A stretch of 64,000 bases of DNA, taken from an uncultured Ignavibacteriota bacterium (GTDB taxonomy: Bacteria; Bacteroidota; Ignavibacteria; UBA10030; UBA8401). The stretch lies in contig CAISDA010000083.1 of NCBI GenBank assembly GCA_903884005.1, positions 186,001-250,000 on the forward strand. Direction: 5' to 3'. The position numbers and the translations under genes are program-made. Positions 1 through 64,000 of this stretch are shown here, piece after piece. The stretch's first letter is position 1. Each line of letters starts with the position of its first letter. Below the pieces are notes generated by a model. It had not been told where the DNA came from. It searched no databases and saw nothing but the letters and a program-made list of their open reading frames with translations.

Positions 1-1511
1 TTTTACTGAATGTTGCCGCATACACGGGCATACCGTTCTACCTGATGGATCATGAGGGCAATATTGTCGTGCGGACGCCCGCCGGCGAACAGGGCTCCTA
101 CGCATCCGAGATCGGATTCGGCACGGATCGAAAAATTACGCTGCGCGACAATACGCTGTGGCATCTCTATACGATGGACCACCCGATTCCCGGCACCGAG
201 ATCCTGCGGGAACAAGTGCTGGACTTTACGGCGGAGGTCATCCTCTTCATTATCACCAATGAAGAGGAAGTGCAGAATCTGGCGACCGAATTGTTGGAGC
301 GATATCAGGAACTGCACGTCCTGTACGATGTCATCAACGACGTCAGCACGGTGTTGAGCGAAAAAGAGATCTGTATCGCCGTGCTCCGCAAGGCCATGCA
401 AACGCTGGATGTGGCGAGCGGAGCCGTTGTCTACGTCGATACGAAAGGAAGGCAAGACGTTCATTGCAAACAGGAAGGCGGATACGTCCTGAACGATGAC
501 AGCCTGATGCGGTACGCCGATCAGGTGCGCGTTTCAAACTCGCACATTATTGTCGAACGAACGCAGACAGAAATGAACGGAGTTGCCGCCCAGTCGCCCG
601 CAGTGCTCGCCGTTCCGATCGTCGTCAATAACACGTCGATCGGAGCGATGATCGTCACGGCGAAACGAAATGACGGAGACTTTACCTCCGGCGACCGGAT
701 TTCTCTCTCCGCACTGGCCGGCTATTTGGGCATCGCCATCACATCGGCGCAGCTCATCAAGGAAGCGCACGATGCCGATGCCCTCCGGCGAGAATTCGAC
801 TTCGCGCGCAAGATTCAACAGAGCCTGTTGCCGAAGCACCTGCCCGAGATCGCTTCGCTCGAGATCGCAGCGCGCTGCATCGCGGCAACCGAAGTGGGCG
901 GCGATCTGTTTATGTTTCTGCCGACCGGCCCCGGCGAGTGGGCCTTCGGCGTCGCCGATGTCGCCGGGCACGGCCTGGGGGCGGCATTCATTCTTGCATC
1001 GCTTCGCAGCATCCTGCGCTCGGAATGCCGGCGGGGCACGATGCTGGACGAAAGCATTCGAAGCACCAATGATATTCTGTGTGAGGATACGCAGGAAAGT
1101 GAATTGTTCGCAACACTGTTCATGGCCACCTACAACGACACAACGCGCACATTGCGCACGGTCAATGCCGGACACCCTCCCGGCCTGTTGTGGCGGGCTG
1201 CAACACAGTCGATCGAGCAGCTCGAGCACGGCGGCATTGTTGTCGGGTTATTCGTTGACGAGTGTTACGGATATGACGAACTGACACTTGCCCCCGGCGA
1301 CACGCTCGTGATGTATACCGACGGCATCATCGAATGCAAAAACACGGGTGGCGAGCTGTATGGGATCGAGCGGCTGCACGCCTGCTTCGCGCGTCTCGTC
1401 TCCGGGTGCGCCGGAGACGTCCTTCAGGGCATCCTGGACGACATCGGCGATTTTCATCAGGGAGTTCGTATGAATGATGATGTGACAATTGTTGTCGTGA
1501 AGGCACGATAG
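1..1511 (+). CDS. PP2C-type (SpoIIE/RsbU) serine phosphatase with GAF domain, 5' end outside window
   Basis: The reading frame is open from base 3 without an upstream stop, so the gene begins before the window; the Met at 45 is internal. The visible part has a short N-terminal sensory segment, a GAF-like region (about residues 85-240 counted from base 45) and a C-terminal PP2C/SpoIIE phosphatase. Phosphatase signatures are the metal-binding Asp motifs EVGGDLF, ADVAGHG, MYTDGI and the closing NDDVTIVV. Proteins of this family dephosphorylate STAS anti-sigma-factor antagonists in partner-switching cascades. The STAS gene at 3550 in the same operon is the obvious substrate candidate (inference). 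No anti-sigma kinase of the SpoIIAB/RsbW type is visible; it may lie upstream or elsewhere. Confidence 0.9.
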   Translation, partial: LLNVAAYTGIPFYLMDHEGNIVVRTPAGEQGSYASEIGFGTDRKITLRDNTLWHLYTMDHPIPGTEILREQVLDFTAEVILFIITNEEEVQNLATELLERYQELHVLYDVINDVSTVLSEKEICIAVLRKAMQTLDVASGAVVYVDTKGRQDVHCKQEGGYVLNDDSLMRYADQVRVSNSHIIVERTQTEMNGVAAQSPAVLAVPIVVNNTSIGAMIVTAKRNDGDFTSGDRISLSALAGYLGIAITSAQLIKEAHDADALRREFDFARKIQQSLLPKHLPEIASLEIAARCIAATEVGGDLFMFLPTGPGEWAFGVADVAGHGLGAAFILASLRSILRSECRRGTMLDESIRSTNDILCEDTQESELFATLFMATYNDTTRTLRTVNAGHPPGLLWRAATQSIEQLEHGGIVVGLFVDECYGYDELTLAPGDTLVMYTDGIIECKNTGGELYGIERLHACFARLVSGCAGDVLQGILDDIGDFHQGVRMNDDVTIVVVKAR

Positions 1512-1592
1512 CGGATACGTGCATCACATGGCGCGCCGTCCCGAGCCGTGCGCAAAGACGGTGAACACATATTGATAGAAGGATTTTTTTCC

Positions 1593-1970
1593 ATGACAAC
1601 AAAAACCATTCTCATCGTCGACGACGACAGCAACATCCGGCGCGTCCTTTCTTTTCTGCTTGAACGCACGGGGTGCAAGGTGTACACCGCCGTGAACGGC
1701 GAAGAAGGCCTGCAGCGCACGCACGAGGTGAAACCGGACCTTGTCATCACCGATGCGATGATGCCGATGAAAGACGGATTCGAACTCTGCCGCGATCTGC
1801 GCAGCGATCCGCAATACGCCGCGTTGAAGATCATTATGCTCACGGCACGGGACCAGGCCACAGGCAGCAATCCGACGCTGGACTTTGGCGCGGATCTCTG
1901 TTTAATGAAACCGTTCAATCCGACGGAAATATTGCGCATTGTAAAAGAAATGCTGCTGCTGCAGCCCTAA
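1593..1970 (+). CDS. Single-domain response regulator (CheY-like receiver)
   Basis: This is a 125-residue stand-alone receiver. It has the acidic pocket Asp10-Asp12, phospho-acceptor Asp54 (in VITDAMM), the conserved Thr in MLTA and the Lys in LMKPF. No output domain follows. I chose the ATG at 1593 rather than the upstream Met at 1548 because an AGAAGGA ribosome site lies at 1577-1583 and the receiver fold begins at once. It sits between the PP2C phosphatase and the GAF-HD-GYP protein, so it probably relays a kinase signal to one of them. Its cognate kinase is not identifiable here. Confidence 0.92.
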   Translation: MTTKTILIVDDDSNIRRVLSFLLERTGCKVYTAVNGEEGLQRTHEVKPDLVITDAMMPMKDGFELCRDLRSDPQYAALKIIMLTARDQATGSNPTLDFGADLCLMKPFNPTEILRIVKEMLLLQP

Positions 1971-1986
1971 CCGCCCTCCTCCACTT

Positions 1987-3537
1987 ATGGGAAAAAATAT
2001 TTTAACATCGATCTTGCATCGTCGTTCGGCATTCGACAGCACGTTTTGGCAAACGATAGGGATCACGCCGTTCGAGTCGCTTCAACCCGAAGACGCATTC
2101 AGAGAACTGATCAACCAGCTCGATTCGCTTCTGGGCGCGGCGGCATACTATCTGTATCTGCCGACCTCATCGGATGCTGAAATGATACTCGAATACATGG
2201 ATCTTCGCTTTCACAGCAATATCGAACTGCAAAAGGAGCTCTCCTCCCAGCTTGAAACTATCGAGCTGCTTCAAACGCCCGAAAGCCGCATTCCCATGGA
2301 TGCGCATTATCGAAATGTCGGATATGCAAACGAATGGGCGGGATCGTTTCTGAACGTCCCTCTGGTCGAGGGCGACGACCGCTTCCGCGGCTGCATACTC
2401 GCGGGGCCGTTGACCGGGACCGGCCTCGGCAGTGCTCTGTCGCATTCGCTGCAGGCGTTTTCCCGCGGGGCCGCCGGCGTGGTCCAGCGCGTCAAAGAAC
2501 ATGCGCTGCTCGTGGAGCGGGCGTCCGCAGCCGCCACACGCGCCGAAGTGACGCAGAAGATACTCGGATCCGCGCTCGAAGTCAATCGGTTCGTGTCCCT
2601 TCTGCTCGAGCTCGCACTGACGGCCACGCGTACCGAAGCCGGCTTTGTCGCTATCGCCCGCGACAACACATTGACGGTCAGAGCGTCTAAGAATCTGCCC
2701 AAAGAATTTCTTGCAACACTGAACCTCTCTCCGCACAACGGCCTGTTCGAATGGTCGAATGATGCGGATGACATCCTCATCGCGCAGGATTTCGAGTTTA
2801 TGACCAAGCATGGTGTGAAATCCATCCTCGCCGTGCCGCTTGTTGAACACCACAGGCTTCAGGGCGTCTTTGCACTCATCAATTTTTCGAAGCGCACGAC
2901 GTTCGATAACGCCAGCCTTTCGATACTGAAGAATTTTTCGGACCAGATCAGGCTCGTGCTCAACAATTCGCACGTATTCGAGGAATTTACCGACCGTTAT
3001 CTTTCAACGCTCAAGGCGCTCAGCGAATCGTACGATGTACGGTCGTCCTATGGAACCGGACACTCGCGCCGCGTCGCCGACTGCGCGCTGGCGATCGGGC
3101 GCGATCTGCAGCTGGAGACCGACGATCTGAGCCAGCTCGAAACAGCGGCGCTGATCCATGATGTCGGCATGTGCGGCGTCGTGGAAGCGCAGACCGGGTT
3201 CCGCGCCGACTACCATCATCCGACGATCGGATCAAGCCTCGTCGAAGTGCTGCCGATCGCACCGGCAATCACCCTTGCGATCGCGACTCATCACGAATGG
3301 GTTGACGGATGGGGATATCCGAACGGAGTCTCGGGAGACGCCATTCCGCTTCTGGGCAAGATCCTTGCACTCGCCGAACACTACGACGAAACCCAATCGG
3401 GCGCGCTGCAGGCGTCGCTGAAAAACCAAACAACTTTTTTCCAGGATCTCAAGACACGCCGCGGCGTGCAGTTCGACCCTGCAGTGGTCGATGCGCTGCT
3501 TCGCGTCATCAGCAACGTCTCTCCACCTCATCAATAA
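1987..3537 (+). CDS. GAF domain protein with C-terminal HD-GYP phosphodiesterase domain
   Basis: The 516-residue protein has a GAF region (roughly 190-335) and a C-terminal HD-GYP domain (roughly 340-510). The HD pair is at His391-Asp392 (HDVGMCG). The second metal region has HHP and HHE, and the GYP signature is DGWGYP at 440-445. HD-GYP enzymes hydrolyse cyclic di-GMP. The usual HDIGK Lys is Met here, which could lower activity or change metal use. It starts 16 bases after the receiver stop and lies 12 bases before the STAS gene, so it belongs to the same operon. A role linking c-di-GMP to the exopolysaccharide-like gene downstream is an inference from position. Confidence 0.88.
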   Translation: MGKNILTSILHRRSAFDSTFWQTIGITPFESLQPEDAFRELINQLDSLLGAAAYYLYLPTSSDAEMILEYMDLRFHSNIELQKELSSQLETIELLQTPESRIPMDAHYRNVGYANEWAGSFLNVPLVEGDDRFRGCILAGPLTGTGLGSALSHSLQAFSRGAAGVVQRVKEHALLVERASAAATRAEVTQKILGSALEVNRFVSLLLELALTATRTEAGFVAIARDNTLTVRASKNLPKEFLATLNLSPHNGLFEWSNDADDILIAQDFEFMTKHGVKSILAVPLVEHHRLQGVFALINFSKRTTFDNASLSILKNFSDQIRLVLNNSHVFEEFTDRYLSTLKALSESYDVRSSYGTGHSRRVADCALAIGRDLQLETDDLSQLETAALIHDVGMCGVVEAQTGFRADYHHPTIGSSLVEVLPIAPAITLAIATHHEWVDGWGYPNGVSGDAIPLLGKILALAEHYDETQSGALQASLKNQTTFFQDLKTRRGVQFDPAVVDALLRVISNVSPPHQ

Positions 3538-3549
3538 AAAGGAACTAGC

Positions 3550-3897
3550 ATGGACTGCCCCATTCACGCTTTAGGAAGCATTCAAATTGTTGCCCCCGCA
3601 GGCGAACTCGACGTGGCGATCGCACCAGAACTTCGCGAATTGCTGAAAGGAGTGATCGAAAAAGGTGCAAAAAAAATACTGATCGATATGAGAGGCGTCG
3701 TGTTCATCGACAGTTCGTGCCTGGGCGTGTTGGTCAACGCGCACAAGTTCGCCAACGCCAACAGCGCCGTCATTAAATTTGCACAGCCCAACGAACAAGT
3801 CCGGAAAATTTTTGAACTGACGCGCATCGACAAGCACCTGGCCTTTTACCCCGCCATGGAAGACGCAGTCATCAGCTTTTCCGAACTGGCGTCGTAG
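3550..3897 (+). CDS. STAS-domain anti-sigma factor antagonist
   Basis: This is a compact 115-residue STAS domain. The phosphorylatable site reads IDSSCLG with the Ser55-Ser56 pair, where the usual form is DSSGLG; Cys replaces Gly. Such proteins bind an anti-sigma factor or kinase when unphosphorylated and are reset by a PP2C phosphatase like the one at the start of this operon. The spacing to the next gene is only 6 bases, so the partner switch and the large envelope protein are almost certainly co-transcribed. Its kinase is not visible in the window. Confidence 0.92.
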   Translation: MDCPIHALGSIQIVAPAGELDVAIAPELRELLKGVIEKGAKKILIDMRGVVFIDSSCLGVLVNAHKFANANSAVIKFAQPNEQVRKIFELTRIDKHLAFYPAMEDAVISFSELAS

Positions 3898-3903
3898 AAA
3901 CGC

Positions 3904-6900
3904 ATGAAAGCTCTCTTCATTCGAGTCACCTTTTTCCTTTGTATCGTTCCCGCACTCGTGTTGGGCGATGCACGTCAATCGTCCGTTCTCGTCGTCTACG
4001 ACGCCGGCGATCCGTACGCCTTGCCATGCTTCGAACAGATCATCGTGACGCTGGAGTACAACCGCATTCCGTACACAACGTACGATCTGTCTTCCAAGAC
4101 GCCCCTTCCTCCTCTCGGTGCGTTCCTCTCCGTGATCACCACCACAGAGATGATCTGGAAACTCGACCCCGCCGCGTGCGACGTTCTGAAGAACTATGTG
4201 CGTTCGGGCGGCGGGCTGGCCGTGTTCTACCGGGGATGGAACCAGAATCTCCGCGAGCTGCTCGGCATTCAGAACACCGCAGCCCCTGTGGTCAAGGAAC
4301 AAAAAAGGAAAGGCCTCCGATTCACTCGCGAGTTCATTCCCGGCATCACCGGCACCACCATCAGCGAAAAAATACTTGCCGACATCTCGGCGTACGATAT
4401 TCAGACGCTTCCGACGGCCTCGGTGTTTGCGGTAACACCCGGCGACAATTTGCCCGCCGCGTGGGTCAACACATTCGGCAGTGGAAAAGTGGTGTATTGG
4501 AATTGCACGATCCTTTCAGAAAAAATCTATCGCGGACTCGTCGTCCCCACCCTCGCCATTGTTCAGCCCGTGACATGCTCGCTGATCATGAATCTCGGCG
4601 TGGTCTGTTTGGATGATTTTCCGAATGCGTCCCCGAATGTGAAAGTGGAACCGATCAAATCGGAATTCAATATGACGGTCTCCGAGTTTTATGCGTTCCA
4701 GTGGTATCCGGACATGATGAAGCTCGCCCGCCAGTACGGCATACACTACACCGCTGCTCTCATTTTCGGATACGCCGAGATCACCACACCTCCCTATACA
4801 TTCAGCGAATGGGCGCGGAGCGCGATCACGCGCGGCGGAAAAACGGTGAACGCGTCGATCTGGCTTACACACGAGGCACAAGACGATATTGAAGTGGGAT
4901 TCCACGGCCAGAACCATCAGCCGCTGACACTGGCGAATTGGAAATCGTCCGACAACATGAAACTGTCGCTCCAGGCATCTCAGCAGCGGTGGCAATTCGA
5001 TAATCTCGGCCCTGCTCCCCAGAGTTATATTCCCCCCATGAACGTGATCGATTCAGTCGGCATGAATGCCCTTACCGACGTGCTCCCCACGATACGAGTG
5101 ATCGGAAGCCAGTTTATGGGGAAATTCGAATACGGACAGAATCGGGAATTCGGTACCGACCCGTGGAATTCCCGCATCATTTCGATTCCCCGCATTACAA
5201 GTGGTTTCATCTATGACGATTTCAATCGATTCCTGACCCTCTCGGAATTGCAGACCGTCGGCGCATGGACGCACTTCGTCCACCCTGACGACATCATACC
5301 GACCTCTGGCCGCTATGCTGAAAATACGAGAGAAGACCTCCCGACGGAAAACCTTTCATGGCTGGGCGGCTCCCGAAAGACCGGACTCTTTTACCAATTT
5401 GAAAAATGGATCGCATTCGTGAAACGGTACTATCCCTGGCTTCGGTTCAGCGATTACGCACATGCGTACGATATCGTCAAGACGTTCGAAACAAGCACCG
5501 TCACGGTGAAAGCCGAGAAGCGGCTTCTCACTCTTCGCTTCAATGCAGTTCCGAATTATTGCGTCATTCATCTCGACCGTGCCAACGCTATTCTCACGTG
5601 CTCGGGCGCCGAGATCGTGCATGCCTCAAAACTTTCCTATTCCTCATACTATGTTGTCCATGTGCAGAAGCACGATGTCGTCATCACACTCCGCGATACG
5701 CTGCCGGCTGTGTTGTATCGTGCAGGCACACCGAAAGATCTGTACATCGCAGGCAACTCGCGCTACAACACGACGGCCGCCAACCAGATCGCCTATCCCA
5801 AAGGGTTGCCTTCAGCCGTGCGGGATATCACGTCGAAAACCGCTTCTGCGCCAACGCTGCTGCACACATCCGGCACCGCAATCGGACAATCGGCGCATGC
5901 GGCGAACACCGGCACGGGCACATCGACGCGTGCGGACAAGGGAACGGCGGTGAAACCGCCGCGCGAAGACAATACTGCGGCCAGGGATATTGCATCGGCA
6001 AAAGCGCATACCGAAATAAATCCGCGCGATGTGAATGCATGGCATCAACTCCGAGAAGCGTACGCGCGCAATGGACACTACGACGAGGCCGTCCTGTGCG
6101 ACGAACACATTGTGAAGCTGCTGCCGAACGACACCTCACTCACGAAAGCGCTCGCCCGGCAGTACGTGGCAATGGATAAAAAAGAGAGGGCCATTCCTCT
6201 GTATGAGGCGATCGTGAAGCGGCATGGTAACGACGCGCAAACGTGGTTCGCTCTGTATGAATTATATTCGTGGTCCGATCGTCCCAAAGATGCCGTCGGG
6301 GCACTTGCGGCGTATCTCCGTGCGCGTCCGGACGACGAGGCCGCGCTGCAAAAACTTGCCGAATTCTACGTTGGCAATGACCGCCAGATGGAGGCGATCC
6401 CCTTGTATGAAAAACTTGTGGCTCGTCGTCCCGAACACCAGCCGCTTCGCATGATGCTGGCGCAGTTATACACATGGAATAATTTCCACAACAAGGCCGC
6501 ACGGGAGTTCGAGCGGCTCTCCGCCATGAGCAATGCGGACAGTACTGCTGCAGACAAGGCGATACGGGAATATCAGGCAGCTGGCCAGACACCCGGCGCG
6601 GTGCGTATACTGGAAGAGATGCTTCTTCGCGCACCGGACGATACCGCACGCCGCAAGCAGCTCATCGCCCTCTTCAGGGCTGCCGGCGATAATGCCGGCG
6701 CCATCGGCCAGAGCGAACTATTGCTGAAGCGATCGCCGGGCGATGTTGCAGCCATGCAGCAGCTGGGCGAAATGCTGCTCTGGCAGGATCGTCAGGCCGA
6801 TGCGATCGGGATCTACGAACGCATCGTGAAGGCGGCGCCCGATTCCCTCTCATCGCGCATCATGCTCGCACGGCTGTATTCATGGAACAAGCGTCCAACC

Positions 6901-7932
6901 GAGGGGCTGCTCGAAAGCAAACGCATCCTTCGCCGCGACCCGAACAATACGGAGGCGCTCAGGCTCCTCGCCGCAATCGACAGAGCGCGCGACAATTGGT
7001 TCGATGCGCGCGCATGGTATACAGTCTTGCTCGAGCGGCAGCCGCACGACTCGGACGCGACCGGCTATCTTGACGGAGTGCGGCGCAATCACGGGCTCCT
7101 CTTCACATCGTCGTATGAACGGATCGATGATTCGAACGATCTCCAGCGCGAAGAACTGCCGGTACGCATTGAGATGCTGCAGACACATACCGCCGATTAT
7201 TTTCTGAACCTGAGGCGTGAAGGCGTACAAGACAACCGCGTGGGACGTTCGGCGCTCGGATACGGCGCCGGACTCGGTGCGCGTTTTTCTCTCGGAACAA
7301 AGACGTCGGTGACACTCGAAGCGCTGGCCACCCGCTACGATTCGGATTGGGTGCCGATCACCGCGAAGGCAGCCCTTGAACATACATTCGGCGAACGCGT
7401 ATCAGTCGCACTGCGAATTGAACGCTCTGAAACAGTCGAAGGCATACAGGCAATTCGCTCTAAGATCTACACGACCAGCGCACGAGGCGAACTCTACGTT
7501 CAGGCCACGGACCGGTGGAGCGTATCGGGACTTGCCGAGTTCGAATCATATACGGACGATAACCTGCGCTCCACCGGCGAAATCCTGTCCGCCTATAAAC
7601 TTGTGCTGCGCCAGCCGCAGATCACGCTGCAGGCAAGCTCGATCTATCAGGACACAAAGCGCATCTATCCTTCATCTCAGCCGTATTGGACGCCGTCGGG
7701 TCTCATGACCACATCGGTGAGCGTGACGCTCTCCTCGACGCTCTTTGGCTGGTTCACACCCGAGATCGCCGAGGGAGGTACGGTGCAGGGCGGAGTGTTT
7801 TCGAACACGTTCGGCGCGAAGGCGGCATTGCAGCTGTCGCAATTCCTGCAGCTCACCATCGACTATGGAAAGGTAGGGTCAACCGTCTACAGGCAGAACG
7901 TCGCCCGCGCCTCAGTCTCCTACCGCTATTGA
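3904..7932 (+). CDS. Fused envelope protein: DUF2194/deacetylase-like module, TPR repeats and C-terminal outer-membrane beta-barrel
   Basis: The 1342-residue protein starts with a signal peptide (about 1-21). Residues about 25-230 look like a glutaminase-like alpha/beta module. Residues about 230-620 resemble DUF2194/polysaccharide-deacetylase-like proteins, with VCLDDFPNASP, HEAQDDIEVGFHGQNH and a HFVHPDD motif as possible metal ligands. A Thr/Ala-rich linker (about 640-690) leads to many TPRs (about 700-1090) with recurring LYSW/LYTW segments. The last about 250 residues are beta-rich and end in an aromatic YRY, as expected for a barrel of the YaiO/PgaA/PelB type. In known Pel and PNAG systems the deacetylase and the TPR-porin are separate proteins, so this looks like both in one chain. 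The polymer is unknown and no glycosyltransferase lies in the window. Confidence 0.75.
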   Translation: MKALFIRVTFFLCIVPALVLGDARQSSVLVVYDAGDPYALPCFEQIIVTLEYNRIPYTTYDLSSKTPLPPLGAFLSVITTTEMIWKLDPAACDVLKNYVRSGGGLAVFYRGWNQNLRELLGIQNTAAPVVKEQKRKGLRFTREFIPGITGTTISEKILADISAYDIQTLPTASVFAVTPGDNLPAAWVNTFGSGKVVYWNCTILSEKIYRGLVVPTLAIVQPVTCSLIMNLGVVCLDDFPNASPNVKVEPIKSEFNMTVSEFYAFQWYPDMMKLARQYGIHYTAALIFGYAEITTPPYTFSEWARSAITRGGKTVNASIWLTHEAQDDIEVGFHGQNHQPLTLANWKSSDNMKLSLQASQQRWQFDNLGPAPQSYIPPMNVIDSVGMNALTDVLPTIRVIGSQFMGKFEYGQNREFGTDPWNSRIISIPRITSGFIYDDFNRFLTLSELQTVGAWTHFVHPDDIIPTSGRYAENTREDLPTENLSWLGGSRKTGLFYQFEKWIAFVKRYYPWLRFSDYAHAYDIVKTFETSTVTVKAEKRLLTLRFNAVPNYCVIHLDRANAILTCSGAEIVHASKLSYSSYYVVHVQKHDVVITLRDTLPAVLYRAGTPKDLYIAGNSRYNTTAANQIAYPKGLPSAVRDITSKTASAPTLLHTSGTAIGQSAHAANTGTGTSTRADKGTAVKPPREDNTAARDIASAKAHTEINPRDVNAWHQLREAYARNGHYDEAVLCDEHIVKLLPNDTSLTKALARQYVAMDKKERAIPLYEAIVKRHGNDAQTWFALYELYSWSDRPKDAVGALAAYLRARPDDEAALQKLAEFYVGNDRQMEAIPLYEKLVARRPEHQPLRMMLAQLYTWNNFHNKAAREFERLSAMSNADSTAADKAIREYQAAGQTPGAVRILEEMLLRAPDDTARRKQLIALFRAAGDNAGAIGQSELLLKRSPGDVAAMQQLGEMLLWQDRQADAIGIYERIVKAAPDSLSSRIMLARLYSWNKRPTEGLLESKRILRRDPNNTEALRLLAAIDRARDNWFDARAWYTVLLERQPHDSDATGYLDGVRRNHGLLFTSSYERIDDSNDLQREELPVRIEMLQTHTADYFLNLRREGVQDNRVGRSALGYGAGLGARFSLGTKTSVTLEALATRYDSDWVPITAKAALEHTFGERVSVALRIERSETVEGIQAIRSKIYTTSARGELYVQATDRWSVSGLAEFESYTDDNLRSTGEILSAYKLVLRQPQITLQASSIYQDTKRIYPSSQPYWTPSGLMTTSVSVTLSSTLFGWFTPEIAEGGTVQGGVFSNTFGAKAALQLSQFLQLTIDYGKVGSTVYRQNVARASVSYRY

Positions 7933-8025
7933 CAACCGTAGCGTGCATGAACCGGCGTTCACCACGCCGGATGAAAATTCCGATTTTACGCTAATTTGGG
8001 CACGTGTAATTCTATTTTCATAGCA

Positions 8026-8047
8026 GGGCGAGATGTTCCTCTCGCCC
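8026..8047 (+). terminator. Possible hairpin terminator after the 1342-residue envelope gene
   Basis: An 8-bp inverted repeat (GGGCGAGA with TCTCGCCC, 6-base loop) lies 94 bases after the stop codon. A second small hairpin (CCGGCG/CGCCGG) is at 7952-7970. Neither is followed directly by a clean T-run, so this is only a likely transcript end ahead of the tRNA gene. Confidence 0.35.
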
Positions 8048-8105
8048 ATACGCCGGAACAGGTAGGTTTTCCAAAAAATAATTTCCGTTCAATCACAAAA
8101 TAGTT

Positions 8106-8134
8106 TTGGATTTTTTCCTCAAAAGTGCTATATT
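8106..8134 (+). promoter_or_regulatory. Candidate promoter of tRNA-Arg
   Basis: TTGGAT at 8106-8111 and TATATT at 8129-8134 are separated by 17 bases and end 17 bases before the mature tRNA. The TTTTG and TATATTAA context also resembles the Bacteroidota -33/-7 form. This is assignment by eye only. Confidence 0.45.
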
Positions 8135-8151
8135 AAGAACACTGTTGTACT

Positions 8152-8225
8152 GCACCCGTAGCTCAACTGGATAGAGCACCAGCCTACGAAGCTGGGGGTT
8201 GCGTGTTCGAATCACGCCGGGTGCA
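8152..8225 (+). tRNA. tRNA-Arg (anticodon ACG)
   Basis: A full cloverleaf can be folded. The 7-bp acceptor stem is GCACCCG with CGGGTGC, the D stem GCTC/GAGC, the anticodon stem CCAGC/GCTGG with loop CTACGAA (anticodon ACG at 8186-8188), and the T stem GCGTG/CACGC with loop TTCGAAT. The discriminator base is A at 8225. The 3' CCA is not encoded; ACTC follows. ACG is read as ICG after deamination, which decodes the CGN Arg codons that are common in the flanking genes. Confidence 0.97.
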
Positions 8226-8251
8226 CTCAAAATGCTGAGCAAATCAACAAA

Positions 8252-8276
8252 AATGGCCCTGAATCTCAGGGCCATT
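8252..8276. terminator. Hairpin downstream of tRNA-Arg
   Basis: A perfect 11-bp inverted repeat (AATGGCCCTGA with TCAGGGCCATT) has a 3-base loop. The right side is followed by a short broken T-run (GCTGTTTTGGG). The left side is preceded by AAAAA, which gives a T-run on the minus strand. It is probably the tRNA terminator, and may also stop the minus-strand cyclase operon. Confidence 0.6.
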
Positions 8277-8555
8277 GCTGTTTTGGGACTGACGAAAAAC
8301 CAAAACGTTACAGCAGTCTGTAAAAGGTCGGTATTCGCTCTTCGCATCAGATCATCGGCGGCATTCACAGTCAGGTCTGCGTGCACAGCCAACGCAAGAT
8401 CGGGGCCTGCCGGAGTAGCATCATCGCTCTTTTTGCTGGTGACCCCAGCCAGCACTTCAGCAGCAAACAGGCGAAATAATTTTATATCATTCGCTTAAAA
8501 AACCTTCACACGCTCCGCACAGAGCGATGAGTGAGCAACCTGCAACCCCATGATC
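8277..8555. other. Intergenic region between tRNA-Arg and the cyclase gene
   Basis: No convincing gene was found. Short open frames on both strands here have no domain, start signal or sensible composition. Weak hairpins at 8471-8494 (GCGAA/TTCGC) and 8511-8526 (CGCTC/GAGCG) lie just after the minus-strand cyclase stop and are followed on that strand by a T-run, so they may terminate that operon. Confidence 0.5.
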
Positions 8556-10541
8556 TTACACGGGTGATTGATCGAAGACCACTTCATGCACAACGATGGG
8601 TGTATCGAGACCTTTCACAAAAATCGGCTCACGCGCACGCGTCGGGACCGCATCCTTGATGCACAGATAGGTGGTTTCAGAAATCAGGATCCCGCCGACC
8701 GGCGCATTTGCCTCCAAACGCTGTGTCAAATTAACGGGCGAACCGATCACCGTGTATTCTTTCCGGCGTTCGGATCCCAGATCGCCCACAATGACCTCTC
8801 CCGTGTTGATGCCGATGCGGATCTCGATCGGAAATTTGCCCGCGGCGATCCATTCTTCCTTCAACGCCCGGCATTTTTGCTGCATTTCGATCGCGGCCTG
8901 CACACAGCGCAGCGCATGGTCGTCCTGCTGTTCGGGAGCACCGTAGAAGGCCATCAGACCGTCTCCGAGGAATTTGTCGACCGTTCCTTCGTGTTTGAAG
9001 ACGATCGCGGTCATGGCTTCGAAGTATTCGCTTAACGCCGCACTGATCGCCTCGGGTGTCATGACGGATGAATGCGTCGTAAAACTTTTAATGTCGCTGA
9101 ACATGATCGTGACGTTCTGGCATTTGGGCGTCGTCATGTGCATTTCAGGATGTTCCATCATTTGTTTGATGACCGCCGGTGGAAAATATGATTCAAACCG
9201 GAGGCGCAGCAGCTGTTTTTCCTTTTCTTCGGAAGTATACCGGTACATCAGCACGGTGCCGGTGGAAAGCATGATCGACAGGATCGGGTGAAGAAACGCG
9301 GCAATGATGTTATAGTAGACGAACAGGAAACTGCCGACGGCCGCATAGAGGGACAGCAGGGCGAGCGACGAAAGCGCATAGACAGACGACGGCAATCGAT
9401 AGGCGAAGAACATCATCAGCAGCCCCAGCGCCATCTCTATTGCGAAAAGGGTCGTGAACGGCAGTTGACGAATAAAATTTTCAGTGAAGATCGTATTGAG
9501 CGTATTGGCATGCAGCCCGACGAGAGGAAAGGCCTGCTCGAAGGGAGTGGGGCCGATATCGGAGATCCCGGTGGAAACATCACCGACAATTCCGATCGCT
9601 CCGGAATACCGTTCGGCGAGTGCCTCGACTTCGTCGCGATCTTCCGCGGCGTCAAGAAGGGTAATAAAACTGACATGCGTCATCCGCTCCCAGGGACCGA
9701 TCCAATTGATGATCATATTCCCCTGTTCATCAATAGGGATGACGATGTCCTTTTTTCCTCCCGACTTCGCGACAGCATTGCGCAGCGTGATGGAGTGCCC
9801 GCCGTCGACGATGATATTTTCCGGAGAGACCTGCAGATGATCGCATGCGAGACGCAAGACCATGCTCGGATAAAATGCGTTGTTGTATCTGACAACGAGG
9901 GGAACCCGGCGAAAGACTCCGTCCTGATCGGTATTGACGCTGATGAAACCGACTCCGCGCGACCGATCGGAAAGCTCGGGCCACGTCAATAACGTGGCTC
10001 CGGCGTGGAAAAATTTTCCCGTATCGGCCGCATGAAGTGACCATGCCGTCGCATCCAGATATCTGACTTCCTCCATTTCGCGCCGGGGGAAGGTCCGCTG
10101 TTCCTTCAATTCGAACGCGACGGGAAAATATCCTCTGCCGTTGTGCTGCACGGCGTTCAGCAGCAGCGTGTCGTCGGCCGTATTCATCCGTTGCGCAAAG
10201 ATAATGTCATAGGCGATTGCCGAGAACCCGATCTTCCGCGTGATGTCGAAGAGGTCCGCATGGATGCGGCGCGGGAAATAATAGCTCAGACGTTTGATGC
10301 TTGAATTATCGATGTCGATATGCACGATCGTGGAATCATACACCGAAGGACGGATCTTTTCGCGGAGCAAAAAGAGACGGTCGATCGTCTGGCTCTCCCA
10401 TGCCTGAAAGACGGTGGGAAACACACCAAACACGATCGTCATGAACCCGAAGGAAGAAACGACAAGGATGACGGCGGCCCGGAGCCGCTTGCGGTTATTT
10501 GTGTTCAATCGTGATAGTTTTGCTGAAAAATGCAGGTGCAT
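8556..10541 (-). CDS. CHASE2-domain class III adenylate/guanylate cyclase
   Basis: With the Met at 10541 the protein has 661 residues. One membrane helix (about 22-40) is followed by an extracytoplasmic CHASE2 sensor (about 45-340), a hydrophobic cluster of about three helices (about 358-430) and a C-terminal class III cyclase domain (about 470-640). Catalytic features are the metal Asp in FSDIKSFT, the second Asp in DKFLGDGL, the substrate Lys in VDKF, the Thr in EYTVIG, and the transition-state Asn/Arg in VNLTQRL. The Lys/Thr pair favours ATP as substrate, but this is not decisive. The open frame extends upstream to 10760 only inside the preceding gene. The chosen start still overlaps that gene by 47 bases and has no clear ribosome site, so the start is uncertain. 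Confidence 0.9.
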   Translation of the reverse strand: MHLHFSAKLSRLNTNNRKRLRAAVILVVSSFGFMTIVFGVFPTVFQAWESQTIDRLFLLREKIRPSVYDSTIVHIDIDNSSIKRLSYYFPRRIHADLFDITRKIGFSAIAYDIIFAQRMNTADDTLLLNAVQHNGRGYFPVAFELKEQRTFPRREMEEVRYLDATAWSLHAADTGKFFHAGATLLTWPELSDRSRGVGFISVNTDQDGVFRRVPLVVRYNNAFYPSMVLRLACDHLQVSPENIIVDGGHSITLRNAVAKSGGKKDIVIPIDEQGNMIINWIGPWERMTHVSFITLLDAAEDRDEVEALAERYSGAIGIVGDVSTGISDIGPTPFEQAFPLVGLHANTLNTIFTENFIRQLPFTTLFAIEMALGLLMMFFAYRLPSSVYALSSLALLSLYAAVGSFLFVYYNIIAAFLHPILSIMLSTGTVLMYRYTSEEKEKQLLRLRFESYFPPAVIKQMMEHPEMHMTTPKCQNVTIMFSDIKSFTTHSSVMTPEAISAALSEYFEAMTAIVFKHEGTVDKFLGDGLMAFYGAPEQQDDHALRCVQAAIEMQQKCRALKEEWIAAGKFPIEIRIGINTGEVIVGDLGSERRKEYTVIGSPVNLTQRLEANAPVGGILISETTYLCIKDAVPTRAREPIFVKGLDTPIVVHEVVFDQSPV

Positions 10542-11181
10542 AAATTTGCGTCGCCAACGTCGCAATATCGACCCGGTCGATATCGACGGCCCCTGTTTTT
10601 GTCCCGCGGACATTCCCCGCGATGCTGATGGGACGCTCGGCAATCGACGCATACTGCCGGTATTTTTTTTTGATCTCCTTAATTTCGGCCACGATGCCCG
10701 CGGCAAGATCATTCTTCTTCTCCTGTGCGGCCACATCATATTGCCGCAGCTTCGCTTCAAGGCCGATCAGCCGATCCTGCGACGCAAGGATATAGAACGT
10801 TTCGTCGCCGATATTTTTATCCAATTTGAACCACCCCCGCCCCTTGGGGATATACATGTTTTTCTCCACTTCCACCGGGGCATCCAGGGCATAGGGATAC
10901 AACACGGAGATCTCGTTTTTAGACGATTTATTGATCACATAGAAATACGATTTTTTCTCCAAATGGACCATCATCTTGATTTCATCGCCTGAGTGCAATA
11001 TTGTATCGCGCGAGATCGCGGTCAGTCTTCGATTTTCGCCGCTCCCGGTCTTCGCGGCGAAGGTCCATCGGCAGGCGACGCTCCCATCCGCGCCCGTATT
11101 CTGCATCAGGGAATAGACGGAAGTGTATCCGTACAGACAGAGAAAAACAACGGCCGCGCAGAATGTACCTATTTTTTTCAT
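10495..11181 (-). CDS. Secreted DUF4384-domain protein
   Basis: The 228-residue protein begins with MKKIGTF and a hydrophobic signal segment (about 1-25). It then carries a DUF4384-like beta domain (about 50-150): a charged start with GDEIKMMVHLEKKSYFYVIN, then VSVLYP-like and FYILAS strands. DUF4384 is known mostly from association or fusion with caspase-like proteases. Here it lies 19 bases after a caspase gene and overlaps the cyclase gene. It may be a periplasmic adaptor or ligand domain for the protease or the CHASE2 sensor (inference). The C-terminal third is not recognised. The longer frame to 11304 runs into the caspase gene and was not used. Confidence 0.8.
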   Translation of the reverse strand: MKKIGTFCAAVVFLCLYGYTSVYSLMQNTGADGSVACRWTFAAKTGSGENRRLTAISRDTILHSGDEIKMMVHLEKKSYFYVINKSSKNEISVLYPYALDAPVEVEKNMYIPKGRGWFKLDKNIGDETFYILASQDRLIGLEAKLRQYDVAAQEKKNDLAAGIVAEIKEIKKKYRQYASIAERPISIAGNVRGTKTGAVDIDRVDIATLATQIYAPAFFSKTITIEHK

Positions 11182-11200
11182 GACGATGCTTTCACAGAAA

Positions 11201-13582
11201 TTAATGAGGAATGAGCGAAATGATGAGATCCTTGTCATACGATCCCTGATTGCGCGTGGGATGCTGGTTGCCGTTGGTTTGCCGCTTGACTTTTTCCTCC
11301 ACATAATCCATCAATTCGCCGATCGTCACCGAATAATCATTATTAAAATCGGCCTTCCCATGCAGCCCTTCAAGAAGATAATACGTGAACACTCCATGGC
11401 CCAATTTGTCGAGTTCCTGAGACACTTCACCTGCCTGACTCGCTGTGAACACGATGATACCCTCTTTCGTTTTCGACAGGCTCGAGAGGTATTGGTTGAT
11501 CAGGTTATCGTCGGTAGCACTCATTCCGCGAGTTGCCAGATCTGTCGTGATCCCTCCACTGTGGCAGGCATCAGTGAATACGACAACGCGTTTCGAGGGA
11601 ATGTATCTGGTCAGGGCCGTATTCACATCCCACATCGGGAACGCCGTCGTCTCCAGCGATTTCGGATCGGTGTCATAACAGAGAAGATAATTGTTATCAG
11701 GATTTGCCGGCTCCGGTGCCCCGTGCCCGGCAAAATAAATGACGACCAGATCTTTATCGATCGTCTGCCGTAAAAAATTGAACAGCGCCTGTTTGACATT
11801 GGCTAATGTGGCATCCTGGTTAAGCAGAAGCTTCACATGCTCATCATCAAAACCGCCTCCTGCAGCCGATTTCAAAAAATCGGCAAAGCCCCCGGCGTCC
11901 CGATCGGCATAGGTAAGATTTTTTATGGAAGAATTTGCATATTTCGAGACGCCGACCACGACGGCCCATCGCTGGGGCTGCCATGAGGTGCTCTTTTTCA
12001 CCGGGTTGTCCGACGCGGCTGCGGCCGGTCCGCCCACGATTCTGCGCGTCACGTTGATCACCTTTCTGATTCGCTCTCCGCCGCGCCCGTTCACCACGAG
12101 TTCGATTTGATTGAGACCCGATGAAAGAGAAAATTTTTCGGTGCGAAGAACGCCCGCCGGTTTTTTGGGCAGATTTTCTCTTTGTATTATTGCAACCGTA
12201 TTCAGGATGATCGAGTAGGAAGAAAAATCCAACCAGATCTTGAATGAAAAATCAATTGCCGCCTGATCGATCACGTCCTTTGGATCGATCAATTCAACGG
12301 CCGCATCCTTCGTCAGCTTGAAGATGCGGATCTCCTTCGGTGTGGCGGCATTGTTGGCTTCGTCCGCAGCGGCGACGACGATCGTGTTGATACCGGCGAC
12401 GGTCAATGGTCTCGTTGTTGAAAACGACACTGCGCTATACGATGTATCGATGCCCTTCCGCTCTGAAATCGAGGCAGCAGCGGTCGCAACGGCCGTGCCA
12501 TTCACCGTCACTTCGCGGATCCGGCTCTCATCCGAAACGATGCCGGCAATGTCTATCTCGTTCGCATACATTCGTACCGGTTCGCCCGTGGGAAGCGACG
12601 GCCGCATGATCGTGATGACGGGAGGAGTAACATCCGGATTTTTTTCCAGCATGGAAAATGTGCGCACTTCACCGTTTCGTCCGATGACCGCAAGCAGAGG
12701 TTTGTCTTTGGCCGTTGAAAGCAGGACGGGAAAAAAAGCGGTGTCGCTTACTGTCTTGAAAATTTTCGCCGCTGCCACATCCCAGAACGAGAGCGACGAC
12801 GAAGCGGCGATCAGCACCTTGTTATTCGGATGGAATGCAAGCGACGTGACCATGCCATCGCGGCTTTTCATCGTCCCGATGATCGCGCCATCGCGGGCGC
12901 CAACGAGCATGATCGTCGAGTCCGCAAAGGAGACGGCACAATATTTTCCGTCTCCGCTGCACGCCAGCGATATGACCGGCGATCCCGCGGACCTGATGTT
13001 TTTGATGGCGGTATACGACCGCGCGTCGAACAATACGAGAGTCCCGTCGGCACAACCGGCCAAGATCGCCCTGCCGTCGGCCGTATAGGATAAGACCATG
13101 ATCTCGGCTTCGAGTGCCGGAAATTGTCCGATCTGTTTTCCTGTCGCATAGTCCCACATCTTGATCGTCTTTTCGTAGCCGCTTGTGATGACCCTTCCGC
13201 CCGCATCGATATCAAAACCCCGTACACCCGGGTCGACCGAAAACACCTTCAGGGGAGATGATTTTGTGAAATCCCACACGGAGATCCGCCCGTCGGGTGA
13301 TGCGCTCAACAGAGTGGTTCCGCCATCGGTGAAGGCCATGCCAAACGATTTCACGTTCTCGGACTGGAACGAAACCTTTTCCCTGCCTGTCGCCGGATCC
13401 AGTAGCTTAATGGATTTATCCGCGCCGCAGACCCCCAGCACATCGCCCGCCCGATTGAGCTTTGCGGTTAATACCGTCGTCTTCGCGTCCGAGGTTTTGG
13501 CAACGGGCCTGAGGAAAATAACTTGGGACAGTGCCGGAAGCGCCAGGAGAAGGGTAAGAGCAATGAGATGCCGGATGTTCAT
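11201..13582 (-). CDS. Secreted caspase-family (C14) protease with N-terminal WD40 repeats
   Basis: The 793-residue protein starts MNIRHLIALTLLL with a signal peptide ending near LSQ. Residues about 35-350 form WD40-type beta-propeller repeats (CGADKSIKLLD, SPDGRISVWD and similar). Then comes a beta-sandwich region (about 365-530). The C-terminal caspase fold (about 545-793) has catalytic His620 in YFAGHGA and Cys673 in FTDACHSGG. Near the end a D-x-N-x-D-x-S loop (DFNNDYSVTIGE) matches an EF-hand calcium loop. Bacterial caspase homologues normally act in the cytoplasm, so a signal peptide is notable. It is the first gene of an operon with the DUF4384 protein and the CHASE2 cyclase. The Met at 13741 would put residues before the signal peptide and overlaps the divergent gene. 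Confidence 0.9.
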   Translation of the reverse strand: MNIRHLIALTLLLALPALSQVIFLRPVAKTSDAKTTVLTAKLNRAGDVLGVCGADKSIKLLDPATGREKVSFQSENVKSFGMAFTDGGTTLLSASPDGRISVWDFTKSSPLKVFSVDPGVRGFDIDAGGRVITSGYEKTIKMWDYATGKQIGQFPALEAEIMVLSYTADGRAILAGCADGTLVLFDARSYTAIKNIRSAGSPVISLACSGDGKYCAVSFADSTIMLVGARDGAIIGTMKSRDGMVTSLAFHPNNKVLIAASSSLSFWDVAAAKIFKTVSDTAFFPVLLSTAKDKPLLAVIGRNGEVRTFSMLEKNPDVTPPVITIMRPSLPTGEPVRMYANEIDIAGIVSDESRIREVTVNGTAVATAAASISERKGIDTSYSAVSFSTTRPLTVAGINTIVVAAADEANNAATPKEIRIFKLTKDAAVELIDPKDVIDQAAIDFSFKIWLDFSSYSIILNTVAIIQRENLPKKPAGVLRTEKFSLSSGLNQIELVVNGRGGERIRKVINVTRRIVGGPAAAASDNPVKKSTSWQPQRWAVVVGVSKYANSSIKNLTYADRDAGGFADFLKSAAGGGFDDEHVKLLLNQDATLANVKQALFNFLRQTIDKDLVVIYFAGHGAPEPANPDNNYLLCYDTDPKSLETTAFPMWDVNTALTRYIPSKRVVVFTDACHSGGITTDLATRGMSATDDNLINQYLSSLSKTKEGIIVFTASQAGEVSQELDKLGHGVFTYYLLEGLHGKADFNNDYSVTIGELMDYVEEKVKRQTNGNQHPTRNQGSYDKDLIISLIPH

Positions 13583-13719
13583 AATTATCGCTTTCGTTGC
13601 ATGATCGATTGCCCTAAGATGAAGAAATCGAGTCATTTTGTCAAGAAGAAATGACGATGGATATTTTGATGAGGATTTACTATATTCACACCTGAAGTTA
13701 TGTAGGGGGGGTTTTTCCC

Positions 13720-15669
13720 ATGACTCACAAATCATCGCCATTCCTAATAGTATTTTCTATGAAACACATTGCCCTTGTCCTCGTCAGCCTCGCCTTTCTC
13801 TCAACGGGTCTTATTTCACAGAATACTGTTCCGGAAGTCACACTCAAGGTCGCGGAAAAATCCGGTTTCCTGGGAATGGGGAAACCGCGGTTCGTGAAGA
13901 TCGCATTATCTTCACGCGGAGAAGATAAGATCCTCACGAGCGAGAATGTGAATGCCGGGCCTCTCTTTTATTTTACGATGAAAGATTCGGGCGAATGGGT
14001 GATCGATGAAGACTTTATCAAAGAAGAATTGGTCAAGCTGAAGATCGATCAGGACGGAACGACACTTGGTATCGACGCCGTCGGTACGCCCCTGAAAGGA
14101 ACGGATCATTTTCAGCTCACGTTCTCGTGCAAGAAGACGCTGCTGCTGCACAAACCGTTCAAGTTCGTTTTTACGATGGATGCAACCACAGACATCGTGT
14201 CGATGGAGGTTCCTCAGGAGTATTGGCCGGGGTATGCGAAGTATACAACGTTGGCGCTGGAGACGGAAAAATTGTTTTCCGACGGCAAGGTCAGCGAGGC
14301 GATCGCATCGACCGAACAGATTCTGCAGGACCAGCAGTTGAAGATCTACACCGATTTCGATTCGCTCGGATCGAAGCGCTTAGCGATGTATCAAAAATTA
14401 TTCTCCGACCATTGCCAAAAATATCAGGAAATGCTGTCGAACAAATCGGTGGAGACAAAACAAAAGATCGTTTCGTCGGAAGAATTTATCACGATTTTTA
14501 CCTTCGTCTCCGGCAATGCCGCGAATGATCAATATCTGGGCCAGAGCACGAAAACCGCCGCGGGCGATCTCGCCGAAAAAGCATCCGGCCTTCTCACACG
14601 GTCGAAGCTCGTCCGTGATTCCCTTAATCAGGCACTCGACGAACAGACGGTCCGGTTCCTCATCCAGGGCTCGTCCGCCGAAAGGATCGATTTCAAATAT
14701 AAATATATCGTCGAGACCGTTGCCTACGCATTTTCCTCTGTGAATTTTGAAGACACAACGGCGGCGGCATTAACGGTTGTTGTTCCCGAACAGTTCAAGG
14801 CCAGGCTGCAGAAATATGCGCTGACGAACGCCTATGAAACGTTCGTGCGCGTCGTGAACAACCGGTGGAAGGCAAAGAAGCCGATATTCCCTCCCGGCTT
14901 TCTTGATAACCTCCAGAAAGACACATCGTCGTTCTCCCTGCCGTTCTATTCCACGCTCAAAGCGATAGAGGATTTTTATAAAAAAGATTACACCGGTGCA
15001 AAAGCGGAGATCGACAATGTGATGAAAACAAGCTATGCGTACGAATTGACGGAGCGCATCGATCAGCTGCGGATCCTCATCAACACGATCGGAAAAAACG
15101 TCCCGCGCGATGTGCTGCAGCGGATCAAAGAGGGAAATCGTGCGGAAGAACGCGGCGAGAATGAAAAAGCCATCGAACAGTACAAGGATGCGATGCTGGT
15201 GGCCGAAGACTACGCACCCGCCGCATTCGCCCTTGGCAAGATCTACGACCGAAACGGCGACAGTTACACGGCAAATAATTATTTCCAGAAGGCGGTGGCG
15301 GCAGATTCGCAGTATTATACGGCCTATCGGTTCCTGTATAACAATTTTTTCAAGAACGCCAATTTCAAACCGATGATAGACCTGTTGACGCAGGCGTTGT
15401 CGCGCGGGAACGACTATTTCGACATCCATTATTATCTGGGCATTGCATACAACGGATCGGCACAGTACGATCTGGCAATCGAGCAGTATGAGAGCGCGCT
15501 CGGCCTGAACGGCAAGAATATCAATGCCAACATCCAGGCGGGAATTTCCTATCAGAATATGAAATCATATACCAAAGCCCGCGAGTATTTCAACCGCGCG
15601 ATCGTCATTGATCCGGAGAATCAAACAGCCACCGAAAATCTGAAACGCCTCGACGAATTGCAAAAATAA
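13720..15669 (+). CDS. Secreted TPR-containing protein of unknown function
   Basis: The start at 13720 gives 649 residues; an internal Met at 13759 gives a more compact signal peptide (MKHIALVLVSLAFL, cleavage near ISQ) and is equally plausible. The upstream TAGGGGGGG tract (13704-13711) is the only ribosome-site candidate and favours 13720. The N-terminal half is beta-rich and not recognised. The middle is helical. The C-terminal about 200 residues contain TPRs (AEDYAPAAFALGKIYDRNG, FDIHYYLGIAYNGS and later copies). It is divergent from the caspase operon, with 137 bases between the two starts, so joint regulation is possible. It is probably a periplasmic scaffold. Confidence 0.8.
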   Translation: MTHKSSPFLIVFSMKHIALVLVSLAFLSTGLISQNTVPEVTLKVAEKSGFLGMGKPRFVKIALSSRGEDKILTSENVNAGPLFYFTMKDSGEWVIDEDFIKEELVKLKIDQDGTTLGIDAVGTPLKGTDHFQLTFSCKKTLLLHKPFKFVFTMDATTDIVSMEVPQEYWPGYAKYTTLALETEKLFSDGKVSEAIASTEQILQDQQLKIYTDFDSLGSKRLAMYQKLFSDHCQKYQEMLSNKSVETKQKIVSSEEFITIFTFVSGNAANDQYLGQSTKTAAGDLAEKASGLLTRSKLVRDSLNQALDEQTVRFLIQGSSAERIDFKYKYIVETVAYAFSSVNFEDTTAAALTVVVPEQFKARLQKYALTNAYETFVRVVNNRWKAKKPIFPPGFLDNLQKDTSSFSLPFYSTLKAIEDFYKKDYTGAKAEIDNVMKTSYAYELTERIDQLRILINTIGKNVPRDVLQRIKEGNRAEERGENEKAIEQYKDAMLVAEDYAPAAFALGKIYDRNGDSYTANNYFQKAVAADSQYYTAYRFLYNNFFKNANFKPMIDLLTQALSRGNDYFDIHYYLGIAYNGSAQYDLAIEQYESALGLNGKNINANIQAGISYQNMKSYTKAREYFNRAIVIDPENQTATENLKRLDELQK

Positions 15670-15709
15670 TCCGTCTCCGCCGTGAAAACGAGAATATCCT
15701 TGTGCGCAA

Positions 15710-16174
15710 TCAATCACCGTCCACTCCGATATCCTCATTCCACAATTCCGGATTCGATGCAATAAATTCCCTCATCAATTGAATGCATTCCTCGTCATTC
15801 ACGATCTCAAGCTCCACACCGCGGGAACGGACATAGGCCTCGGGCCCTTTGAACGTCACATTCTCTCCAATGACAACTTTCGGTATCTTATACAAGAGCA
15901 CGGCCCCGCTGCACATATCGCAAGGTGAGAGCGTGCTGTAGAGCACAGACCGGGAATAGTCGCGCGCAGTCTGTCGGCCGGCATTTTCTAAGCAATCCAT
16001 TTCCGCATGGAGCACGGCACTGCCGTTCTGCACGCGTTTGTTGTGTCCCCTGCCAACGATCTTTCCATCGATCACGAGCACCGATCCGATGGGGATTCCG
16101 CCTTCGCGCAATCCCACCATCGCTTCGTCAATCGCCGCAGCCATGAATGGGTCCGTTGTTCGTTCTGTTTTCAT
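15710..16174 (-). CDS. Cytosine deaminase, yeast Fcy1-type (CDA-fold nucleoside/base deaminase)
   Basis: The 154-residue zinc deaminase has the HAE motif (His56, Glu58) and PCDMC (Cys85, Cys88). The arrangement is unusually close to yeast cytosine deaminase as I remember it: GGIPIG near the N-terminus, GRGHN, LENAGR, TLSPCDMCSGA, a VIGENV-F-K stretch and a closing W-x-EDIG. It would convert cytosine to uracil and act in pyrimidine salvage; a guanine or other base deaminase is the alternative. AGAGG lies upstream of the ATG. It follows the hybrid kinase gene after 89 bases on the same strand and converges with the TPR gene. The family is 158 residues in yeast, so this is full length. Confidence 0.85.
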   Translation of the reverse strand: MKTERTTDPFMAAAIDEAMVGLREGGIPIGSVLVIDGKIVGRGHNKRVQNGSAVLHAEMDCLENAGRQTARDYSRSVLYSTLSPCDMCSGAVLLYKIPKVVIGENVTFKGPEAYVRSRGVELEIVNDEECIQLMREFIASNPELWNEDIGVDGD

Positions 16175-16263
16175 CTGCGCCTCTTTTCTTTGCGTCTGTT
16201 GCGTTTGATGCGAGCACCGTGCGGTGATGAATTACCTAATCCGCTTGCGCCCGGCGTGAAGTC

Positions 16264-18933
16264 CTATTGTTTGATGCCTCCCGATTCTGTCTTTGGCAGC
16301 CATTTTTCCAACACATCTGCAATCGCTCGGGGAGACACCGGCTTGCTGATGTAGTCATTCATTCCTGCTGCCAGACAGCGCTCACGGTCGCCTTGCATAG
16401 CATGGGCGGTCATGGCTATAATGGGAAGATGAAGATCCTCGTGCCCGTAAATTTTTTTCATATTTCGAATCTGCTTCGTGGCTTCCAACCCGTCCATCTC
16501 GGGCATCTGGACATCCATGAAAATGAGATCATAGGGCAACGTCTCGACCGCTTTAACGGCTTCCTCTCCATTGGCTGCTGCGTCGGCGTGCACCCCCATT
16601 TTCTTCAATATTCCCAATGCCACATGCTGATTCGTAATATTGTCCTCGGCAAGGAGTATGCGCACCGTGCGGCCGGCGAACATGTTCAGCAGTTCTTTGG
16701 CTGTGTTATCCGTTGTGAGGGCCCGGGGCATACCACCCGCCTTGTTTTCTCCCGTAAGCACAAGAGACATCATGCCCATCAGTTCCTGGAGCCGTATCGG
16801 CTTGGTCACAGATGCCGTGAAACCGATCTCCGCAATGCGCTGTGAGTCGCCCAGGGACGTCAACATGATCATTCGCGTTCCTGAAAGGCGCGGATCTGCC
16901 GTGATCGTTCTGCCCAAAGTCTCTCCATCCATTCCCGGCATCTGCATATCGATCACGGCGAGTCTGTAAGGGTCGCCTTCCTCATATGCCTGATAAAGAG
17001 CCTCCAGCGCAGCAGGTGCATTCTTCGCTTCAGACGGACGCATGCCCCACGAGAAAAGGCGGGTCATCAGTATCTCGCGCACAGCGCTGTTGTCATCCAC
17101 GATCATTGCGCGAACCTCACACAGGTCAGGGGAAATGGAATGTTCCACCTGCGGTTTTTGTTTACCCAACTCCAGACGCAATGTGAACCAGAACTCCGTC
17201 CCTACACCCTCTTTGCTGCTCATACCGATCTTACCGCCCATCAATTCGGTCAGTTGCTTGGAAATGGCAAGCCCGAGCCCGGTGCCGCCATATTCCCGTG
17301 TTGTCGACGCGTCCACCTGACTGAATTTATCGAATATCAATTTAGCCTTGTCTTCAGCGATGCCAATGCCGGTGTCGCGCACGGAGAAGCGTAAGAGAAC
17401 ACCGTGTTCATTTTTTTCCAAGAGCGAGACACGGACTGCAACTTCGCCCGCCTGCGTGAACTTGATGGCGTTCCCGGCAAGGTTCATGAGAATCTGTTGG
17501 AGCCGGCCTGGATCGCCGCGGAGCAACGTGGGAACGGAAATATCTGCGGCATAGACGAATTCCAATCCTTTCTCACCGGCCGATATGGCCAGCGTCGCAG
17601 CAAAATCATCCAGCATGTTCGACAAGTCAAAATCCAGCATCTCAAGATCGAGCCTCTTGGCTTCGATTTTCGATAAATCGAGGATGTCGTTGATCAGGCC
17701 CAGCAGCGATTCGCCGCTGGCGTAGACAGCTTCTGCATAGCTCCGCTGCTCCGGGTCCAGTTCCGTATCCAACAGCAAACCTGTCATCCCGATGACACCA
17801 TTCATCGGGGTTCTAATCTCGTGACTCATATTTGCCAGGAACTCACTCTTCGCCCTGTTGGCAGACTGGGCCTGGTCCGACAATTCAATAGCATTGGCCA
17901 TGGCAGTTTCTGCGTTTGCAAGTGCCAAGTCTAACTGCGTATTTGTCGCTTCTATCTGGGCTGTGTATTTTTTTAGATGTTCTTCCGCTTGTTTGCGTTC
18001 GGTGATATCCTTGGAGCTGCACCAGATCCACAAGATAGTTCCCTCGTCATCTTTTATCGCTTCAACCGTCGTATGGTAATGTTTTTCTTCCCCTGCCGGT
18101 GTTACCACCCTGACAAAAATTTCACCGTTTTTTCCTGTCTTAAATACCTGCCGCACAAGCGCCAGACGTTTCTCAGCTTCGAAGGATGGGAAAATCGCGT
18201 GCGGCGTTTTGCCGATTATTTCTTCCGGCAATTTCCCCACTTGCTCTGCGAAATATTTGTTGACAAACATGTATGTCTCATCGGGATTGAAAATGAACAA
18301 CGGGTCATTGGAGTGTTGAACCAGCAAACGATATTTTTTTTCGTTCTCCCGCGTCTCATTGAATAACGCGGCTTGACGGCGCTGATCAAGCAGGATCGTG
18401 CCGATGAGGACCGTTGCGGCGGTACAGAATATGATGTCCAAAATAACCGCCGCGGCATTTCCATTCCATACCATTGCAGGAGCAAGCACCACAGTCAGGG
18501 TGAGCACGATCAGATGCACTACGATGCTAAAAATTGAGAGAAGCGGTATGCCTAATGGAATCTGTCGTTTGTTTCCTGCGGCATGGAAAAGAAGACCTAT
18601 CGCTACCGACGTTGCAATAACGGAAATACCGAGTCGTACTCCGATGCCACCGATAATCATTCGCATAACGATTGCCGCGAGACCCGCAATGGCTCCCGCG
18701 ATTGGGCCGAAGAACAGCGCGCAAATACCCAGCACAACAGAACTGCCATCGACAACGCTACCCGCATCCGATCCATTCGACGAAAGCATCAACACCGTTG
18801 CAAGTACACCGAATGACAACCCTCGAAATATTTTCCATGCCTTCCTGCCGGCATGACGTCTCGCGTCGATGAAACCGCAGACAACACTTGCAGCCATCAG
18901 TATTGCGAGATTATTGACTAGATGAAGAACCAT
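16264..18933 (-). CDS. Hybrid sensor histidine kinase with 5TM-LYT-like membrane domain, PAS and two receivers
   Basis: The 889-residue protein has an N-terminal multi-helix membrane region resembling the 5TM receptor (LytS-YhcK type) domain (about 1-190). A PAS/PAC domain follows (about 200-325), then a coiled coil and HisKA with the phospho-acceptor His in SHEIRTPMN. The HATPase has an N box (NLAGNAIKF), DTGIGI and GGTGLGL. Two receivers follow: REC1 with [11 protein letters not shown] and REC2 with [11 protein letters not shown] and a KPVS Lys. No HPt domain is present, so phosphotransfer must go to a separate protein. The 5TM family senses murein-linked or small-molecule signals in LytS. 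No partner regulator is adjacent, so the target is unknown. Confidence 0.93.
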
Positions 18934-19392
18934 TGTTCCACCCCGGCAGATAATCGTTAATAAATATTTCGATCCGCATGTTGTAGTAAGCCGACCGACG
19001 CAGACGGCGAAGCCGAGTGTAAAAAAAATACGCCGCCAGCATCGGCCACGGACACTCTCTTCCCCGAACGATCGCCTTCCCTCACCATCGCGGTATGACT
19101 TGTATGTTCATGATACCAATCGGAGGAAATATTGTGAAACGGCACAACGTGCGCCCCGTAGGCTTCAATGTTGTCAATATACCTACAACAGTTGACATTT
19201 GATACCTTTTGTCTGTCCCGAATCACCACTATCGAGACATTTATAGGGTTCTCCCCTTTGGCGGCTGCATGGACACATCCTTTCCCGCTTGCACGTTCAG
19301 ATTAAAGTTTCCCGATATTGTGACGAAAGTATACATAGACATGTAAGGAAGCATGTCAGTATATATCAACTCTCATGGAAGGGACTACGATA
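18934..19392. other. 459-base intergenic region upstream of the hybrid kinase and the small FlgM-like gene
   Basis: It serves as the divergent control region of both flanking genes. A 90-codon minus-strand open frame (18957-19229) has no recognisable domain and no clear ribosome site. GGAGGAAATATTGTG near 19119-19133 would allow only a 22-codon peptide. The part near 19300-19370 is AT-rich and could hold the promoter of the downstream gene. Confidence 0.5.
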
Positions 19393-19695
19393 ATGGCGAA
19401 CAACGCTATCAATTCAACCAATTTTCCACCATCTCCACAGCTTGCCGCATCACGTTTGCCGGCCAAAATTCCCCCCGTCGAAGTAGCATCCCCTCCCATA
19501 AAAAAAGATACACTCGAACTATCGGATGCCGCACTGCAACTGAAGGCGGCAAGTAGTGCCAGAACCAGAAATTTGGATGCAGCAGTGAAGTCAGCCAGAA
19601 CTCTCGCTACGGTAAGAGCGCAACAAGCATTGCAGGCAGCCAAGGAACGTGCCGCCTCCAACGCAAAAAAGGCCGCTCACGATGAATCCCGATAA
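19393..19695 (+). CDS. Small basic protein with FlgM-like motif, unknown function
   Basis: The 100-residue protein starts MANNAIN. The ATG at 19393 is preceded by GGAAGGG at 19377-19383, which fits better than the Met at 19375. After a Pro/Ser/Ala-rich half it has KDTLELSDAALQL, which resembles the D-x-V-x-[IL]-S-x-x-A segment of FlgM and similar short anti-sigma or flagellar-regulon proteins. An Ala/Arg/Lys-rich helix follows (about 50-100). No flagellar gene lies nearby and the similarity is a short motif only. It is monocistronic. Confidence 0.6.
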   Translation: MANNAINSTNFPPSPQLAASRLPAKIPPVEVASPPIKKDTLELSDAALQLKAASSARTRNLDAAVKSARTLATVRAQQALQAAKERAASNAKKAAHDESR

Positions 19696-19962
19696 ACATC
19701 ACCCGATACCATCCTGAAAAAAAAAGACACTCTCTATTATTATTGATGTGATATTTCCAAACAGAGAGTGAAGACCAATCACACCGGTCTTGCTCACTGT
19801 TTGAGACAAATTATTCAAAATGTTTGGATACTATGTTAACAAATTTTTATAGCTCTTATTAATAGCGCAAAATAGTTTATATTATACCATAGCCTCTGTT
19901 CCATGTGCCGCCACCATGAGGAAAATAATCCAACGTGCTTGGAGCAGAGAAAAACACGAACA
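19696..19962. other. AT-rich intergenic region before the serine hydrolase gene
   Basis: A hairpin CACTCTCT/AGAGAGTG (about 19733-19768) with a long loop follows an A9 tract; it may end the preceding transcript. The stretch 19800-19890 is strongly AT-rich (TTTATATTATACC near 19876) and is the likely promoter region of the next operon. Confidence 0.4.
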
Positions 19963-21408
19963 ATGAAGAAACACACAAGGACATTTTTCATCGTACTATT
20001 TTCCATCCTGATAACGGATCAGGCCGGGAATACTGTCATAGCCAGCACGGGTGCCATTGGTGCATCGTCGGCCGCAGCACGAGGCTCCAACGGCTCCACT
20101 GCTCCTGCTCATTGCTCGCCTGAAGATGTCGGTATGAATGCCGAGACATTGACCCGCATCGATCATATTGTTAAGGAAGGCATTCGGGCCGGTGCTTTTC
20201 CCGGGTGTCAGGTATTGATTTTGAAAGAAGGCCAGCCGGTGTATGACAAGTGTTTTGGCAACTACACGTACGAGTCGAGCCGGAAGGTGAATCCAACGAC
20301 TATGTATGATCTGGCTTCCCTTTCAAAAACAACGGGCACATTGCTGGCGATCATGAAGCTCTACGATAACGGCAAACTCACATTGAATGATAAGGCTTCG
20401 TCCTATCTTGCTTTCCTTCGCGGCACCGATAAAGAAAACATTACGATACGCGAACTTCTGTTTCATGAATCGGGCCTGCCGGCCTCACTTCCATTTTACC
20501 GACTGGCACTTGAGAAAATACATCCCACCCTCTCATTAGCCCCAGTGAAAAAAAATGCATCGCATCATAGACGGAGGAGCAACAAGACGGCGGTTCGTCC
20601 TGCGTTTCATTTCAAACCGGATTGGGTGTCCAACAGCGCTTCAGCTGATTTCACATCGCAGGTATCGGACAGTTTGTATGTGCACAATCGTTTCCATGAA
20701 GCAGCAATGCAGATGATCGCCGCAACGCGCCTCTACAGCAAGTCCTATTGTTATAGCTGCGTCAATTTTATTGTGTTGAAAGAAATTGCGGAAACAATCA
20801 GTGGCATGCCTATGGATGTATTCCTGAACAAGGAATTTTTTACGCCGCTGCAATTACACACCATGAGTTATCTGCCATTGCGAACGCATAAAAAGGAAAA
20901 TGTTGCACCTACATTGAAAACGGATTTCTTGCGTCATGGAGAATTACGGGGTTATGTGAACGATCCGGATGCCGCCTTTTTGGGTGGAGTCTCGGGGAAT
21001 GCCGGTTTGTTTGCTTCGGCCCAGGATGTTGCGACAGTGTATCAGATGATGCTCAATAATGGTGAGATGGATGGATATCGGTATCTCAGCGCTGAAACGT
21101 GCAGGCTTTTCACAACGACCACGTCAGCAAGCGGAAGACGGGGCCTGGGATATGACAAACCGGTTCCTGCGCATCCGAAGTCCAATCCCTGCTCAATTTC
21201 CGCACCAATGGAGGTCTATGGTCATACCGGCTATACGGGAACCTGTTGCTGGGTGGATCCGTTGAATAAGGTAGTCTATGTCTTTTTAAGCAATCGCACG
21301 TATCCCTATGATGGGAAAAATAAATTGTTAAAAATGGGTATACGAGCAAAGATACAAGAAGTGATGTATGAATCGATGAGTTCCATGCAGCCATTCAAAA
21401 AACAATGA
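19963..21408 (+). CDS. Secreted beta-lactamase-family serine hydrolase
   Basis: Starting at the Met at 19963 (signal peptide MKKHTRTFFIVLFSIL) the protein has 481 residues. It shows the class C/PBP-like fold: SxxK as SLSK in DLASLSKTTG, the family pattern ITIRELLFHESGLP, a Tyr motif region (YCYSCVN) and HTGYTGT in place of KTG. The second motif is usually YSN or YSD; here Cys takes the third position. Proteins like this act as D-Ala-D-Ala peptidases or esterases, and in Bacteroidota they occur fused to GH3 glucosaminidases. A basic insertion (ASHHRRRSNK) lies near residue 205. It is followed after 7 bases by a deacetylase lipoprotein, so cell-wall or glycan trimming is the likely theme. Confidence 0.82.
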   Translation: MKKHTRTFFIVLFSILITDQAGNTVIASTGAIGASSAAARGSNGSTAPAHCSPEDVGMNAETLTRIDHIVKEGIRAGAFPGCQVLILKEGQPVYDKCFGNYTYESSRKVNPTTMYDLASLSKTTGTLLAIMKLYDNGKLTLNDKASSYLAFLRGTDKENITIRELLFHESGLPASLPFYRLALEKIHPTLSLAPVKKNASHHRRRSNKTAVRPAFHFKPDWVSNSASADFTSQVSDSLYVHNRFHEAAMQMIAATRLYSKSYCYSCVNFIVLKEIAETISGMPMDVFLNKEFFTPLQLHTMSYLPLRTHKKENVAPTLKTDFLRHGELRGYVNDPDAAFLGGVSGNAGLFASAQDVATVYQMMLNNGEMDGYRYLSAETCRLFTTTTSASGRRGLGYDKPVPAHPKSNPCSISAPMEVYGHTGYTGTCCWVDPLNKVVYVFLSNRTYPYDGKNKLLKMGIRAKIQEVMYESMSSMQPFKKQ

Positions 21409-21415
21409 CGTATAC

Positions 21416-22261
21416 ATGAATAGAACCTCCATACACATCTGCGCGATATTTTTAGGGTTAGTACTTCTCAGTTGCAACCGCACGAATCAACAGCAACGAA
21501 CTGGAACATCCGATGCAGCAACCGCCGCTGCACCAGGGAACAACAGCGCCATTATCAACCAGACCGTCAATGCCCCTGCCCTGGTGTATGCGAAGCAGGA
21601 AATTCCGGTTCTTTGTTATCACCGTATCGCCGATGACAAAAAAGGTGAGTACGCGCTAAGGCCGGCTACATTTACCTCGCATATGAAAATTCTCTCAGAC
21701 AGTGGCTACCATACCATCTCCCCCGCACAATTATACGACTATCTTGTGTATAATAAGGAATTGCCCGATAAACCCGTCATGATCACCTTTGATGATTCAA
21801 GGGTGGAACATTCCCTGATCGCGGCTCCATTGTTGGAAAAATTTGGATTCAGAGGTGTTTTCTTTATCATGACCATCACGTATAACAAGAAAAATTACAT
21901 GACAACGGAGCAAATTGCACAATTGGCAATGGCCGGTCATGCCGTTGGGCTTCACAGCTGGGATCATACGATGGTGATAAAATATCGCGAAGATGCTGAT
22001 TGGCAGAAACAAGTGGCGGAACCCAAAAAAAAATTGGAGAAGATAGCGGGCAAGGCGGTTGAATACTGGGCGTACCCGAATGGTGTCTATGACCACAAGG
22101 GTGCCGAAGAATTGAGCAAATATTTTAAGCTGTCGTTTACACTTGCAACAAAGCGTGATTCACTCTACCCCTTACAAACCATTCGCAGAATGATCGTTCC
22201 GGAATGGACGCCGCAAGGATTGCTACAATCAATGCACCGAACCTTTGGGAAAAAAATCTAA
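21416..22261 (+). CDS. Polysaccharide deacetylase family lipoprotein (NodB homology)
   Basis: The 281-residue protein has a lipobox ending LLSC (Cys at about 19), so it is predicted to be a lipoprotein. After a Thr/Ala/Asn-rich linker comes the CE4 NodB domain (about 60-275). It has IPVLCYHRI, the catalytic TFDDS, the metal-binding HSWDH, and WAYPNG as the later motif. The expected reaction is deacetylation of N-acetylhexosamine residues. It lies in a three-gene run with a serine hydrolase upstream and an unknown lipoprotein downstream, and this run is more AT-rich than its surroundings. Confidence 0.9.
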   Translation: MNRTSIHICAIFLGLVLLSCNRTNQQQRTGTSDAATAAAPGNNSAIINQTVNAPALVYAKQEIPVLCYHRIADDKKGEYALRPATFTSHMKILSDSGYHTISPAQLYDYLVYNKELPDKPVMITFDDSRVEHSLIAAPLLEKFGFRGVFFIMTITYNKKNYMTTEQIAQLAMAGHAVGLHSWDHTMVIKYREDADWQKQVAEPKKKLEKIAGKAVEYWAYPNGVYDHKGAEELSKYFKLSFTLATKRDSLYPLQTIRRMIVPEWTPQGLLQSMHRTFGKKI

Positions 22262-22338
22262 GCGCACGTGCACCAGAAATGTCACTTAATGAAACCCTAA
22301 TCAAGACGTTAGTAACCATCCCTTTTAAAATTTTTATT

Positions 22339-23334
22339 ATGAGCTATACACGCAGTATTTCTTTCTTTCTTGCTTTCTTTTTTATCGTTAGCGGATGCGG
22401 GCATAAGACAGAACCAGTCTCGAAAATAACACAGGAAAAGAACATCGCGCCGACAGACAGCCTGGCGTACCGTACTAAGTTACATGCTCTGGCAAACGGC
22501 GATACTACCGGACTATGGCCGACACACATTCGCTCGTATCCACTGACTGGAGCTATCTTGCCTTTTAAAAGGATCGTTGCCTATTACGGCAACCTCTATT
22601 CAAAAAGAATGGGAATTCTGGGCGAATATCCTCCGAAGGAAATGTGGGAAAAATTACACGCCGAAGTCAAAGCGTGGGAAATAGTTGACTCTATTACGCC
22701 GGTGCAACCTGCCATCCATTATATTGCCGTAGTGGCGCAGGGCATCCCATTGAAAAGCGGGAACTATTGTAAGCGTATGCCCGATGCTCAGATCGATTCG
22801 GTATTGGCAATAGCCAAAATGGGAGGCGCCATTGTATTTTTGGATGTACAAATCGGACAGAGTACGCTGCAGGCCGAAGTTCCGTTATTGGAAAAATATT
22901 TGAAACTGCCTCAGGTTCATTTAGCGATTGATCCGGAATTTTCGATGCAGGAAGGCAAAATCCCCGGCCATAAAATAGGAACCATGGATGCGAGTGACAT
23001 TAATTTTTGTTCTGAATATCTGACAACATTGGTGAAGGGAAATAACCTGACTCCAAAAATTCTAATTGTGCATCGTTTCACTCAAGGCATGGTGACGAAC
23101 TATCAGAATATAGCGCTGCACCCCGAAGTGCAGATAGTGATGAACATGGACGGTTGGGGAGAACCGGTGCTCAAACACAGCACCTATAACCGGTACATTT
23201 ACCGACAGCCGGTGCAATTTACCGGATTTAAATTATTTTACAAAAATGATCTGAAAAAACCGCCTCATACCATGATGACGCCGCAGGCGCTGATGAGACT
23301 AACACCCCAACCCATCTATATCCAATATCAATAA
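22339..23334 (+). CDS. Uncharacterised lipoprotein, possible glycoside-hydrolase-like TIM-barrel
   Basis: The 331-residue protein begins MSYTRSISFFLAFFF with lipobox VSGC. The longer frame to 22204 would overlap the deacetylase gene; the Met at 22339 opens directly on the signal peptide. I do not recognise the family. The core looks like an alpha/beta barrel: RIVAYYGN, YIAVVAQG, AIVFLDVQIG, HLAIDPEFSM, ILIVHRF and VQIVMNMDGWG are spaced strand-like segments. Acidic residues at their ends (DVQ, DPEF, MDGWG) are reminiscent of hydrolase active sites. Position after a deacetylase suggests a PgaB- or PelA-like deacetylase plus hydrolase pair (inference). Confidence 0.75.
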   Translation: MSYTRSISFFLAFFFIVSGCGHKTEPVSKITQEKNIAPTDSLAYRTKLHALANGDTTGLWPTHIRSYPLTGAILPFKRIVAYYGNLYSKRMGILGEYPPKEMWEKLHAEVKAWEIVDSITPVQPAIHYIAVVAQGIPLKSGNYCKRMPDAQIDSVLAIAKMGGAIVFLDVQIGQSTLQAEVPLLEKYLKLPQVHLAIDPEFSMQEGKIPGHKIGTMDASDINFCSEYLTTLVKGNNLTPKILIVHRFTQGMVTNYQNIALHPEVQIVMNMDGWGEPVLKHSTYNRYIYRQPVQFTGFKLFYKNDLKKPPHTMMTPQALMRLTPQPIYIQYQ

Positions 23335-23758
23335 ATAACGGATAACCCGGAGAGATACCAAATTTGTGTTAAATCCTTATTCTGCAATGAGGAGTGTATT
23401 TCTCATCTACGAATGACCGGGTAGGCGGCTCACCGTTTTGAAGTATTTATTTCTGCGGTTCGGTAAATATTACCACACTTCCTCAGATGACCATCGAAAT
23501 TATCGAAATTTCGGAGTAAAATATTTGGCACAGTAGTGGCTTCGTATATAACAGTGATGTAAACGAGAACCGTATGCATGAAGCCTGGTTCATTTTTACA
23601 GGGTAATAAGGTAATGATGTATGTAATTAATACCGCTATTTAAATAAAGTTCTTAAATTATTGTTAAATTAAGCACTTAATTATTGGCATGAATTGTGTA
23701 GTATATTAATCAACGAGTATTATCACCGTTCCACTCATTCACTTTTCAAGGAGTTATT
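23335..23758. other. 424-base AT-rich leader upstream of the pilin-like gene
   Basis: No gene was found. The last 130 bases are very AT-rich, with TTGGCA at 23684 and TATATTAAT at 23702, the latter like the tRNA-Arg promoter context at 8129. The AAGGAG ribosome site is at 23748-23753. Direct short repeats (ATCGAAATTATCGAAATTTC) lie near 23494. The promoter cannot be placed with certainty. Confidence 0.45.
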
Positions 23759-24166
23759 ATGGGCCAGCAGCAACTATTACTCATCATTTTAGGCGTCATC
23801 ATCGTCGGCATTGCAGTCGCTGTCGGCATCACAATGTTCCAGGATAACGCCATCAACAGCAACCGCGATGCGGTATCGAACGATCTTGTCAACTTGGCGG
23901 CACGCGCTCAGCAATTCTACAGACGTCCCGTGGGCATGGGCGGCGGCGGCAATACATTCACAGGATTGACTGCAGACGTGACGGGCATTGGAAGATTGAC
24001 GCAGAATGCGGTCAACGACAACGGTTCCTACTCCATTACCGCTTCTGCTCCCCAGGCGATCACTCTGCGCGGGTATGGAAAATACACGATCTCGGGCCCT
24101 CTGGATAGCGTGCAGGTAACCTGCGCAGTGACCCCGACGAATTACACATTGACTGTTGTGCGGTAA
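23759..24166 (+). CDS. Short pilin-like protein with minimal N-terminus
   Basis: The 135-residue protein starts MGQQQ followed at once by a long hydrophobic helix (LLLIILGVIIVGIAVAVG). A soluble, Gly- and Thr-rich C-terminal domain follows, with a conserved-looking motif of NRDAVSNDLVNLAARAQQFYRRP. This is the layout of type IV pilin-like or pseudopilin-like subunits, but the usual charged leader before Gly and the Glu at mature position 5 are both missing. The gene has the best Shine-Dalgarno site seen so far (AAGGAG, 5 bases before ATG) and is followed by a perfect bidirectional terminator, so it is probably monocistronic and strongly expressed. Similar proteins occur, as I recall, in Ignavibacteria and relatives. 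Confidence 0.75.
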   Translation: MGQQQLLLIILGVIIVGIAVAVGITMFQDNAINSNRDAVSNDLVNLAARAQQFYRRPVGMGGGGNTFTGLTADVTGIGRLTQNAVNDNGSYSITASAPQAITLRGYGKYTISGPLDSVQVTCAVTPTNYTLTVVR

Positions 24167-24261
24167 GACGGATATACGACGCACAGGCTCACCGTTGACG
24201 TCAACCGAGAGTGCATGTGCTCCGGTCTTTCACTGCCAGTTGAGCATGGAAAACGAAAAAA

Positions 24262-24295
24262 GGCAGTCATACTATAGTATGACTGCCTTTTTTTT
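24262..24295. terminator. Strong bidirectional rho-independent terminator
   Basis: A perfect 26-base inverted repeat (13-bp arms starting GGCAGTCAT) spans 24262-24287. It is preceded by AAAAA and followed by T8. It ends the pilin-like gene. The remaining bases to 24481 hold no gene that I can support. Confidence 0.92.
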
Positions 24296-24481
24296 CTCAA
24301 AATAGTATTTTTATACGCTGATACCCAACCTGAATGAATGTAATTCCACTCCAGATTTTCGAACAGACGAAGAAAAGTCATTGCACCTAGCACGATATTT
24401 TTATATTATTCCATAGTGACATTCTGTGCGCGAATCGCCTCCCGCGGGGGTTCATTCTGCCAAACTGCACACGCGGAATAA

Positions 24482-25402
24482 TTGCTCGGTCAATCGTCAG
24501 GGGGCCTTCCCATCGAAATACTGTTCCGCATACGAAATTCCTTCGAAGGCACATACACTCTTCGCATCGTGGAATACTTCTTTGAGTTGTGGTGGAAGCT
24601 CCTTCCCTATATTATCATCAGCATTGCACTCAATGTCCTTTGCTCCCGCTATGTACGAACCAAGCGGTGGCTCAATCCGAATTCCAATGAATATCTTTCC
24701 ATCATTGTCGCAGCTCTGGCCGGACTCGTGTCTCCGCTGCCAACGTACGCGGCCATCCCCATCGGCCTGTCCCTTATGCCAGCCGGACTTCCATTCAGCG
24801 CCGTCGTGGCATTCATTCTTTCATCCCCATTGATGAATCCGACGATCTTTTTCCTGACTGCCACGCAGATCGGGCTGGAAATGGCTCTCGCACGGACGGT
24901 CTCCGCATTCATCCTCGCCGTCGTTGGCGGCGTACTGACCGCAAAATTCTTCACCCGAATGTACCAGGAACAACCGGCTGCCGTTTCGCTGCGGCAGCGG
25001 CCGAATAAAACACTTCTGCAGGACATTGCCGGCAATGCCAAATACATTGCAAAATATTTTTCTCTGGCTCTGCTCATCAGCTCTGCAGTGAGGGCACTGA
25101 TTCCGCCGGAGACGATTGCACATCTCCTTGGAGGCAATGGCAAGGTCTCAACGCTCATTGCCATCGGAATGGGCGTCCCCTTTTATACGTGCGGCGGTTC
25201 TGCGATTCCATTCATGGAAACACTGATGGAATTGGGAATGAAAAAAGGCCCCATGCTCGCGTTCTTTATTGCAGGGCCCGCGACCAAACTGGAAACGCTC
25301 TACGCGTTTAAATCACAATTGGGAACGAAAGTGCTGATCTTTTATCTGGCACTCACGCTGATCTTTTCGTATTTTGCAGGCATCGTATTTTCTTTCATCT
25401 AA
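24482..25402 (+). CDS. YraQ/UPF0718-family permease
   Basis: This is a multi-spanning membrane protein of about 306 residues with about eight helices. It has the family signatures VSPLPTYAAIPIG, FILSSPLMNPTIF, a GVPFYTCGGSAIPF motif and a closing AGPATK. The conserved Cys-Gly-Gly and Pro residues are typical of YraQ-like permeases, several of which are linked to arsenic, metal or thiol transport. The true start is uncertain. The Met at 24482 lacks a ribosome site, and a GTG at 24569 would begin at EYFFELWW just before the first helix. The gene ends 14 bases before the DUF362 gene. Confidence 0.82.
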   Translation: MLGQSSGGLPIEILFRIRNSFEGTYTLRIVEYFFELWWKLLPYIIISIALNVLCSRYVRTKRWLNPNSNEYLSIIVAALAGLVSPLPTYAAIPIGLSLMPAGLPFSAVVAFILSSPLMNPTIFFLTATQIGLEMALARTVSAFILAVVGGVLTAKFFTRMYQEQPAAVSLRQRPNKTLLQDIAGNAKYIAKYFSLALLISSAVRALIPPETIAHLLGGNGKVSTLIAIGMGVPFYTCGGSAIPFMETLMELGMKKGPMLAFFIAGPATKLETLYAFKSQLGTKVLIFYLALTLIFSYFAGIVFSFI

Positions 25403-25416
25403 CGATCGGACCCGCA

Positions 25417-27528
25417 GTGAATGATACTCGCATACTAACCAGAATCCTTTCCGCCATGAGAAAACCGGTTCTCTACGTCGGTGTGATCTTCGCTTTCGTT
25501 ATGTGGGATCTCCTGCAGGCACACAGCAATATCGGCGACATGTACAAGTCATTCATGCCGGATTCGGAAACGAAGGCCGCGTCTGCACAGCCTGCGACGG
25601 TATCCATCGTGAGATCCAATGACCCCGCATTGGCAAATCCATGCGGCGTCACCGACGAGAGTATTGCGTTTCAAACGATCAACCAGATGGTGCGCCGTGC
25701 GATCTATCTCGTGGATCCGACCGGATTGCGCAGCATCATTAAACGCGGCGATACGGTGCTCGTTAAACCGAACATCGTACAACAGGATTCCAGCGGCAGC
25801 GGCGGAGTGACGGATATACGCGTGGTGAAAGCGTTAGTGCTGCTGATCGATTCGATAGACCACGGTCACATCAAGATCATCGTCGGCGACGGGTCGCCGC
25901 GGCCGTTCACTACATTCGAAAAGAACACCGGCGCAACGGCAACGGCATGGAAAGCACTTTTCGATGTTCCCGGTTATCAGCTGCTGAAGACCGAGGCACT
26001 TGCAGCCGGCATTGATTTTCGTTTGTCAAATTTGAACGGCAACTCAGACACCAATCCATGGCCGGAACTGGATGCTGTTTCCATTCCCGGAGGCGGGCAG
26101 GCGCTGCCGCAGGGAGGCACCTATTATGTCCATCAGGATGTCACACATGCGAGCGTCTACATCACCGTGCCTGTCATGAAAATTCATAAAGATGTGCGCT
26201 ATACCGGTGCCGTGAAAAACCAAATCGGATTGGCGGCTAGTTCCCGCTACGGCTTCAACAAAACAAGCGGCGTATCGCAGGATGGAAAAATCCATGCCTT
26301 GCGTCACATGGGTGAGATGGCAACGACCTGGCACAACTGGCAGGAAAAAGAGATCGTTGATCTTGCGGTCATTGCCAGGATCAAATTTGCCCTCGTCGAT
26401 GCCATTACCTGTTTGGATTCGACGAAAACTCCGAACTACAGCAAGGTAGACAACTCCAGTAGCAAAATATCCAATCGTGTGAAAATGAATACGATCATCG
26501 CCGGATTTGATCCGGTCGCAGTCGACAATGTCTGCTGCCGTATTATGGGCGTCAATCCGGACGACATACGGCATCTCACGCTGGCGGAACGCGTCGGATT
26601 GGGTACGAATAATCCGGACAACATTACCGTCGTCGGAAGCACGATCGAGCAGACGAAGACGGTGTTCCGATTTGCCCAGCCGTTTGGCACGACCAATTCG
26701 TGTTCTTACGGTCAAAGCAACAGGACATGGCTGCTCAGTGGATTGTTTCCCACGGCGGGAATCACCGATCCGATGAATCACGAATTTGTTGCGAACGAAG
26801 CCGCCGTTGCGCCTGAGGCAGGCGTCGGCACATGGAGCCGGCCGACGTATTTTACCGACGACCAGATCTTACTCAACGATTACTATGCAACGCTTGGCAG
26901 TCAGTCGGCGGTGAGCTATGCCTTTACCTACTTCACCTCCCCGTCTGCCCTGCCGGCTGAGCTGTGGGTAGGATCGGATGAAGCCCTGAAAATTTTTCTC
27001 AATGGCACTGTGGTGTACAACTATTCCGGGATACGCACCTTTGCGGGAAATGAATTTTATAAAGAGATCGTCCCTATTACGCTCCGGCAGGGATCCAACA
27101 GGCTCCTCGTCAAATCGTATCAGACCACTGGTAAATATACGTTCAGCCTCAATATTTGCGAAGCCCAAACGAACACGCTCTTCAAAGGCAATCGTGTTGC
27201 AGGTTTAAAATTCTCGTCCGAAGCGGGCATCACGTCCGTCGATGGCCGCACAACGCCGATCGTTACAGGCTTTGCATTGAATAATTGTTACCCCAATCCA
27301 TTCAATCCTTCGACGCAAATTTCGTTCTCTCTTGGAATGCCGGGGTTCGCCTCCCTCACGATCTACGATATCAACGGCCGTGAGGTTTCATCGCTCCTGA
27401 ACGGACAGACGCCAGCAGGCGACTACACGATCGCCTGGAATGCTCTTCACGTTCCGAGCGGGATGTATTTTTGCCGATTGGTCTCGGGAGGCAGACAAGC
27501 GGTTCAAAAGCTTGTGTTGGTACGATGA
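25417..27528 (+). CDS. DUF362-domain protein with T9SS C-terminal sorting domain
   Basis: The 703-residue protein has an N-terminal hydrophobic helix (VLYVGVIFAFVMW, about 18-31). A DUF362 domain covers about 60-420, with LVKPNIV, VGDGSP, KIHKDVRYTGAVKNQIG and DPVAVDNVCCRIMG. A beta-rich middle (about 450-600) follows. The last about 85 residues are a type A T9SS sorting domain beginning at NCYPNPFNPST and ending KLVLVR. DUF362 proteins are often iron-sulfur or redox-linked. Here the cluster-binding Cys set is absent, so the role is open. It is expected to pass the outer membrane and be surface-attached or released. It is tail-to-tail with the PEGA gene with only 17 bases between stops. Confidence 0.88.
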   Translation: MNDTRILTRILSAMRKPVLYVGVIFAFVMWDLLQAHSNIGDMYKSFMPDSETKAASAQPATVSIVRSNDPALANPCGVTDESIAFQTINQMVRRAIYLVDPTGLRSIIKRGDTVLVKPNIVQQDSSGSGGVTDIRVVKALVLLIDSIDHGHIKIIVGDGSPRPFTTFEKNTGATATAWKALFDVPGYQLLKTEALAAGIDFRLSNLNGNSDTNPWPELDAVSIPGGGQALPQGGTYYVHQDVTHASVYITVPVMKIHKDVRYTGAVKNQIGLAASSRYGFNKTSGVSQDGKIHALRHMGEMATTWHNWQEKEIVDLAVIARIKFALVDAITCLDSTKTPNYSKVDNSSSKISNRVKMNTIIAGFDPVAVDNVCCRIMGVNPDDIRHLTLAERVGLGTNNPDNITVVGSTIEQTKTVFRFAQPFGTTNSCSYGQSNRTWLLSGLFPTAGITDPMNHEFVANEAAVAPEAGVGTWSRPTYFTDDQILLNDYYATLGSQSAVSYAFTYFTSPSALPAELWVGSDEALKIFLNGTVVYNYSGIRTFAGNEFYKEIVPITLRQGSNRLLVKSYQTTGKYTFSLNICEAQTNTLFKGNRVAGLKFSSEAGITSVDGRTTPIVTGFALNNCYPNPFNPSTQISFSLGMPGFASLTIYDINGREVSSLLNGQTPAGDYTIAWNALHVPSGMYFCRLVSGGRQAVQKLVLVR

Positions 27529-27545
27529 GGTATGAGCAATTAGCT

Positions 27546-29480
27546 CTAATACGAAGTCTGCCATATCCATGAAGCGACGGCACTGACGCTTCCGGCAACA
27601 GCAATGCCAAGGGCGATGCCGCTCGTGGTTGAATTCGTTTGCGTTTTCTCACGGGCGCTCTGCGCAGCATCGGACCTTCCTTCGGTCGTGTATTCATCAT
27701 AATACTTATTGGATCGCTGCTGAAAGTACACCGCCGCCGCTCCGGCAAGCACCGCCGCACACGCTGAGATCCATTTGGAACGTGCCCAGGCATCGATCGA
27801 CGCCTGGCGCGATCCTTCATACGTCGTCATACTGAACGTGATCTTCCTCTGCTCCCCTTCTTTCACGCTGACAGTCTGCACGGCATCAAGAAAACCCGCC
27901 GATCGTGCAACGATGGAGTGCGTGCCGATGATCACGGGGAATGAAGTCGGAGCGTTTCCTTTCACCTCGTTGTTCACGGAGATCTCGGCTCCCCTTGCGT
28001 CGAACGGGTCGACTGCCACAGAGAGGCTTCCAAGCCTCGGCTGTGCATTGAGCACAAGCGCAGCCGATTCACCTATTGCAATGAACACGTCCTTCTGATC
28101 AGGAATGTATGACTCTCCGCGGTCTGACCGAACGGTGTATTTGCCCGGGAGCAGACGCGCCGCATAGTGTCCCATGCCCACAACCCGGTCATTCACGAAT
28201 ATTGTCTGTCCCAGTGCGGAGATGGTGAGTTCCCCAAAATTTCTTCCCAGGATCACCGTGCGCTTCATCGCCACAGCGTCTGCCACCGACACCTCTTCTT
28301 CAACATCATTGAAGAGATGCTTGGAGACGCGCACCAGATATTTCCCCGAAACCTGGCGTGCGTTCGTATATGGCGTTACCCCGACTTTACTATTATCCAC
28401 AAACACATCTGCGCTGTCTTCCGGAGCGGAATGGATCTCAAGCGAGCCGAACGCCGGTGATAGTGAGGCATCGGCCGTGGACTCATCCCCGTCCCTGATA
28501 CTGATCGGAACGCCATAGGAATGATACAACGGCATCTCGACTCGGAGCGAATGTCTTCCGCTTTCAATCGGTCGGCGCACTAACGGCGTTTCCCCGATCG
28601 GTTTGTCGTCCACAGAGACAGTTGCACCAGGAACAGCGCATGACACGGTAAGGTAGCCGAATCGCGGCTTCAGAGTCCGCGTAATGTCCTTCGTTTCATT
28701 TTCTTTCACGACAAACGTCGATGCATCGGGATAATACAACGGCTTCCGCAATTCGAGCTGAAAATTTCCCGCCATGAGGTCGAACTGGAACGGCGTACTC
28801 CCGATCTTTTGTCCGTTCACGACAATTTCGGCGCCCGTCGGATCCGACTGCAGCACGATAAATCCGGGCAATTTCAAACGCGGCACGGTGCCGGATCCGT
28901 TCTTTAACGCGATCTGGATCTGACGGCTGCCTGTGACGCTCACCACTCGGGATTCATCCATATATCCCTGCTTTTGGAACGAAAAGACGTACTCCCCTTT
29001 CGGGAGTTTGAATGCAATGATGTTGGTTTTGGACAATATCGGCGTGAGGCTGCCATAGGATGCATAGACACCGGGTTGATCGAGTTGGAATACGACTTCA
29101 AAGAGGTTATTATCGGCGCGGCTCATCGATGTAAACCCCTGCGCCGAGATCTTCATCTCGTATGTCTGCTTGCGCTTGAAATTGATGGGCTGTAATGCGC
29201 ACTGTTGAAATCCTTTGGCGTTGATCTTCAAACGCGCCGTTCCCGGAATCAGATAAATATTCCAATCACCGCTTCCGACGGCTTCTACCTTTAGATTTCG
29301 ATTGGGCTCGTCGAACATGAGATCGGGCACCTGCGAATGAACGATGATCAACGCCTTGTCGGGATAGGTAACGTTCAGCTTCGACGACTCCCACACCGAG
29401 TCCATCGCCATCTGACGGTTCAGCGTTTGAGCGGAGAGGACACCGCTGAAAATACACATAAGAAGTATGTTTTTTTTCAT
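27546..29480 (-). CDS. Secreted multi-PEGA-repeat protein with C-terminal membrane helix
   Basis: From the Met at 29480 (MKKNILLMC, signal peptide ending SAQ) the protein has 644 residues. Between about 205 and 545 it carries several PEGA-type beta repeats, recognisable by segments such as LQSDPTGAEIVVNGQKIGSTP, VSVDDKPIGETP, VFVDNSKVGVTP and ISVNNEVKGNAP. PEGA domains are surface or periplasmic beta modules that bind polymers or anchor proteins. Near the C-terminus there is a helix (ISACAAVLAGAAAVYF) and a second hydrophobic Gly/Ala stretch. It follows the FGE-like gene by 22 bases on the same strand, so they are co-transcribed. Confidence 0.85.
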   Translation of the reverse strand: MKKNILLMCIFSGVLSAQTLNRQMAMDSVWESSKLNVTYPDKALIIVHSQVPDLMFDEPNRNLKVEAVGSGDWNIYLIPGTARLKINAKGFQQCALQPINFKRKQTYEMKISAQGFTSMSRADNNLFEVVFQLDQPGVYASYGSLTPILSKTNIIAFKLPKGEYVFSFQKQGYMDESRVVSVTGSRQIQIALKNGSGTVPRLKLPGFIVLQSDPTGAEIVVNGQKIGSTPFQFDLMAGNFQLELRKPLYYPDASTFVVKENETKDITRTLKPRFGYLTVSCAVPGATVSVDDKPIGETPLVRRPIESGRHSLRVEMPLYHSYGVPISIRDGDESTADASLSPAFGSLEIHSAPEDSADVFVDNSKVGVTPYTNARQVSGKYLVRVSKHLFNDVEEEVSVADAVAMKRTVILGRNFGELTISALGQTIFVNDRVVGMGHYAARLLPGKYTVRSDRGESYIPDQKDVFIAIGESAALVLNAQPRLGSLSVAVDPFDARGAEISVNNEVKGNAPTSFPVIIGTHSIVARSAGFLDAVQTVSVKEGEQRKITFSMTTYEGSRQASIDAWARSKWISACAAVLAGAAAVYFQQRSNKYYDEYTTEGRSDAAQSAREKTQTNSTTSGIALGIAVAGSVSAVASWIWQTSY

Positions 29481-29502
29481 TCTGGTTCTGTCCAAAAAAA
29501 TA

Positions 29503-30969
29503 TTAGTGTTCCACGCAGCGGAAACCGACGTTTATTGTATTGCGGTTGGCCGGTCCGCCGGAATCGCGATAGGTCACACGCAGGTCGTCTCCGATGTTTG
29601 CGGAGTAATTAAAAGTACCGCCCCGCAACACCCGACCAATGCCGCCTGTCGATCCCCTTGGATCCGTGTGAGCACCAGGCATGTACGCATTCATCCAATC
29701 CCAGCACCACTCCTCCACATTGCCGCTCATGTCATAGAGTCCAAGTTCATTCGGAGACTTTGTACCGATGGGATGAGTGGTACCCTGTGAATTATCTCTG
29801 TACCACGACACATCCTCTTTCGTATTGCCGCCGCTGAAAAAATAATTTCGTGTCTGAGTTCCCCCCCTCGCGGCGAATTCCCACTCCGCTTCCGTCGGCA
29901 GCCGGTATCCGTTCGCTGTCCATTGCACTGCTCCTGCGATCAGGTCCACATCTCCCGTGCGATATGCTGTTGTGAGTGCACCGCTCATATAATAGACCGG
30001 CGTCAACCCGTCTTTTTCAGATCGCGCATTGCACCATTTCACCACATCATACCAATTTACGCCGGTGACGGGATTGTTCGGCCCGCCCGGATTGTACCCA
30101 TTCTGTCCGACAGTGATATCCGTGTAGCCGTGTGTTAATCCCCACGCACGCACTGCCGTCCACTTTTCATACGTGATCTCAACCTTGTCGATGTAAAATG
30201 ATCCGACTGTCACCGCGTGAACAGGAAGTTCATTTGAATTCCCTAAGACGGATCCCATTTCAAATGCGCCCCCGGCAACGAACACCAACGTGCTGTCTCC
30301 GACGATCATACTTCCCGGAACGACAGTTGAATACCCGCTCTTGTGATACACCGATGTGGCCCGGACCCTGAACTCGTACGTTCCATTCCGTTGATACACG
30401 CCTGGAACGGTTGTACTCTTTATATTCGCCGGAGTGCTGTCCACCTGCACAAAATTTCCTCCGGCCGAGCGCCGCTCTATGAGAAATCCGTTTTCGAACG
30501 TGCTCGCGTAGTTCCATTGCAGCAGTGCCGATGTATCTGTGATCGAACTCACTGTAAGGTCCGAGGGCGGATCGAATGTCAAGGTTTTCGATGCGGGTGT
30601 TGAATACGCCGATCTGTTTTGATCCGCCATCAGTCGAATACGGAACGAATACGCGACTCCGACATGATAGAGATCGCCCAGCGTTATCGTCGCCGCGTCA
30701 GCCGCGGCGCTATCGACCTTCATATAGTGAATGCCGTCCACACTCCGTTCGATGATGATCGCCGCCCCTGCATGCGTGTATGCCGGATCCACCTGCATCG
30801 GATTCCAGTTCAACACCACGCTGCTTTCGCTCAACGCGGAAATTACCAGACCTGCGGGAATTTGCAATGCGACAGACGTATCGACCGGATTATTGAAGGT
30901 ACGGCTCCTGCATCCAATGGCCGAGATCGTGCAGAGCAGGAGGAGCAAATACACTACGGTGTTTTTCAT
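29503..30969 (-). CDS. Lipoprotein with two fibronectin type III domains and a formylglycine-generating-enzyme-like (SUMF1) domain
   Basis: The protein has 488 residues from MKNTVV (a Met two codons upstream is equally possible). The signal peptide ends with lipobox AIGC. Two Fn3-like domains follow (about 40-135 and 138-225). The C-terminal FGE-sulfatase fold (about 228-488) has FEMGS, VTGVNWYDVVKWCNARS, YRLPTEAEWEFAARGG, YDMSGNVEEWCWDW and VLRGGTF. True sulfatase-activating enzymes use two Cys for copper. I do not see that pair, so this is likely a FGE-fold binding or other enzyme of the kind widespread in secreted proteins. It is upstream of, and in an operon with, the PEGA protein. Confidence 0.88.
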   Translation of the reverse strand: MKNTVVYLLLLLCTISAIGCRSRTFNNPVDTSVALQIPAGLVISALSESSVVLNWNPMQVDPAYTHAGAAIIIERSVDGIHYMKVDSAAADAATITLGDLYHVGVAYSFRIRLMADQNRSAYSTPASKTLTFDPPSDLTVSSITDTSALLQWNYASTFENGFLIERRSAGGNFVQVDSTPANIKSTTVPGVYQRNGTYEFRVRATSVYHKSGYSTVVPGSMIVGDSTLVFVAGGAFEMGSVLGNSNELPVHAVTVGSFYIDKVEITYEKWTAVRAWGLTHGYTDITVGQNGYNPGGPNNPVTGVNWYDVVKWCNARSEKDGLTPVYYMSGALTTAYRTGDVDLIAGAVQWTANGYRLPTEAEWEFAARGGTQTRNYFFSGGNTKEDVSWYRDNSQGTTHPIGTKSPNELGLYDMSGNVEEWCWDWMNAYMPGAHTDPRGSTGGIGRVLRGGTFNYSANIGDDLRVTYRDSGGPANRNTINVGFRCVEH

Positions 30970-31067
30970 ACACATGATTCACAAGACTGTGCGTTACATA
31001 GTTTCCATCGACGTGGTTCGTGCCCGCGTTCACTGACTGTCATCTCGTTGTACAACGCCGTTCCCGA

Positions 31068-33875
31068 TCATTTTAGGAATACTATTTTCCTGAATCTCGC
31101 GAACAGCTCGCCGCTGCTTTTTACCATGGCGATGAGGCGGACAAAGTACGCGCCGCTGCTGACCGGTCGATTGTTCGCATCGCTGCCATTCCACGCATAC
31201 GTTTTTTTGCCTGCTACGACATCATTAACAGCCAGCACCTTTACCCGCTGTCCCAGGATGTTGTAAATGCCCACGTTCACCATTGTTGGAACTGTACAAT
31301 TGACCACAATGCTTGTTTGGTTGTTGAAGGGATTCGGATACGATACCAGTGAGAGCGAATCGGTCATGCTGTCGTCAATGACCTGCGAAATATTTATCTG
31401 GCTTTCATCGAACGGGTTCTTCATGTAATGGACCGTATCATTCGGCTCCAGCGCCAACAACGCCGTATAATCGCACAAGAGGCGATACCGCATTGCCATT
31501 GTCACGATCGTGGAGGTGTCTTTGTTCTGTTGATTGAAAAGATCATTCAATTTTTCCTTCCCCAGCATTGAGGGAAGCACTGTTTCTATCTTCGATGAAT
31601 CGCGTACAGTAAAGAACACAGTCGAGGAATTTTGCCCGTCCGCGGCGCCTGCAAATCTCGCCCGCACATTGAACTGGATCCTGCTCACAAGCGATGTTGA
31701 ACCGATGAAAAAGCGGGACTTATTGGCATCCAACGGCATTGGATTGACCTCGCGCAGATCTTTCAGTTGTCCCATTCCGTTGTCTGCGGTCACGGAGACT
31801 GTCATCGAATCGGCGACCGGATATGCATAGACATTAAGAGCAGACACGATATACGGCCAGGTGTCTATATGCGTTTCGAAGTGGCGGCCCTTGCCGGCAT
31901 TCGCGATCGTCTTTAACAACATGCCGCTGCCGTAATATTGGACCTGAGCGTCCGTCACAGAGGCCGGCAGGTATCCTGCTCCATCCAGCAAATTGACCGT
32001 CGTAAATTTCGGCATCGAGGCACCGAACCCATTCATATACGACGATGTCCATATGAGCGCATCGATTTTTTTCGTGAGAGTGTCGGAATTGCTGATGATG
32101 AATGTTTTGTCAAATGTCGTCTGTTTGTATTTCGTCTGGACATTCGTCAATAACCCGGTCAATTGCTGATTCTTTCGTACGCCGTTCAACGTACCGTTCA
32201 ATCCGAGCATCGGAATGGACAGCAACGCTCGCAGCGCTCCGTCATCCCGGAATGCCCAGATACCGCTGATCACGATCAAACCGTTGCCGATCTTTTTCGA
32301 AATGACCACCGGAGTGCCGTTATTGTCCTGCACTTCCACTTTTATCGAAGGGTCGGCAGTATACTGAAGAAAATCGAAACCGTAATGGACAAAGGATTCC
32401 GGGAAATAGATTCCGATATTGCCTGCCGGGTTTCGGTAAAGAGTCGTCGATACATCAACCCGGCGCGTGACCGTCAAGCCCGGTATGTAGTGCGAACCGA
32501 TGAGTTCGATGCCCACCCTGTTGTAATCGAAGTATGAAAGGAACCGCCCGCCCTGAGCGAAAAAACTGTCGATCTTCGCAATAATGGACACGTAGTTCCA
32601 CGAGGTAATTCCAATATCTTCATATCCGTGCCTGTATCCTGCGATCACGTCGGCGCCCTTCATGTCCTGGAGCGCGGATGCCAGATCCGTATAATTTTTA
32701 TACGTCGCCAGACTATCCAGGCCCGGAAACTGCCAGCACGTCGACGCGTAATTATCAGCATAGAGGATCGTGGGTAATTTATCCTGAGCGACCTGCTGTC
32801 CCCATGCGCTGGCCGCAAACCGGTCCAACACGGCATTGATGCTATCTGTGTTCCCGATCTTCCATGACGTGCTGAGCTGGTCTATTTTTCCGGCACCGGC
32901 GATCATCACAGCAATGCTGTCGTTCGGTTTCGCCGTCGATCGCATCAGCTGCTTCACATTGGGGATCAATGTCGAAAATTTTTTATTATGCACGCCGCTC
33001 AGGTCAAGCGCGTAGAGCAGATGGTTCGACGCGGGATCGACCTGAAGGTTAAACAATGACCCCGGGTTAAAGCCAAATTGAAAATATGTGCCGTCGCTCT
33101 TCACATCCGCGCTTGTAATAAAAAAGCCGTTCACAAAATTTGTCGTGAATCCCATCGTAAAACTTGTGAGTCCGCTGATGTCCGGGATCGCCGCGCTTTT
33201 ATATTTATATCCTCCTGAATCCCTTAACACCGTAAATGTCTGGAGCGGCAGTTCCTGCAAGGCAGGCTGTCCCCAGATGCGTTCCACCTCTCTGAAAAGG
33301 ATCTGGACGGGTTTTTTCGATGCATTATTATCCTTCAGCAATTTCAGCGGCAGTTCTGCCGTTCCATCCGTCCCAAACCACCGCGTGGGAGTGATAAAAT
33401 TCATTTTCACTTTTCTGAATTTTCCCGATATCAACGGATAGATATGCAGTTCATAGATGTTGCCGTTTTTCGAGAGAAATGCGGGATCACGTTTTTTACT
33501 GACGATACTATCATAGATCGCCCGAGCTTTCCACGTATCGAGCATCCTCGCCTGCATAACGCTGTCCCCGATCCAGAGCCACAGATCATTGATCACCGCA
33601 TTCGCGGGGAGTTCAAATCTGTGGACGATTTCGACCTGGGAGGAAGGAAATTGGTTATGGTCGGAATAAGAAAGATATAACGACTGCTCGACATACGCGC
33701 CATGAGGTTCAACAACCAGCGTGGCATTATCGATATAGCCCGGTTTCGAACCGTATGAATCCGTTCGAACGGTCAATTGACTGAATGCGGAGTTGAACGC
33801 TGAGGAAACAATTAGTGGGATCAGTACTCGAAGTAGTATATTATTCACGAAATGGCCTTTGCGGAATATGCTCAT
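31068..33875 (-). CDS. Large VIT-domain surface protein with T9SS C-terminal sorting domain
   Basis: From MSIFRKGHF (33875) the protein has 935 residues with a signal peptide ending AFSQ. Residues about 40-155 form a VIT domain (RFELPANAVINDLWLWIG, KARAIYDSIVS, YELHIYPL, KVKMNF). A von Willebrand A-like region follows (about 270-420), but the usual DxSxS metal site reads DLSGV, so it is degenerate. A long beta-rich middle is not recognised. The C-terminal 85 residues are a T9SS sorting domain (SYPNPFNNQTS to KIVFLK). VIT/vWA proteins mediate extracellular protein contacts. It is the second of four secreted minus-strand proteins in a row. Confidence 0.87.
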   Translation of the reverse strand: MSIFRKGHFVNNILLRVLIPLIVSSAFNSAFSQLTVRTDSYGSKPGYIDNATLVVEPHGAYVEQSLYLSYSDHNQFPSSQVEIVHRFELPANAVINDLWLWIGDSVMQARMLDTWKARAIYDSIVSKKRDPAFLSKNGNIYELHIYPLISGKFRKVKMNFITPTRWFGTDGTAELPLKLLKDNNASKKPVQILFREVERIWGQPALQELPLQTFTVLRDSGGYKYKSAAIPDISGLTSFTMGFTTNFVNGFFITSADVKSDGTYFQFGFNPGSLFNLQVDPASNHLLYALDLSGVHNKKFSTLIPNVKQLMRSTAKPNDSIAVMIAGAGKIDQLSTSWKIGNTDSINAVLDRFAASAWGQQVAQDKLPTILYADNYASTCWQFPGLDSLATYKNYTDLASALQDMKGADVIAGYRHGYEDIGITSWNYVSIIAKIDSFFAQGGRFLSYFDYNRVGIELIGSHYIPGLTVTRRVDVSTTLYRNPAGNIGIYFPESFVHYGFDFLQYTADPSIKVEVQDNNGTPVVISKKIGNGLIVISGIWAFRDDGALRALLSIPMLGLNGTLNGVRKNQQLTGLLTNVQTKYKQTTFDKTFIISNSDTLTKKIDALIWTSSYMNGFGASMPKFTTVNLLDGAGYLPASVTDAQVQYYGSGMLLKTIANAGKGRHFETHIDTWPYIVSALNVYAYPVADSMTVSVTADNGMGQLKDLREVNPMPLDANKSRFFIGSTSLVSRIQFNVRARFAGAADGQNSSTVFFTVRDSSKIETVLPSMLGKEKLNDLFNQQNKDTSTIVTMAMRYRLLCDYTALLALEPNDTVHYMKNPFDESQINISQVIDDSMTDSLSLVSYPNPFNNQTSIVVNCTVPTMVNVGIYNILGQRVKVLAVNDVVAGKKTYAWNGSDANNRPVSSGAYFVRLIAMVKSSGELFARFRKIVFLK

Positions 33876-34036
33876 TGTCTCACCACAATGAGGCGATCGG
33901 CGCACGTCCTATGCGATGCATAAGAACATTCGGTGCGGTATATGGCACTACGGCTGGTGCAGTAGTAAAAGCTGTATACAGAAAATAGGCATCTTGATAT
34001 TAAGATGCTCGCTTAAACTGCTGTAATTATTTGTCA

Positions 34037-35203
34037 TTAAGACGAATAAGTATGAATATCGCGGATTGAAGCGAAGAAGGATGAGGGAACGATCCGGACC
34101 GCGCAGGCAGCGGCGGCCACGTTCCTCCATGGAGCAGAGTGACATTCCCTGTTAATTGGAGGCAACCATCTTGAGACGGTGGTGGCATGTGGTTCCGGAT
34201 AAACAGCGATGACAGACTCGTCACGTTGTTCAGTCGAGCAAATGCCGGCTGCAGTTATGACAGCAGAATGGTCCAGGTCAAGGTTAGCAGAATGCGTCAT
34301 CGTGTCCTTGACCGTGGCGTTTAGTTCGCCCGGCAGCAACAATTGCAGTGTCAGCACCGGCGCGAATCCGGCCTGGATGGAATCTGCAATCGCGAGCAGG
34401 GCATCCTGTTGATCCACGTCCCGATAATAAATTGTCACGGGGATCCGGCGTTCCCGCTTGTCCGTAAAGAAGAATGTTACCTGTGCCAGACCGCCTGCGA
34501 CCGCTTCTTCACTTTCACCGAGTCCGTCGTGAAGGGTGAACCGAAGCTTCTTCACCGGCCGGCCTGACCACGTAACGGCGTATTTCCATGTTGTGTATTC
34601 GTCGCCAATTTTTCGAGATGGAGAGAACGCTACATTGTCGCTCACCAGCTGCATCGCGCGCGGGATTCCAGTCGTGACCTGCCCGGCGCCGCCGAACTTG
34701 AATGAGTATGAAATTGTGTCGGGATATAACCCGGCCATCAGCCATGCCTTATAGTAGTCGCCGAGCATGCGCTGAAGATCGACTGCCGCAGTCGCGTCTC
34801 CTTCCGCTTCAGCCGCCCGGAGATAGTCGAGGACCTGGCCCCTCCGCTGCTCGAATATCGACTGCACCACTGATTTCGGGACATATTTAATGACGCGGTA
34901 AACCCCCTGGCCCTGGTCGATCGATTCCTGCACGTCACGCAGCACGATCAATGACATGGAGGACGTCGATTGATCTGCAGTTTGCTGAAGTGCTGAATTA
35001 TGTTCAGACGAGGATGTGCGGAGAGTCGAAGACACGAGCACTTGTATCTGTTCTACCATGTTTGCATATGCGCGGGCACGGGCGACATCGAGCGATGCAT
35101 GTTCGCCTCTGCCGATATAGTAATGACCAGGGTCTTCATGAAACGGTTGGCCGACAGCACATGAGAAGAGGAACACAACGCAGTACAGGAAACGAATGAA
35201 CAT
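34037..35203 (-). CDS. Secreted LPP20-like protein, C-terminus possibly altered
   Basis: The 388-residue protein has a signal peptide (MFIRFLYCVVFLFSC, cleavage near AVGQ). The N-terminal domain (about 25-110) has the pattern YYIGRGEHASLDVARARAYANMVEQI, typical of LPP20-type lipoprotein domains in which a mixed helix-sheet follows alanine-rich turns. The next part has a helical hairpin (QRRGQVLDYLRAAEAEG) and a beta domain (about 165-300). The last about 65 residues are Arg/Cys/Pro-rich and do not look like a continuation, so a frameshift or genuine degeneration near 34220 is possible. It lies upstream of the VIT gene on the same strand. Confidence 0.72.
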   Translation of the reverse strand: MFIRFLYCVVFLFSCAVGQPFHEDPGHYYIGRGEHASLDVARARAYANMVEQIQVLVSSTLRTSSSEHNSALQQTADQSTSSMSLIVLRDVQESIDQGQGVYRVIKYVPKSVVQSIFEQRRGQVLDYLRAAEAEGDATAAVDLQRMLGDYYKAWLMAGLYPDTISYSFKFGGAGQVTTGIPRAMQLVSDNVAFSPSRKIGDEYTTWKYAVTWSGRPVKKLRFTLHDGLGESEEAVAGGLAQVTFFFTDKRERRIPVTIYYRDVDQQDALLAIADSIQAGFAPVLTLQLLLPGELNATVKDTMTHSANLDLDHSAVITAAGICSTEQRDESVIAVYPEPHATTVSRWLPPINRECHSAPWRNVAAAACAVRIVPSSFFASIRDIHTYSS

Positions 35204-35235
35204 AACACCAGGTTCCTCGTAAATGGCAGGTAAAA

Positions 35236-35457
35236 TTAAACGGCATACCTTACAATTTCTACTTCTGCCGAAGAATCAATGGAGAATAATTTAGCGTCCA
35301 CATATTTCATCGCTTCATCCTCGATTTCATATTCCCGACATGAAGAACATTGGAGGACCGGCAGATTGCAGATGATGACGGTTGAATTCGATTTTGTCTT
35401 AAACGGCAGATCAGTCACAATTTTATCGACGGCACCTCCACAACGATAGCATTTCAT
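35236..35457 (-). CDS. YgiT-type zinc-finger protein
   Basis: The 73-residue protein begins MKCYRCGG. Two CxxC pairs (CYRC and CSSC) flank the family strand pattern (LPFK, then VIICNLPVLQC, then EYEIEDEAMKYV). Such domains form the N-terminal half of MqsA-type antitoxins or occur alone next to a small DUF4258 toxin. No credible toxin gene is adjacent: upstream there are only about 190 bases before the divergent hexosaminidase gene. It is best called an orphan YgiT-like protein. The longer frame to 35526 adds residues without family support. Confidence 0.82.
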   Translation of the reverse strand: MKCYRCGGAVDKIVTDLPFKTKSNSTVIICNLPVLQCSSCREYEIEDEAMKYVDAKLFSIDSSAEVEIVRYAV

Positions 35458-35647
35458 GTATCCATCTCTTTCTGTATAATACAAAAATTGTGTCTTATAA
35501 TCAAAATGGGCACTGGCCGCCAGCATACAACAATAGAGTCTCTACCTGGCTTGACTCTATGCCAATATCCTCATACATTTTATGAAATAGTAAAAAGGTT
35601 ATGCCATCAGAAAACCTTGGCTTTTTCAACCATTTATCTTCCATTCT

Positions 35648-37531
35648 ATGAATAAATTTCTCGTCTGTATGATAGTCTCGATGATAACACATGCCGCGGC
35701 ACAACAACCGATCAATGTGATCCCCCAGCCCGTTCGGATCAAACAATCAGCGGGGTCGTTCACGCTGACACGCGAGACGACCATCGGCTTCAACAAACCT
35801 GAATGCCGCGCGGCCGCCGAGATGCTCGCCAAGCGGTTGAATCGCCCGACCGGATTTGCCTTGAAACCTCAAGAGCGAACGACCAGCCCGGTGCAAATCA
35901 ATATCAATGACGTCCCCGATCCCCTTCTGGCAACAGAAGGCTACACGCTCGCAGTCACGCCGACGAATGTGGTAATATCGGCGAATCGGTTCGCGGGATT
36001 GTATTATGGGATACAGACACTCCTGCAGCTTCTGCCGAAAGAGATCGAAGGCGCGAAGATCGCAGCGACGGCGTGGACCATCCCATCCGTCACCATCACG
36101 GATTATCCGCGTTTCGCCTGGCGCGGAATCATGCTCGATGTCTCCCGTCATTTCTTTACGAAGGATGAGGTCAAACGGTACATCGACCAAATCTCGAAAT
36201 ATAAATTCAACACCTTTCACTGGCATTTGGCGGACGATCAGGGGTGGAGATTAGAGATCAAATCTCGTCCCAGACTCACCTCGGTCGGAGCATGGCGTGT
36301 GAAGCGGTACGGACGGTTCGGCGAGAATGCTCCGCCCAAACCCGGTGAAGCCGCAACAGACGGCGGGTTCTATACGCAGGATGACGTCCGGGAGATCGTT
36401 CAGTTCGCACAGGAGCGCAACGTGACTATCGTTCCGGAACTCGATATCCCGGGCCATAGCATGGCGGCCGTTGCTGCGTATCCGGAATTGTCGTGTACAA
36501 AAGACACGACCGTGCGGGTCGATCCGGGAATGCACATTGCCGATTGGGACGCCCCGGATGGACTCAAGATGCTCTTCGATAACACGCTCAATCCGTCGGA
36601 CGAAAAGGTCTATGCATTTTTAGGCGATGTGTTCTCGGAAGTCGCCGCGCTCTTCCCCGGAAAATATATTCATGTGGGCGGAGACGAGTGTTACAAGGGA
36701 TATTGGGCCCACGACCCCGGTTGTTCGGCTCTCATGAAAAAACTGAACATAGGCAATATCGAAGGCCTGCAAGGGTACTTCATGAACCGCGTGGAGCAGA
36801 TACTGAAAACCAACGGCAAAAAACTGATCGGCTGGGATGAAATTCTGGAAGGCGGCATCTCGCCCGAGGCAACCGTGATGAGCTGGCGTGGCGTCAAAGG
36901 CGGTATTACAGCCGCGAAAATGGGACACGATGTCGTGATGTCTCCCACCACGTTCGCATATCTTGACTACAATCAGGGTGAAACGACAGTGGACCCGCCG
37001 ATCTATTCAAAACTGCGGATCAAGAAATGTTATAGTTTTGAGCCGGTGCCCGAGGGCGTCGAGTCGAAATACATTTTAGGCGGGCAGGGCAACCTCTGGA
37101 CCGAACATCTGCCCACCATACGCTCGATCGAATATATGACCTATCCGCGCGCATGGGCGTTGTCGGAAGTATTCTGGTCGCCCATGGCGAAGAAAAACTG
37201 GGAAGCATTCGTGCCGCGCATGGAAGCTCACTTCGGACGCGCCGATGCCGGAGCCGTCAATTGCTCCCATGCAGTCTACGATGCGATCGTGACGTCCGCC
37301 ATGAAGCATGATACGGTGCGAGTGTTCCTGGATGCTGAAATCCCGGGCGTGAACATCTACTACACGATCGACGAGACGATGCCGGACAATCTGTCCCCAC
37401 AATACACGGAACCATTCGATCTTCCCGACGGACCGATCACGCTGCGCGTGGTGACATACCGGAACGGCACACCGATCGGACATCTGATCACATTGAAACG
37501 CGAGGACCTCGCGGCGCGTGCCGGCAGATAG
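35648..37531 (+). CDS. Secreted beta-N-acetylhexosaminidase, glycoside hydrolase family 20
   Basis: The 627-residue protein has a signal peptide ending AAAQ. A GH20b domain (about 20-140) and the catalytic barrel (about 145-500) follow. The catalytic Asp346-Glu347 pair is in HVGGDECYKGYW. Other family marks are FRWHLADDQGWR-like (FHWHLADDQGWRLEIK), PELDIPGHS and WTEHLPT. A short C-terminal chitobiase-like domain (about 540-625) completes the usual layout. It removes terminal N-acetylglucosamine or N-acetylgalactosamine from glycans in the periplasm or outside the cell. It is monocistronic and divergent from the YgiT-like gene. Confidence 0.95.
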   Translation: MNKFLVCMIVSMITHAAAQQPINVIPQPVRIKQSAGSFTLTRETTIGFNKPECRAAAEMLAKRLNRPTGFALKPQERTTSPVQININDVPDPLLATEGYTLAVTPTNVVISANRFAGLYYGIQTLLQLLPKEIEGAKIAATAWTIPSVTITDYPRFAWRGIMLDVSRHFFTKDEVKRYIDQISKYKFNTFHWHLADDQGWRLEIKSRPRLTSVGAWRVKRYGRFGENAPPKPGEAATDGGFYTQDDVREIVQFAQERNVTIVPELDIPGHSMAAVAAYPELSCTKDTTVRVDPGMHIADWDAPDGLKMLFDNTLNPSDEKVYAFLGDVFSEVAALFPGKYIHVGGDECYKGYWAHDPGCSALMKKLNIGNIEGLQGYFMNRVEQILKTNGKKLIGWDEILEGGISPEATVMSWRGVKGGITAAKMGHDVVMSPTTFAYLDYNQGETTVDPPIYSKLRIKKCYSFEPVPEGVESKYILGGQGNLWTEHLPTIRSIEYMTYPRAWALSEVFWSPMAKKNWEAFVPRMEAHFGRADAGAVNCSHAVYDAIVTSAMKHDTVRVFLDAEIPGVNIYYTIDETMPDNLSPQYTEPFDLPDGPITLRVVTYRNGTPIGHLITLKREDLAARAGR

Positions 37532-37929
37532 GGTACGGTATGACCGTCTCCGCTTGAATATTCCATCTGGCTGCGCCTTTCCTCCTGTGCTACGGCGCAG
37601 CGCGGCACGTCGTACCACCGTACGCAACAGATGAAATTTTTTTTTCACTGAAGCAACACGTGTGCCGGGTGCCGGTGATGTACACGACAGCAGATTTCGC
37701 AGGTTATATCCACTATCATCTTGCATCCTTTAAAAATGTTTTGTACTATTGGTGAAGGAAAATATCGCACATTCTGCACAACTCGCGAACGCTCCAACGC
37801 ACTGTGACGATTCCATCATTTGCAGACCTGACTCCACAAACACACAGAGCATATGCATAAGTAATATTCTTCATCACATGTCTCCTCTTATTTCGGCGGA
37901 GACTATTTTTTTTTGGGAGAGGGTATTCA
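37532..37929. other. 398-base leader region upstream of the permease-corrinoid operon
   Basis: No gene was found. The region contains a T9 tract at about 37629-37637 without a clear stem, then an AT-rich part near 37730-37760 that may hold a promoter, and ends in the hairpin-plus-T9 element at 37880-37914. I searched by eye for a cobalamin riboswitch box and did not find one. Confidence 0.5.
37880..37914 (+). terminator. Hairpin with T9 tract directly before the permease ribosome site (terminator or attenuator)
   Basis: GTCTCC (37880-37885) pairs with GGAGAC (37898-37903), followed by TA and nine T. The ribosome site GGGAGAGGG (37915-37923) and the ATG at 37930 follow at once. The stem is only 6 bp. 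A terminator placed just upstream of a start codon is the usual geometry of transcription attenuation, but it could also simply end the hexosaminidase transcript. Confidence 0.55.
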
Positions 37930-39402
37930 ATGGCGTCACGTTTGTTCGACACAAAATCCATCAAACAGCTCATCGATCACTCCAATGAAGCGGAACATAA
38001 ACTCCGCCGCACACTCACGGCAACAAATCTCATCACACTCGGCGTCGGCGCCATTATCGGCGCCGGTATTTTTGTGCTCACCGGACAGGCTGCCGCCCAA
38101 TATGCGGGCCCGGCGATCGTCATCTCGTTCGTGATCTCGGGCATTGCGTGCATGTTTGCAGGACTGTGTTATGCTGAATTTGCCTCGATGATCCCGGTGG
38201 CAGGAAGCGCCTATACCTACGCCTATGCGACACTCGGCGAATTTGTCGCGTGGATCATCGGATGGGATCTGATCCTTGAATATCTTTTCGCCTCATCCAC
38301 GGTGGCTGTCGGCTGGTCCGGATACGTTGTGAGTTTTCTGGCAGATTTTGGGCTGGTGATTCCCCCGTCCCTGACGAACGCGCCCCTGAACCACATCGCC
38401 GGTCAGGGATGGGTCAACACCGGCGCAGTCTTGAATCTTCCGGCAATGTTCATCATCGCGCTCATGACGGCGCTGCTGGTGATCGGGATCAAAGAATCCG
38501 CGAAAATCAATAACATCATCGTCATGCTAAAAGTCTCCGTCGTGTTGTTGTTCATCGGCTTCGGCATTTCACACATCGTGCCTGCAAACTGGTCGCCGTT
38601 TATACCCGAGAACAAAGGAGTGTTCGGCATATTCGGATGGAGCGGCGTCCTCCGCGGAGCCGGCGTCATCTTTTTCGCCTATATCGGGTTCGACGCAGTC
38701 TCGACGGCAGCTCAGGAAGCAAAGAATCCGCAACGGGATATGCCCATCGGCATACTCGGATCGCTCGCGGTATCGACCGTGCTGTATATCATGGTCGGCC
38801 TCGTGCTCACGGGCATCGTTAGCTTTAAATTCTTAAATGTCCCAGATCCTATCGCCGTAGGCGTCAATGCCGCCGGTGCCGGACTCTTCTGGCTGCGTCC
38901 TCTCGTGAAGATCGGCGCCATCGCAGGCTTAAGCTCTGTCATTCTCGTCATGCTCATGGGACAGCCGCGCATTTTCTACTCGATGGCAAGCGACGGCCTC
39001 CTGCCGAAATCATTCGCGAAGATCCATCCGAAATTCAGGACCCCATACATCACAACAATCGTCACCGGCACTGCCGCTATGATCATTGCCGGTTTATTCC
39101 CCATCGGCATTCTCGGCGAGCTGGTGTCCATCGGCACGCTGCTTGCCTTCCTTATCGTCTGTCTCGGCATCATCGTCCTGCGCCGGACCCGGCCCGATCT
39201 CGAGCGCCCGTTCCGCACGCCGTGGGTTCCTCTTGTTCCGATCCTTGGCGCGCTGACGGCATTCATACAGATGCTTGCACTGCCCGGCGACACATGGATG
39301 CGCCTGATCATCTGGATGGCAATCGGATTGGCGATCTTTTTCTTTTACAGCAGAAAACACAGCAAACTCACAGGCGCCTTGAGTCAGGCGTTAAAACACT
39401 AA
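37930..39402 (+). CDS. APC-superfamily amino acid permease (CAT/YfnA-like)
   Basis: The 490-residue protein has about 12 to 14 membrane helices. Family motifs are [16 protein letters not shown] in helix 1, [39 protein letters not shown], and [14 protein letters not shown]. These match the cationic amino acid transporter branch with its unwound GAIIGAGIF substrate site. A GGGAGAGGG ribosome site precedes the ATG. The corrinoid protein gene starts 16 bases downstream, so the permease is probably the uptake step for the substrate of that module, perhaps a methylated amino acid or amine (inference). Confidence 0.92.
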
Positions 39403-39418
39403 TTTATCTTCCCTTCCC

Positions 39419-40099
39419 ATGGCAACAACAGAACTTTTGGCTTCACTTGCAACCTGCGTTGAGCGCGGCAAGGTCAACGCGAAATCCCCTTTTCCTCCCG
39501 ACCTGAAAGGCCAGGATGGCGCCGATGAGATCACCGTGCGTGTCCTGGCTGAGGGTGCAACGCCTCAGGAAGTGCTGACACAGGCACTGATGGTCGGCAT
39601 GAACCGTGTGGGAGAAAAATTCAGGGATAAAAATATATTCGTCCCCGATCTTCTCATGGCGGCGCGGGCAATGAGCGCTTCAATGGTGCATCTGAAACCC
39701 TTCTTTAACAGCGCTGAAGTGCGATTGCGCGGCACGATCGTGCTCGGCACAGTTTCGGGCGACTTGCATGACATCGGGAAAAAATTAGTCGGTATGATCC
39801 TTGAAGGCGCGGGCTGGAGCATCGTGGATCTCGGGACCGATGTACCGACGCAGAAATTTATCGACGCGGTAAAGGAACACCCGGACTGCATCGTGGGCAT
39901 GAGCGCGCTGCTGACAACGACCATGGCAAGCATGGAAGAATCCGTGCTGCAACTCAAGCGCGAATTCCCCGCCACGAAGGTCCTTGTCGGAGGAGCGCCG
40001 CTCACGCATGAGTTTGCGGCCAGAATCGGCGCCGATTTTTACTCTCCCGATCCTCAGGGAGCCGTCGAATACCTTAATACAATTTCGCCAATGTCGTGA
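39419..40099 (+). CDS. Corrinoid-binding methyltransferase protein (MtbC/MtaC/DhcR-like)
   Basis: The 226-residue protein has a four-helix cap (about 1-90) followed by a Rossmann B12-binding domain (about 95-225). The cobalamin signature is complete: Asp115-x-His117-x-x-Gly in SGDLHDIGKK, MSALLTTT for the S-x-L element, and VGGAPLT for the final GG. His117 would be the lower ligand to cobalt. Such proteins carry the methyl group between a substrate-specific methyltransferase and an acceptor methyltransferase. The next gene starts with GTG inside this gene's stop (GTGA), so translation is coupled. Confidence 0.95.
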   Translation: MATTELLASLATCVERGKVNAKSPFPPDLKGQDGADEITVRVLAEGATPQEVLTQALMVGMNRVGEKFRDKNIFVPDLLMAARAMSASMVHLKPFFNSAEVRLRGTIVLGTVSGDLHDIGKKLVGMILEGAGWSIVDLGTDVPTQKFIDAVKEHPDCIVGMSALLTTTMASMEESVLQLKREFPATKVLVGGAPLTHEFAARIGADFYSPDPQGAVEYLNTISPMS

Positions 40100-40815
40100 C
40101 GAACGAGCCACTCATTTATACGGTACCGGCAGCTTCACTGACACTCACCACACGCGATATTGAGATCGCACTGGGATACAGCGACGCTGCCGTTCCCGAG
40201 TATCTGCCGGAGATGATCGACGAAGCATTAACGGTCATACAGCCGCTGCTGGACATACGCGCCGGCTTCCGTATCTATTCGGGGGACGACGTTTCCCTTT
40301 CCTCTGACGCTCTGTCGTGCCGACAGACACAATTACATATCGGCCGCATCATCGCGTCCCGCCTCAGGCATTCCACATCTATTGCCGTCTTCGCCGCCAC
40401 GATCGGCGCTCAGCCCGAGACGGAATCGCACCGCCTGATGGAGGAAGGTAATATGATGGGTGGATTCATTGTTGATACGATCGGCTCCGCCTACGCCGAG
40501 GCCACAGCGGAATGGATCGAAACGAATATCAGCGCTGTCGCCGGGCTGGAGGGCGCAGCGAACACAAACCGCTACAGCCCCGGATACTGCGATTGGCTGG
40601 TGAAAGAACAGCATGTTCTCTTCTCACTTCTGCCGAAAGGATTCTGCGGCATCTCGCTCACACAGAGCGCCGTCATGCTCCCCATTAAATCTGTCAGCGG
40701 CATCATCGGAATCGGTTCCGGGGTGAAGCACGAACAGTATCAATGTTCAGTGTGTGACATGCAGGCCTGCATCCGGAAAAAATTGACCGACGCGCACACG
40801 CATACACACCATTAA
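40096..40815 (+). CDS. MetH-activation-domain-like protein, probable corrinoid reactivation
   Basis: The 239-residue protein starts with GTG at 40096, sharing 4 bases with the corrinoid protein gene. It resembles the S-adenosylmethionine-binding activation domain of cobalamin-dependent methionine synthase as a stand-alone protein. Typical marks are RYSPGYCDW, LTQSAVMLPIKSVSGIIGIG and the closing Cys cluster CSVCDMQACIRKK. In corrinoid methyltransferase operons such proteins are thought to help keep cobalt in the Co(I) state. The terminal His-rich tail (THTHH) could bind metal. The RamA-type ferredoxin reactivase is not seen nearby. Confidence 0.85.
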   Translation: MTNEPLIYTVPAASLTLTTRDIEIALGYSDAAVPEYLPEMIDEALTVIQPLLDIRAGFRIYSGDDVSLSSDALSCRQTQLHIGRIIASRLRHSTSIAVFAATIGAQPETESHRLMEEGNMMGGFIVDTIGSAYAEATAEWIETNISAVAGLEGAANTNRYSPGYCDWLVKEQHVLFSLLPKGFCGISLTQSAVMLPIKSVSGIIGIGSGVKHEQYQCSVCDMQACIRKKLTDAHTHTHH

Positions 40816-40825
40816 CCAATACACG

Positions 40826-41980
40826 ATGACGCCCAAACAGCGATTTCTCTCTGCTCTCAACGGAAGCCTCCCGGACCGCATGCCTGTCACCACTCACCAC
40901 CTGATGCCGTCATTCCTCGAGAAATATCACAACGGCATGACGAACAATGAATTCTTCGGCAGATTCGGGCTTGATCCCATTCTCTGGGTCAATGCACACA
41001 AACCGGATGAGGCCAAAGGTGCTGTCTACGATCCGTCGCACGTTCCCGGGTATCTGGAACCGCGCCGTACTGTGTGCGAACAGTGGCGCGTTGTCTGCGA
41101 ACCGCTTCCGCACGAGCGCTATGCCACGATGCGCTATACATTCGTCACGCCGGAGCGGAATCTCACCACCGTGCTTCAGAGCAACGAACATACATCGTGG
41201 GTCTCCGAACGGTTGATCAAAACAAAATCGGATATCGACATCATTGCGAAGTATGCGACCGCGCCGTTGTGCGATGTGGACGAAGTGAACCGACAGGCCG
41301 ACGAATTCGGGGAACGCGGACTCGTGCGCGGGACCGTGGCATGTTTCGATGTGTACGGACAGCCGGGTTGCTGGCAGGATGCCTCCGTTCTTTTCGGCAT
41401 CGAGCAGCTCATCATGGAAACATACGACGACCCCGAATGGGTCCACGCCTTCCTGCAGGTCCTGCACGCGCGCAAAGAAACATTCCTCGCGTCTACAAAG
41501 GGCGCACGGTTCGACATCATGGAATTGGGCGGGGGCGATGCGTCGACAACGGTCATTTCTCCGTCGATCTTCGACGAATTTGTGGCGCCATACGACACGC
41601 GGCTGATCGCGACGGCTCACGCAGCCGGACAGCGTATCGTCTACCATACCTGTGGGGGCATGATGCCGATCCTGGAGAATATCGCGGACATGCATACCGA
41701 TGCGATGGAAACGTTCACTCCTGCGGCGATGGGGGGCGATACGGATTTACTGGAAGCGAAGCGGAGGATCGGCGACCGCGTATGCATGATCGGCGGATTC
41801 GATCAATTTCATTTTTTCACGGGCTGTACGCCCGAAACGACGCGGCAGGCGGTTCGCGATTGTTTTACCACGGCGGGAGAAGGTGGACGCTACATCCTCT
41901 GCCCCTCCGACCATTTCTTCGACGCTGAACCCGAACTGCTCGAGGCCTTCGCCGACGAAGCAAGGAAATGCGTCTACTGA
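40826..41980 (+). CDS. Uroporphyrinogen-decarboxylase-fold zinc methyltransferase (MtaA/MtbA-like)
   Basis: The 384-residue protein has the URO-D barrel but not the decarboxylase active-site Arg pattern of HemE. A zinc site is visible as His274-x-Cys276 (HTCGG) plus Cys359 (ILCPSDHF), the H-x-C...C arrangement used by methylcobamide:thiol methyltransferases. It is expected to move the methyl group from the corrinoid protein to a thiol or folate-type acceptor, or the reverse demethylation. It lies 10 bases after the reactivase gene. No MttB, MtgB or MtaB type first methyltransferase is in the window, so either this enzyme handles the substrate or the partner is encoded elsewhere. Confidence 0.88.
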   Translation: MTPKQRFLSALNGSLPDRMPVTTHHLMPSFLEKYHNGMTNNEFFGRFGLDPILWVNAHKPDEAKGAVYDPSHVPGYLEPRRTVCEQWRVVCEPLPHERYATMRYTFVTPERNLTTVLQSNEHTSWVSERLIKTKSDIDIIAKYATAPLCDVDEVNRQADEFGERGLVRGTVACFDVYGQPGCWQDASVLFGIEQLIMETYDDPEWVHAFLQVLHARKETFLASTKGARFDIMELGGGDASTTVISPSIFDEFVAPYDTRLIATAHAAGQRIVYHTCGGMMPILENIADMHTDAMETFTPAAMGGDTDLLEAKRRIGDRVCMIGGFDQFHFFTGCTPETTRQAVRDCFTTAGEGGRYILCPSDHFFDAEPELLEAFADEARKCVY

Positions 41981-42008
41981 TGCACTCCGCCCGAACCGAC
42001 GCGTGCGG

Positions 42009-43988
42009 TCAATGGCTGTTCGCGGCAACGAGATCAGTGATGTCGTGCAGCACGCCGTCATACGAAATGACATTCCCCTCCGCATCTCTCTGAACGACAG
42101 GCAGACTGCGCACCCACCGCACAGTCCCATCTTTGCGGATGATCCTGTGGTCCAACGGGCCGGCCTCATTGTTGGTGAGGATGGTATCGGCGTGCGCCGT
42201 CACTTTTTCCCTATCATCTTCGTGGACCATCATGATCCACAGGTAGGGGTTCGCTGTAAATTCCTGGACGGTATATCCCGTGACGTGCACGCACTGAGGA
42301 CGATGGATGGTTTCGACCGCCTTGCCGTCTTTGACACGGACGGTAAAGATATAATCGGTGACCGCATCGGTGATCCGTTTATAGCGCTCGCGGCTGTCGC
42401 GCAGCTGTTCTTCTGCGCGTTTTCTGTCGCTGATATCCTGCGAGAAAAATGCGATGCGCGCCACATTCCCTTCGTTGTCATAGACGGGGTACATGCTGTT
42501 GGCATAGTAGACACCGGCGTATTCGTCGTCGAAACGAACCGAACGCCCGATGGCCACCACTTCGCGCGCTTTCACCCGGCGCCCGTCGGCCACGCCGTCC
42601 GGAAGCGCGCTGAATGCCTCCATGCCCAACAGATCGTTGAGCGCGGCGCCCAGTTTTTTTAAGCCTGTTTCGTTGATCGCCAGGATCCTGAATTCCGCAT
42701 CCAGCAGCATGGAAATGTCGGTCGGCGCGTTCAACAGCGCCAATGCGGTTTCTTCGCTCTCGCTGAGCGCCTGATTCGTTTCTTCCAATTCCGCGGTTCG
42801 CTCCCGCACGCGTATCTCGAGCGATGACTGTGCATCCCGCAGTTCCTGTTCCACCGAGACGCGCTCTGAGACGTCGCGGACGTTGAGCAGCACGCCTTCC
42901 ATGCCGAGGTGATCGATAAAAAATTTAAAGATCGATTCGGCATACATCCATTCGCCGTTCTTTTTCAAAATGCGGTGCTGCAGTGAACACGATCGATGCG
43001 ACTGGAGCACTTCCCTGAACGTCTGGTGCAATGCCTCGCGTTCATCCTTGTGGATGAACTGCACGACATTCTTGCCGAGCACATCGTGTGGTTTGTACAA
43101 GAGGATCCGCTCGATCGACGGCGTGCCGTACCGTATGGTATAATTCTGTGCGATGATGATGATGATATCGGACGAATTGTTGATGAGTGAACGATAGAAC
43201 TGTTCGCTCGAGGTGAGCGCTTCTTCGGCCTTCTTGCGCTCGGTGATGTCGCGGGCGGCAAAGACAAACCCCCTGACCGATTTATTCCCTTCGGTGAAGA
43301 GCGGATTGATGACGCTTTCCAGCCAGACATAATTCCCGACACTGTGACGGATCCTGTATTCGGATCGTGTCGCCTGCTTCGTCGTTTTGATCACGCCCAG
43401 GACTATTTTCAGACGCTCCGCGTCCTCAGGATAAAGCAGGTCGAACAGCGACCGTTCCTTGAGTTCATCCGGATCGTAGTTGAGCACTGTTGCGTGCGAT
43501 CCGCTGGCGTACTGGATGATGCCATCGGAATCGGTTTGGCCGATCAGATCGAGCATGTAATCGCTGATGGCATGATACCGCTCTTCGCTCTCCGCCAGCG
43601 CTTCGAATGCGCGTCTCGGCTCGGTCATGTCTCTGAAGATGCTTAGCAGTTTTACGGACTCACCGGGGATCTCGAGATAGGAATTGGACAGTTCGAACCA
43701 TGCTTCCGCCCCGTCCCACAGCGTATATTTTCGTTCCAGGTGAGGTGCAACAGTGCGCAGTTTGATCCGTTCGCAGAGTTTCTGCTGGATGTTCGCCTGG
43801 TATTCCACAGCGTAAATAACGGATGCGGGCTGACCGATAAGCTGTTCCTTCTTCGTGTGTGTCATTTCGCAAAACGCCTGATTGACCAGCACAGTAACGG
43901 CATGCTCATCGACAATGCGCATGCCGTCGAACGACTTTTCCCATACTTCCTTGAACAACACATCACTCGTTTTCACATCATCCTCCAT
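42009..43988 (-). CDS. Multi-PAS-domain protein without an output domain
   Basis: The 659-residue protein consists of about five PAS/PAC units (about 10-125, 138-250, 260-375, 425-530 and 540-650), with PAC endings such as FAARDITERKKAEEAL and FFSQDISDRKRAEEQL. A coiled coil (about 385-420) links the third and fourth. After the last PAC (GVLHDITDL) the chain stops; there is no kinase, GGDEF or HTH domain, and the downstream 28 bases leave no room for one. Such proteins may act as a sensory adaptor that binds a kinase in trans, or be a truncated kinase. No heme or flavin ligand is obvious. It is convergent with the methyltransferase operon. Confidence 0.85.
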   Translation of the reverse strand: MEDDVKTSDVLFKEVWEKSFDGMRIVDEHAVTVLVNQAFCEMTHTKKEQLIGQPASVIYAVEYQANIQQKLCERIKLRTVAPHLERKYTLWDGAEAWFELSNSYLEIPGESVKLLSIFRDMTEPRRAFEALAESEERYHAISDYMLDLIGQTDSDGIIQYASGSHATVLNYDPDELKERSLFDLLYPEDAERLKIVLGVIKTTKQATRSEYRIRHSVGNYVWLESVINPLFTEGNKSVRGFVFAARDITERKKAEEALTSSEQFYRSLINNSSDIIIIIAQNYTIRYGTPSIERILLYKPHDVLGKNVVQFIHKDEREALHQTFREVLQSHRSCSLQHRILKKNGEWMYAESIFKFFIDHLGMEGVLLNVRDVSERVSVEQELRDAQSSLEIRVRERTAELEETNQALSESEETALALLNAPTDISMLLDAEFRILAINETGLKKLGAALNDLLGMEAFSALPDGVADGRRVKAREVVAIGRSVRFDDEYAGVYYANSMYPVYDNEGNVARIAFFSQDISDRKRAEEQLRDSRERYKRITDAVTDYIFTVRVKDGKAVETIHRPQCVHVTGYTVQEFTANPYLWIMMVHEDDREKVTAHADTILTNNEAGPLDHRIIRKDGTVRWVRSLPVVQRDAEGNVISYDGVLHDITDLVAANSH

Positions 43989-44043
43989 CGATCAATTCGC
44001 TTGCACGAGATGCCGGAAGCGAGACCGGGTTCTGCCAATAATA

Positions 44044-45060
44044 TCACAGTGATCTGTGCTTTCGATACACTCGAACGTTTTTCATATGTTCGTCATATGT
44101 CCTGGCGAAGAGATGTCCTCCTGTGCCGTCGGCCACGAAATAAAGATATTTATGCGCCGCAGGAAACAGCGCCGCAAGAATCGACGCGCTCCCGGGACTG
44201 TTGATGGGCCCTGGCGGAAGCCCCTGCATGCGGTATGTATTGTATGGAGACAACATTTTTAAATCACCATACGTGAGACGCCGCGGCCCGTCCGCGATCG
44301 CATATTGCACCGTGGGATCAGCCTCGAGCCGCATATGCAGTTTGAGGCGGTTGTAATACAAACCTGCAATGACCGCCCGCTCTTCGCTCTTGACCGCCTC
44401 GCCTTCCACGATCGATGCCATTGTCATCACATCGTTCACGGATAATTTCATCGCCTTGGCCCGGCGCGTAAGACTGTCGGCGAAAAATACATTGAACCGA
44501 TGCACCATGCGTTCAATGATCACCTGCTCGTCTTCCTCCCATGCAAAATCGTACGTGTCGGGAAAGAGATAGCCCTCGAGTGATTGTGAGCCGTGAAGCG
44601 GGGCGAAGTGCGCGCCATCGGCGAACAGCTCCATGAACTTTGCAGAATCGATGCCGACTTCACGCCTCAGTGTCCGTGCGATTTGCACCCCTCTGAATCC
44701 TTCCGGTATCGTCACATAGAAACTCACTGCCGAACGCCCCTCGTGAAGATCGCGTATGAGGTCAATGGTCGACATACCGCTCTGAAACACGTATCTGCCG
44801 GCACGCACGGTGTGAATGCCGTACAACTTCCCCACAGCCCGGAACAGATACGAACTCCCCACCACGCCCGAATCCTGCAGGATCCCGGCCGCAGCGACGA
44901 ACGATCGGCCCTTTCCGATCACCACGGATTTGGGCGAGGTGAACGAATGAGGCGCCCACACTGCATAATACATAACGGCCGCGCAGGCCGCGCATATGAC
45001 TATGACGATCCGTACTGCGTTCTTTGCCACGCTATTTCGGTTCCGATGCTTGCCGGGCAA
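44044..45060 (-). CDS. mltG: Endolytic murein transglycosylase MltG
   Basis: The 338-residue protein has an N-terminal membrane helix (about 15-33), a LysM-like part and the YceG domain. Family marks are IPEGFRGVQIA, LEGYLFPDTYDF, the catalytic Glu in ASIVEGEA, GLYYNRL, LEADPTVQYA, YNTYRMQGLPPGPI-N-PG and FVADGTGGHLF. MltG cuts nascent peptidoglycan strands at the membrane. Its 5' end overlaps the chorismate mutase gene by 29 bases, and it is the last gene of the tsaD-trpA-chorismate mutase-mltG run. Confidence 0.95.
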   Translation of the reverse strand: MPGKHRNRNSVAKNAVRIVIVICAACAAVMYYAVWAPHSFTSPKSVVIGKGRSFVAAAGILQDSGVVGSSYLFRAVGKLYGIHTVRAGRYVFQSGMSTIDLIRDLHEGRSAVSFYVTIPEGFRGVQIARTLRREVGIDSAKFMELFADGAHFAPLHGSQSLEGYLFPDTYDFAWEEDEQVIIERMVHRFNVFFADSLTRRAKAMKLSVNDVMTMASIVEGEAVKSEERAVIAGLYYNRLKLHMRLEADPTVQYAIADGPRRLTYGDLKMLSPYNTYRMQGLPPGPINSPGSASILAALFPAAHKYLYFVADGTGGHLFARTYDEHMKNVRVYRKHRSL

Positions 45061-45334
45061 TCATTGCCTCACGTTCCAGCTTCCTGGATTCGTCGATGAT
45101 GCGCTCGAACAATCGTCGCAGCGCCGTATCGCTTAACGGCCCGTTGTTGTGTTTCATGATATTATCGAGCACTTCATGCTCGCGTTTGGGTGAATACGCT
45201 GGCAATCCCAAACGTTCTTTGATCCTGCCGATCTCGTCGGCGCAGTGAGCGCGTTTGTTCAACAGATCGACGAGCGAGCGGTCAATGTCATCGATTTCGT
45301 CACGCCAATGATCAATTGATGAATCCATTGCCAT
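45032..45334 (-). CDS. aroQ: Chorismate mutase, AroQ type
   Basis: This is a 100-residue all-helical AroQ-type mutase without fused prephenate dehydratase or DAHP synthase. It has the family pattern IDDIDRSLVDLLNKRAHCADEIGRIK, YSPKREHEVLD and RRLFERIIDESR, which gives the active-site Arg, Lys and Glu residues. It makes prephenate for phenylalanine and tyrosine. It starts 3 bases after the trpA stop and overlaps mltG, so it is expressed with trpA. Confidence 0.93.
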   Translation of the reverse strand: MAMDSSIDHWRDEIDDIDRSLVDLLNKRAHCADEIGRIKERLGLPAYSPKREHEVLDNIMKHNNGPLSDTALRRLFERIIDESRKLEREAMIARQASEPK

Positions 45335-45337
45335 ACA

Positions 45338-46132
45338 TTACCTGTCGCTTCGTAGATGATGAATGAACTCCGACGCCGCTGCTGCCGGGTTTGCCGCAGT
45401 GCCGAGCACGTCGATAAGCGCCGACCCGACAACTGCTCCGTCGGCGAAACGGAATATTTTTTCGACGTGCTCTCTTTTCGAAATGCCGAATCCGACGACA
45501 AATGGTTTTTTTGCCAGCGACCGCACACGCGTCAGAAACGGTTCGACCCCGTCCTGCCCGCCAAGCGACGTTCGCGCACCGGTCACGCCCGTGACGCTGA
45601 CGCAATACGAAAAATCAGTGGAGCACGAATCGATCATGCGGATGCGATCGTCTGTCGATGTCGGCGCGATAAGGAAGATGGCGCTGATGCCGTACTGCTT
45701 CGCCAGCGACCGGTACTCGGCGCTGTCGTCCGGCAGCAGATCCGGAATGATGGTGCCATCGGCTCCGCAGTCGTGCGCATCCCTGAAGAATCGTTCCATC
45801 CCGTAATGGAGCAGCGGATTCACGTATCCCATGAGGATGATCGGAACATCGGTGTACGTGCGCGCCTCGCGTATCGCCGAAAATATTTTCGGTATCGTCG
45901 CGCCGTTGCCAATGGCAACATAGGATGAATGCTGAATCGTCGGTCCGTCCGCCAGCGGATCGCTGAAAGGGATGCCGACTTCGATCATCGCGGCTCCCGC
46001 ATCAGCCAGCGCGCATATCAGCGGCACGGTCGATCCCGCCATGGGATATTCGGGCGTGATGTACGGGATCAGCGCCTGCACCCCCTGCGCCTTCAGCCGT
46101 TCCATAGTCGATGCAATTCTGTTCATAGACAC
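45338..46132 (-). CDS. trpA: Tryptophan synthase alpha subunit
   Basis: The 264-residue protein matches TrpA through the whole length. Catalytic Glu is in MIEVGIPFSDP, catalytic Asp in DPLADGP, and later motifs are GYVNPLLHYG, IPDLLPDD, FLIAPTSTDDRI, SVTGVTGAR and VVGFGIS. It cleaves indole-3-glycerol phosphate to indole. trpB and other trp genes are not present here, so the trp pathway is dispersed. It is 10 bases downstream of tsaD. A second Met two codons in (46126) is an equally possible start. Confidence 0.96.
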   Translation of the reverse strand: MSMNRIASTMERLKAQGVQALIPYITPEYPMAGSTVPLICALADAGAAMIEVGIPFSDPLADGPTIQHSSYVAIGNGATIPKIFSAIREARTYTDVPIILMGYVNPLLHYGMERFFRDAHDCGADGTIIPDLLPDDSAEYRSLAKQYGISAIFLIAPTSTDDRIRMIDSCSTDFSYCVSVTGVTGARTSLGGQDGVEPFLTRVRSLAKKPFVVGFGISKREHVEKIFRFADGAVVGSALIDVLGTAANPAAAASEFIHHLRSDR

Positions 46133-46142
46133 AGTGGTTCCC

Positions 46143-47180
46143 TCATGCCGCAGCGATGTCGAGGTTCGACATGGCGCTCGAGGAGAGCGGCGAACTGAAC
46201 CCTCGTAAATATTTTCGGTACCCGACCACGCTCGTCATCGCCGCATTGTCCGTGCAGTATTCGATCTTCGGAAAGAACACGTCGCATCCCGCATCCGCCG
46301 CCGCGGCCGTCATACGGCTCCGGAGGGATGAATTTGCCGATACTCCCCCGCCTACGGCGATCTGACGAATGCCGAATTTTTTCGAGGCGTTCATCGTTTT
46401 CCGCACAAGCACGTCGACCACCGATGCCTGAAAACTTGCGCACAGATCGGCCAGCAGTGCCGGCGGGATCGCCGGCGTGCCGTCGGAAGATCGCAGGTTG
46501 TTGTCCCTCAGATAATACAACACTGCCGTTTTAATGCCGCTGAAACTGAAAGCAAATTCGTCATCCAGGAGCATCGTCCTCGGAAAATGGATCGCTTTCG
46601 GATTGCCCTCCCGCGCAAGCGCATCCACACGCGGCCCGCCCGGATAGCCAAGGCCGAGCATCTTGGCGACCTTGTCGAAGGCTTCACCCGCGGCATCGTC
46701 CCGTGTTTCGCCGATCAGTTCATAGCTGAAATCATCGCGCATCAGGACAAGTTGCGTGTGGCCGCCGGATACCGTCAGATTCAGACAGGGAAATGCCGGC
46801 ACGGGCTGATCGATGAAATTCGAATAGATATGCGCTTCCATGTGGTTCACGCCGATGAACGGCACGCCGAGACCATAGGCCAGCGCCTTACCGAAATTCA
46901 CTCCAACCAGCAGAGCGCCCATTAACCCGGGCCCCATGGCGACCGCTACCGCAGAAAGTTCAGCTTTCGCCGTTCCGGCCTTCACAAGCGCTTCTTCCAC
47001 GATGGGAATGATATACTTTTGATGCGCTCTCGATGCGAGCTCAGGCACCACTCCGCCGTATTGATGATGCACGATCTGTGACGATATGATGTTGGACAAC
47101 AATACGCCGTCGGCCATGACCGCTGCAGAGGTTTCGTCGCACGATGTCTCAATTCCTAAAATAACCGCTTTTGCTCTCAT
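46143..47180 (-). CDS. tsaD: tRNA N6-adenosine threonylcarbamoyltransferase TsaD
   Basis: The 345-residue protein has the ASKHA-type TsaD sequence: LGIETSCDETSAAV at the start, VVPELASRAH, the metal-binding HMEAH, SGGHTQLV, GEAFDKVAKMLGLGYPGGP and a late GGVSANS. It transfers threonylcarbamoyl to A37 of ANN-decoding tRNAs and is essential in most bacteria. It heads the tsaD-trpA-aroQ-mltG run. The 160 bases between its start and dacB form a divergent promoter region. Confidence 0.97.
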   Translation of the reverse strand: MRAKAVILGIETSCDETSAAVMADGVLLSNIISSQIVHHQYGGVVPELASRAHQKYIIPIVEEALVKAGTAKAELSAVAVAMGPGLMGALLVGVNFGKALAYGLGVPFIGVNHMEAHIYSNFIDQPVPAFPCLNLTVSGGHTQLVLMRDDFSYELIGETRDDAAGEAFDKVAKMLGLGYPGGPRVDALAREGNPKAIHFPRTMLLDDEFAFSFSGIKTAVLYYLRDNNLRSSDGTPAIPPALLADLCASFQASVVDVLVRKTMNASKKFGIRQIAVGGGVSANSSLRSRMTAAAADAGCDVFFPKIEYCTDNAAMTSVVGYRKYLRGFSSPLSSSAMSNLDIAAA

Positions 47181-47340
47181 ACATTAAAGATACAAAAAGA
47201 TGAATTAATTGCAAAAAATGTGTGTACAGATTCATGATGCTTTTTTGTGTCCGTTGCACCTTGCACTCCCGCCAATATTTATCTACTTTCATAGGAACGA
47301 TACCGTATTCTTTGCTCACCATCACTAATCCCCATTCGCC

Positions 47341-48813
47341 ATGAACATTGCATTCCGACAGTTCAACCTCAGTCTCTTCGTAGTGATGGTGCTGTTCGCC
47401 GGCTGCTCCTCGACCCGCCAGGTACAATCCCCCGTCCGATCCGCTGAGCAGTTCCGGCAGCAGATCGACGCGATCCTCGCCGATTCGGTCTTCCGGCCCG
47501 TGGTCACGACGATGAAGATCGTGTCGCTGAAAACATCCGAGGTGTGGTATGAACGCAACTCGCTGCTCCTGATGCACCCCGCCTCGAACATGAAGCTGCT
47601 CACCTCTGCAACGGCCCTCTGCCGTCTCGGCAAAGACTTCACGTTCACAACGCGCATGTCGCACGACGGAACCATCGCCGACAGCGTGCTGCACGGGAAC
47701 ATCTACTTTAAAGGATCGGGTGATCCGGATCTTTCGTCGGCGTCGCTCGCTGGTTTCGCCCGCGAACTGCAGGCCAAAGGCATCACACGCATCGACGGCG
47801 ATATCGTCGGCGACGCATCGTATTTCGACGGTGAACGGTGGGGTGTCGGCTGGATGTGGGATGACGAACCGTCGTCGGACGAAGCGTTCAATTCCGCCCT
47901 GTCGGTCAACCGCAATTGCGTTGATGTCCGCGTCGTTCCCTCGGATTCGGTCGGGAGTGCGCCGCTTGTCACGATCGTTCCTGCCACACTGTATATGAAT
48001 GTAGAGAATACGGCGGTGACGGGCGCTCCGCATACCAGGAACACGCTTGAGATCTCCCGAAAATATTTTGAGCGCACCAATACCATTACCGTCAAGGGAT
48101 CCGTCCCTGCAGAGTCGCGCGGCAAAAAAGAAACGATCACCGTTCTCGGACCGGAACAGTATTTCCTGACGCTGGCCAAAGAGGAACTGCAAAGGGTGAA
48201 CATTCACCTGACAGGCAGCACCAGGCTCGGAACGGTTCCTTCGGACGCGCATCAGATCGCGCAGCACGACCAGCCCATCGATTCGATGGTCATCTATCAA
48301 AACAAGGTCAGCGACAACCTCTCGGCGGAAAATTCGCTCAAGGCGCTCAGTGCTGAAGTGCTCGGGCGCGCCGGCTCCACAGAGCATGGTATCTCACTCG
48401 TGAAGCAGACGCTCGCCGAGTTCGGCATCGACTCGACATCGTTCCGCATGGTCGACGGCTCGGGCGTCTCTCACTACGACCTTGTGACGTCAGACCTTTC
48501 CATCAAACTGCTGCAGGGCATGTGGAGGAAGAAAAATATTTTCGATCTCTACTACACGTCCCTCCCCATTGCCGGAGTGGACGGATCCCTCGCGTCGCGC
48601 ATGCGCAACACGGCGGCACAGAACAATCTGCACGCAAAAACGGGAACCATCAGCGGCGTCGCAGCGCTCGCGGGGTATGTGACGACCGCCGACGGAGAAT
48701 TGCTGGCGTTCTCGATGCTGATGCAGAATTTCATCGGTTCCTCGGAACCGTATCGGCGCGCACAGGATGCCATCGGCGCGCTCATGGCAAATTTCCGCAA
48801 AGACGCCCAATAA
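47341..48813 (+). CDS. dacB: D-alanyl-D-alanine carboxypeptidase/endopeptidase, PBP4 type (peptidase S13)
   Basis: The 490-residue protein has an N-terminal lipoprotein-like signal (LVVMVLFAGC). The penicillin-binding motifs are Ser82-x-x-Lys85 (SNMK), SDN in KVSDNLSAEN and KTG in HAKTGTISG. The long insertion between the first two motifs (about 100-290) is typical of PBP4/DacB. It trims peptidoglycan peptides in the periplasm. The lipobox (FAGCSS) suggests anchoring, which is not universal for PBP4. The large open frame on the opposite strand is a shadow. Confidence 0.93.
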   Translation: MNIAFRQFNLSLFVVMVLFAGCSSTRQVQSPVRSAEQFRQQIDAILADSVFRPVVTTMKIVSLKTSEVWYERNSLLLMHPASNMKLLTSATALCRLGKDFTFTTRMSHDGTIADSVLHGNIYFKGSGDPDLSSASLAGFARELQAKGITRIDGDIVGDASYFDGERWGVGWMWDDEPSSDEAFNSALSVNRNCVDVRVVPSDSVGSAPLVTIVPATLYMNVENTAVTGAPHTRNTLEISRKYFERTNTITVKGSVPAESRGKKETITVLGPEQYFLTLAKEELQRVNIHLTGSTRLGTVPSDAHQIAQHDQPIDSMVIYQNKVSDNLSAENSLKALSAEVLGRAGSTEHGISLVKQTLAEFGIDSTSFRMVDGSGVSHYDLVTSDLSIKLLQGMWRKKNIFDLYYTSLPIAGVDGSLASRMRNTAAQNNLHAKTGTISGVAALAGYVTTADGELLAFSMLMQNFIGSSEPYRRAQDAIGALMANFRKDAQ

Positions 48814-48861
48814 ACTACCACGGCGTAAGCGGCGGGGAATTATACCCTGAGTTTTTAAACG

Positions 48862-48907
48862 CACACACCGCGCGGCATGCATAGTTTCACATATCGCGCG
48901 GTGTGTG
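48862..48907. terminator. Hairpin between convergent dacB and DUF4097 genes
   Basis: CACACACCGCGCG (48862-48874) pairs perfectly with CGCGCGGTGTGTG (48895-48907) across a 20-base loop. There is no clear T-run. It is placed where both converging transcripts must end. Confidence 0.5.
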
Positions 48908-48933
48908 TGTCTGTTCGAGCCTGCGGAAGATCG

Positions 48934-49929
48934 TTATTTGAGCGGTTCAATTTTCACATCACCGCCCGAGGTTTCCGCACGGATGGTTTCGCCTCCGCCG
49001 TTGATCGCGCCGCGAAGCTGACTCTCATCCATGTCCCCTTTGACCGTGATCGGCAGTCCGCAGCGGACGCGCCCGCCGCTTGTCGATGCTTCAAGCATCG
49101 CCTTCACATTGTCTTTCATCATGATGTGTATATCGCCGCCCGAACTGTGCGCGTATACTCCCTTGTTGTCGCCCGTCATGCGGATGCGGATTGTCCCGCC
49201 TGAGGTCTCCGTAGATATTTTTCCGTCGACGTTCGTTAATTCCACATCGCCGCCCGATGTATGACTGTTGAGCTCTCCGACGATATCCGTGCAGCTGATT
49301 TCCCCGCCCGATGTTTTAATTTGAACCGACCCTTGCACGTGCGACGCAGAGACGTTCCCGCCCGAGGTCCGCAACTCCACCGGCCCGGTCACATGCTCCG
49401 CATCAACATTGCCTCCGCTGGTTTCCATGGTCGCATTGCCTTCCAGATTGCGAACGGTCATGTTCCCGCCTGAACTTTGCGCACGGACATAAAATTTCTT
49501 CGGCACCGTTACCTTGAACGTCACATCCATATTGTTCGAATGCCAGCCTAACCAGTTGTTGTCGCGATATTTTCCAACGACCTTCACGTTGTCCTTTTCC
49601 TGCGAAAAAATCACATCCAGATGTTCAAGATTGCCTTCCGATCCGCTCGCATCGGCGATGACGAGCACATCGTTTTTGTCCCATGTGTCGATCTCGACGT
49701 TCCCGACATCCGAGGAGAGTGTGAGGGCTCCGCCGCTGTTCACGGAAAATGTTTTTTCAAAATGCCGCGTCTGCTGGTCGCCGCCGTCGATCTTCCAGTC
49801 GCCGTCCGAAAAATTATTGCCTTCGTTATGCGATCGTGAATTGGAGTAGACCATCATGCCTGCTCCGAACACCACGCCAAGCAGAATAAACACGCAGATC
49901 TTGATAATTGTCGAGGGTGAGGGATTCAT
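48934..49929 (-). CDS. DUF4097-type beta-helix repeat protein, membrane-anchored
   Basis: From MNPSPST at 49929 (strong AGGAGAG site just upstream) the protein has 331 residues. One membrane helix (about 8-28) is followed by a repetitive beta region. From about 150 on, a TSGG or SSGG motif recurs roughly every 16 to 20 residues (SSGGNM, TSGGNV twice, TSGGEI, TSGGDV, TSGGTI, SSGGDI, TSGGRV, TSGGDV), as in DUF4097 proteins, which are expected to form a single-stranded right-handed beta-helix. Function is unknown; in other bacteria such genes lie near ECF or anti-sigma genes. It is transcribed alone. Confidence 0.85.
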   Translation of the reverse strand: MNPSPSTIIKICVFILLGVVFGAGMMVYSNSRSHNEGNNFSDGDWKIDGGDQQTRHFEKTFSVNSGGALTLSSDVGNVEIDTWDKNDVLVIADASGSEGNLEHLDVIFSQEKDNVKVVGKYRDNNWLGWHSNNMDVTFKVTVPKKFYVRAQSSGGNMTVRNLEGNATMETSGGNVDAEHVTGPVELRTSGGNVSASHVQGSVQIKTSGGEISCTDIVGELNSHTSGGDVELTNVDGKISTETSGGTIRIRMTGDNKGVYAHSSGGDIHIMMKDNVKAMLEASTSGGRVRCGLPITVKGDMDESQLRGAINGGGETIRAETSGGDVKIEPLK

Positions 49930-50113
49930 ATATCTCTCCTTTTTCTTGCGGGTGAACGGACTGACCATGTGCATATATAAATTTTAACGTATGTTCGCGT
50001 AAAAAGTTGCGTTCTGCGATGGAGCACGGGGCAGAAATTGATTCTTTTTCCATTTTTTCGTATACTTTTGTACATATAAGGCAGTTTTTCCGGTCCACTC
50101 CTATGGAAGTTTC

Positions 50114-51058
50114 ATGTTGAAAACCACCGCTGTTCTCGTCGTGCTTATGGCCATATCATCCTGTTCCCGGAACGAACCCCAGACACCAATGAAACCCTCG
50201 ATGCAGACGTCCATACCGACGCCGCGCTTTGACGGCGCTCGTGCTTTTGCCGATCTGAAGGCCCAGACCGATTTCGGGCCTCGCACTCCCTTGAGCACCG
50301 GACACCGGGCATGCCTTTCGTTTTTGGTCGCTGAACTGGAGAAGAGTGCCGAAACGGTTGTCAGCCAGAATTTCACTGAAAAAGGATACAACAATGAATC
50401 GCTGCTGCTGACGAACGTGTTCGCCTCGTTCAACACACACACCTCACAGCGCGTGCTGCTGCTGGCGCACTGGGATACACGGCCTCACGCAGATCAGGAT
50501 CCCCTCGAATCGAACAGATCGAAGCCCATACTCGGGGCAAATGACGGAGCCAGCGGTGTGGCCGTGCTGCTCGAACTGGCGCGCCTGATGAAACAGATGC
50601 CCCCCTCGATCGGCGTGGACGTGCTTCTGGTCGACGGCGAGGATTACGGCAAGAGCTCCGATCTTAACTATTATTTTCTTGGCGCAAAATATTTCGCCAG
50701 GACGATGCCCCGCACCTACAAACCGCTCTTTGCCATCCTGTTGGATATGATCGGCGACGCTGATCTCCGCATTCCGATGGAGCAGAATTCAATGAAGTAT
50801 GCGCCCGGTGTCGTAAGCCTCGTGTGGTCGGCGGCCCAGGAACTTGGCGTCACGCAGTTCGCCGCCGTGCCCGGCGAACAAATTGAGGACGATCATCTTG
50901 CGCTGAACGAGGCGGGCATCCCAACGATCGATCTCATCGATTTTCAATATCCCTACTGGCACACGATCCAGGACACGCCCGACAAGTGCAGTCCTGAAAG
51001 TCTCGAAGCCGTCGGCAGGGTTCTGGTCCATGTGATCTACACTAAAGCGGGAAAGTAA
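50114..51058 (+). CDS. M28-family lipoprotein, probable glutaminyl-peptide cyclotransferase
   Basis: The 314-residue protein has a lipobox (AISSC). The M28 fold shows LLLAHWDTRPHADQDP, the metal Asp in GANDGASGVAVLLELAR, Glu in VDGEDYG, LDMIGDAD and His in YPYWHTIQD. The single-zinc ligands (Asp, Glu, His) and the W-x-x-RP segment match glutaminyl cyclases better than aminopeptidases. The enzyme would turn N-terminal Gln of exported proteins into pyroglutamate. Many exported proteins in this window have Gln at the predicted +1 site, which fits. prmA follows after 7 bases. Aminopeptidase activity is the alternative. Confidence 0.82.
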   Translation: MLKTTAVLVVLMAISSCSRNEPQTPMKPSMQTSIPTPRFDGARAFADLKAQTDFGPRTPLSTGHRACLSFLVAELEKSAETVVSQNFTEKGYNNESLLLTNVFASFNTHTSQRVLLLAHWDTRPHADQDPLESNRSKPILGANDGASGVAVLLELARLMKQMPPSIGVDVLLVDGEDYGKSSDLNYYFLGAKYFARTMPRTYKPLFAILLDMIGDADLRIPMEQNSMKYAPGVVSLVWSAAQELGVTQFAAVPGEQIEDDHLALNEAGIPTIDLIDFQYPYWHTIQDTPDKCSPESLEAVGRVLVHVIYTKAGK

Positions 51059-51065
51059 GCACACA

Positions 51066-51932
51066 ATGAGCAACTCCTATTACGATCTCTTCCTCACGCT
51101 CCACGTCACCGATGAAGTGCGCGATGTGCTTCCGGCGCTGTTCAACCAACTTGGATTTGAAGGGTTCGTCGAAGAAGATAACGGCTTCCATTGCTACATC
51201 AAACACGATCTCTACACCGAATCGGTGCACGATCAGGCGGTGGTGATCCTGGACACGGTGTTCAACGCCCCCGATGCTGTCACCTCGCGCACCGAGCTCG
51301 TCGAGCGCAACTGGAATGAAGAGTGGGAAAAGACAATTCAGCCGATCTGGGTCACGGATACGCTGGTGATCGCCCCCACATGGAGTCCCGTCGACGCCAC
51401 GCCGGGCCGCATCGTGCTTGTCATCGATCCCAAAATGTCGTTCGGCACTGGCTATCACGAAACGACCCGCCTCATGCTGCGCATGATGCAGGACCATATC
51501 CCCCCGGATTCCGCGGTGCTCGATGTCGGCACCGGCACCGGCGTGCTTGCCATCGCCGCGGTGAAACTCGGTGCGCGGCATGCGATCGGGGTCGACATAG
51601 ACGAATGGTCCGCCGATAACGGCAATGAAAATATCGAGCGCAACCGGCTTGAGGGCAAGGTCGACATACGCATCGGCTCGCTCGATGTCGTGAGTGAGCC
51701 CGTGTTCGATGTCATACTCGCCAACATTATCCGTTCCACCATTCTGGAACTGCTGCCGGCGATGCTCGGGAAACTGACGCCAAACGGCATGTTGTTCCTC
51801 TCCGGCTTGATGCTCGACGACCAATCGCCGATCGAGGAAGCGCTCCGGGCACAGTCGTGCATCGTCACCGGCGTGCTCCGTGAGAACGAGTGGATCGGCA
51901 TGATGGCGCAGAAGCACAGCGTCGCCGGGTAA
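51066..51932 (+). CDS. prmA: Ribosomal protein L11 methyltransferase
   Basis: The 288-residue protein has the PrmA layout. An N-terminal substrate-binding domain (about 1-90) ends in ERNWNEEWEKTIQPIWV. The C-terminal Rossmann methyltransferase has DPKMSFGTGYHETTRLML, DVGTGTGVLAIAAVKLGA, GVDIDEWS and DVILANIIRSTI. It methylates L11 lysines and the N-terminus. It follows the glutaminyl-cyclase-like gene by 7 bases and converges with the small lipoprotein gene. Confidence 0.96.
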   Translation: MSNSYYDLFLTLHVTDEVRDVLPALFNQLGFEGFVEEDNGFHCYIKHDLYTESVHDQAVVILDTVFNAPDAVTSRTELVERNWNEEWEKTIQPIWVTDTLVIAPTWSPVDATPGRIVLVIDPKMSFGTGYHETTRLMLRMMQDHIPPDSAVLDVGTGTGVLAIAAVKLGARHAIGVDIDEWSADNGNENIERNRLEGKVDIRIGSLDVVSEPVFDVILANIIRSTILELLPAMLGKLTPNGMLFLSGLMLDDQSPIEEALRAQSCIVTGVLRENEWIGMMAQKHSVAG

Positions 51933-52093
51933 CGACGGACGGTATCGTTGCGGGGATCATTTTACTGGTTGGCCTCATGGAGGCGGCAGGCATTGCCTGT
52001 ATTGTTGCGCGGGCATATGCGGACATTGGTACGGCATCGTCCATCGTACGATCGAGACACTCCAGGGGGGCAGGCGAACGGATCTCAGACGCG

Positions 52094-52630
52094 TCAGTAT
52101 TGGGCGGCGACCACTGTTGCCGTGCTCTTGGCGAAGACGGTTGTTAAGATACCCGGCTCGACGCGGCTGAACACGCCCCTCTTCATCGGCTGCACATTTG
52201 CATCCACGATAGAGACGATCTGTGCCACCTCAGTTTGCGTGTCGTCGTAGTACGTGAAGCGGATCGTGACGGCCGACAACGTGCGCTGCGTGTTATTGGC
52301 AATGACGAACGAGTGCAGCGGCTTCATCGTCGACATGTTCATCGACGCGGAATGGTCCATCAGCGCGATCTTCGTCAGATCTTCAGGCGGAACGGTAGTG
52401 ATGGTCCAATATTTTTTAAAGAGAGCGATGGAATCGAGCTTTACCTTCGCCTGCATGAACAACGGACTCTCTTTGGGAATTTTTTGATAATAATATTCAG
52501 CAGCGTCGTATTCCTTCGACGCGTAGAACGCGTCCCCTTTTTTCATATTCACCGGGGAATTCTCGAGTGAACTCTGGCATCCCGCAATGAGCATCGCACC
52601 AAGCAGCAAATACAATTGATACGTCTTCAT
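52094..52630 (-). CDS. Small TPR-like lipoprotein of unknown function
   Basis: The 178-residue protein starts MKTYQLYLLL with lipobox LIAGC. The ATG at 52630 has AGGAGAG upstream. After the lipid anchor a TPR-like hairpin (AFYASKEYDAAEYYYQKIPKESPLF) is followed by a beta-rich C-terminal half with VIANNTQRTLSAVTIRFTYYD, which resembles FxLYD- or DUF3426-type domains. It is in an operon with the upstream cysteine desulfurase (16-base gap), but no functional link is evident. Confidence 0.78.
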   Translation of the reverse strand: MKTYQLYLLLGAMLIAGCQSSLENSPVNMKKGDAFYASKEYDAAEYYYQKIPKESPLFMQAKVKLDSIALFKKYWTITTVPPEDLTKIALMDHSASMNMSTMKPLHSFVIANNTQRTLSAVTIRFTYYDDTQTEVAQIVSIVDANVQPMKRGVFSRVEPGILTTVFAKSTATVVAAQY

Positions 52631-52646
52631 ACGCTCTCTCCTATTA

Positions 52647-53816
52647 TCACCGGGCGGCATTCAATGCAATATCGATGAATGCATCCGCGGCGGTCTCCAC
52701 TTCCTCGTGCGTCGTTTGATTGCCAAGAGAGAATCTGATCGTCAATGAAGCGTTCCGGCTCTCCCTGCCCATTGCCTGCAGCACATGGGAAGGCTGCACG
52801 CTCCCCGAGGTGCATGCCGATCCGCTCGATACAGCGATGCCCCGAAGGTCCATGTTGATGAGCAGCGTTTCGCCGTCGATGGCGTAGCGGCCGCCGTCGA
52901 GAGAGACGCTGAGGATCGAGGGTACGGCGTGCTCGCGGTCCCCGTTCACTATGACGTCTCCAACCGCCGTTTGAATTTTTCGAATGAGTATCTCGTTTAA
53001 TTCACTCGCGTGACGCATCGAGGCCTCTACATCCGACATTGCTTGTGTCACCGCGCGTGCAAATCCGGCGATGAGCGGAATATTTTCGGTGCCTGCCCGT
53101 TGTTTGCGTTCCTGGGAGCCGCCGTGGATCAGTGCATCGAGATCGGTGCCGCGCCGGATGACGAGGGCGCCGATGCCCTTCGGTCCCTGTATCTTATGCG
53201 CCGTCATCGAAAGCAGGTCGACGGGCAGTGAACGGAACGACAGGCGGATTTTTCCGATTGCCTGCACTGCGTCGGTGTGGAAGATGATCCCGCGTTCGCG
53301 CGCCGCCGAGCCTATTGCCTCAATAGGCTGCACGGTCCCGATCTCGTTGTTCACATGCATGACGGAAATGAGGCAGGTGTCCGGCGTGATGCAGCGGACG
53401 ACATCGGTGGGATCCACGACTCCGTTGCCTCCGATCGGTACAACCGAAACCGTAAATCCGAGCGACGCGAGGTATTCAGCGCACCCCAGCACCGCATGAT
53501 GTTCGATGGACGAAACGATCAGGTGCGATTTTCCCGTCTTCCTCCTGGACGCAAAGGCAGTTCCTACCAGTGCGTGGTTATCGGCTTCGGTGCCTCCGGA
53601 AGTGAAACAGACCTCCCCCGGGTCGGCGCCAATCGAACGGGCGATCGATTCGCGGCTTTCCTCCAGAACGGTTTTTGCCTCCCTTCCGAACGAATGTACG
53701 GAAGAGGGGTTGCCGAATACCTGTGACGAGTATGCCTGCATAATGGCCGCCACCTCCGGATGGACGGGTGTGGCCGCGGCATAATCAAGATAAATACGAG
53801 TGCGCTTGTGGTCCAT
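52647..53816 (-). CDS. Cysteine desulfurase (NifS/IscS family)
   Basis: From MDHKRTRIYLDYAAATP (53816) the enzyme has 389 residues. PLP-enzyme marks are FTSGGTEADNHAL, SSIEHHAVL, MHVNNEIGTVQP, FHTDAVQAIGKI, and the PLP-binding Lys in TAHKIQGPKG. The active-site Cys is in SSGSACTSG. It supplies sulfur from cysteine for iron-sulfur clusters or tRNA thiolation. The extra residues of the longer frame (to 53867) precede the conserved start and were dropped. No iscU or mnmA is adjacent. Confidence 0.94.
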   Translation of the reverse strand: MDHKRTRIYLDYAAATPVHPEVAAIMQAYSSQVFGNPSSVHSFGREAKTVLEESRESIARSIGADPGEVCFTSGGTEADNHALVGTAFASRRKTGKSHLIVSSIEHHAVLGCAEYLASLGFTVSVVPIGGNGVVDPTDVVRCITPDTCLISVMHVNNEIGTVQPIEAIGSAARERGIIFHTDAVQAIGKIRLSFRSLPVDLLSMTAHKIQGPKGIGALVIRRGTDLDALIHGGSQERKQRAGTENIPLIAGFARAVTQAMSDVEASMRHASELNEILIRKIQTAVGDVIVNGDREHAVPSILSVSLDGGRYAIDGETLLINMDLRGIAVSSGSACTSGSVQPSHVLQAMGRESRNASLTIRFSLGNQTTHEEVETAADAFIDIALNAAR

Positions 53817-53866
53817 GATTAAAAATATACTGTTTGATGCGCGAAGAATCAATCGGACATGGTACA

Positions 53867-53901
53867 AATAAAAAGGTGAAACACTGTTTTGTGTTTCACC
53901 T
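53867..53901 (-). terminator. Rho-independent terminator of the first ECF module
   Basis: AGGTGAAACAC (53874-53884) and GTGTTTCACCT (53891-53901) form a perfect 11-bp stem with a 6-base loop. On the minus strand it is followed by TTTTTATTT. It lies between the Spy-like gene (ends 53926) and the cysteine desulfurase start, so it ends the sigma/anti-sigma/Spy transcript. Confidence 0.85.
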
Positions 53902-53925
53902 CTTCCCTTGCATGCCGGCGCGGGA

Positions 53926-54405
53926 TTATCGGTTTTTTTGCCCGTCCACTTTTACGTCCCGTACGGCTTCGCGCAAATCGCGCGCAAAGTTCCTCTCGAA
54001 AGCCACATATTCCGCGATCTGCTTCGTCGTCAGCACGTCGCGCAGGTCGTTGATGAATTTCGTTCGCATCTCGGTTTTTTTCCTGTCGATGTCTAGGAGT
54101 GCTGCAAATGTCTGATTGAACTCGGCATCCGACGCGCCTGCCTGGATCTGGCTGTCTAATTTATCGAACAACCCCCTCGATTCATTTTCCAGCGCATGCA
54201 TCATCTCACGATGATTGTTATAGCGGGCGAACACCTTCACCGACTGATTTTCATCGAGTTTCAGCGCTTCCATCATGCGCACTTTTTTCAGGCTTTCAAC
54301 ACGCTCCAGCGCGGGACGCTGTCCCATACTGCGGTGCATTTGGGCATTCGTGGCGACGGGTGCAAGGCATATCGCGATCAGCAGAGAGTAACAATATTTT
54401 TTCAT
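53926..54405 (-). CDS. Periplasmic Spy/CpxP-like protein (module 1)
   Basis: From MKKYCYSLLI (54405) the protein has 159 residues; the upstream AGG is spaced better for this start than for the Met at 54414. A signal peptide ends near TNAQ. The mature part is all helical and charged, with a KLDENQSVKVFARYNNHREMMHAL segment equivalent to the LTxxQ hairpin of Spy/CpxP. It is the third gene of an ECF sigma/anti-sigma operon, so it is probably a periplasmic sensor or chaperone that feeds back on the anti-sigma factor (inference). Confidence 0.8.
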   Translation of the reverse strand: MKKYCYSLLIAICLAPVATNAQMHRSMGQRPALERVESLKKVRMMEALKLDENQSVKVFARYNNHREMMHALENESRGLFDKLDSQIQAGASDAEFNQTFAALLDIDRKKTEMRTKFINDLRDVLTTKQIAEYVAFERNFARDLREAVRDVKVDGQKNR

Positions 54406-54418
54406 GGGTTTCATCCTA

Positions 54419-55069
54419 TTATAAGGTTGAGCCGGTATTCATTCGATTCAGTACCTGTGATACCGCATCGTCGTCCATTTCCTCGAGCATCGTATCGTCG
54501 TTCAATATCGTGACATCGGTCTGCTGCACGGGGAATTCGTTCGCTAAATATTCCACTTTCATTTTCTCCGCAACATTGACCGCGTTCGGGAGCATGTCCA
54601 GAATTTTTCCATTCCCGGAACTTCCTCCATCGCTGTCGAATGTGTCGCTGTCGGCGGAGATGAGTGCGACAATGTCCTCTGTGGACACCTGTCCGACAAT
54701 GCTGTTCAGCGGAGAGAATTCTTCCGTTGGTTCAAAGAGATGGAACAATCCCATAACGGTCACGGCCATGACGGTCACGGTGAGTGGCGCCAGAAAGGTG
54801 TTGAGCCACAGCGGAGCAGCGATGTGCCACGGCCGGTTCTCACGCTCGAGACGCAGGCGGATCGTCGGCAACAGGTTCGTAAAATAATGAGCCGGCGGGC
54901 GAACCGCCGTTTCGCCGCGCAATGCGTCGAATGTCCCTCTTAGCATGACCGCATCGGCAGCGCATGCGGCGCACGCCGACACATGCATCTCAGCCCGCTT
55001 CCTGTCGTCTGCAGTGATCGTGCCGTCTGCCAGTTCGACCAGCAACGCTTCCATCTCACGGCATTTCAT
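54419..55069 (-). CDS. Anti-sigma factor with zf-HC2 domain (module 1)
   Basis: The 216-residue protein has an N-terminal zinc anti-sigma domain with Cys3, His29, Cys33 and Cys36 (H-x3-C-x2-C in HVSACAAC). A membrane helix (about 95-115, LAPLTVTVMAVTVMGLF) and an acidic periplasmic tail follow. This is the standard layout of ECF-binding membrane anti-sigma factors. Its start overlaps the sigma gene by 14 bases, and the Spy-like gene follows directly. Confidence 0.9.
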   Translation of the reverse strand: MKCREMEALLVELADGTITADDRKRAEMHVSACAACAADAVMLRGTFDALRGETAVRPPAHYFTNLLPTIRLRLERENRPWHIAAPLWLNTFLAPLTVTVMAVTVMGLFHLFEPTEEFSPLNSIVGQVSTEDIVALISADSDTFDSDGGSSGNGKILDMLPNAVNVAEKMKVEYLANEFPVQQTDVTILNDDTMLEEMDDDAVSQVLNRMNTGSTL

Positions 55070-55610
55070 GTTTTAAGTACTCCCCGATTTTTTTGACCGC
55101 ATGAAAATAATTCGCCTTCAATCCGCCTACACTGGTCTTCACGATCTTCGCTATTTCTTCATACGGCATTTCTTCGTAGTAGCGAAGCACGAACACTTGT
55201 TTCTGTTTTTCAGGCAGCCGTTCGATCGCCGTTTTGATCATTATGGATCGCTCGCTGCGTTCCATCGCTTCCTCGGGCGTATCATCGTCGGTGCTGTGCT
55301 GCTCGTACGACGAATCTTCCAGCGAGAAAGTCTTTCGGATTTTTTTCCGCCGTAGTTCGTTCAGCGAAAGGTTCACAGCGATCCGGTAGAGCCATGTGTA
55401 GACGCTCGATTCGCCTTTGAACGATTTCAGCGAATGATACGCGCGGATAAACACGTCCTGCACAATATCGTCCGCTTCGTCGTGATCCGTGATCAGACGC
55501 CGCACGACCCAGTATATTTTTTCCTGGTAGCGGAGGGTCAATATGTTGAATGCCTGCTCATCGCCTGCATGGAACCTCTCCACCAACATCAGTTCGTCAT
55601 CGTGCGTCAT
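55056..55610 (-). CDS. ECF RNA polymerase sigma factor (module 1)
   Basis: The 184-residue ECF factor has sigma region 2 (LVERFHAGDEQAFNILTLRYQ, DEADDIVQDVFIRAY, YTWLYRIAVNLSLNELRR) and region 4 (IERLPEKQKQVFVLRYYEEMPYEEIAKI with VGGLKANYFHAVKKI). No extra domains are present. It overlaps its anti-sigma gene. A motif TTGTCCAA on the coding strand, 23 bases before the ATG, is shared with the second ECF gene and may be part of an autoregulated promoter. Confidence 0.95.
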   Translation of the reverse strand: MTHDDELMLVERFHAGDEQAFNILTLRYQEKIYWVVRRLITDHDEADDIVQDVFIRAYHSLKSFKGESSVYTWLYRIAVNLSLNELRRKKIRKTFSLEDSSYEQHSTDDDTPEEAMERSERSIMIKTAIERLPEKQKQVFVLRYYEEMPYEEIAKIVKTSVGGLKANYFHAVKKIGEYLKHEMP

Positions 55611-55626
55611 CAGTATAGTATATCGG

Positions 55627-55641
55627 CTGTCTTTTGGACAA
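55627..55641 (-). promoter_or_regulatory. Shared motif upstream of ECF sigma gene 1
   Basis: On the coding strand the sequence reads TTGTCCAAAAGACAG. A near copy, TTGTCCAATAAGATAG, lies at 57786-57801 upstream of the second ECF gene at almost the same distance to the ATG. One substitution and one inserted base separate the two. The region may include the -10 of an ECF-type promoter; the matching -35 could not be fixed. Confidence 0.5.
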
Positions 55642-55932
55642 TTGCGGCATAAAATAGTTTAACCCACATCAGTGATAATTACAGCCGATACAGGGCACAT
55701 ATCGCCTTGCGAAGGTTCAATAAGGCAGAAATGGATTATTGAATGACCGCGTTCTACAGCATTTCAGGTACCTAACATACGAAAAGTCTGGTCGAATTGA
55801 AAGAACCTGGTGCATCGTGCCGAAACCCCGGTGTTCGATATGGCGATCAGCACGGCGGCCGGCATGCATACATCTGTTCCGTGCAGTGGTGTATGCATCA
55901 CTTCTCCGTTGCACCGGCCTCTGATAACACGA

Positions 55933-55969
55933 ATACCTTTCATTCATGTATTAAATGAACGAAAGGTAT
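55933..55969 (-). terminator. Imperfect hairpin after the second ECF module
   Basis: Two 15-base arms (ATACCTTTCATTCAT and ATGAACGAAAGGTAT) pair with one A/C mismatch and a 7-base loop. It lies 25 bases after the stop of the second Spy-like gene. No T-run follows on the minus strand. Confidence 0.45.
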
Positions 55970-55994
55970 CCAGGCGCCACGTACTTGGACACGA

Positions 55995-56849
55995 TCATTG
56001 TCTTCTATGCAAGATCATTTGTTCATATTCCCGCTGTTGATCGCTGCGAAGCAGTTTCGCGATGCTCTCGTCTTCCTCTTTTCTCAATCGCTCTTTTTCT
56101 TTTTCGATCTCGGCCTGATCCGGATGGGGGCGCTGCCGCAGTTCTTCCTTTTTTTTCTCTATCCCCGTCAGTACGGCGTTGATCTGCCGAGTTTGCCCAG
56201 GCGTGAGAGAAATTTTTTCTGATAGTTTCTTCACCTTTTCTTCGACCGAAGGCGGCCCTGGCCTGCCCTCGGCTTCGGCCGGAGGCGCAGCGCTTGCGCG
56301 TCCACGAGCAGACTCGAGGCGCACTTCACCGGCTGCTGCGGCATCGGTCGGCTGCTTCTTGCCCGGCGCATCCTCCCGCGGCGGCTTTCGTCCGAATAGT
56401 TGCCTGATAATTGGCTTGAGTTTTTCTTTTTGTTCCGGTGTGCATATCGCCAGCAATGCTTTGAAATGTTGGAACCGGAGCTTCTCGATGACGGATTGCG
56501 TTTCTCCGATCTCGCGTGCATTGAGATTTGTCCGGCCTGAATCGGGGTTGGGCGAAAATAATTCTTCAGCAAGCCTGGTTTTGAGTTCTGTCGACCGCTC
56601 ATTATAGCGGGCTGCTTGGGCGCGTTCGTCAGCCCGCATCCGGTCGTATTGTGCCGACTGGGCTTCCGTAAAGACCAGTTGTTGTTTTATCAGATCGGTC
56701 GATTCTGACGCACGGTTCTCTGCAGCCACGGGCTGTGTGTCGTGATGCGCGGCTGTCTGCATCCATATGGTGGTGAGCGTGAGCAGATTCAAGACGATTA
56801 ACACACCGATGAGGATGTTTTTATATTTGTTTTGGCTTAACCAGTCCAT
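55995..56849 (-). CDS. Membrane-anchored Spy/CpxP-like protein (module 2)
   Basis: The 284-residue protein begins with a membrane helix (about 11-29, ILIGVLIVLNLLTLTTIW) and has no cleavage site, so it is an inner-membrane protein with a periplasmic helical part. It carries two Spy-like hairpins: LVFTEAQSAQYDRMRADER (about 53-71) and KISLTPGQTRQINAVLTGIEKK (about 212-233), separated by a Pro/Ala/Glu-rich linker. The first half resembles CnrX/CpxP-type metal sensors. It overlaps nothing and follows the small anti-sigma gene by 10 bases. Confidence 0.82.
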   Translation of the reverse strand: MDWLSQNKYKNILIGVLIVLNLLTLTTIWMQTAAHHDTQPVAAENRASESTDLIKQQLVFTEAQSAQYDRMRADERAQAARYNERSTELKTRLAEELFSPNPDSGRTNLNAREIGETQSVIEKLRFQHFKALLAICTPEQKEKLKPIIRQLFGRKPPREDAPGKKQPTDAAAAGEVRLESARGRASAAPPAEAEGRPGPPSVEEKVKKLSEKISLTPGQTRQINAVLTGIEKKKEELRQRPHPDQAEIEKEKERLRKEEDESIAKLLRSDQQREYEQMILHRRQ

Positions 56850-56859
56850 ACCCTGCCCG

Positions 56860-57180
56860 CTAAAAATTATTTTGGGATTGCTCGACCTGGTACTCCGCTT
56901 TCAGCGCCGAGGCAAGCGTTGCGTTCGTCTGTTCTTTTTCACTTGGCGCATAAAAATACACAATTGTGATCAGATTGATCAAAAATATGAGCAGCACTGC
57001 GGCTGTACGCAAGCCGTATTGCATAAATATTTTTTTTGTACGGTTGTGGAGCCGTTCCTCCCTTTCGGCGCGTATCCTTGTCCATAAAAATGGATTCTCC
57101 GAAAGGATCGGATCGGTATCGAAGGCAAGAAGCGTTTTTTCAACTTCTTCCGTTATTCGCTGTTCTTGTTCCCGACTCAT
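56860..57180 (-). CDS. Small membrane protein, probable anti-sigma factor (module 2)
   Basis: The 106-residue protein has a charged cytoplasmic N-terminal half (EQRITEEVEKTLLAFD, FLWTRIRAEREERL), one membrane helix (about 57-76) and a short periplasmic tail. It lacks the zinc motif of the first anti-sigma factor. Its position between an ECF gene (12-base gap) and a Spy-like gene, and its size, suggest a CnrY- or NccY-like anti-sigma role (inference from context). Confidence 0.7.
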   Translation of the reverse strand: MSREQEQRITEEVEKTLLAFDTDPILSENPFLWTRIRAEREERLHNRTKKIFMQYGLRTAAVLLIFLINLITIVYFYAPSEKEQTNATLASALKAEYQVEQSQNNF

Positions 57181-57192
57181 AAATGGTAGTGG

Positions 57193-57768
57193 TTAAATGT
57201 GTTGTTTATAATAGCCAAAGAGTGTCTTCCGTAAATTCAGCTTCGCCCTGTGTATGAGTGATTCGATCGATGAGATGCTCATGTCCATGACGGATGATAT
57301 TTCGTCGTAACTCATGTCCTTCGATTTACTGAGCGTGAATGCGACCCTCTGATTGTCCGGCAGCCGCTCCAGCGCCCAGGCCAGTATCCGCGCTCGCTCC
57401 CGGTTTTCTATGCCCTTATCCGGGTGCGTGTCTTCTGGAGCAGAGAGTTGATGTTCCACTTCATCATCTCCGAATAAACTGATGACCACCGCGAATCGTT
57501 TTTTTCTCTTTTGACTTTTCAGGCAGTTCAACGATTTTGTCACCGCGATCCGATAGATCCACGTCGATAATTTCGAGTCGGCCCTGAATGAATGTATGGA
57601 TTCGAATACTTCAACGAACACGTCCTGCGTCACGTCCTCTGCAAGTTCCCTATTGTGCAGGAACTTAAAGGAGCAGTTGAGAACAAGCGCTTGATACTTT
57701 CCCACAACGATCCGGAAAGATTCATTGTCTCCGCTCTTCAGTCTTTTGATAAATTCAGGATCGTCCAT
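57193..57768 (-). CDS. ECF RNA polymerase sigma factor (module 2)
   Basis: The 191-residue ECF factor has region 2 (FIKRLKSGDNESFRIVVGKYQ, LAEDVTQDVFVEVFE, STWIYRIAVTKSLNCLKSQKR) and region 4 (LERLPDNQRVAFTLSKSKDMSYDEISSVMDMSISSIESLIHRAK). It is clearly related in organisation to the ECF factor at 55056 but diverged in sequence. It heads the second sigma/anti-sigma/Spy operon. The shared upstream motif is at 57786-57801. Confidence 0.95.
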   Translation of the reverse strand: MDDPEFIKRLKSGDNESFRIVVGKYQALVLNCSFKFLHNRELAEDVTQDVFVEVFESIHSFRADSKLSTWIYRIAVTKSLNCLKSQKRKKRFAVVISLFGDDEVEHQLSAPEDTHPDKGIENRERARILAWALERLPDNQRVAFTLSKSKDMSYDEISSVMDMSISSIESLIHRAKLNLRKTLFGYYKQHI

Positions 57769-57785
57769 TCACGAGTAGTTAGGTT

Positions 57786-57801
57786 CTATCTTATTGGACA
57801 A
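57786..57801 (-). promoter_or_regulatory. Shared motif upstream of ECF sigma gene 2
   Basis: On the coding strand the sequence reads TTGTCCAATAAGATAG, 25 bases before the ATG when counted from its TTGTCCAA core. It matches the element at 55627-55641. See that entry for the comparison. Confidence 0.5.
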
Positions 57802-57861
57802 CGTATGTTCGTAAAACTTGCGCGTGAGTGCGGTCTTCAGGTTTTTGTTAGAGTCCATCAT

Positions 57862-57892
57862 CAACGAGGCGAATCGATGATTCGCCTCGTTG
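57862..57892 (-). terminator. Hairpin between subtilase operon and second ECF operon
   Basis: CAACGAGGCGAATC and GATTCGCCTCGTTG form a perfect 14-bp stem with a 3-base loop. There is no adjacent T-run. It lies after the subtilase stop on the minus strand and upstream of the ECF promoter region, so it probably ends the subtilase transcript. Confidence 0.55.
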
Positions 57893-57937
57893 GAACATAA
57901 ACAATTCAATGGAAAAGGTCAATGCGCGGCCTGGAAT

Positions 57938-57947
57938 GGGGGGGGGG
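57938..57947. repeat. G10 homopolymer tract
   Basis: Ten consecutive G lie 32 bases beyond the subtilase stop codon. Tracts this long are prone to slippage. It is outside any supported coding region, so it is unlikely to switch a reading frame as the sequence stands. Confidence 0.8.
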
Positions 57948-57979
57948 TAAACGGGGCGAAGTCAACGCCGCCGCGGGCC

Positions 57980-60382
57980 TTAATATTTATATGCTTCCCG
58001 GGAATGGTACACGGGGAAGGACGGAGAGGGGTGATTGAAAAACACAGATTTTTGCGCGAACGGATATCGCAGGGATTCCGATGTGCCATCGTAGTATGTT
58101 TCCTGCATCAATTTGCCGTCAAATATGATCCCTGAATACACAACGGGAAAGACAGAATGGGTTTTCACTGTATCAACATCGTATCGCACATCGAGCAGCT
58201 TTGCCTCGGCGGGCGCATAGGTGATCGCCACCGTACTCGCTATTCCCGCATCGAGAACGGCATCGTAGGTATACGTCGATGTATTGTCTTTGAGAATGTT
58301 CAATGAATATCCGAACACGTAGTGCGAGCTGACATCGGAGATCGACACGATGTTCTTCGATTGTGCCGCCTGGTACGGGCCGCAATCAGGCGTGGCCCAG
58401 CCCACTCCGGATCCGATATGAACGAGCGCCTCAATGGAATTGAAGACTTGATGGGCTTGACCGACGGCGATGGGCGATCCCGTTTCATCGATCGGCGAAA
58501 GAGTGATCGAATTTTTTGCCTCGTCGCTCTTGATGGTCAATTGGACGATCCCGGCGGTCGGCACATTCTCTCGCACAACATACGTTGAAGGGTAAAACAT
58601 CGAAAGTATGTCGTATGTATCCGCGGGAACAACGATCGACAGATTGTTGGATTTTGGTTTGTATGAATAGGACTTGTTTTTGCGGTTGTGTATGAGCACC
58701 TGACACGGTGCTTCACTGAATTGCAGCTGGAGCATCGTGCCCTTAAAAAAAGTGTATGGAATACGGACAGTGTCGAGTGCAGACACGGCGGAAATGGTTC
58801 CCGTGTATCCGTCACTGATCGCGAGATTGTCCGCCAGCAGACTGTTCGCGGCCTGAAAATCGGCAAACACCATCGCCTGCTGGTTCGGTGCCACCGTGAT
58901 CACCGATGGCTGCAACAGGATCGTGACGGCGGAAGATGATGACGCTGACGACAGCGTGTATTTTTGAGCCACCGAACCCACATTGGCGACAAACAGCGTT
59001 TCTCGTTTAGCCCACGCACCGGTCGATCCGGTGTTGAATCCGAGGCTGATGGAACCCGGATACACGACGGTCTGCAGTCGGGCGGCCCCGAGCGGATTGA
59101 CGCTTCCGCTGCCCGCGGTGAAAAAACTGGCCGTGGATGGCAATCGCTGTGCGCTTTCTATGATGGCGTTCCGAATTTGCGCTGCGTTCCATGTCGGATA
59201 TAATTCAGACAACGCTGCGGCAACTCCGGCCACGTACGGAGAGGACATGGATGTGCCGCTCATCGCAACGTATCCGCCGCCCATTTTCGAAGAAAGAATG
59301 CACACGCCCGGAGCGACCACATCCGGTTTAATGCCGAAATTTTTAGGCGTCGGCCCCATTGAACTGAACGAGGCGATGACGTTCTTTGAATCGACTGCCC
59401 CTACGGTCAACACTTTTCGCGCTGCACCGGGAGATCCAATCTTTCCAAAATCACCGCCATTGCCCGCAGCTGCGACGACGATGATGCCCGAAGCGGCCGC
59501 CCGGTCCGCAGCCTGCGAAAGAATGTCGTCAGGGTCCCCGTCGGCGGTGCCGAAACTGAGATTGATCACGTTCACACCGTCAATGATCGCCCGGTCAATT
59601 GCCGCAATGATGTCCGATGCATACCCGTTTCCGGATGCGTCGAGCGCTTTATAGGAATACAGCGATGCATTGACGGCCATTCCGGAAATGGTCGCCGAAT
59701 TGCCGGCAATAATACCCGCTACATGCGTGCCATGCCCGTTGTCGTCTCTGGGATCTGCATCGTTGTTGACAAAATCGTATCCACCGCAGACTTTATACGC
59801 AGCTCCGAATCCGCCGCCCAATGACTCATGCAGATAATCGATGCCGGTGTCGATGATGCCCACCTTGATCCCCTTTCCCGTGGCCGTACTCTTCAGATCC
59901 GGTTGCGGGACACTCACGGTTGACACAACATCGATCGGTGACACTGATACGTTGATGTCCTCGACAACGCTCGAGATGCCAGGGAGATTCTTCAGGACGG
60001 AATAATTTTTTCGCTCGGTTCGGACGCAAAATCCGTTGATCGCTTCCGAATATTCGCGGAGGGTCTGCACGGAGAACGTCGCACCATCCAGCCGGCTTCG
60101 CACGGCAGACCGCAGCGATGACGCCGTTGATGAAACCGTTTTATTCAACGATTGTTGAGCGGACATTGACGGAGGGGTCACTTCAATGATATACCGCACC
60201 AGGTCATTGTCGCTGCCAATGGAAGTGGTGGTCACCTTTCCGTTCTCCATGACGAGCGTAACACGACTGGCCGCAGGAAACGCCTGCATTGCATCCTGTT
60301 GACGAACAATCAGCTGCTGCGCACTCAGGAACTGCGCGCACACGAACACAAAGCAGACGATATACAAACCGGTGGTCTTCAT
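57980..60382 (-). CDS. Secreted subtilisin-like serine protease (S8)
   Basis: The 800-residue protein has a signal peptide (MKTTGLYIVCFVFVC, cleavage near LSAQ), an inhibitor-I9-like propeptide (about 60-150) and the S8 catalytic domain (about 160-440). The triad is Asp178 (IIDTGID), His220 (GHGTHVAG) and Ser378 (GTSMSSP). Beta-rich C-terminal regions follow (about 440-800). There is no T9SS sorting domain at its own C-terminus. Its ATG shares one base with the stop of the upstream small sorting-domain gene (TAATG), so the two are translationally coupled. Confidence 0.94.
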   Translation of the reverse strand: MKTTGLYIVCFVFVCAQFLSAQQLIVRQQDAMQAFPAASRVTLVMENGKVTTTSIGSDNDLVRYIIEVTPPSMSAQQSLNKTVSSTASSLRSAVRSRLDGATFSVQTLREYSEAINGFCVRTERKNYSVLKNLPGISSVVEDINVSVSPIDVVSTVSVPQPDLKSTATGKGIKVGIIDTGIDYLHESLGGGFGAAYKVCGGYDFVNNDADPRDDNGHGTHVAGIIAGNSATISGMAVNASLYSYKALDASGNGYASDIIAAIDRAIIDGVNVINLSFGTADGDPDDILSQAADRAAASGIIVVAAAGNGGDFGKIGSPGAARKVLTVGAVDSKNVIASFSSMGPTPKNFGIKPDVVAPGVCILSSKMGGGYVAMSGTSMSSPYVAGVAAALSELYPTWNAAQIRNAIIESAQRLPSTASFFTAGSGSVNPLGAARLQTVVYPGSISLGFNTGSTGAWAKRETLFVANVGSVAQKYTLSSASSSSAVTILLQPSVITVAPNQQAMVFADFQAANSLLADNLAISDGYTGTISAVSALDTVRIPYTFFKGTMLQLQFSEAPCQVLIHNRKNKSYSYKPKSNNLSIVVPADTYDILSMFYPSTYVVRENVPTAGIVQLTIKSDEAKNSITLSPIDETGSPIAVGQAHQVFNSIEALVHIGSGVGWATPDCGPYQAAQSKNIVSISDVSSHYVFGYSLNILKDNTSTYTYDAVLDAGIASTVAITYAPAEAKLLDVRYDVDTVKTHSVFPVVYSGIIFDGKLMQETYYDGTSESLRYPFAQKSVFFNHPSPSFPVYHSREAYKY

Positions 60383-60924
60383 TATTTTAAGAGGATCATT
60401 TTTTTCATCTCAACGTTCATAGCACCCGACTGATCGACTGCAGTCAAGCGATAAAAATATGTTCCGCTGGCGATATCCATTTTGCTGAAATTGACTGTGT
60501 GCGTGCCGGCAGTCATGGGACCGTTTACCAGCGACGCTATTTCTCTTCCTACGATGTCATAGACGATCAACGAAACGTGTGATGACGACGGAACAGAATA
60601 TACTATTTTTGTCGACATGTTGAAAGGATTTGGAAAATTCTGGCTCAATTCGAAATGATCTGGCACGGCAGCAACGATCGATACTGCGGTCGTGCTTTGT
60701 ATTCGTTGAACAAGCATCGTTCCGCTGGCCGTTGTGGCGATGGGGCGTGAAAGGTTGGTGAGGTCGAACGTATTGACTTGACCATTTGTTACGCTAAATT
60801 GTTTGCTCGCTGCAACCTTATCCGATGCCGATGCGCTCGTCATATCGAACGCCGCATTCGCTGCGCCAGTCACGGCCAGGAGAAGTACGAGTATCGATGT
60901 AAGGTTGAATAATCCGCGTTTCAT
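60382..60924 (-). CDS. Small secreted protein consisting mainly of a T9SS sorting domain
   Basis: The 180-residue protein has a signal peptide (MKRGLFNLTSILVLLLAV, cleavage near ANA). A Ser/Thr-rich segment of about 65 residues leads into a complete type A T9SS sorting domain (from NFPNPFNMST to MKKMILLK, about 95-180). There is no catalytic or binding domain in front of it. The subtilase gene follows with a one-base stop/start overlap. It may carry a partner across the outer membrane or be a short surface peptide. Confidence 0.85.
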   Translation of the reverse strand: MKRGLFNLTSILVLLLAVTGAANAAFDMTSASASDKVAASKQFSVTNGQVNTFDLTNLSRPIATTASGTMLVQRIQSTTAVSIVAAVPDHFELSQNFPNPFNMSTKIVYSVPSSSHVSLIVYDIVGREIASLVNGPMTAGTHTVNFSKMDIASGTYFYRLTAVDQSGAMNVEMKKMILLK

Positions 60925-61205
60925 TGGTGTTTTCCTTTTCTATTGTCATTAAGGACAATAGTGGTGCCAGGAAAACACGGGCGAAATCATCGCAATAAAG
61001 TGCTGTTTTTAAGTCATATTCGAGTATTTTAAAAAAACTGTGAAAAAAAAATGCCTCTTCCATGTAGTGTTTACAAGGAACAACCTGGATTTGTAGAATT
61101 TACAATACCTATAAGTGCTTAATTTACATATATTTACGGACATGATACCCACTTCAAATGGTCATCAGGCAATGCATGGCAACATGTTTATGAGCGTAGA
61201 TACGG
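60925..61205. other. Promoter region of the sorting-domain/subtilase operon
   Basis: No gene was found; with the adjoining terminator this gap is 347 bases. The region is AT-rich, with TGCTTAATTTACATATATTT near 61112-61131 and an A9 run near 61037. It must hold the minus-strand promoter of the operon beginning at 60924, but no pair of hexamers stands out. Confidence 0.45.
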
Positions 61206-61258
61206 AGCATGGGCATAAAAAAAGCGAATCAGAGATTCGCTTTTTTTATGCCCATGCT
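61206..61258. terminator. Perfect 25-bp inverted repeat, bidirectional terminator
   Basis: Two 25-base arms starting AGCATGGGCAT are perfectly complementary around the loop AGA. The arms contain A7 and T7 runs, so the inner 7-bp GCGAATC stem with its T7 tail works as a rho-independent terminator on both strands. It ends the DUF11-repeat gene (minus). Confidence 0.92.
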
Positions 61259-61271
61259 TTTTTTTTACTGA

Positions 61272-64000
61272 TTAATCGGGACGGACAATACGTGACAATT
61301 TCTGTATTTCGATGTTCAAACGATGCACGTCCGTCGACAATGTGACCGAGTCGCGCTGTATGGTACGAAGATCCGCCTGAATTTTTACCGAGTCCCGTTT
61401 CACCTGAAGAACTGCCGCCTTCAATTTTGCAGAGTCCCGTTTCATCGGCACGCCACCTGACTTCATTGTTGCCGCGTCGCGTTTCACTGTCACGACGGCC
61501 GCAGTTAATTTTACCAAGTCGCGTTTCACGTGAAGAACAGCCGCCTTCATTTTTGCAGAGTCCCGTTTCACCGGCACGACTCCTGACTTCATCGTTACCG
61601 CGTTGTGTTTCACTGTCACGACGGCCGCCTTCATTGTTGCCGTGTCGTTTTTTTCAGGCAGTACAATGTCAGCCAATTTTGCAAGATCACGGTTTAAGTT
61701 ATGCAGCAGTGTCGCCAAACTTTCCGTGTCAGGCTTCACAGGCGTTATGCCCGTTTCACGATGGTCCGATTCATGTTTCGACTTCATGGTTGGGGCATCC
61801 GGTGTTGCCGTCACTTGTGTCGCAGGCACGACAACCGCCGCAATGAGCACTGAGTCGCGTTTGGCCGGCACAACGGCCGCAACAATCGGCGCCGCGTCGT
61901 GTTTCACTGGTGCCGAAATTGATTCGTGCACACGCGGTGACGTGCGCATCGAATCCTTCGGTGTTGCAGCCGCGGCTGCAATAGTTGCCTGCGCTTGTTG
62001 CACAACCGGAACCGCCTGCGGTTCAGCCTTTGTCGCTGTTGCAGGAGCACGCTGAGCAAAGAGCTGACCGGTTCTTAGGCCTTCCGGTTTTTTATTCTTA
62101 TAGGCAATGTTCACGTTTCCCGATGACACAGTCTTATGGTCACCGTACTGATCGATCACCGTCATCTGGCTCTTCGTCCGGAATGTCGTATCGTCCCCCG
62201 CCGACTGGACATGTGCAGTATAGGAGACGATGTTCGTACCACTTTTTACCAAATTCGTCAGATCGATGGACGACGTCTTCACTGTGGCGCCCCCGCGCGC
62301 CCGGGCAGCACTGATCGATATCCGGTCGCTATTCAGGGGGACCCCATTGAGCATGAACAATTGCTCATTGATGTCCAATGCCGATGCGAGAGTATCGGTC
62401 AGCACAACAGACCGGGGTTGTTTATGGGAATCGATGCGCAGCACTGTTGAGAGCGTGAGTTCGTCACCAGGCGCAGCCGCAACAGTATCCGCCTGCTTCT
62501 CTGCCGGTGCCGGACGCACATAGGCGGTGAGTTCGGGTGACGATGCAATTTCATCAGCGTCCGTTTCCTTGACAACGTTCTCCGTCACAAGCGGCGCCGA
62601 GGTCATTACAACACTGTCGCTCGTCATGAGCGAAACAATGCTGCATGTGCGCAACACCGACATCGGAGGCGGCCAATCGGTCACGACCGCCTTATAGCGC
62701 AGCGTTCCGTTGAACGATGCAGCCCCCCTTCCAAGCCTCCAATCAAGCGAATCCCCGTTCACGCCCGGCTTGACAGGCCGGTCATTAAACCGGGCGCTGC
62801 TATCGACGTATTGAAGTCCGGAGGGAAGCAGTTCATGCACCTCGATGCGCTGCAGATATGTCGGTCCCTTGTAATTGAACGACACCAGCATGTCGACAGT
62901 ATCGGCCGCTTGTTTTTCCTTCCCGCCCGCATACACATATTTCGGCACAGCCTGCCTGATGGCTGATGAACGCAGCAGGCGCACGACCGTATGCAAGAGC
63001 GTATCGCGAAGATCCCGCTTCACGAAGAAATTTGCCTTTGCGATGCCGCTCGATGTCACGTGCACGAACCGGGACACCGGATCCCGGGCGAAACCCGCGG
63101 GCCCGCCCGTCAATTCAGCGCCCGCAGGCAGCGTGCGCTCGTTCACACGAAGCACATGCTGTCCGGGTTTCATCTCGGGCACCGAATATTTTCCGTCATC
63201 ACCCGTCGTGATCCGTGTGCCGTCTTCCATCCACAATTCAACATCTTTGATCCCGTTTTCGCCGTCTTCCTGGAATGTGTTCCTGTTATCGTCATAGAAG
63301 ACCTTGCCGATGATGAGGCCTTTTTCCGTGAACACGCCGGGACGGATCGTCACCTGCCACTGGGATGGATCGGACACAAATCGGATGCCGTCCCGTGTCG
63401 AGCCCGTGGCATATGCCGTATTCATTCCTTCGCTTTCAAGCGCATCGGCCCCCAGGGCAAGTTGGTACACGAGCGAGGCGATGCCGCCGCTGCCGATCGT
63501 ATCCGACGCAGTCCACTGCAGAACACCCGCGGACCGATCGATCGAAGGTTCAAGGGGAAGGCCGTTATAACGAGCCGAACTTTTCACGTACTTGAACGCA
63601 TGCGGCATACGATCGTACACGCCGATGTCGCGCAGCGCTCCGGGGTATGCATTCGTGATCTGTAGCTGATAAGTGACGATATCGCCGATCTCTGCGACTT
63701 TCTTGTTGGCCGTCTTCAATATTTTTATGAACGACGACCAGGTTGCCCTGTTCACGACCGCCAATTCCGAGGCGATGGTGTTGATGCATATGCCGCGCTG
63801 TATGAAACGGGTACTGGACACGATGCTTGAACCCGGCACAAGTGCACGGTCAGCCATCACTCTGACCATGACTGTGTCCGCCTTACCGGGGCCGATGCTG
63901 CCGACGGCGATCGTGATCACGCTGTCCCTGATCGTGACATTCCTGGAGCCGGTTTGGTTCGCAAGCGAGATGGTGCTTCGTCCCGCTCGATAGAGCGTGT
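61272..64000 (-). CDS. Large DUF11-repeat surface protein with coiled repeat tail, 5' end outside window
   Basis: The frame stays open to the right edge (no stop between 63920 and 64000), so the gene starts beyond the window and the GTG at 63920 is internal. The visible about 908 residues hold DUF11-type beta domains (about residues 65-190 and 330-440 from 63920, each with a GDIVTYQLQITN- or VDMLVSFNYKG-like strand and a Y-V-x-SSARYN/SSARFN motif). A SdrD-B-like Cna domain lies at about 200-290 (GKVFYDDNRNTFQEDGENGIKDVELWMEDG). A Thr/Ala/Pro-rich linker leads to a C-terminal tail of 14-residue repeats (61329-61622). No T9SS domain is present. It is probably an adhesive or structural surface protein. 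Confidence 0.85.
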   Translation of the reverse strand, partial: TLYRAGRSTISLANQTGSRNVTIRDSVITIAVGSIGPGKADTVMVRVMADRALVPGSSIVSSTRFIQRGICINTIASELAVVNRATWSSFIKILKTANKKVAEIGDIVTYQLQITNAYPGALRDIGVYDRMPHAFKYVKSSARYNGLPLEPSIDRSAGVLQWTASDTIGSGGIASLVYQLALGADALESEGMNTAYATGSTRDGIRFVSDPSQWQVTIRPGVFTEKGLIIGKVFYDDNRNTFQEDGENGIKDVELWMEDGTRITTGDDGKYSVPEMKPGQHVLRVNERTLPAGAELTGGPAGFARDPVSRFVHVTSSGIAKANFFVKRDLRDTLLHTVVRLLRSSAIRQAVPKYVYAGGKEKQAADTVDMLVSFNYKGPTYLQRIEVHELLPSGLQYVDSSARFNDRPVKPGVNGDSLDWRLGRGAASFNGTLRYKAVVTDWPPPMSVLRTCSIVSLMTSDSVVMTSAPLVTENVVKETDADEIASSPELTAYVRPAPAEKQADTVAAAPGDELTLSTVLRIDSHKQPRSVVLTDTLASALDINEQLFMLNGVPLNSDRISISAARARGGATVKTSSIDLTNLVKSGTNIVSYTAHVQSAGDDTTFRTKSQMTVIDQYGDHKTVSSGNVNIAYKNKKPEGLRTGQLFAQRAPATATKAEPQAVPVVQQAQATIAAAAATPKDSMRTSPRVHESISAPVKHDAAPIVAAVVPAKRDSVLIAAVVVPATQVTATPDAPTMKSKHESDHRETGITPVKPDTESLATLLHNLNRDLAKLADIVLPEKNDTATMKAAVVTVKHNAVTMKSGVVPVKRDSAKMKAAVLHVKRDLVKLTAAVVTVKRDAATMKSGGVPMKRDSAKLKAAVLQVKRDSVKIQADLRTIQRDSVTLSTDVHRLNIEIQKLSRIVRPD
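61329..61622 (-). repeat. Nested 42-base / 126-base tandem repeats coding a coiled-coil tail
   Basis: Seven consecutive 14-residue units of the form V-x-x-V-K-R-D-x-x-x-M-K-x-x end the DUF11 protein. Units 1-3 (61497-61622) and 4-6 (61371-61496) form two copies of a 42-residue block with the same order (VVTVK..., VPVKRDSAK / VPMKRDSAK, VLHVKRD / VLQVKRD). Unit 7 (61329-61370) is more diverged. The heptad-like spacing predicts a helical coiled coil. Confidence 0.85.

Follow-up and report, generated by a model that had tools for sequence, protein, structure and literature searches.

A conserved operon of a predicted secreted caspase, a DUF4384 protein and a CHASE2 receptor cyclase that may couple proteolysis in the bacterial envelope to cAMP

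In the present study, we analyzed a 64,000-nucleotide stretch of DNA from an uncultured Ignavibacteriota bacterium (hereafter, the window) and found one minus-strand operon that encodes, in the order of transcription, a WD40-caspase, a DUF4384 protein and a CHASE2 class III cyclase (Table 1). Comparison with relatives supported the view that these genes form one conserved unit, and we propose, with a probability of roughly 0.55, that they encode an envelope signalling unit through which caspase activity outside the cytoplasm is coupled to cAMP within it. The conserved set, which occurs in some Ignavibacteria and a few distant bacteria, suggests that proteolysis outside the inner membrane may control cAMP inside the cell. 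The papers on bacterial caspases, in the passages available, mostly treat cell death. If the proposal is true, CHASE2 would gain a testable input, DUF4384 would gain a role as a CHASE2 adaptor, and caspases would be found to act in envelope signalling without killing the cell.

Table 1. Genes of the operon and its divergent neighbour, with their positions in the window.
Feature	Position	Strand	Length	Basis
Predicted secreted WD40-caspase	11201..13582	-	793 aa	Pfam, motifs, AF2/Foldseek, signal-peptide heuristic
Predicted secreted DUF4384 protein	10495..11181	-	228 aa	Pfam, alignment of 32, AF2 model
CHASE2 receptor cyclase	8556..10541	-	661 aa	Pfam, hydropathy, residues
Divergent TPR protein, probable fourth component	13720..15669	+	649 aa listed	Pfam, co-occurrence, adjacency, N-termini

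The caspase stop and the DUF4384 start were separated by 19 nt, and the DUF4384 and cyclase genes overlapped by 47 nt, or by 14 nt if translation of the cyclase starts at the in-frame TTG at 10508. These distances confirmed the original prediction of three tight minus-strand genes with overlap of the last two. At E <= 0.001, the genome contained two genes for DUF4384 and two for C14. Both DUF4384 genes were located directly 3' of a C14 gene, a pairing that exceeds chance. Among the four CHASE2 proteins of the genome, only the operon cyclase adjoins DUF4384. The second pair (L039, 1609-8913) consisted of a secreted caspase of CARDB-C14 architecture and a DUF4384 protein, with no CHASE2; the next gene encoded an FG-GAP protein of 1599 aa that bears a type IX secretion tail. 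Promoter and terminator scans yielded 6 and 9 hits, compared with 4.9 ± 2.0 and 6.2 ± 2.2 in shuffled sequences, and provided no support. Convergent with the operon, a Pel-like exopolysaccharide locus occupied positions 1-7932 (+) and started upstream of the window (L040). It encoded a DUF3492 glycosyltransferase, PelG (29.9 bits against a cut-off of 29), a SpoIIE-GAF phosphatase, an HD-GAF protein, a STAS protein and a DUF2194-TPR protein that matched barrel families weakly. None of the PHROGs matches had a known function.

The same prediction had placed signal peptides on the caspase and the DUF4384 protein, and this was supported by a home-made lenient heuristic (not SignalP) that accepted any start within the first 60 residues. 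A signal-peptide-like N-terminus was observed in 29 of 30 caspases and 31 of 32 DUF4384 proteins, the window included, compared with 68 of 600 internal caspase segments used as a control. The N-termini thus read make it probable that both proteins are located in the envelope. It has been reported that bacterial caspases often carry an N-terminal helix that is a possible signal peptide, so that export has already been proposed; in the consulted part of that work, 104 caspase sequences (15%) had TM helices, and caspase operons are tabulated in its supplement (PMC3501461).

To describe the caspase, we combined Pfam, motif and structure-based analyses. Behind the putative signal peptide, the protein contained a WD40 propeller (about 25-330), a beta-rich, probably Ig-like region (331-530), a C14 domain (538-785) and an EF-hand-like loop (745-756). 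Pfam matched Peptidase_C14 with an E-value of 3e-23 (PF00656, 83.2 bits against a cut-off of 21.4) as well as WD40 repeats. The AF2 model (pLDDT 79.9, pTM 0.50) showed a propeller, a beta-rich region and a C14 domain, and WD40 propellers (WDR5, PRPF19 and others) dominated among the best 50 Foldseek matches, in agreement with the predicted beta-propeller. The Ig-like assignment of residues 331-530 was based on the homologue at L082, in which Pfam assigns the corresponding region to Glucodextran_B. By sequence, the best solved match of the C14 domain was metacaspase-4 (E 3.7e-6 and 6.9e-5), and GSU0716 matched at E 0.018. In the alignment of the 29 complete caspases of the order, window included, which omits a split copy (L042) and a cut one (L069) and to which L067 contributes no caspase, H620, D671 and C673 were invariant. 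The His/Cys dyad (H620/C673) was intact as predicted, and the sequence identifies the protein as a bacterial caspase homologue (C14, orthocaspase/metacaspase-like). D671 is the acidic residue two positions before the catalytic Cys, and such a residue is tied to a basic P1 preference. The candidate calcium loop was also retained, with D745, N748, D749 and E756 invariant in all 29 proteins. R685 and K706, both in a low-confidence model stretch C-terminal to the catalytic Cys, were likewise invariant and could be self-processing sites. Assignment as an EACC1-associated caspase was rejected, as the NCBIfam model NF047832 scored 111 bits, below its curated cut-off of 140.

The cyclase matched CHASE2 (E 3e-39) and Guanylate_cyc (E 7.3e-31) in Pfam. 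Together with hydropathy, these matches indicated a TM segment at about 19-45, the CHASE2 domain, a TM cluster at about 360-431 and a class III cyclase domain, which is the layout of a CHASE2 receptor class III cyclase. The CHASE2 sensor, lying between predicted TM segments, would be extracytoplasmic, as originally proposed. The residues D483, K523, D527, T597, N604 and R608 were complete in 26 of 26 cyclases of the order. The best PDB matches by sequence were 2w01 (Cya2) and 6fht, the latter presumably the chimera of the Cya2 paper. At the second purine position, Thr is typical of adenylate cyclases. The window cyclase has Lys where 2w01 has Glu, and, according to the part of the Cya2 work consulted, E488K turns this Synechocystis guanylyl cyclase into an adenylate cyclase (PMC5995499). 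K523 and T597, present in all 26 cyclases, therefore favour cAMP over cGMP as the product in the order; the original prediction had named either. For cyclases elsewhere the alternative was kept, because at the two positions that select the purine, L082 and L103 carried E/G and L174 carried E/S in place of K/T, all of these cyclases adjoining DUF4384, and some lineages may thus make cGMP. In the CHASE2 part, five Arg (R60, R91, R211, R212 and R218) remained Arg or Lys in 25 or more of 26 cyclases. They were rejected as a cleavage-site signature, since none of the well-conserved basic positions there was specific to caspase-bearing loci. The genome held five cNMP_binding matches, one with an internal stop; none was in or beside the operon, and all five were located either on different contigs or at a distance of about 53 kb.

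The DUF4384 protein was identified by PF14326 (E 8.1e-11; 42.3 bits against a cut-off of 27). Its AF2 model (pLDDT 85.1, pTM 0.77) predicted a beta-strand-rich fold with a helical hairpin, for which Foldseek returned no match at E <= 0.001. In a second look, the best fold match was the Ig-like AGS-C domain of the EcPycC cyclase (Z 6.6, rmsd 3.3, 102 aligned), followed by filamin and sugar-binding domains, among others. Such a match, at Z < 8, may reflect only a common arrangement, and no function was read from it. R192 (NVRG, in a low-confidence model loop) was invariant in the alignment of 32 proteins from the order and was also kept in 17 of 17 outside DUF4384 proteins aligned. As these included proteins of caspase-less loci, R192 was rejected as a signature of a caspase cleavage site.

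The conservation of the operon was evaluated in a sample of 120 related genomes, own genome included, in which the carriers belonged to two families of a single order that probably lies within Ignavibacteria. The DUF4384 protein was found in 32 of the 120 genomes, namely 10 of 22 in the window's family and 22 genomes of a second family (f6); the 12 members of the window's family that lacked it include some incomplete drafts. Around the 31 orthologues from outside the window (L041-L071), the cyclase adjoined DUF4384 in 31 of 31 cases and the WD40-caspase in 30 of 31, with gene order and strand unchanged. The exception, L067, carried DUF4384 and the cyclase with no caspase. One caspase and six cyclases ran into the end of the locus or contig, and at L042 the caspase and the cyclase were each split into two ORFs. 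The gene order persisted while identity to the window fell to 37% (DUF4384), 34% (caspase) and 41% (cyclase), and the gene for the DUF2194 neighbour of the window was found beside none of the 31 DUF4384 loci. Conservation of the three-gene neighbourhood in relatives had been set as a test of the original prediction, and it did not refute the prediction; the signal-peptide-like starts were kept as well. A DUF4384 profile scan of named genomes yielded 33 loci, 28 of which were labelled Bacteroidetes/Bacteroidota/Bacteroidia or Ignavibacteri-, several overlapping the sample of relatives.

Outside the order, DUF4384 was searched in larger samples. Matches were obtained in 47 of 391 genomes of the class (32 strong, which are those of the order, and 15 weak) and in 17 of 395 genomes of the phylum. 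In the phylum of a Desulfobacteraceae MAG, G690 (Thermodesulfobacteriota, NCBI taxonomy), 37 of 297 genomes matched, with seven strong places (E < 1e-50) in six genomes, G690 included. In the phylum of a Sulfopaludibacter MAG, G691 (Acidobacteriota), 22 of 297 genomes matched, the one strong match being G691 itself, and an overlapping Acidobacteriota sample of 199 gave 14 matches, with G693 at 2e-37. Neighbourhoods were taken for 10 of the 15 genomes that matched weakly in the class, for six further strong and eight weak places of the G690 phylum sample, and for eight places in 7 of 21 weakly matching Acidobacteriota genomes.

The caspase, DUF4384 and CHASE2 cyclase genes occurred together, in the same order, at six loci outside the order, and five of these had a caspase architecture unlike the WD40 form. 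The caspase was of the TPR-Ig-C14 form at L082, in a MAG titled Desulfobacteraceae, and of the C14-FGE form at L175, L176 and L178; L098, in a MAG titled Sulfopaludibacter, had a C14-DUF4384 protein and then a C14-FGE protein. The remaining locus, L123, belongs to the same class as the window and had a WD40-C14 caspase split by one in-frame stop. The placement of L082 and L098 may reflect binning error of their MAGs; besides these two, three genomes of the G690 phylum sample (G948, G989 and G969) carry the C14-FGE form. The His and Cys motifs were present in 7 of 7 outside caspases. At seven other loci (L104, L122, L126, L128, L129, L174 and L177), DUF4384 and a CHASE2 cyclase were found with no caspase in the fetched stretch. 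Since a profile built on the caspases of the order missed two of three C14-FGE caspases, the absence was re-tested by Pfam searches of some neighbouring proteins, by tblastn with five other C14 queries and by a motif scan. The controls L176 and L082 were positive; each was the source of one query and was positive with other queries too. Within the fetched stretches, the re-test detected no C14 at these seven loci or at L067, L097, L103, L127 and L179. The count with and without caspase left out L103 (contig edge), loci with no CHASE2 cyclase and L228, where a CHASE2 cyclase preceded a 548-aa DUF4384 protein and a C14 profile match was present in one mapping and absent in another. Because the core pair is kept in seven outside loci and at L067 with no caspase, the caspase appears not to be needed for it. 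These gene sets indicated that DUF4384 and the CHASE2 cyclase are the constant core and that the secreted caspase is a recurrent, replaceable and sometimes absent partner. That a secreted caspase fills the same slot despite a swapped architecture argues that the protease activity matters.

DUF4384 alone is not a marker of the unit. On re-mapping of 22 further loci (with weak DUF4384 matches except L179), our profiles showed neither C14 nor CHASE2/cyclase at 13, C14 only at eight and both at one (L228); in about 3 kb mapped around each of six weak phylum matches (L116-L121), neither C14 nor CHASE2 was found. At L104, a subtilase (S8) gene at 5371-7977 (-) was divergent to the caspase-less DUF4384-CHASE2-cyclase pair. 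In two class genomes (L130 and L131), an LPP20-DUF4384 protein preceded a protein that combines C14 with an outer-membrane barrel domain, assigned by Pfam at L130 and by our own profile only at L131.

We further examined the TPR gene divergent from the operon. Strong homologues (E < 1e-80, a cut-off chosen after the list was seen) were present in 34 of the 120 relatives, and homologues at 1e-10 in 45. Both DUF4384 and the TPR gene were found in 29 genomes, DUF4384 only in three, the TPR gene only in five and neither in 83. The corresponding numbers in the window's family of 22 were nine, one, zero and 12 (Fisher p 2e-5, uncorrected for shared ancestry). The TPR gene adjoined the operon in 19 of the 29 carriers of both and was on another contig in the other 10. 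Its likely start is the internal M14, which yields a signal-peptide-like N-terminus. The results suggested that the divergent TPR protein is probably a fourth component of the unit.

Given the observed parts, order, conservation and intact active-site residues, functional coupling of the parts is highly probable, and we lean slightly towards the caspase acting upstream of the cyclase. In the proposed mechanism, the caspase, the DUF4384 protein and the TPR protein, the export of which we infer, would leave the cyclase domain alone in the cytoplasm. An envelope cue, such as a damaged, foreign or misplaced protein, would be bound by the propeller/Ig part of the caspase or by the TPR protein, possibly with Ca2+ acting via the EF-hand-like loop. 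The activated caspase would then cut after Arg/Lys in DUF4384, in CHASE2 or in a third protein reporting to them. The simplest reading is that DUF4384 is a constant CHASE2 adaptor, to which the caspase, where present, adds proteolytic input; loss or change of the contact would release the cyclase, and cAMP would act through a cNMP-binding (CRP-type) protein. In the consulted passages on Sinorhizobium meliloti, a pCyaD1-delta-CHASE2 plasmid gives constitutive cAMP (PMC5498481), which indicates that CHASE2 can restrain a cyclase. As no cleavage-site signature specific to caspase-bearing loci was found among the conserved Arg/Lys of DUF4384 and the CHASE2 part, direct cleavage of DUF4384 or CHASE2 by the caspase is a rather doubtful step. 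The complete chain, a proteolysis-gated receptor in which outside caspase activity would act through DUF4384 and CHASE2 on cAMP (cGMP in some lineages) for signalling and not death, is put forward tentatively.

Other explanations were also considered. DUF4384 and the CHASE2 cyclase might form the sensor by themselves, with the caspase as an output or an accompanying envelope protease, serving for example protein quality control, that is tied to them by operon expression and is not a regulator. This arrangement would account for the caspase-less core pairs at seven outside loci and L067, and also for DUF4384 with a caspase but no CHASE2 in the own genome (L039) and at 8 of the 22 other loci. 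The differently built secreted caspases that fill the same slot in other phyla are, however, easier to understand if the protease feeds the sensor, and we consider an output role unlikely. Mere co-location by vertical synteny, with no common function, would agree with the origin of most loci from one order, but it was already disfavoured and is hardly probable: the gene order survived the low identities given above, the DUF2194 neighbour was not kept at any of the 31 loci, and the set recurred in other phyla with a replaced caspase.

Anti-phage or abortive defence would have infection activate the caspase and the cyclic nucleotide spread the alarm, as in Pycsar. The scattered distribution among genomes of the window's family, with carriers in 10 of 22, would fit such a role, and the PADLOC models for PycC and caspase matched; the PycC matches, however, spanned only the cyclase domain, the sensor and the protease are predicted to face outside, and no cNMP_binding match was near the operon. 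Defence is thus quite improbable, and the coupling of extracytoplasmic caspase activity to cAMP remains the preferred reading.

The original prediction knew of no described system with this set, and in the literature searched, mostly open-access main texts, no published description of the combination of caspase, DUF4384 and CHASE2 cyclase was found. In the passages available on the known systems, several likenesses were evident. The S. meliloti cyclases CyaD1, CyaD2 and CyaK, which respond through the outer-membrane protein NsrA, likewise combine a CHASE2 cyclase with a partner outside the inner membrane (PMC13001267, PMC5498481), and their cAMP and CRP-family output is a further likeness to the operon; NsrA, however, is an outer-membrane barrel and not a protease, and these passages mention neither DUF4384 nor a caspase. 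A secreted-protein gene directly before a CHASE2 gene also occurs in magnetotactic bacteria, where MtxA precedes a CHASE2 cyclase (PMC4439547, whose introduction discusses TPR and Ig-like folds), and in Burkholderia, where LysM/FecR precedes a CHASE2 kinase instead of a cyclase (PMC5192318); the passages on both contain no caspase or DUF4384. No LysM or FecR domain was detected at up to E 1 in either the DUF4384 or the TPR protein; for the caspase, the comparison covered the best 25 of 45 families. Caspase and CHASE2 are linked in a single chain in Trichodesmium erythraeum, where the caspase is predicted to be cytoplasmic (PMC3501461, PMC2853523), and in EACC2-caspase proteins with CHASE2 (PMC8195603). 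As far as the consulted text goes, those chains are without a cyclase, whereas here the genes are separate, with the caspase predicted outside and the cyclase inside. Orthocaspases fused to DUF4384 or WD40 (PMC7475262, PMC6426788) share these domain partners of C14, but the DUF4384 protein here is a separate, predicted secreted protein in a cyclase operon. Synechocystis Cya2 (PMC5995499; PDB 2w01), according to the available text, is likewise a CHASE2-regulated class III cyclase and differs in having E488 where the window cyclase has Lys. Pycsar places a cNMP-binding effector beside its cyclase, whereas the cNMP_binding model found none beside the operon; other effector domains are conceivable. 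Collectively, a CHASE2 receptor cyclase with a secreted partner is already known, and what appears to be new here is a caspase among the secreted partners.
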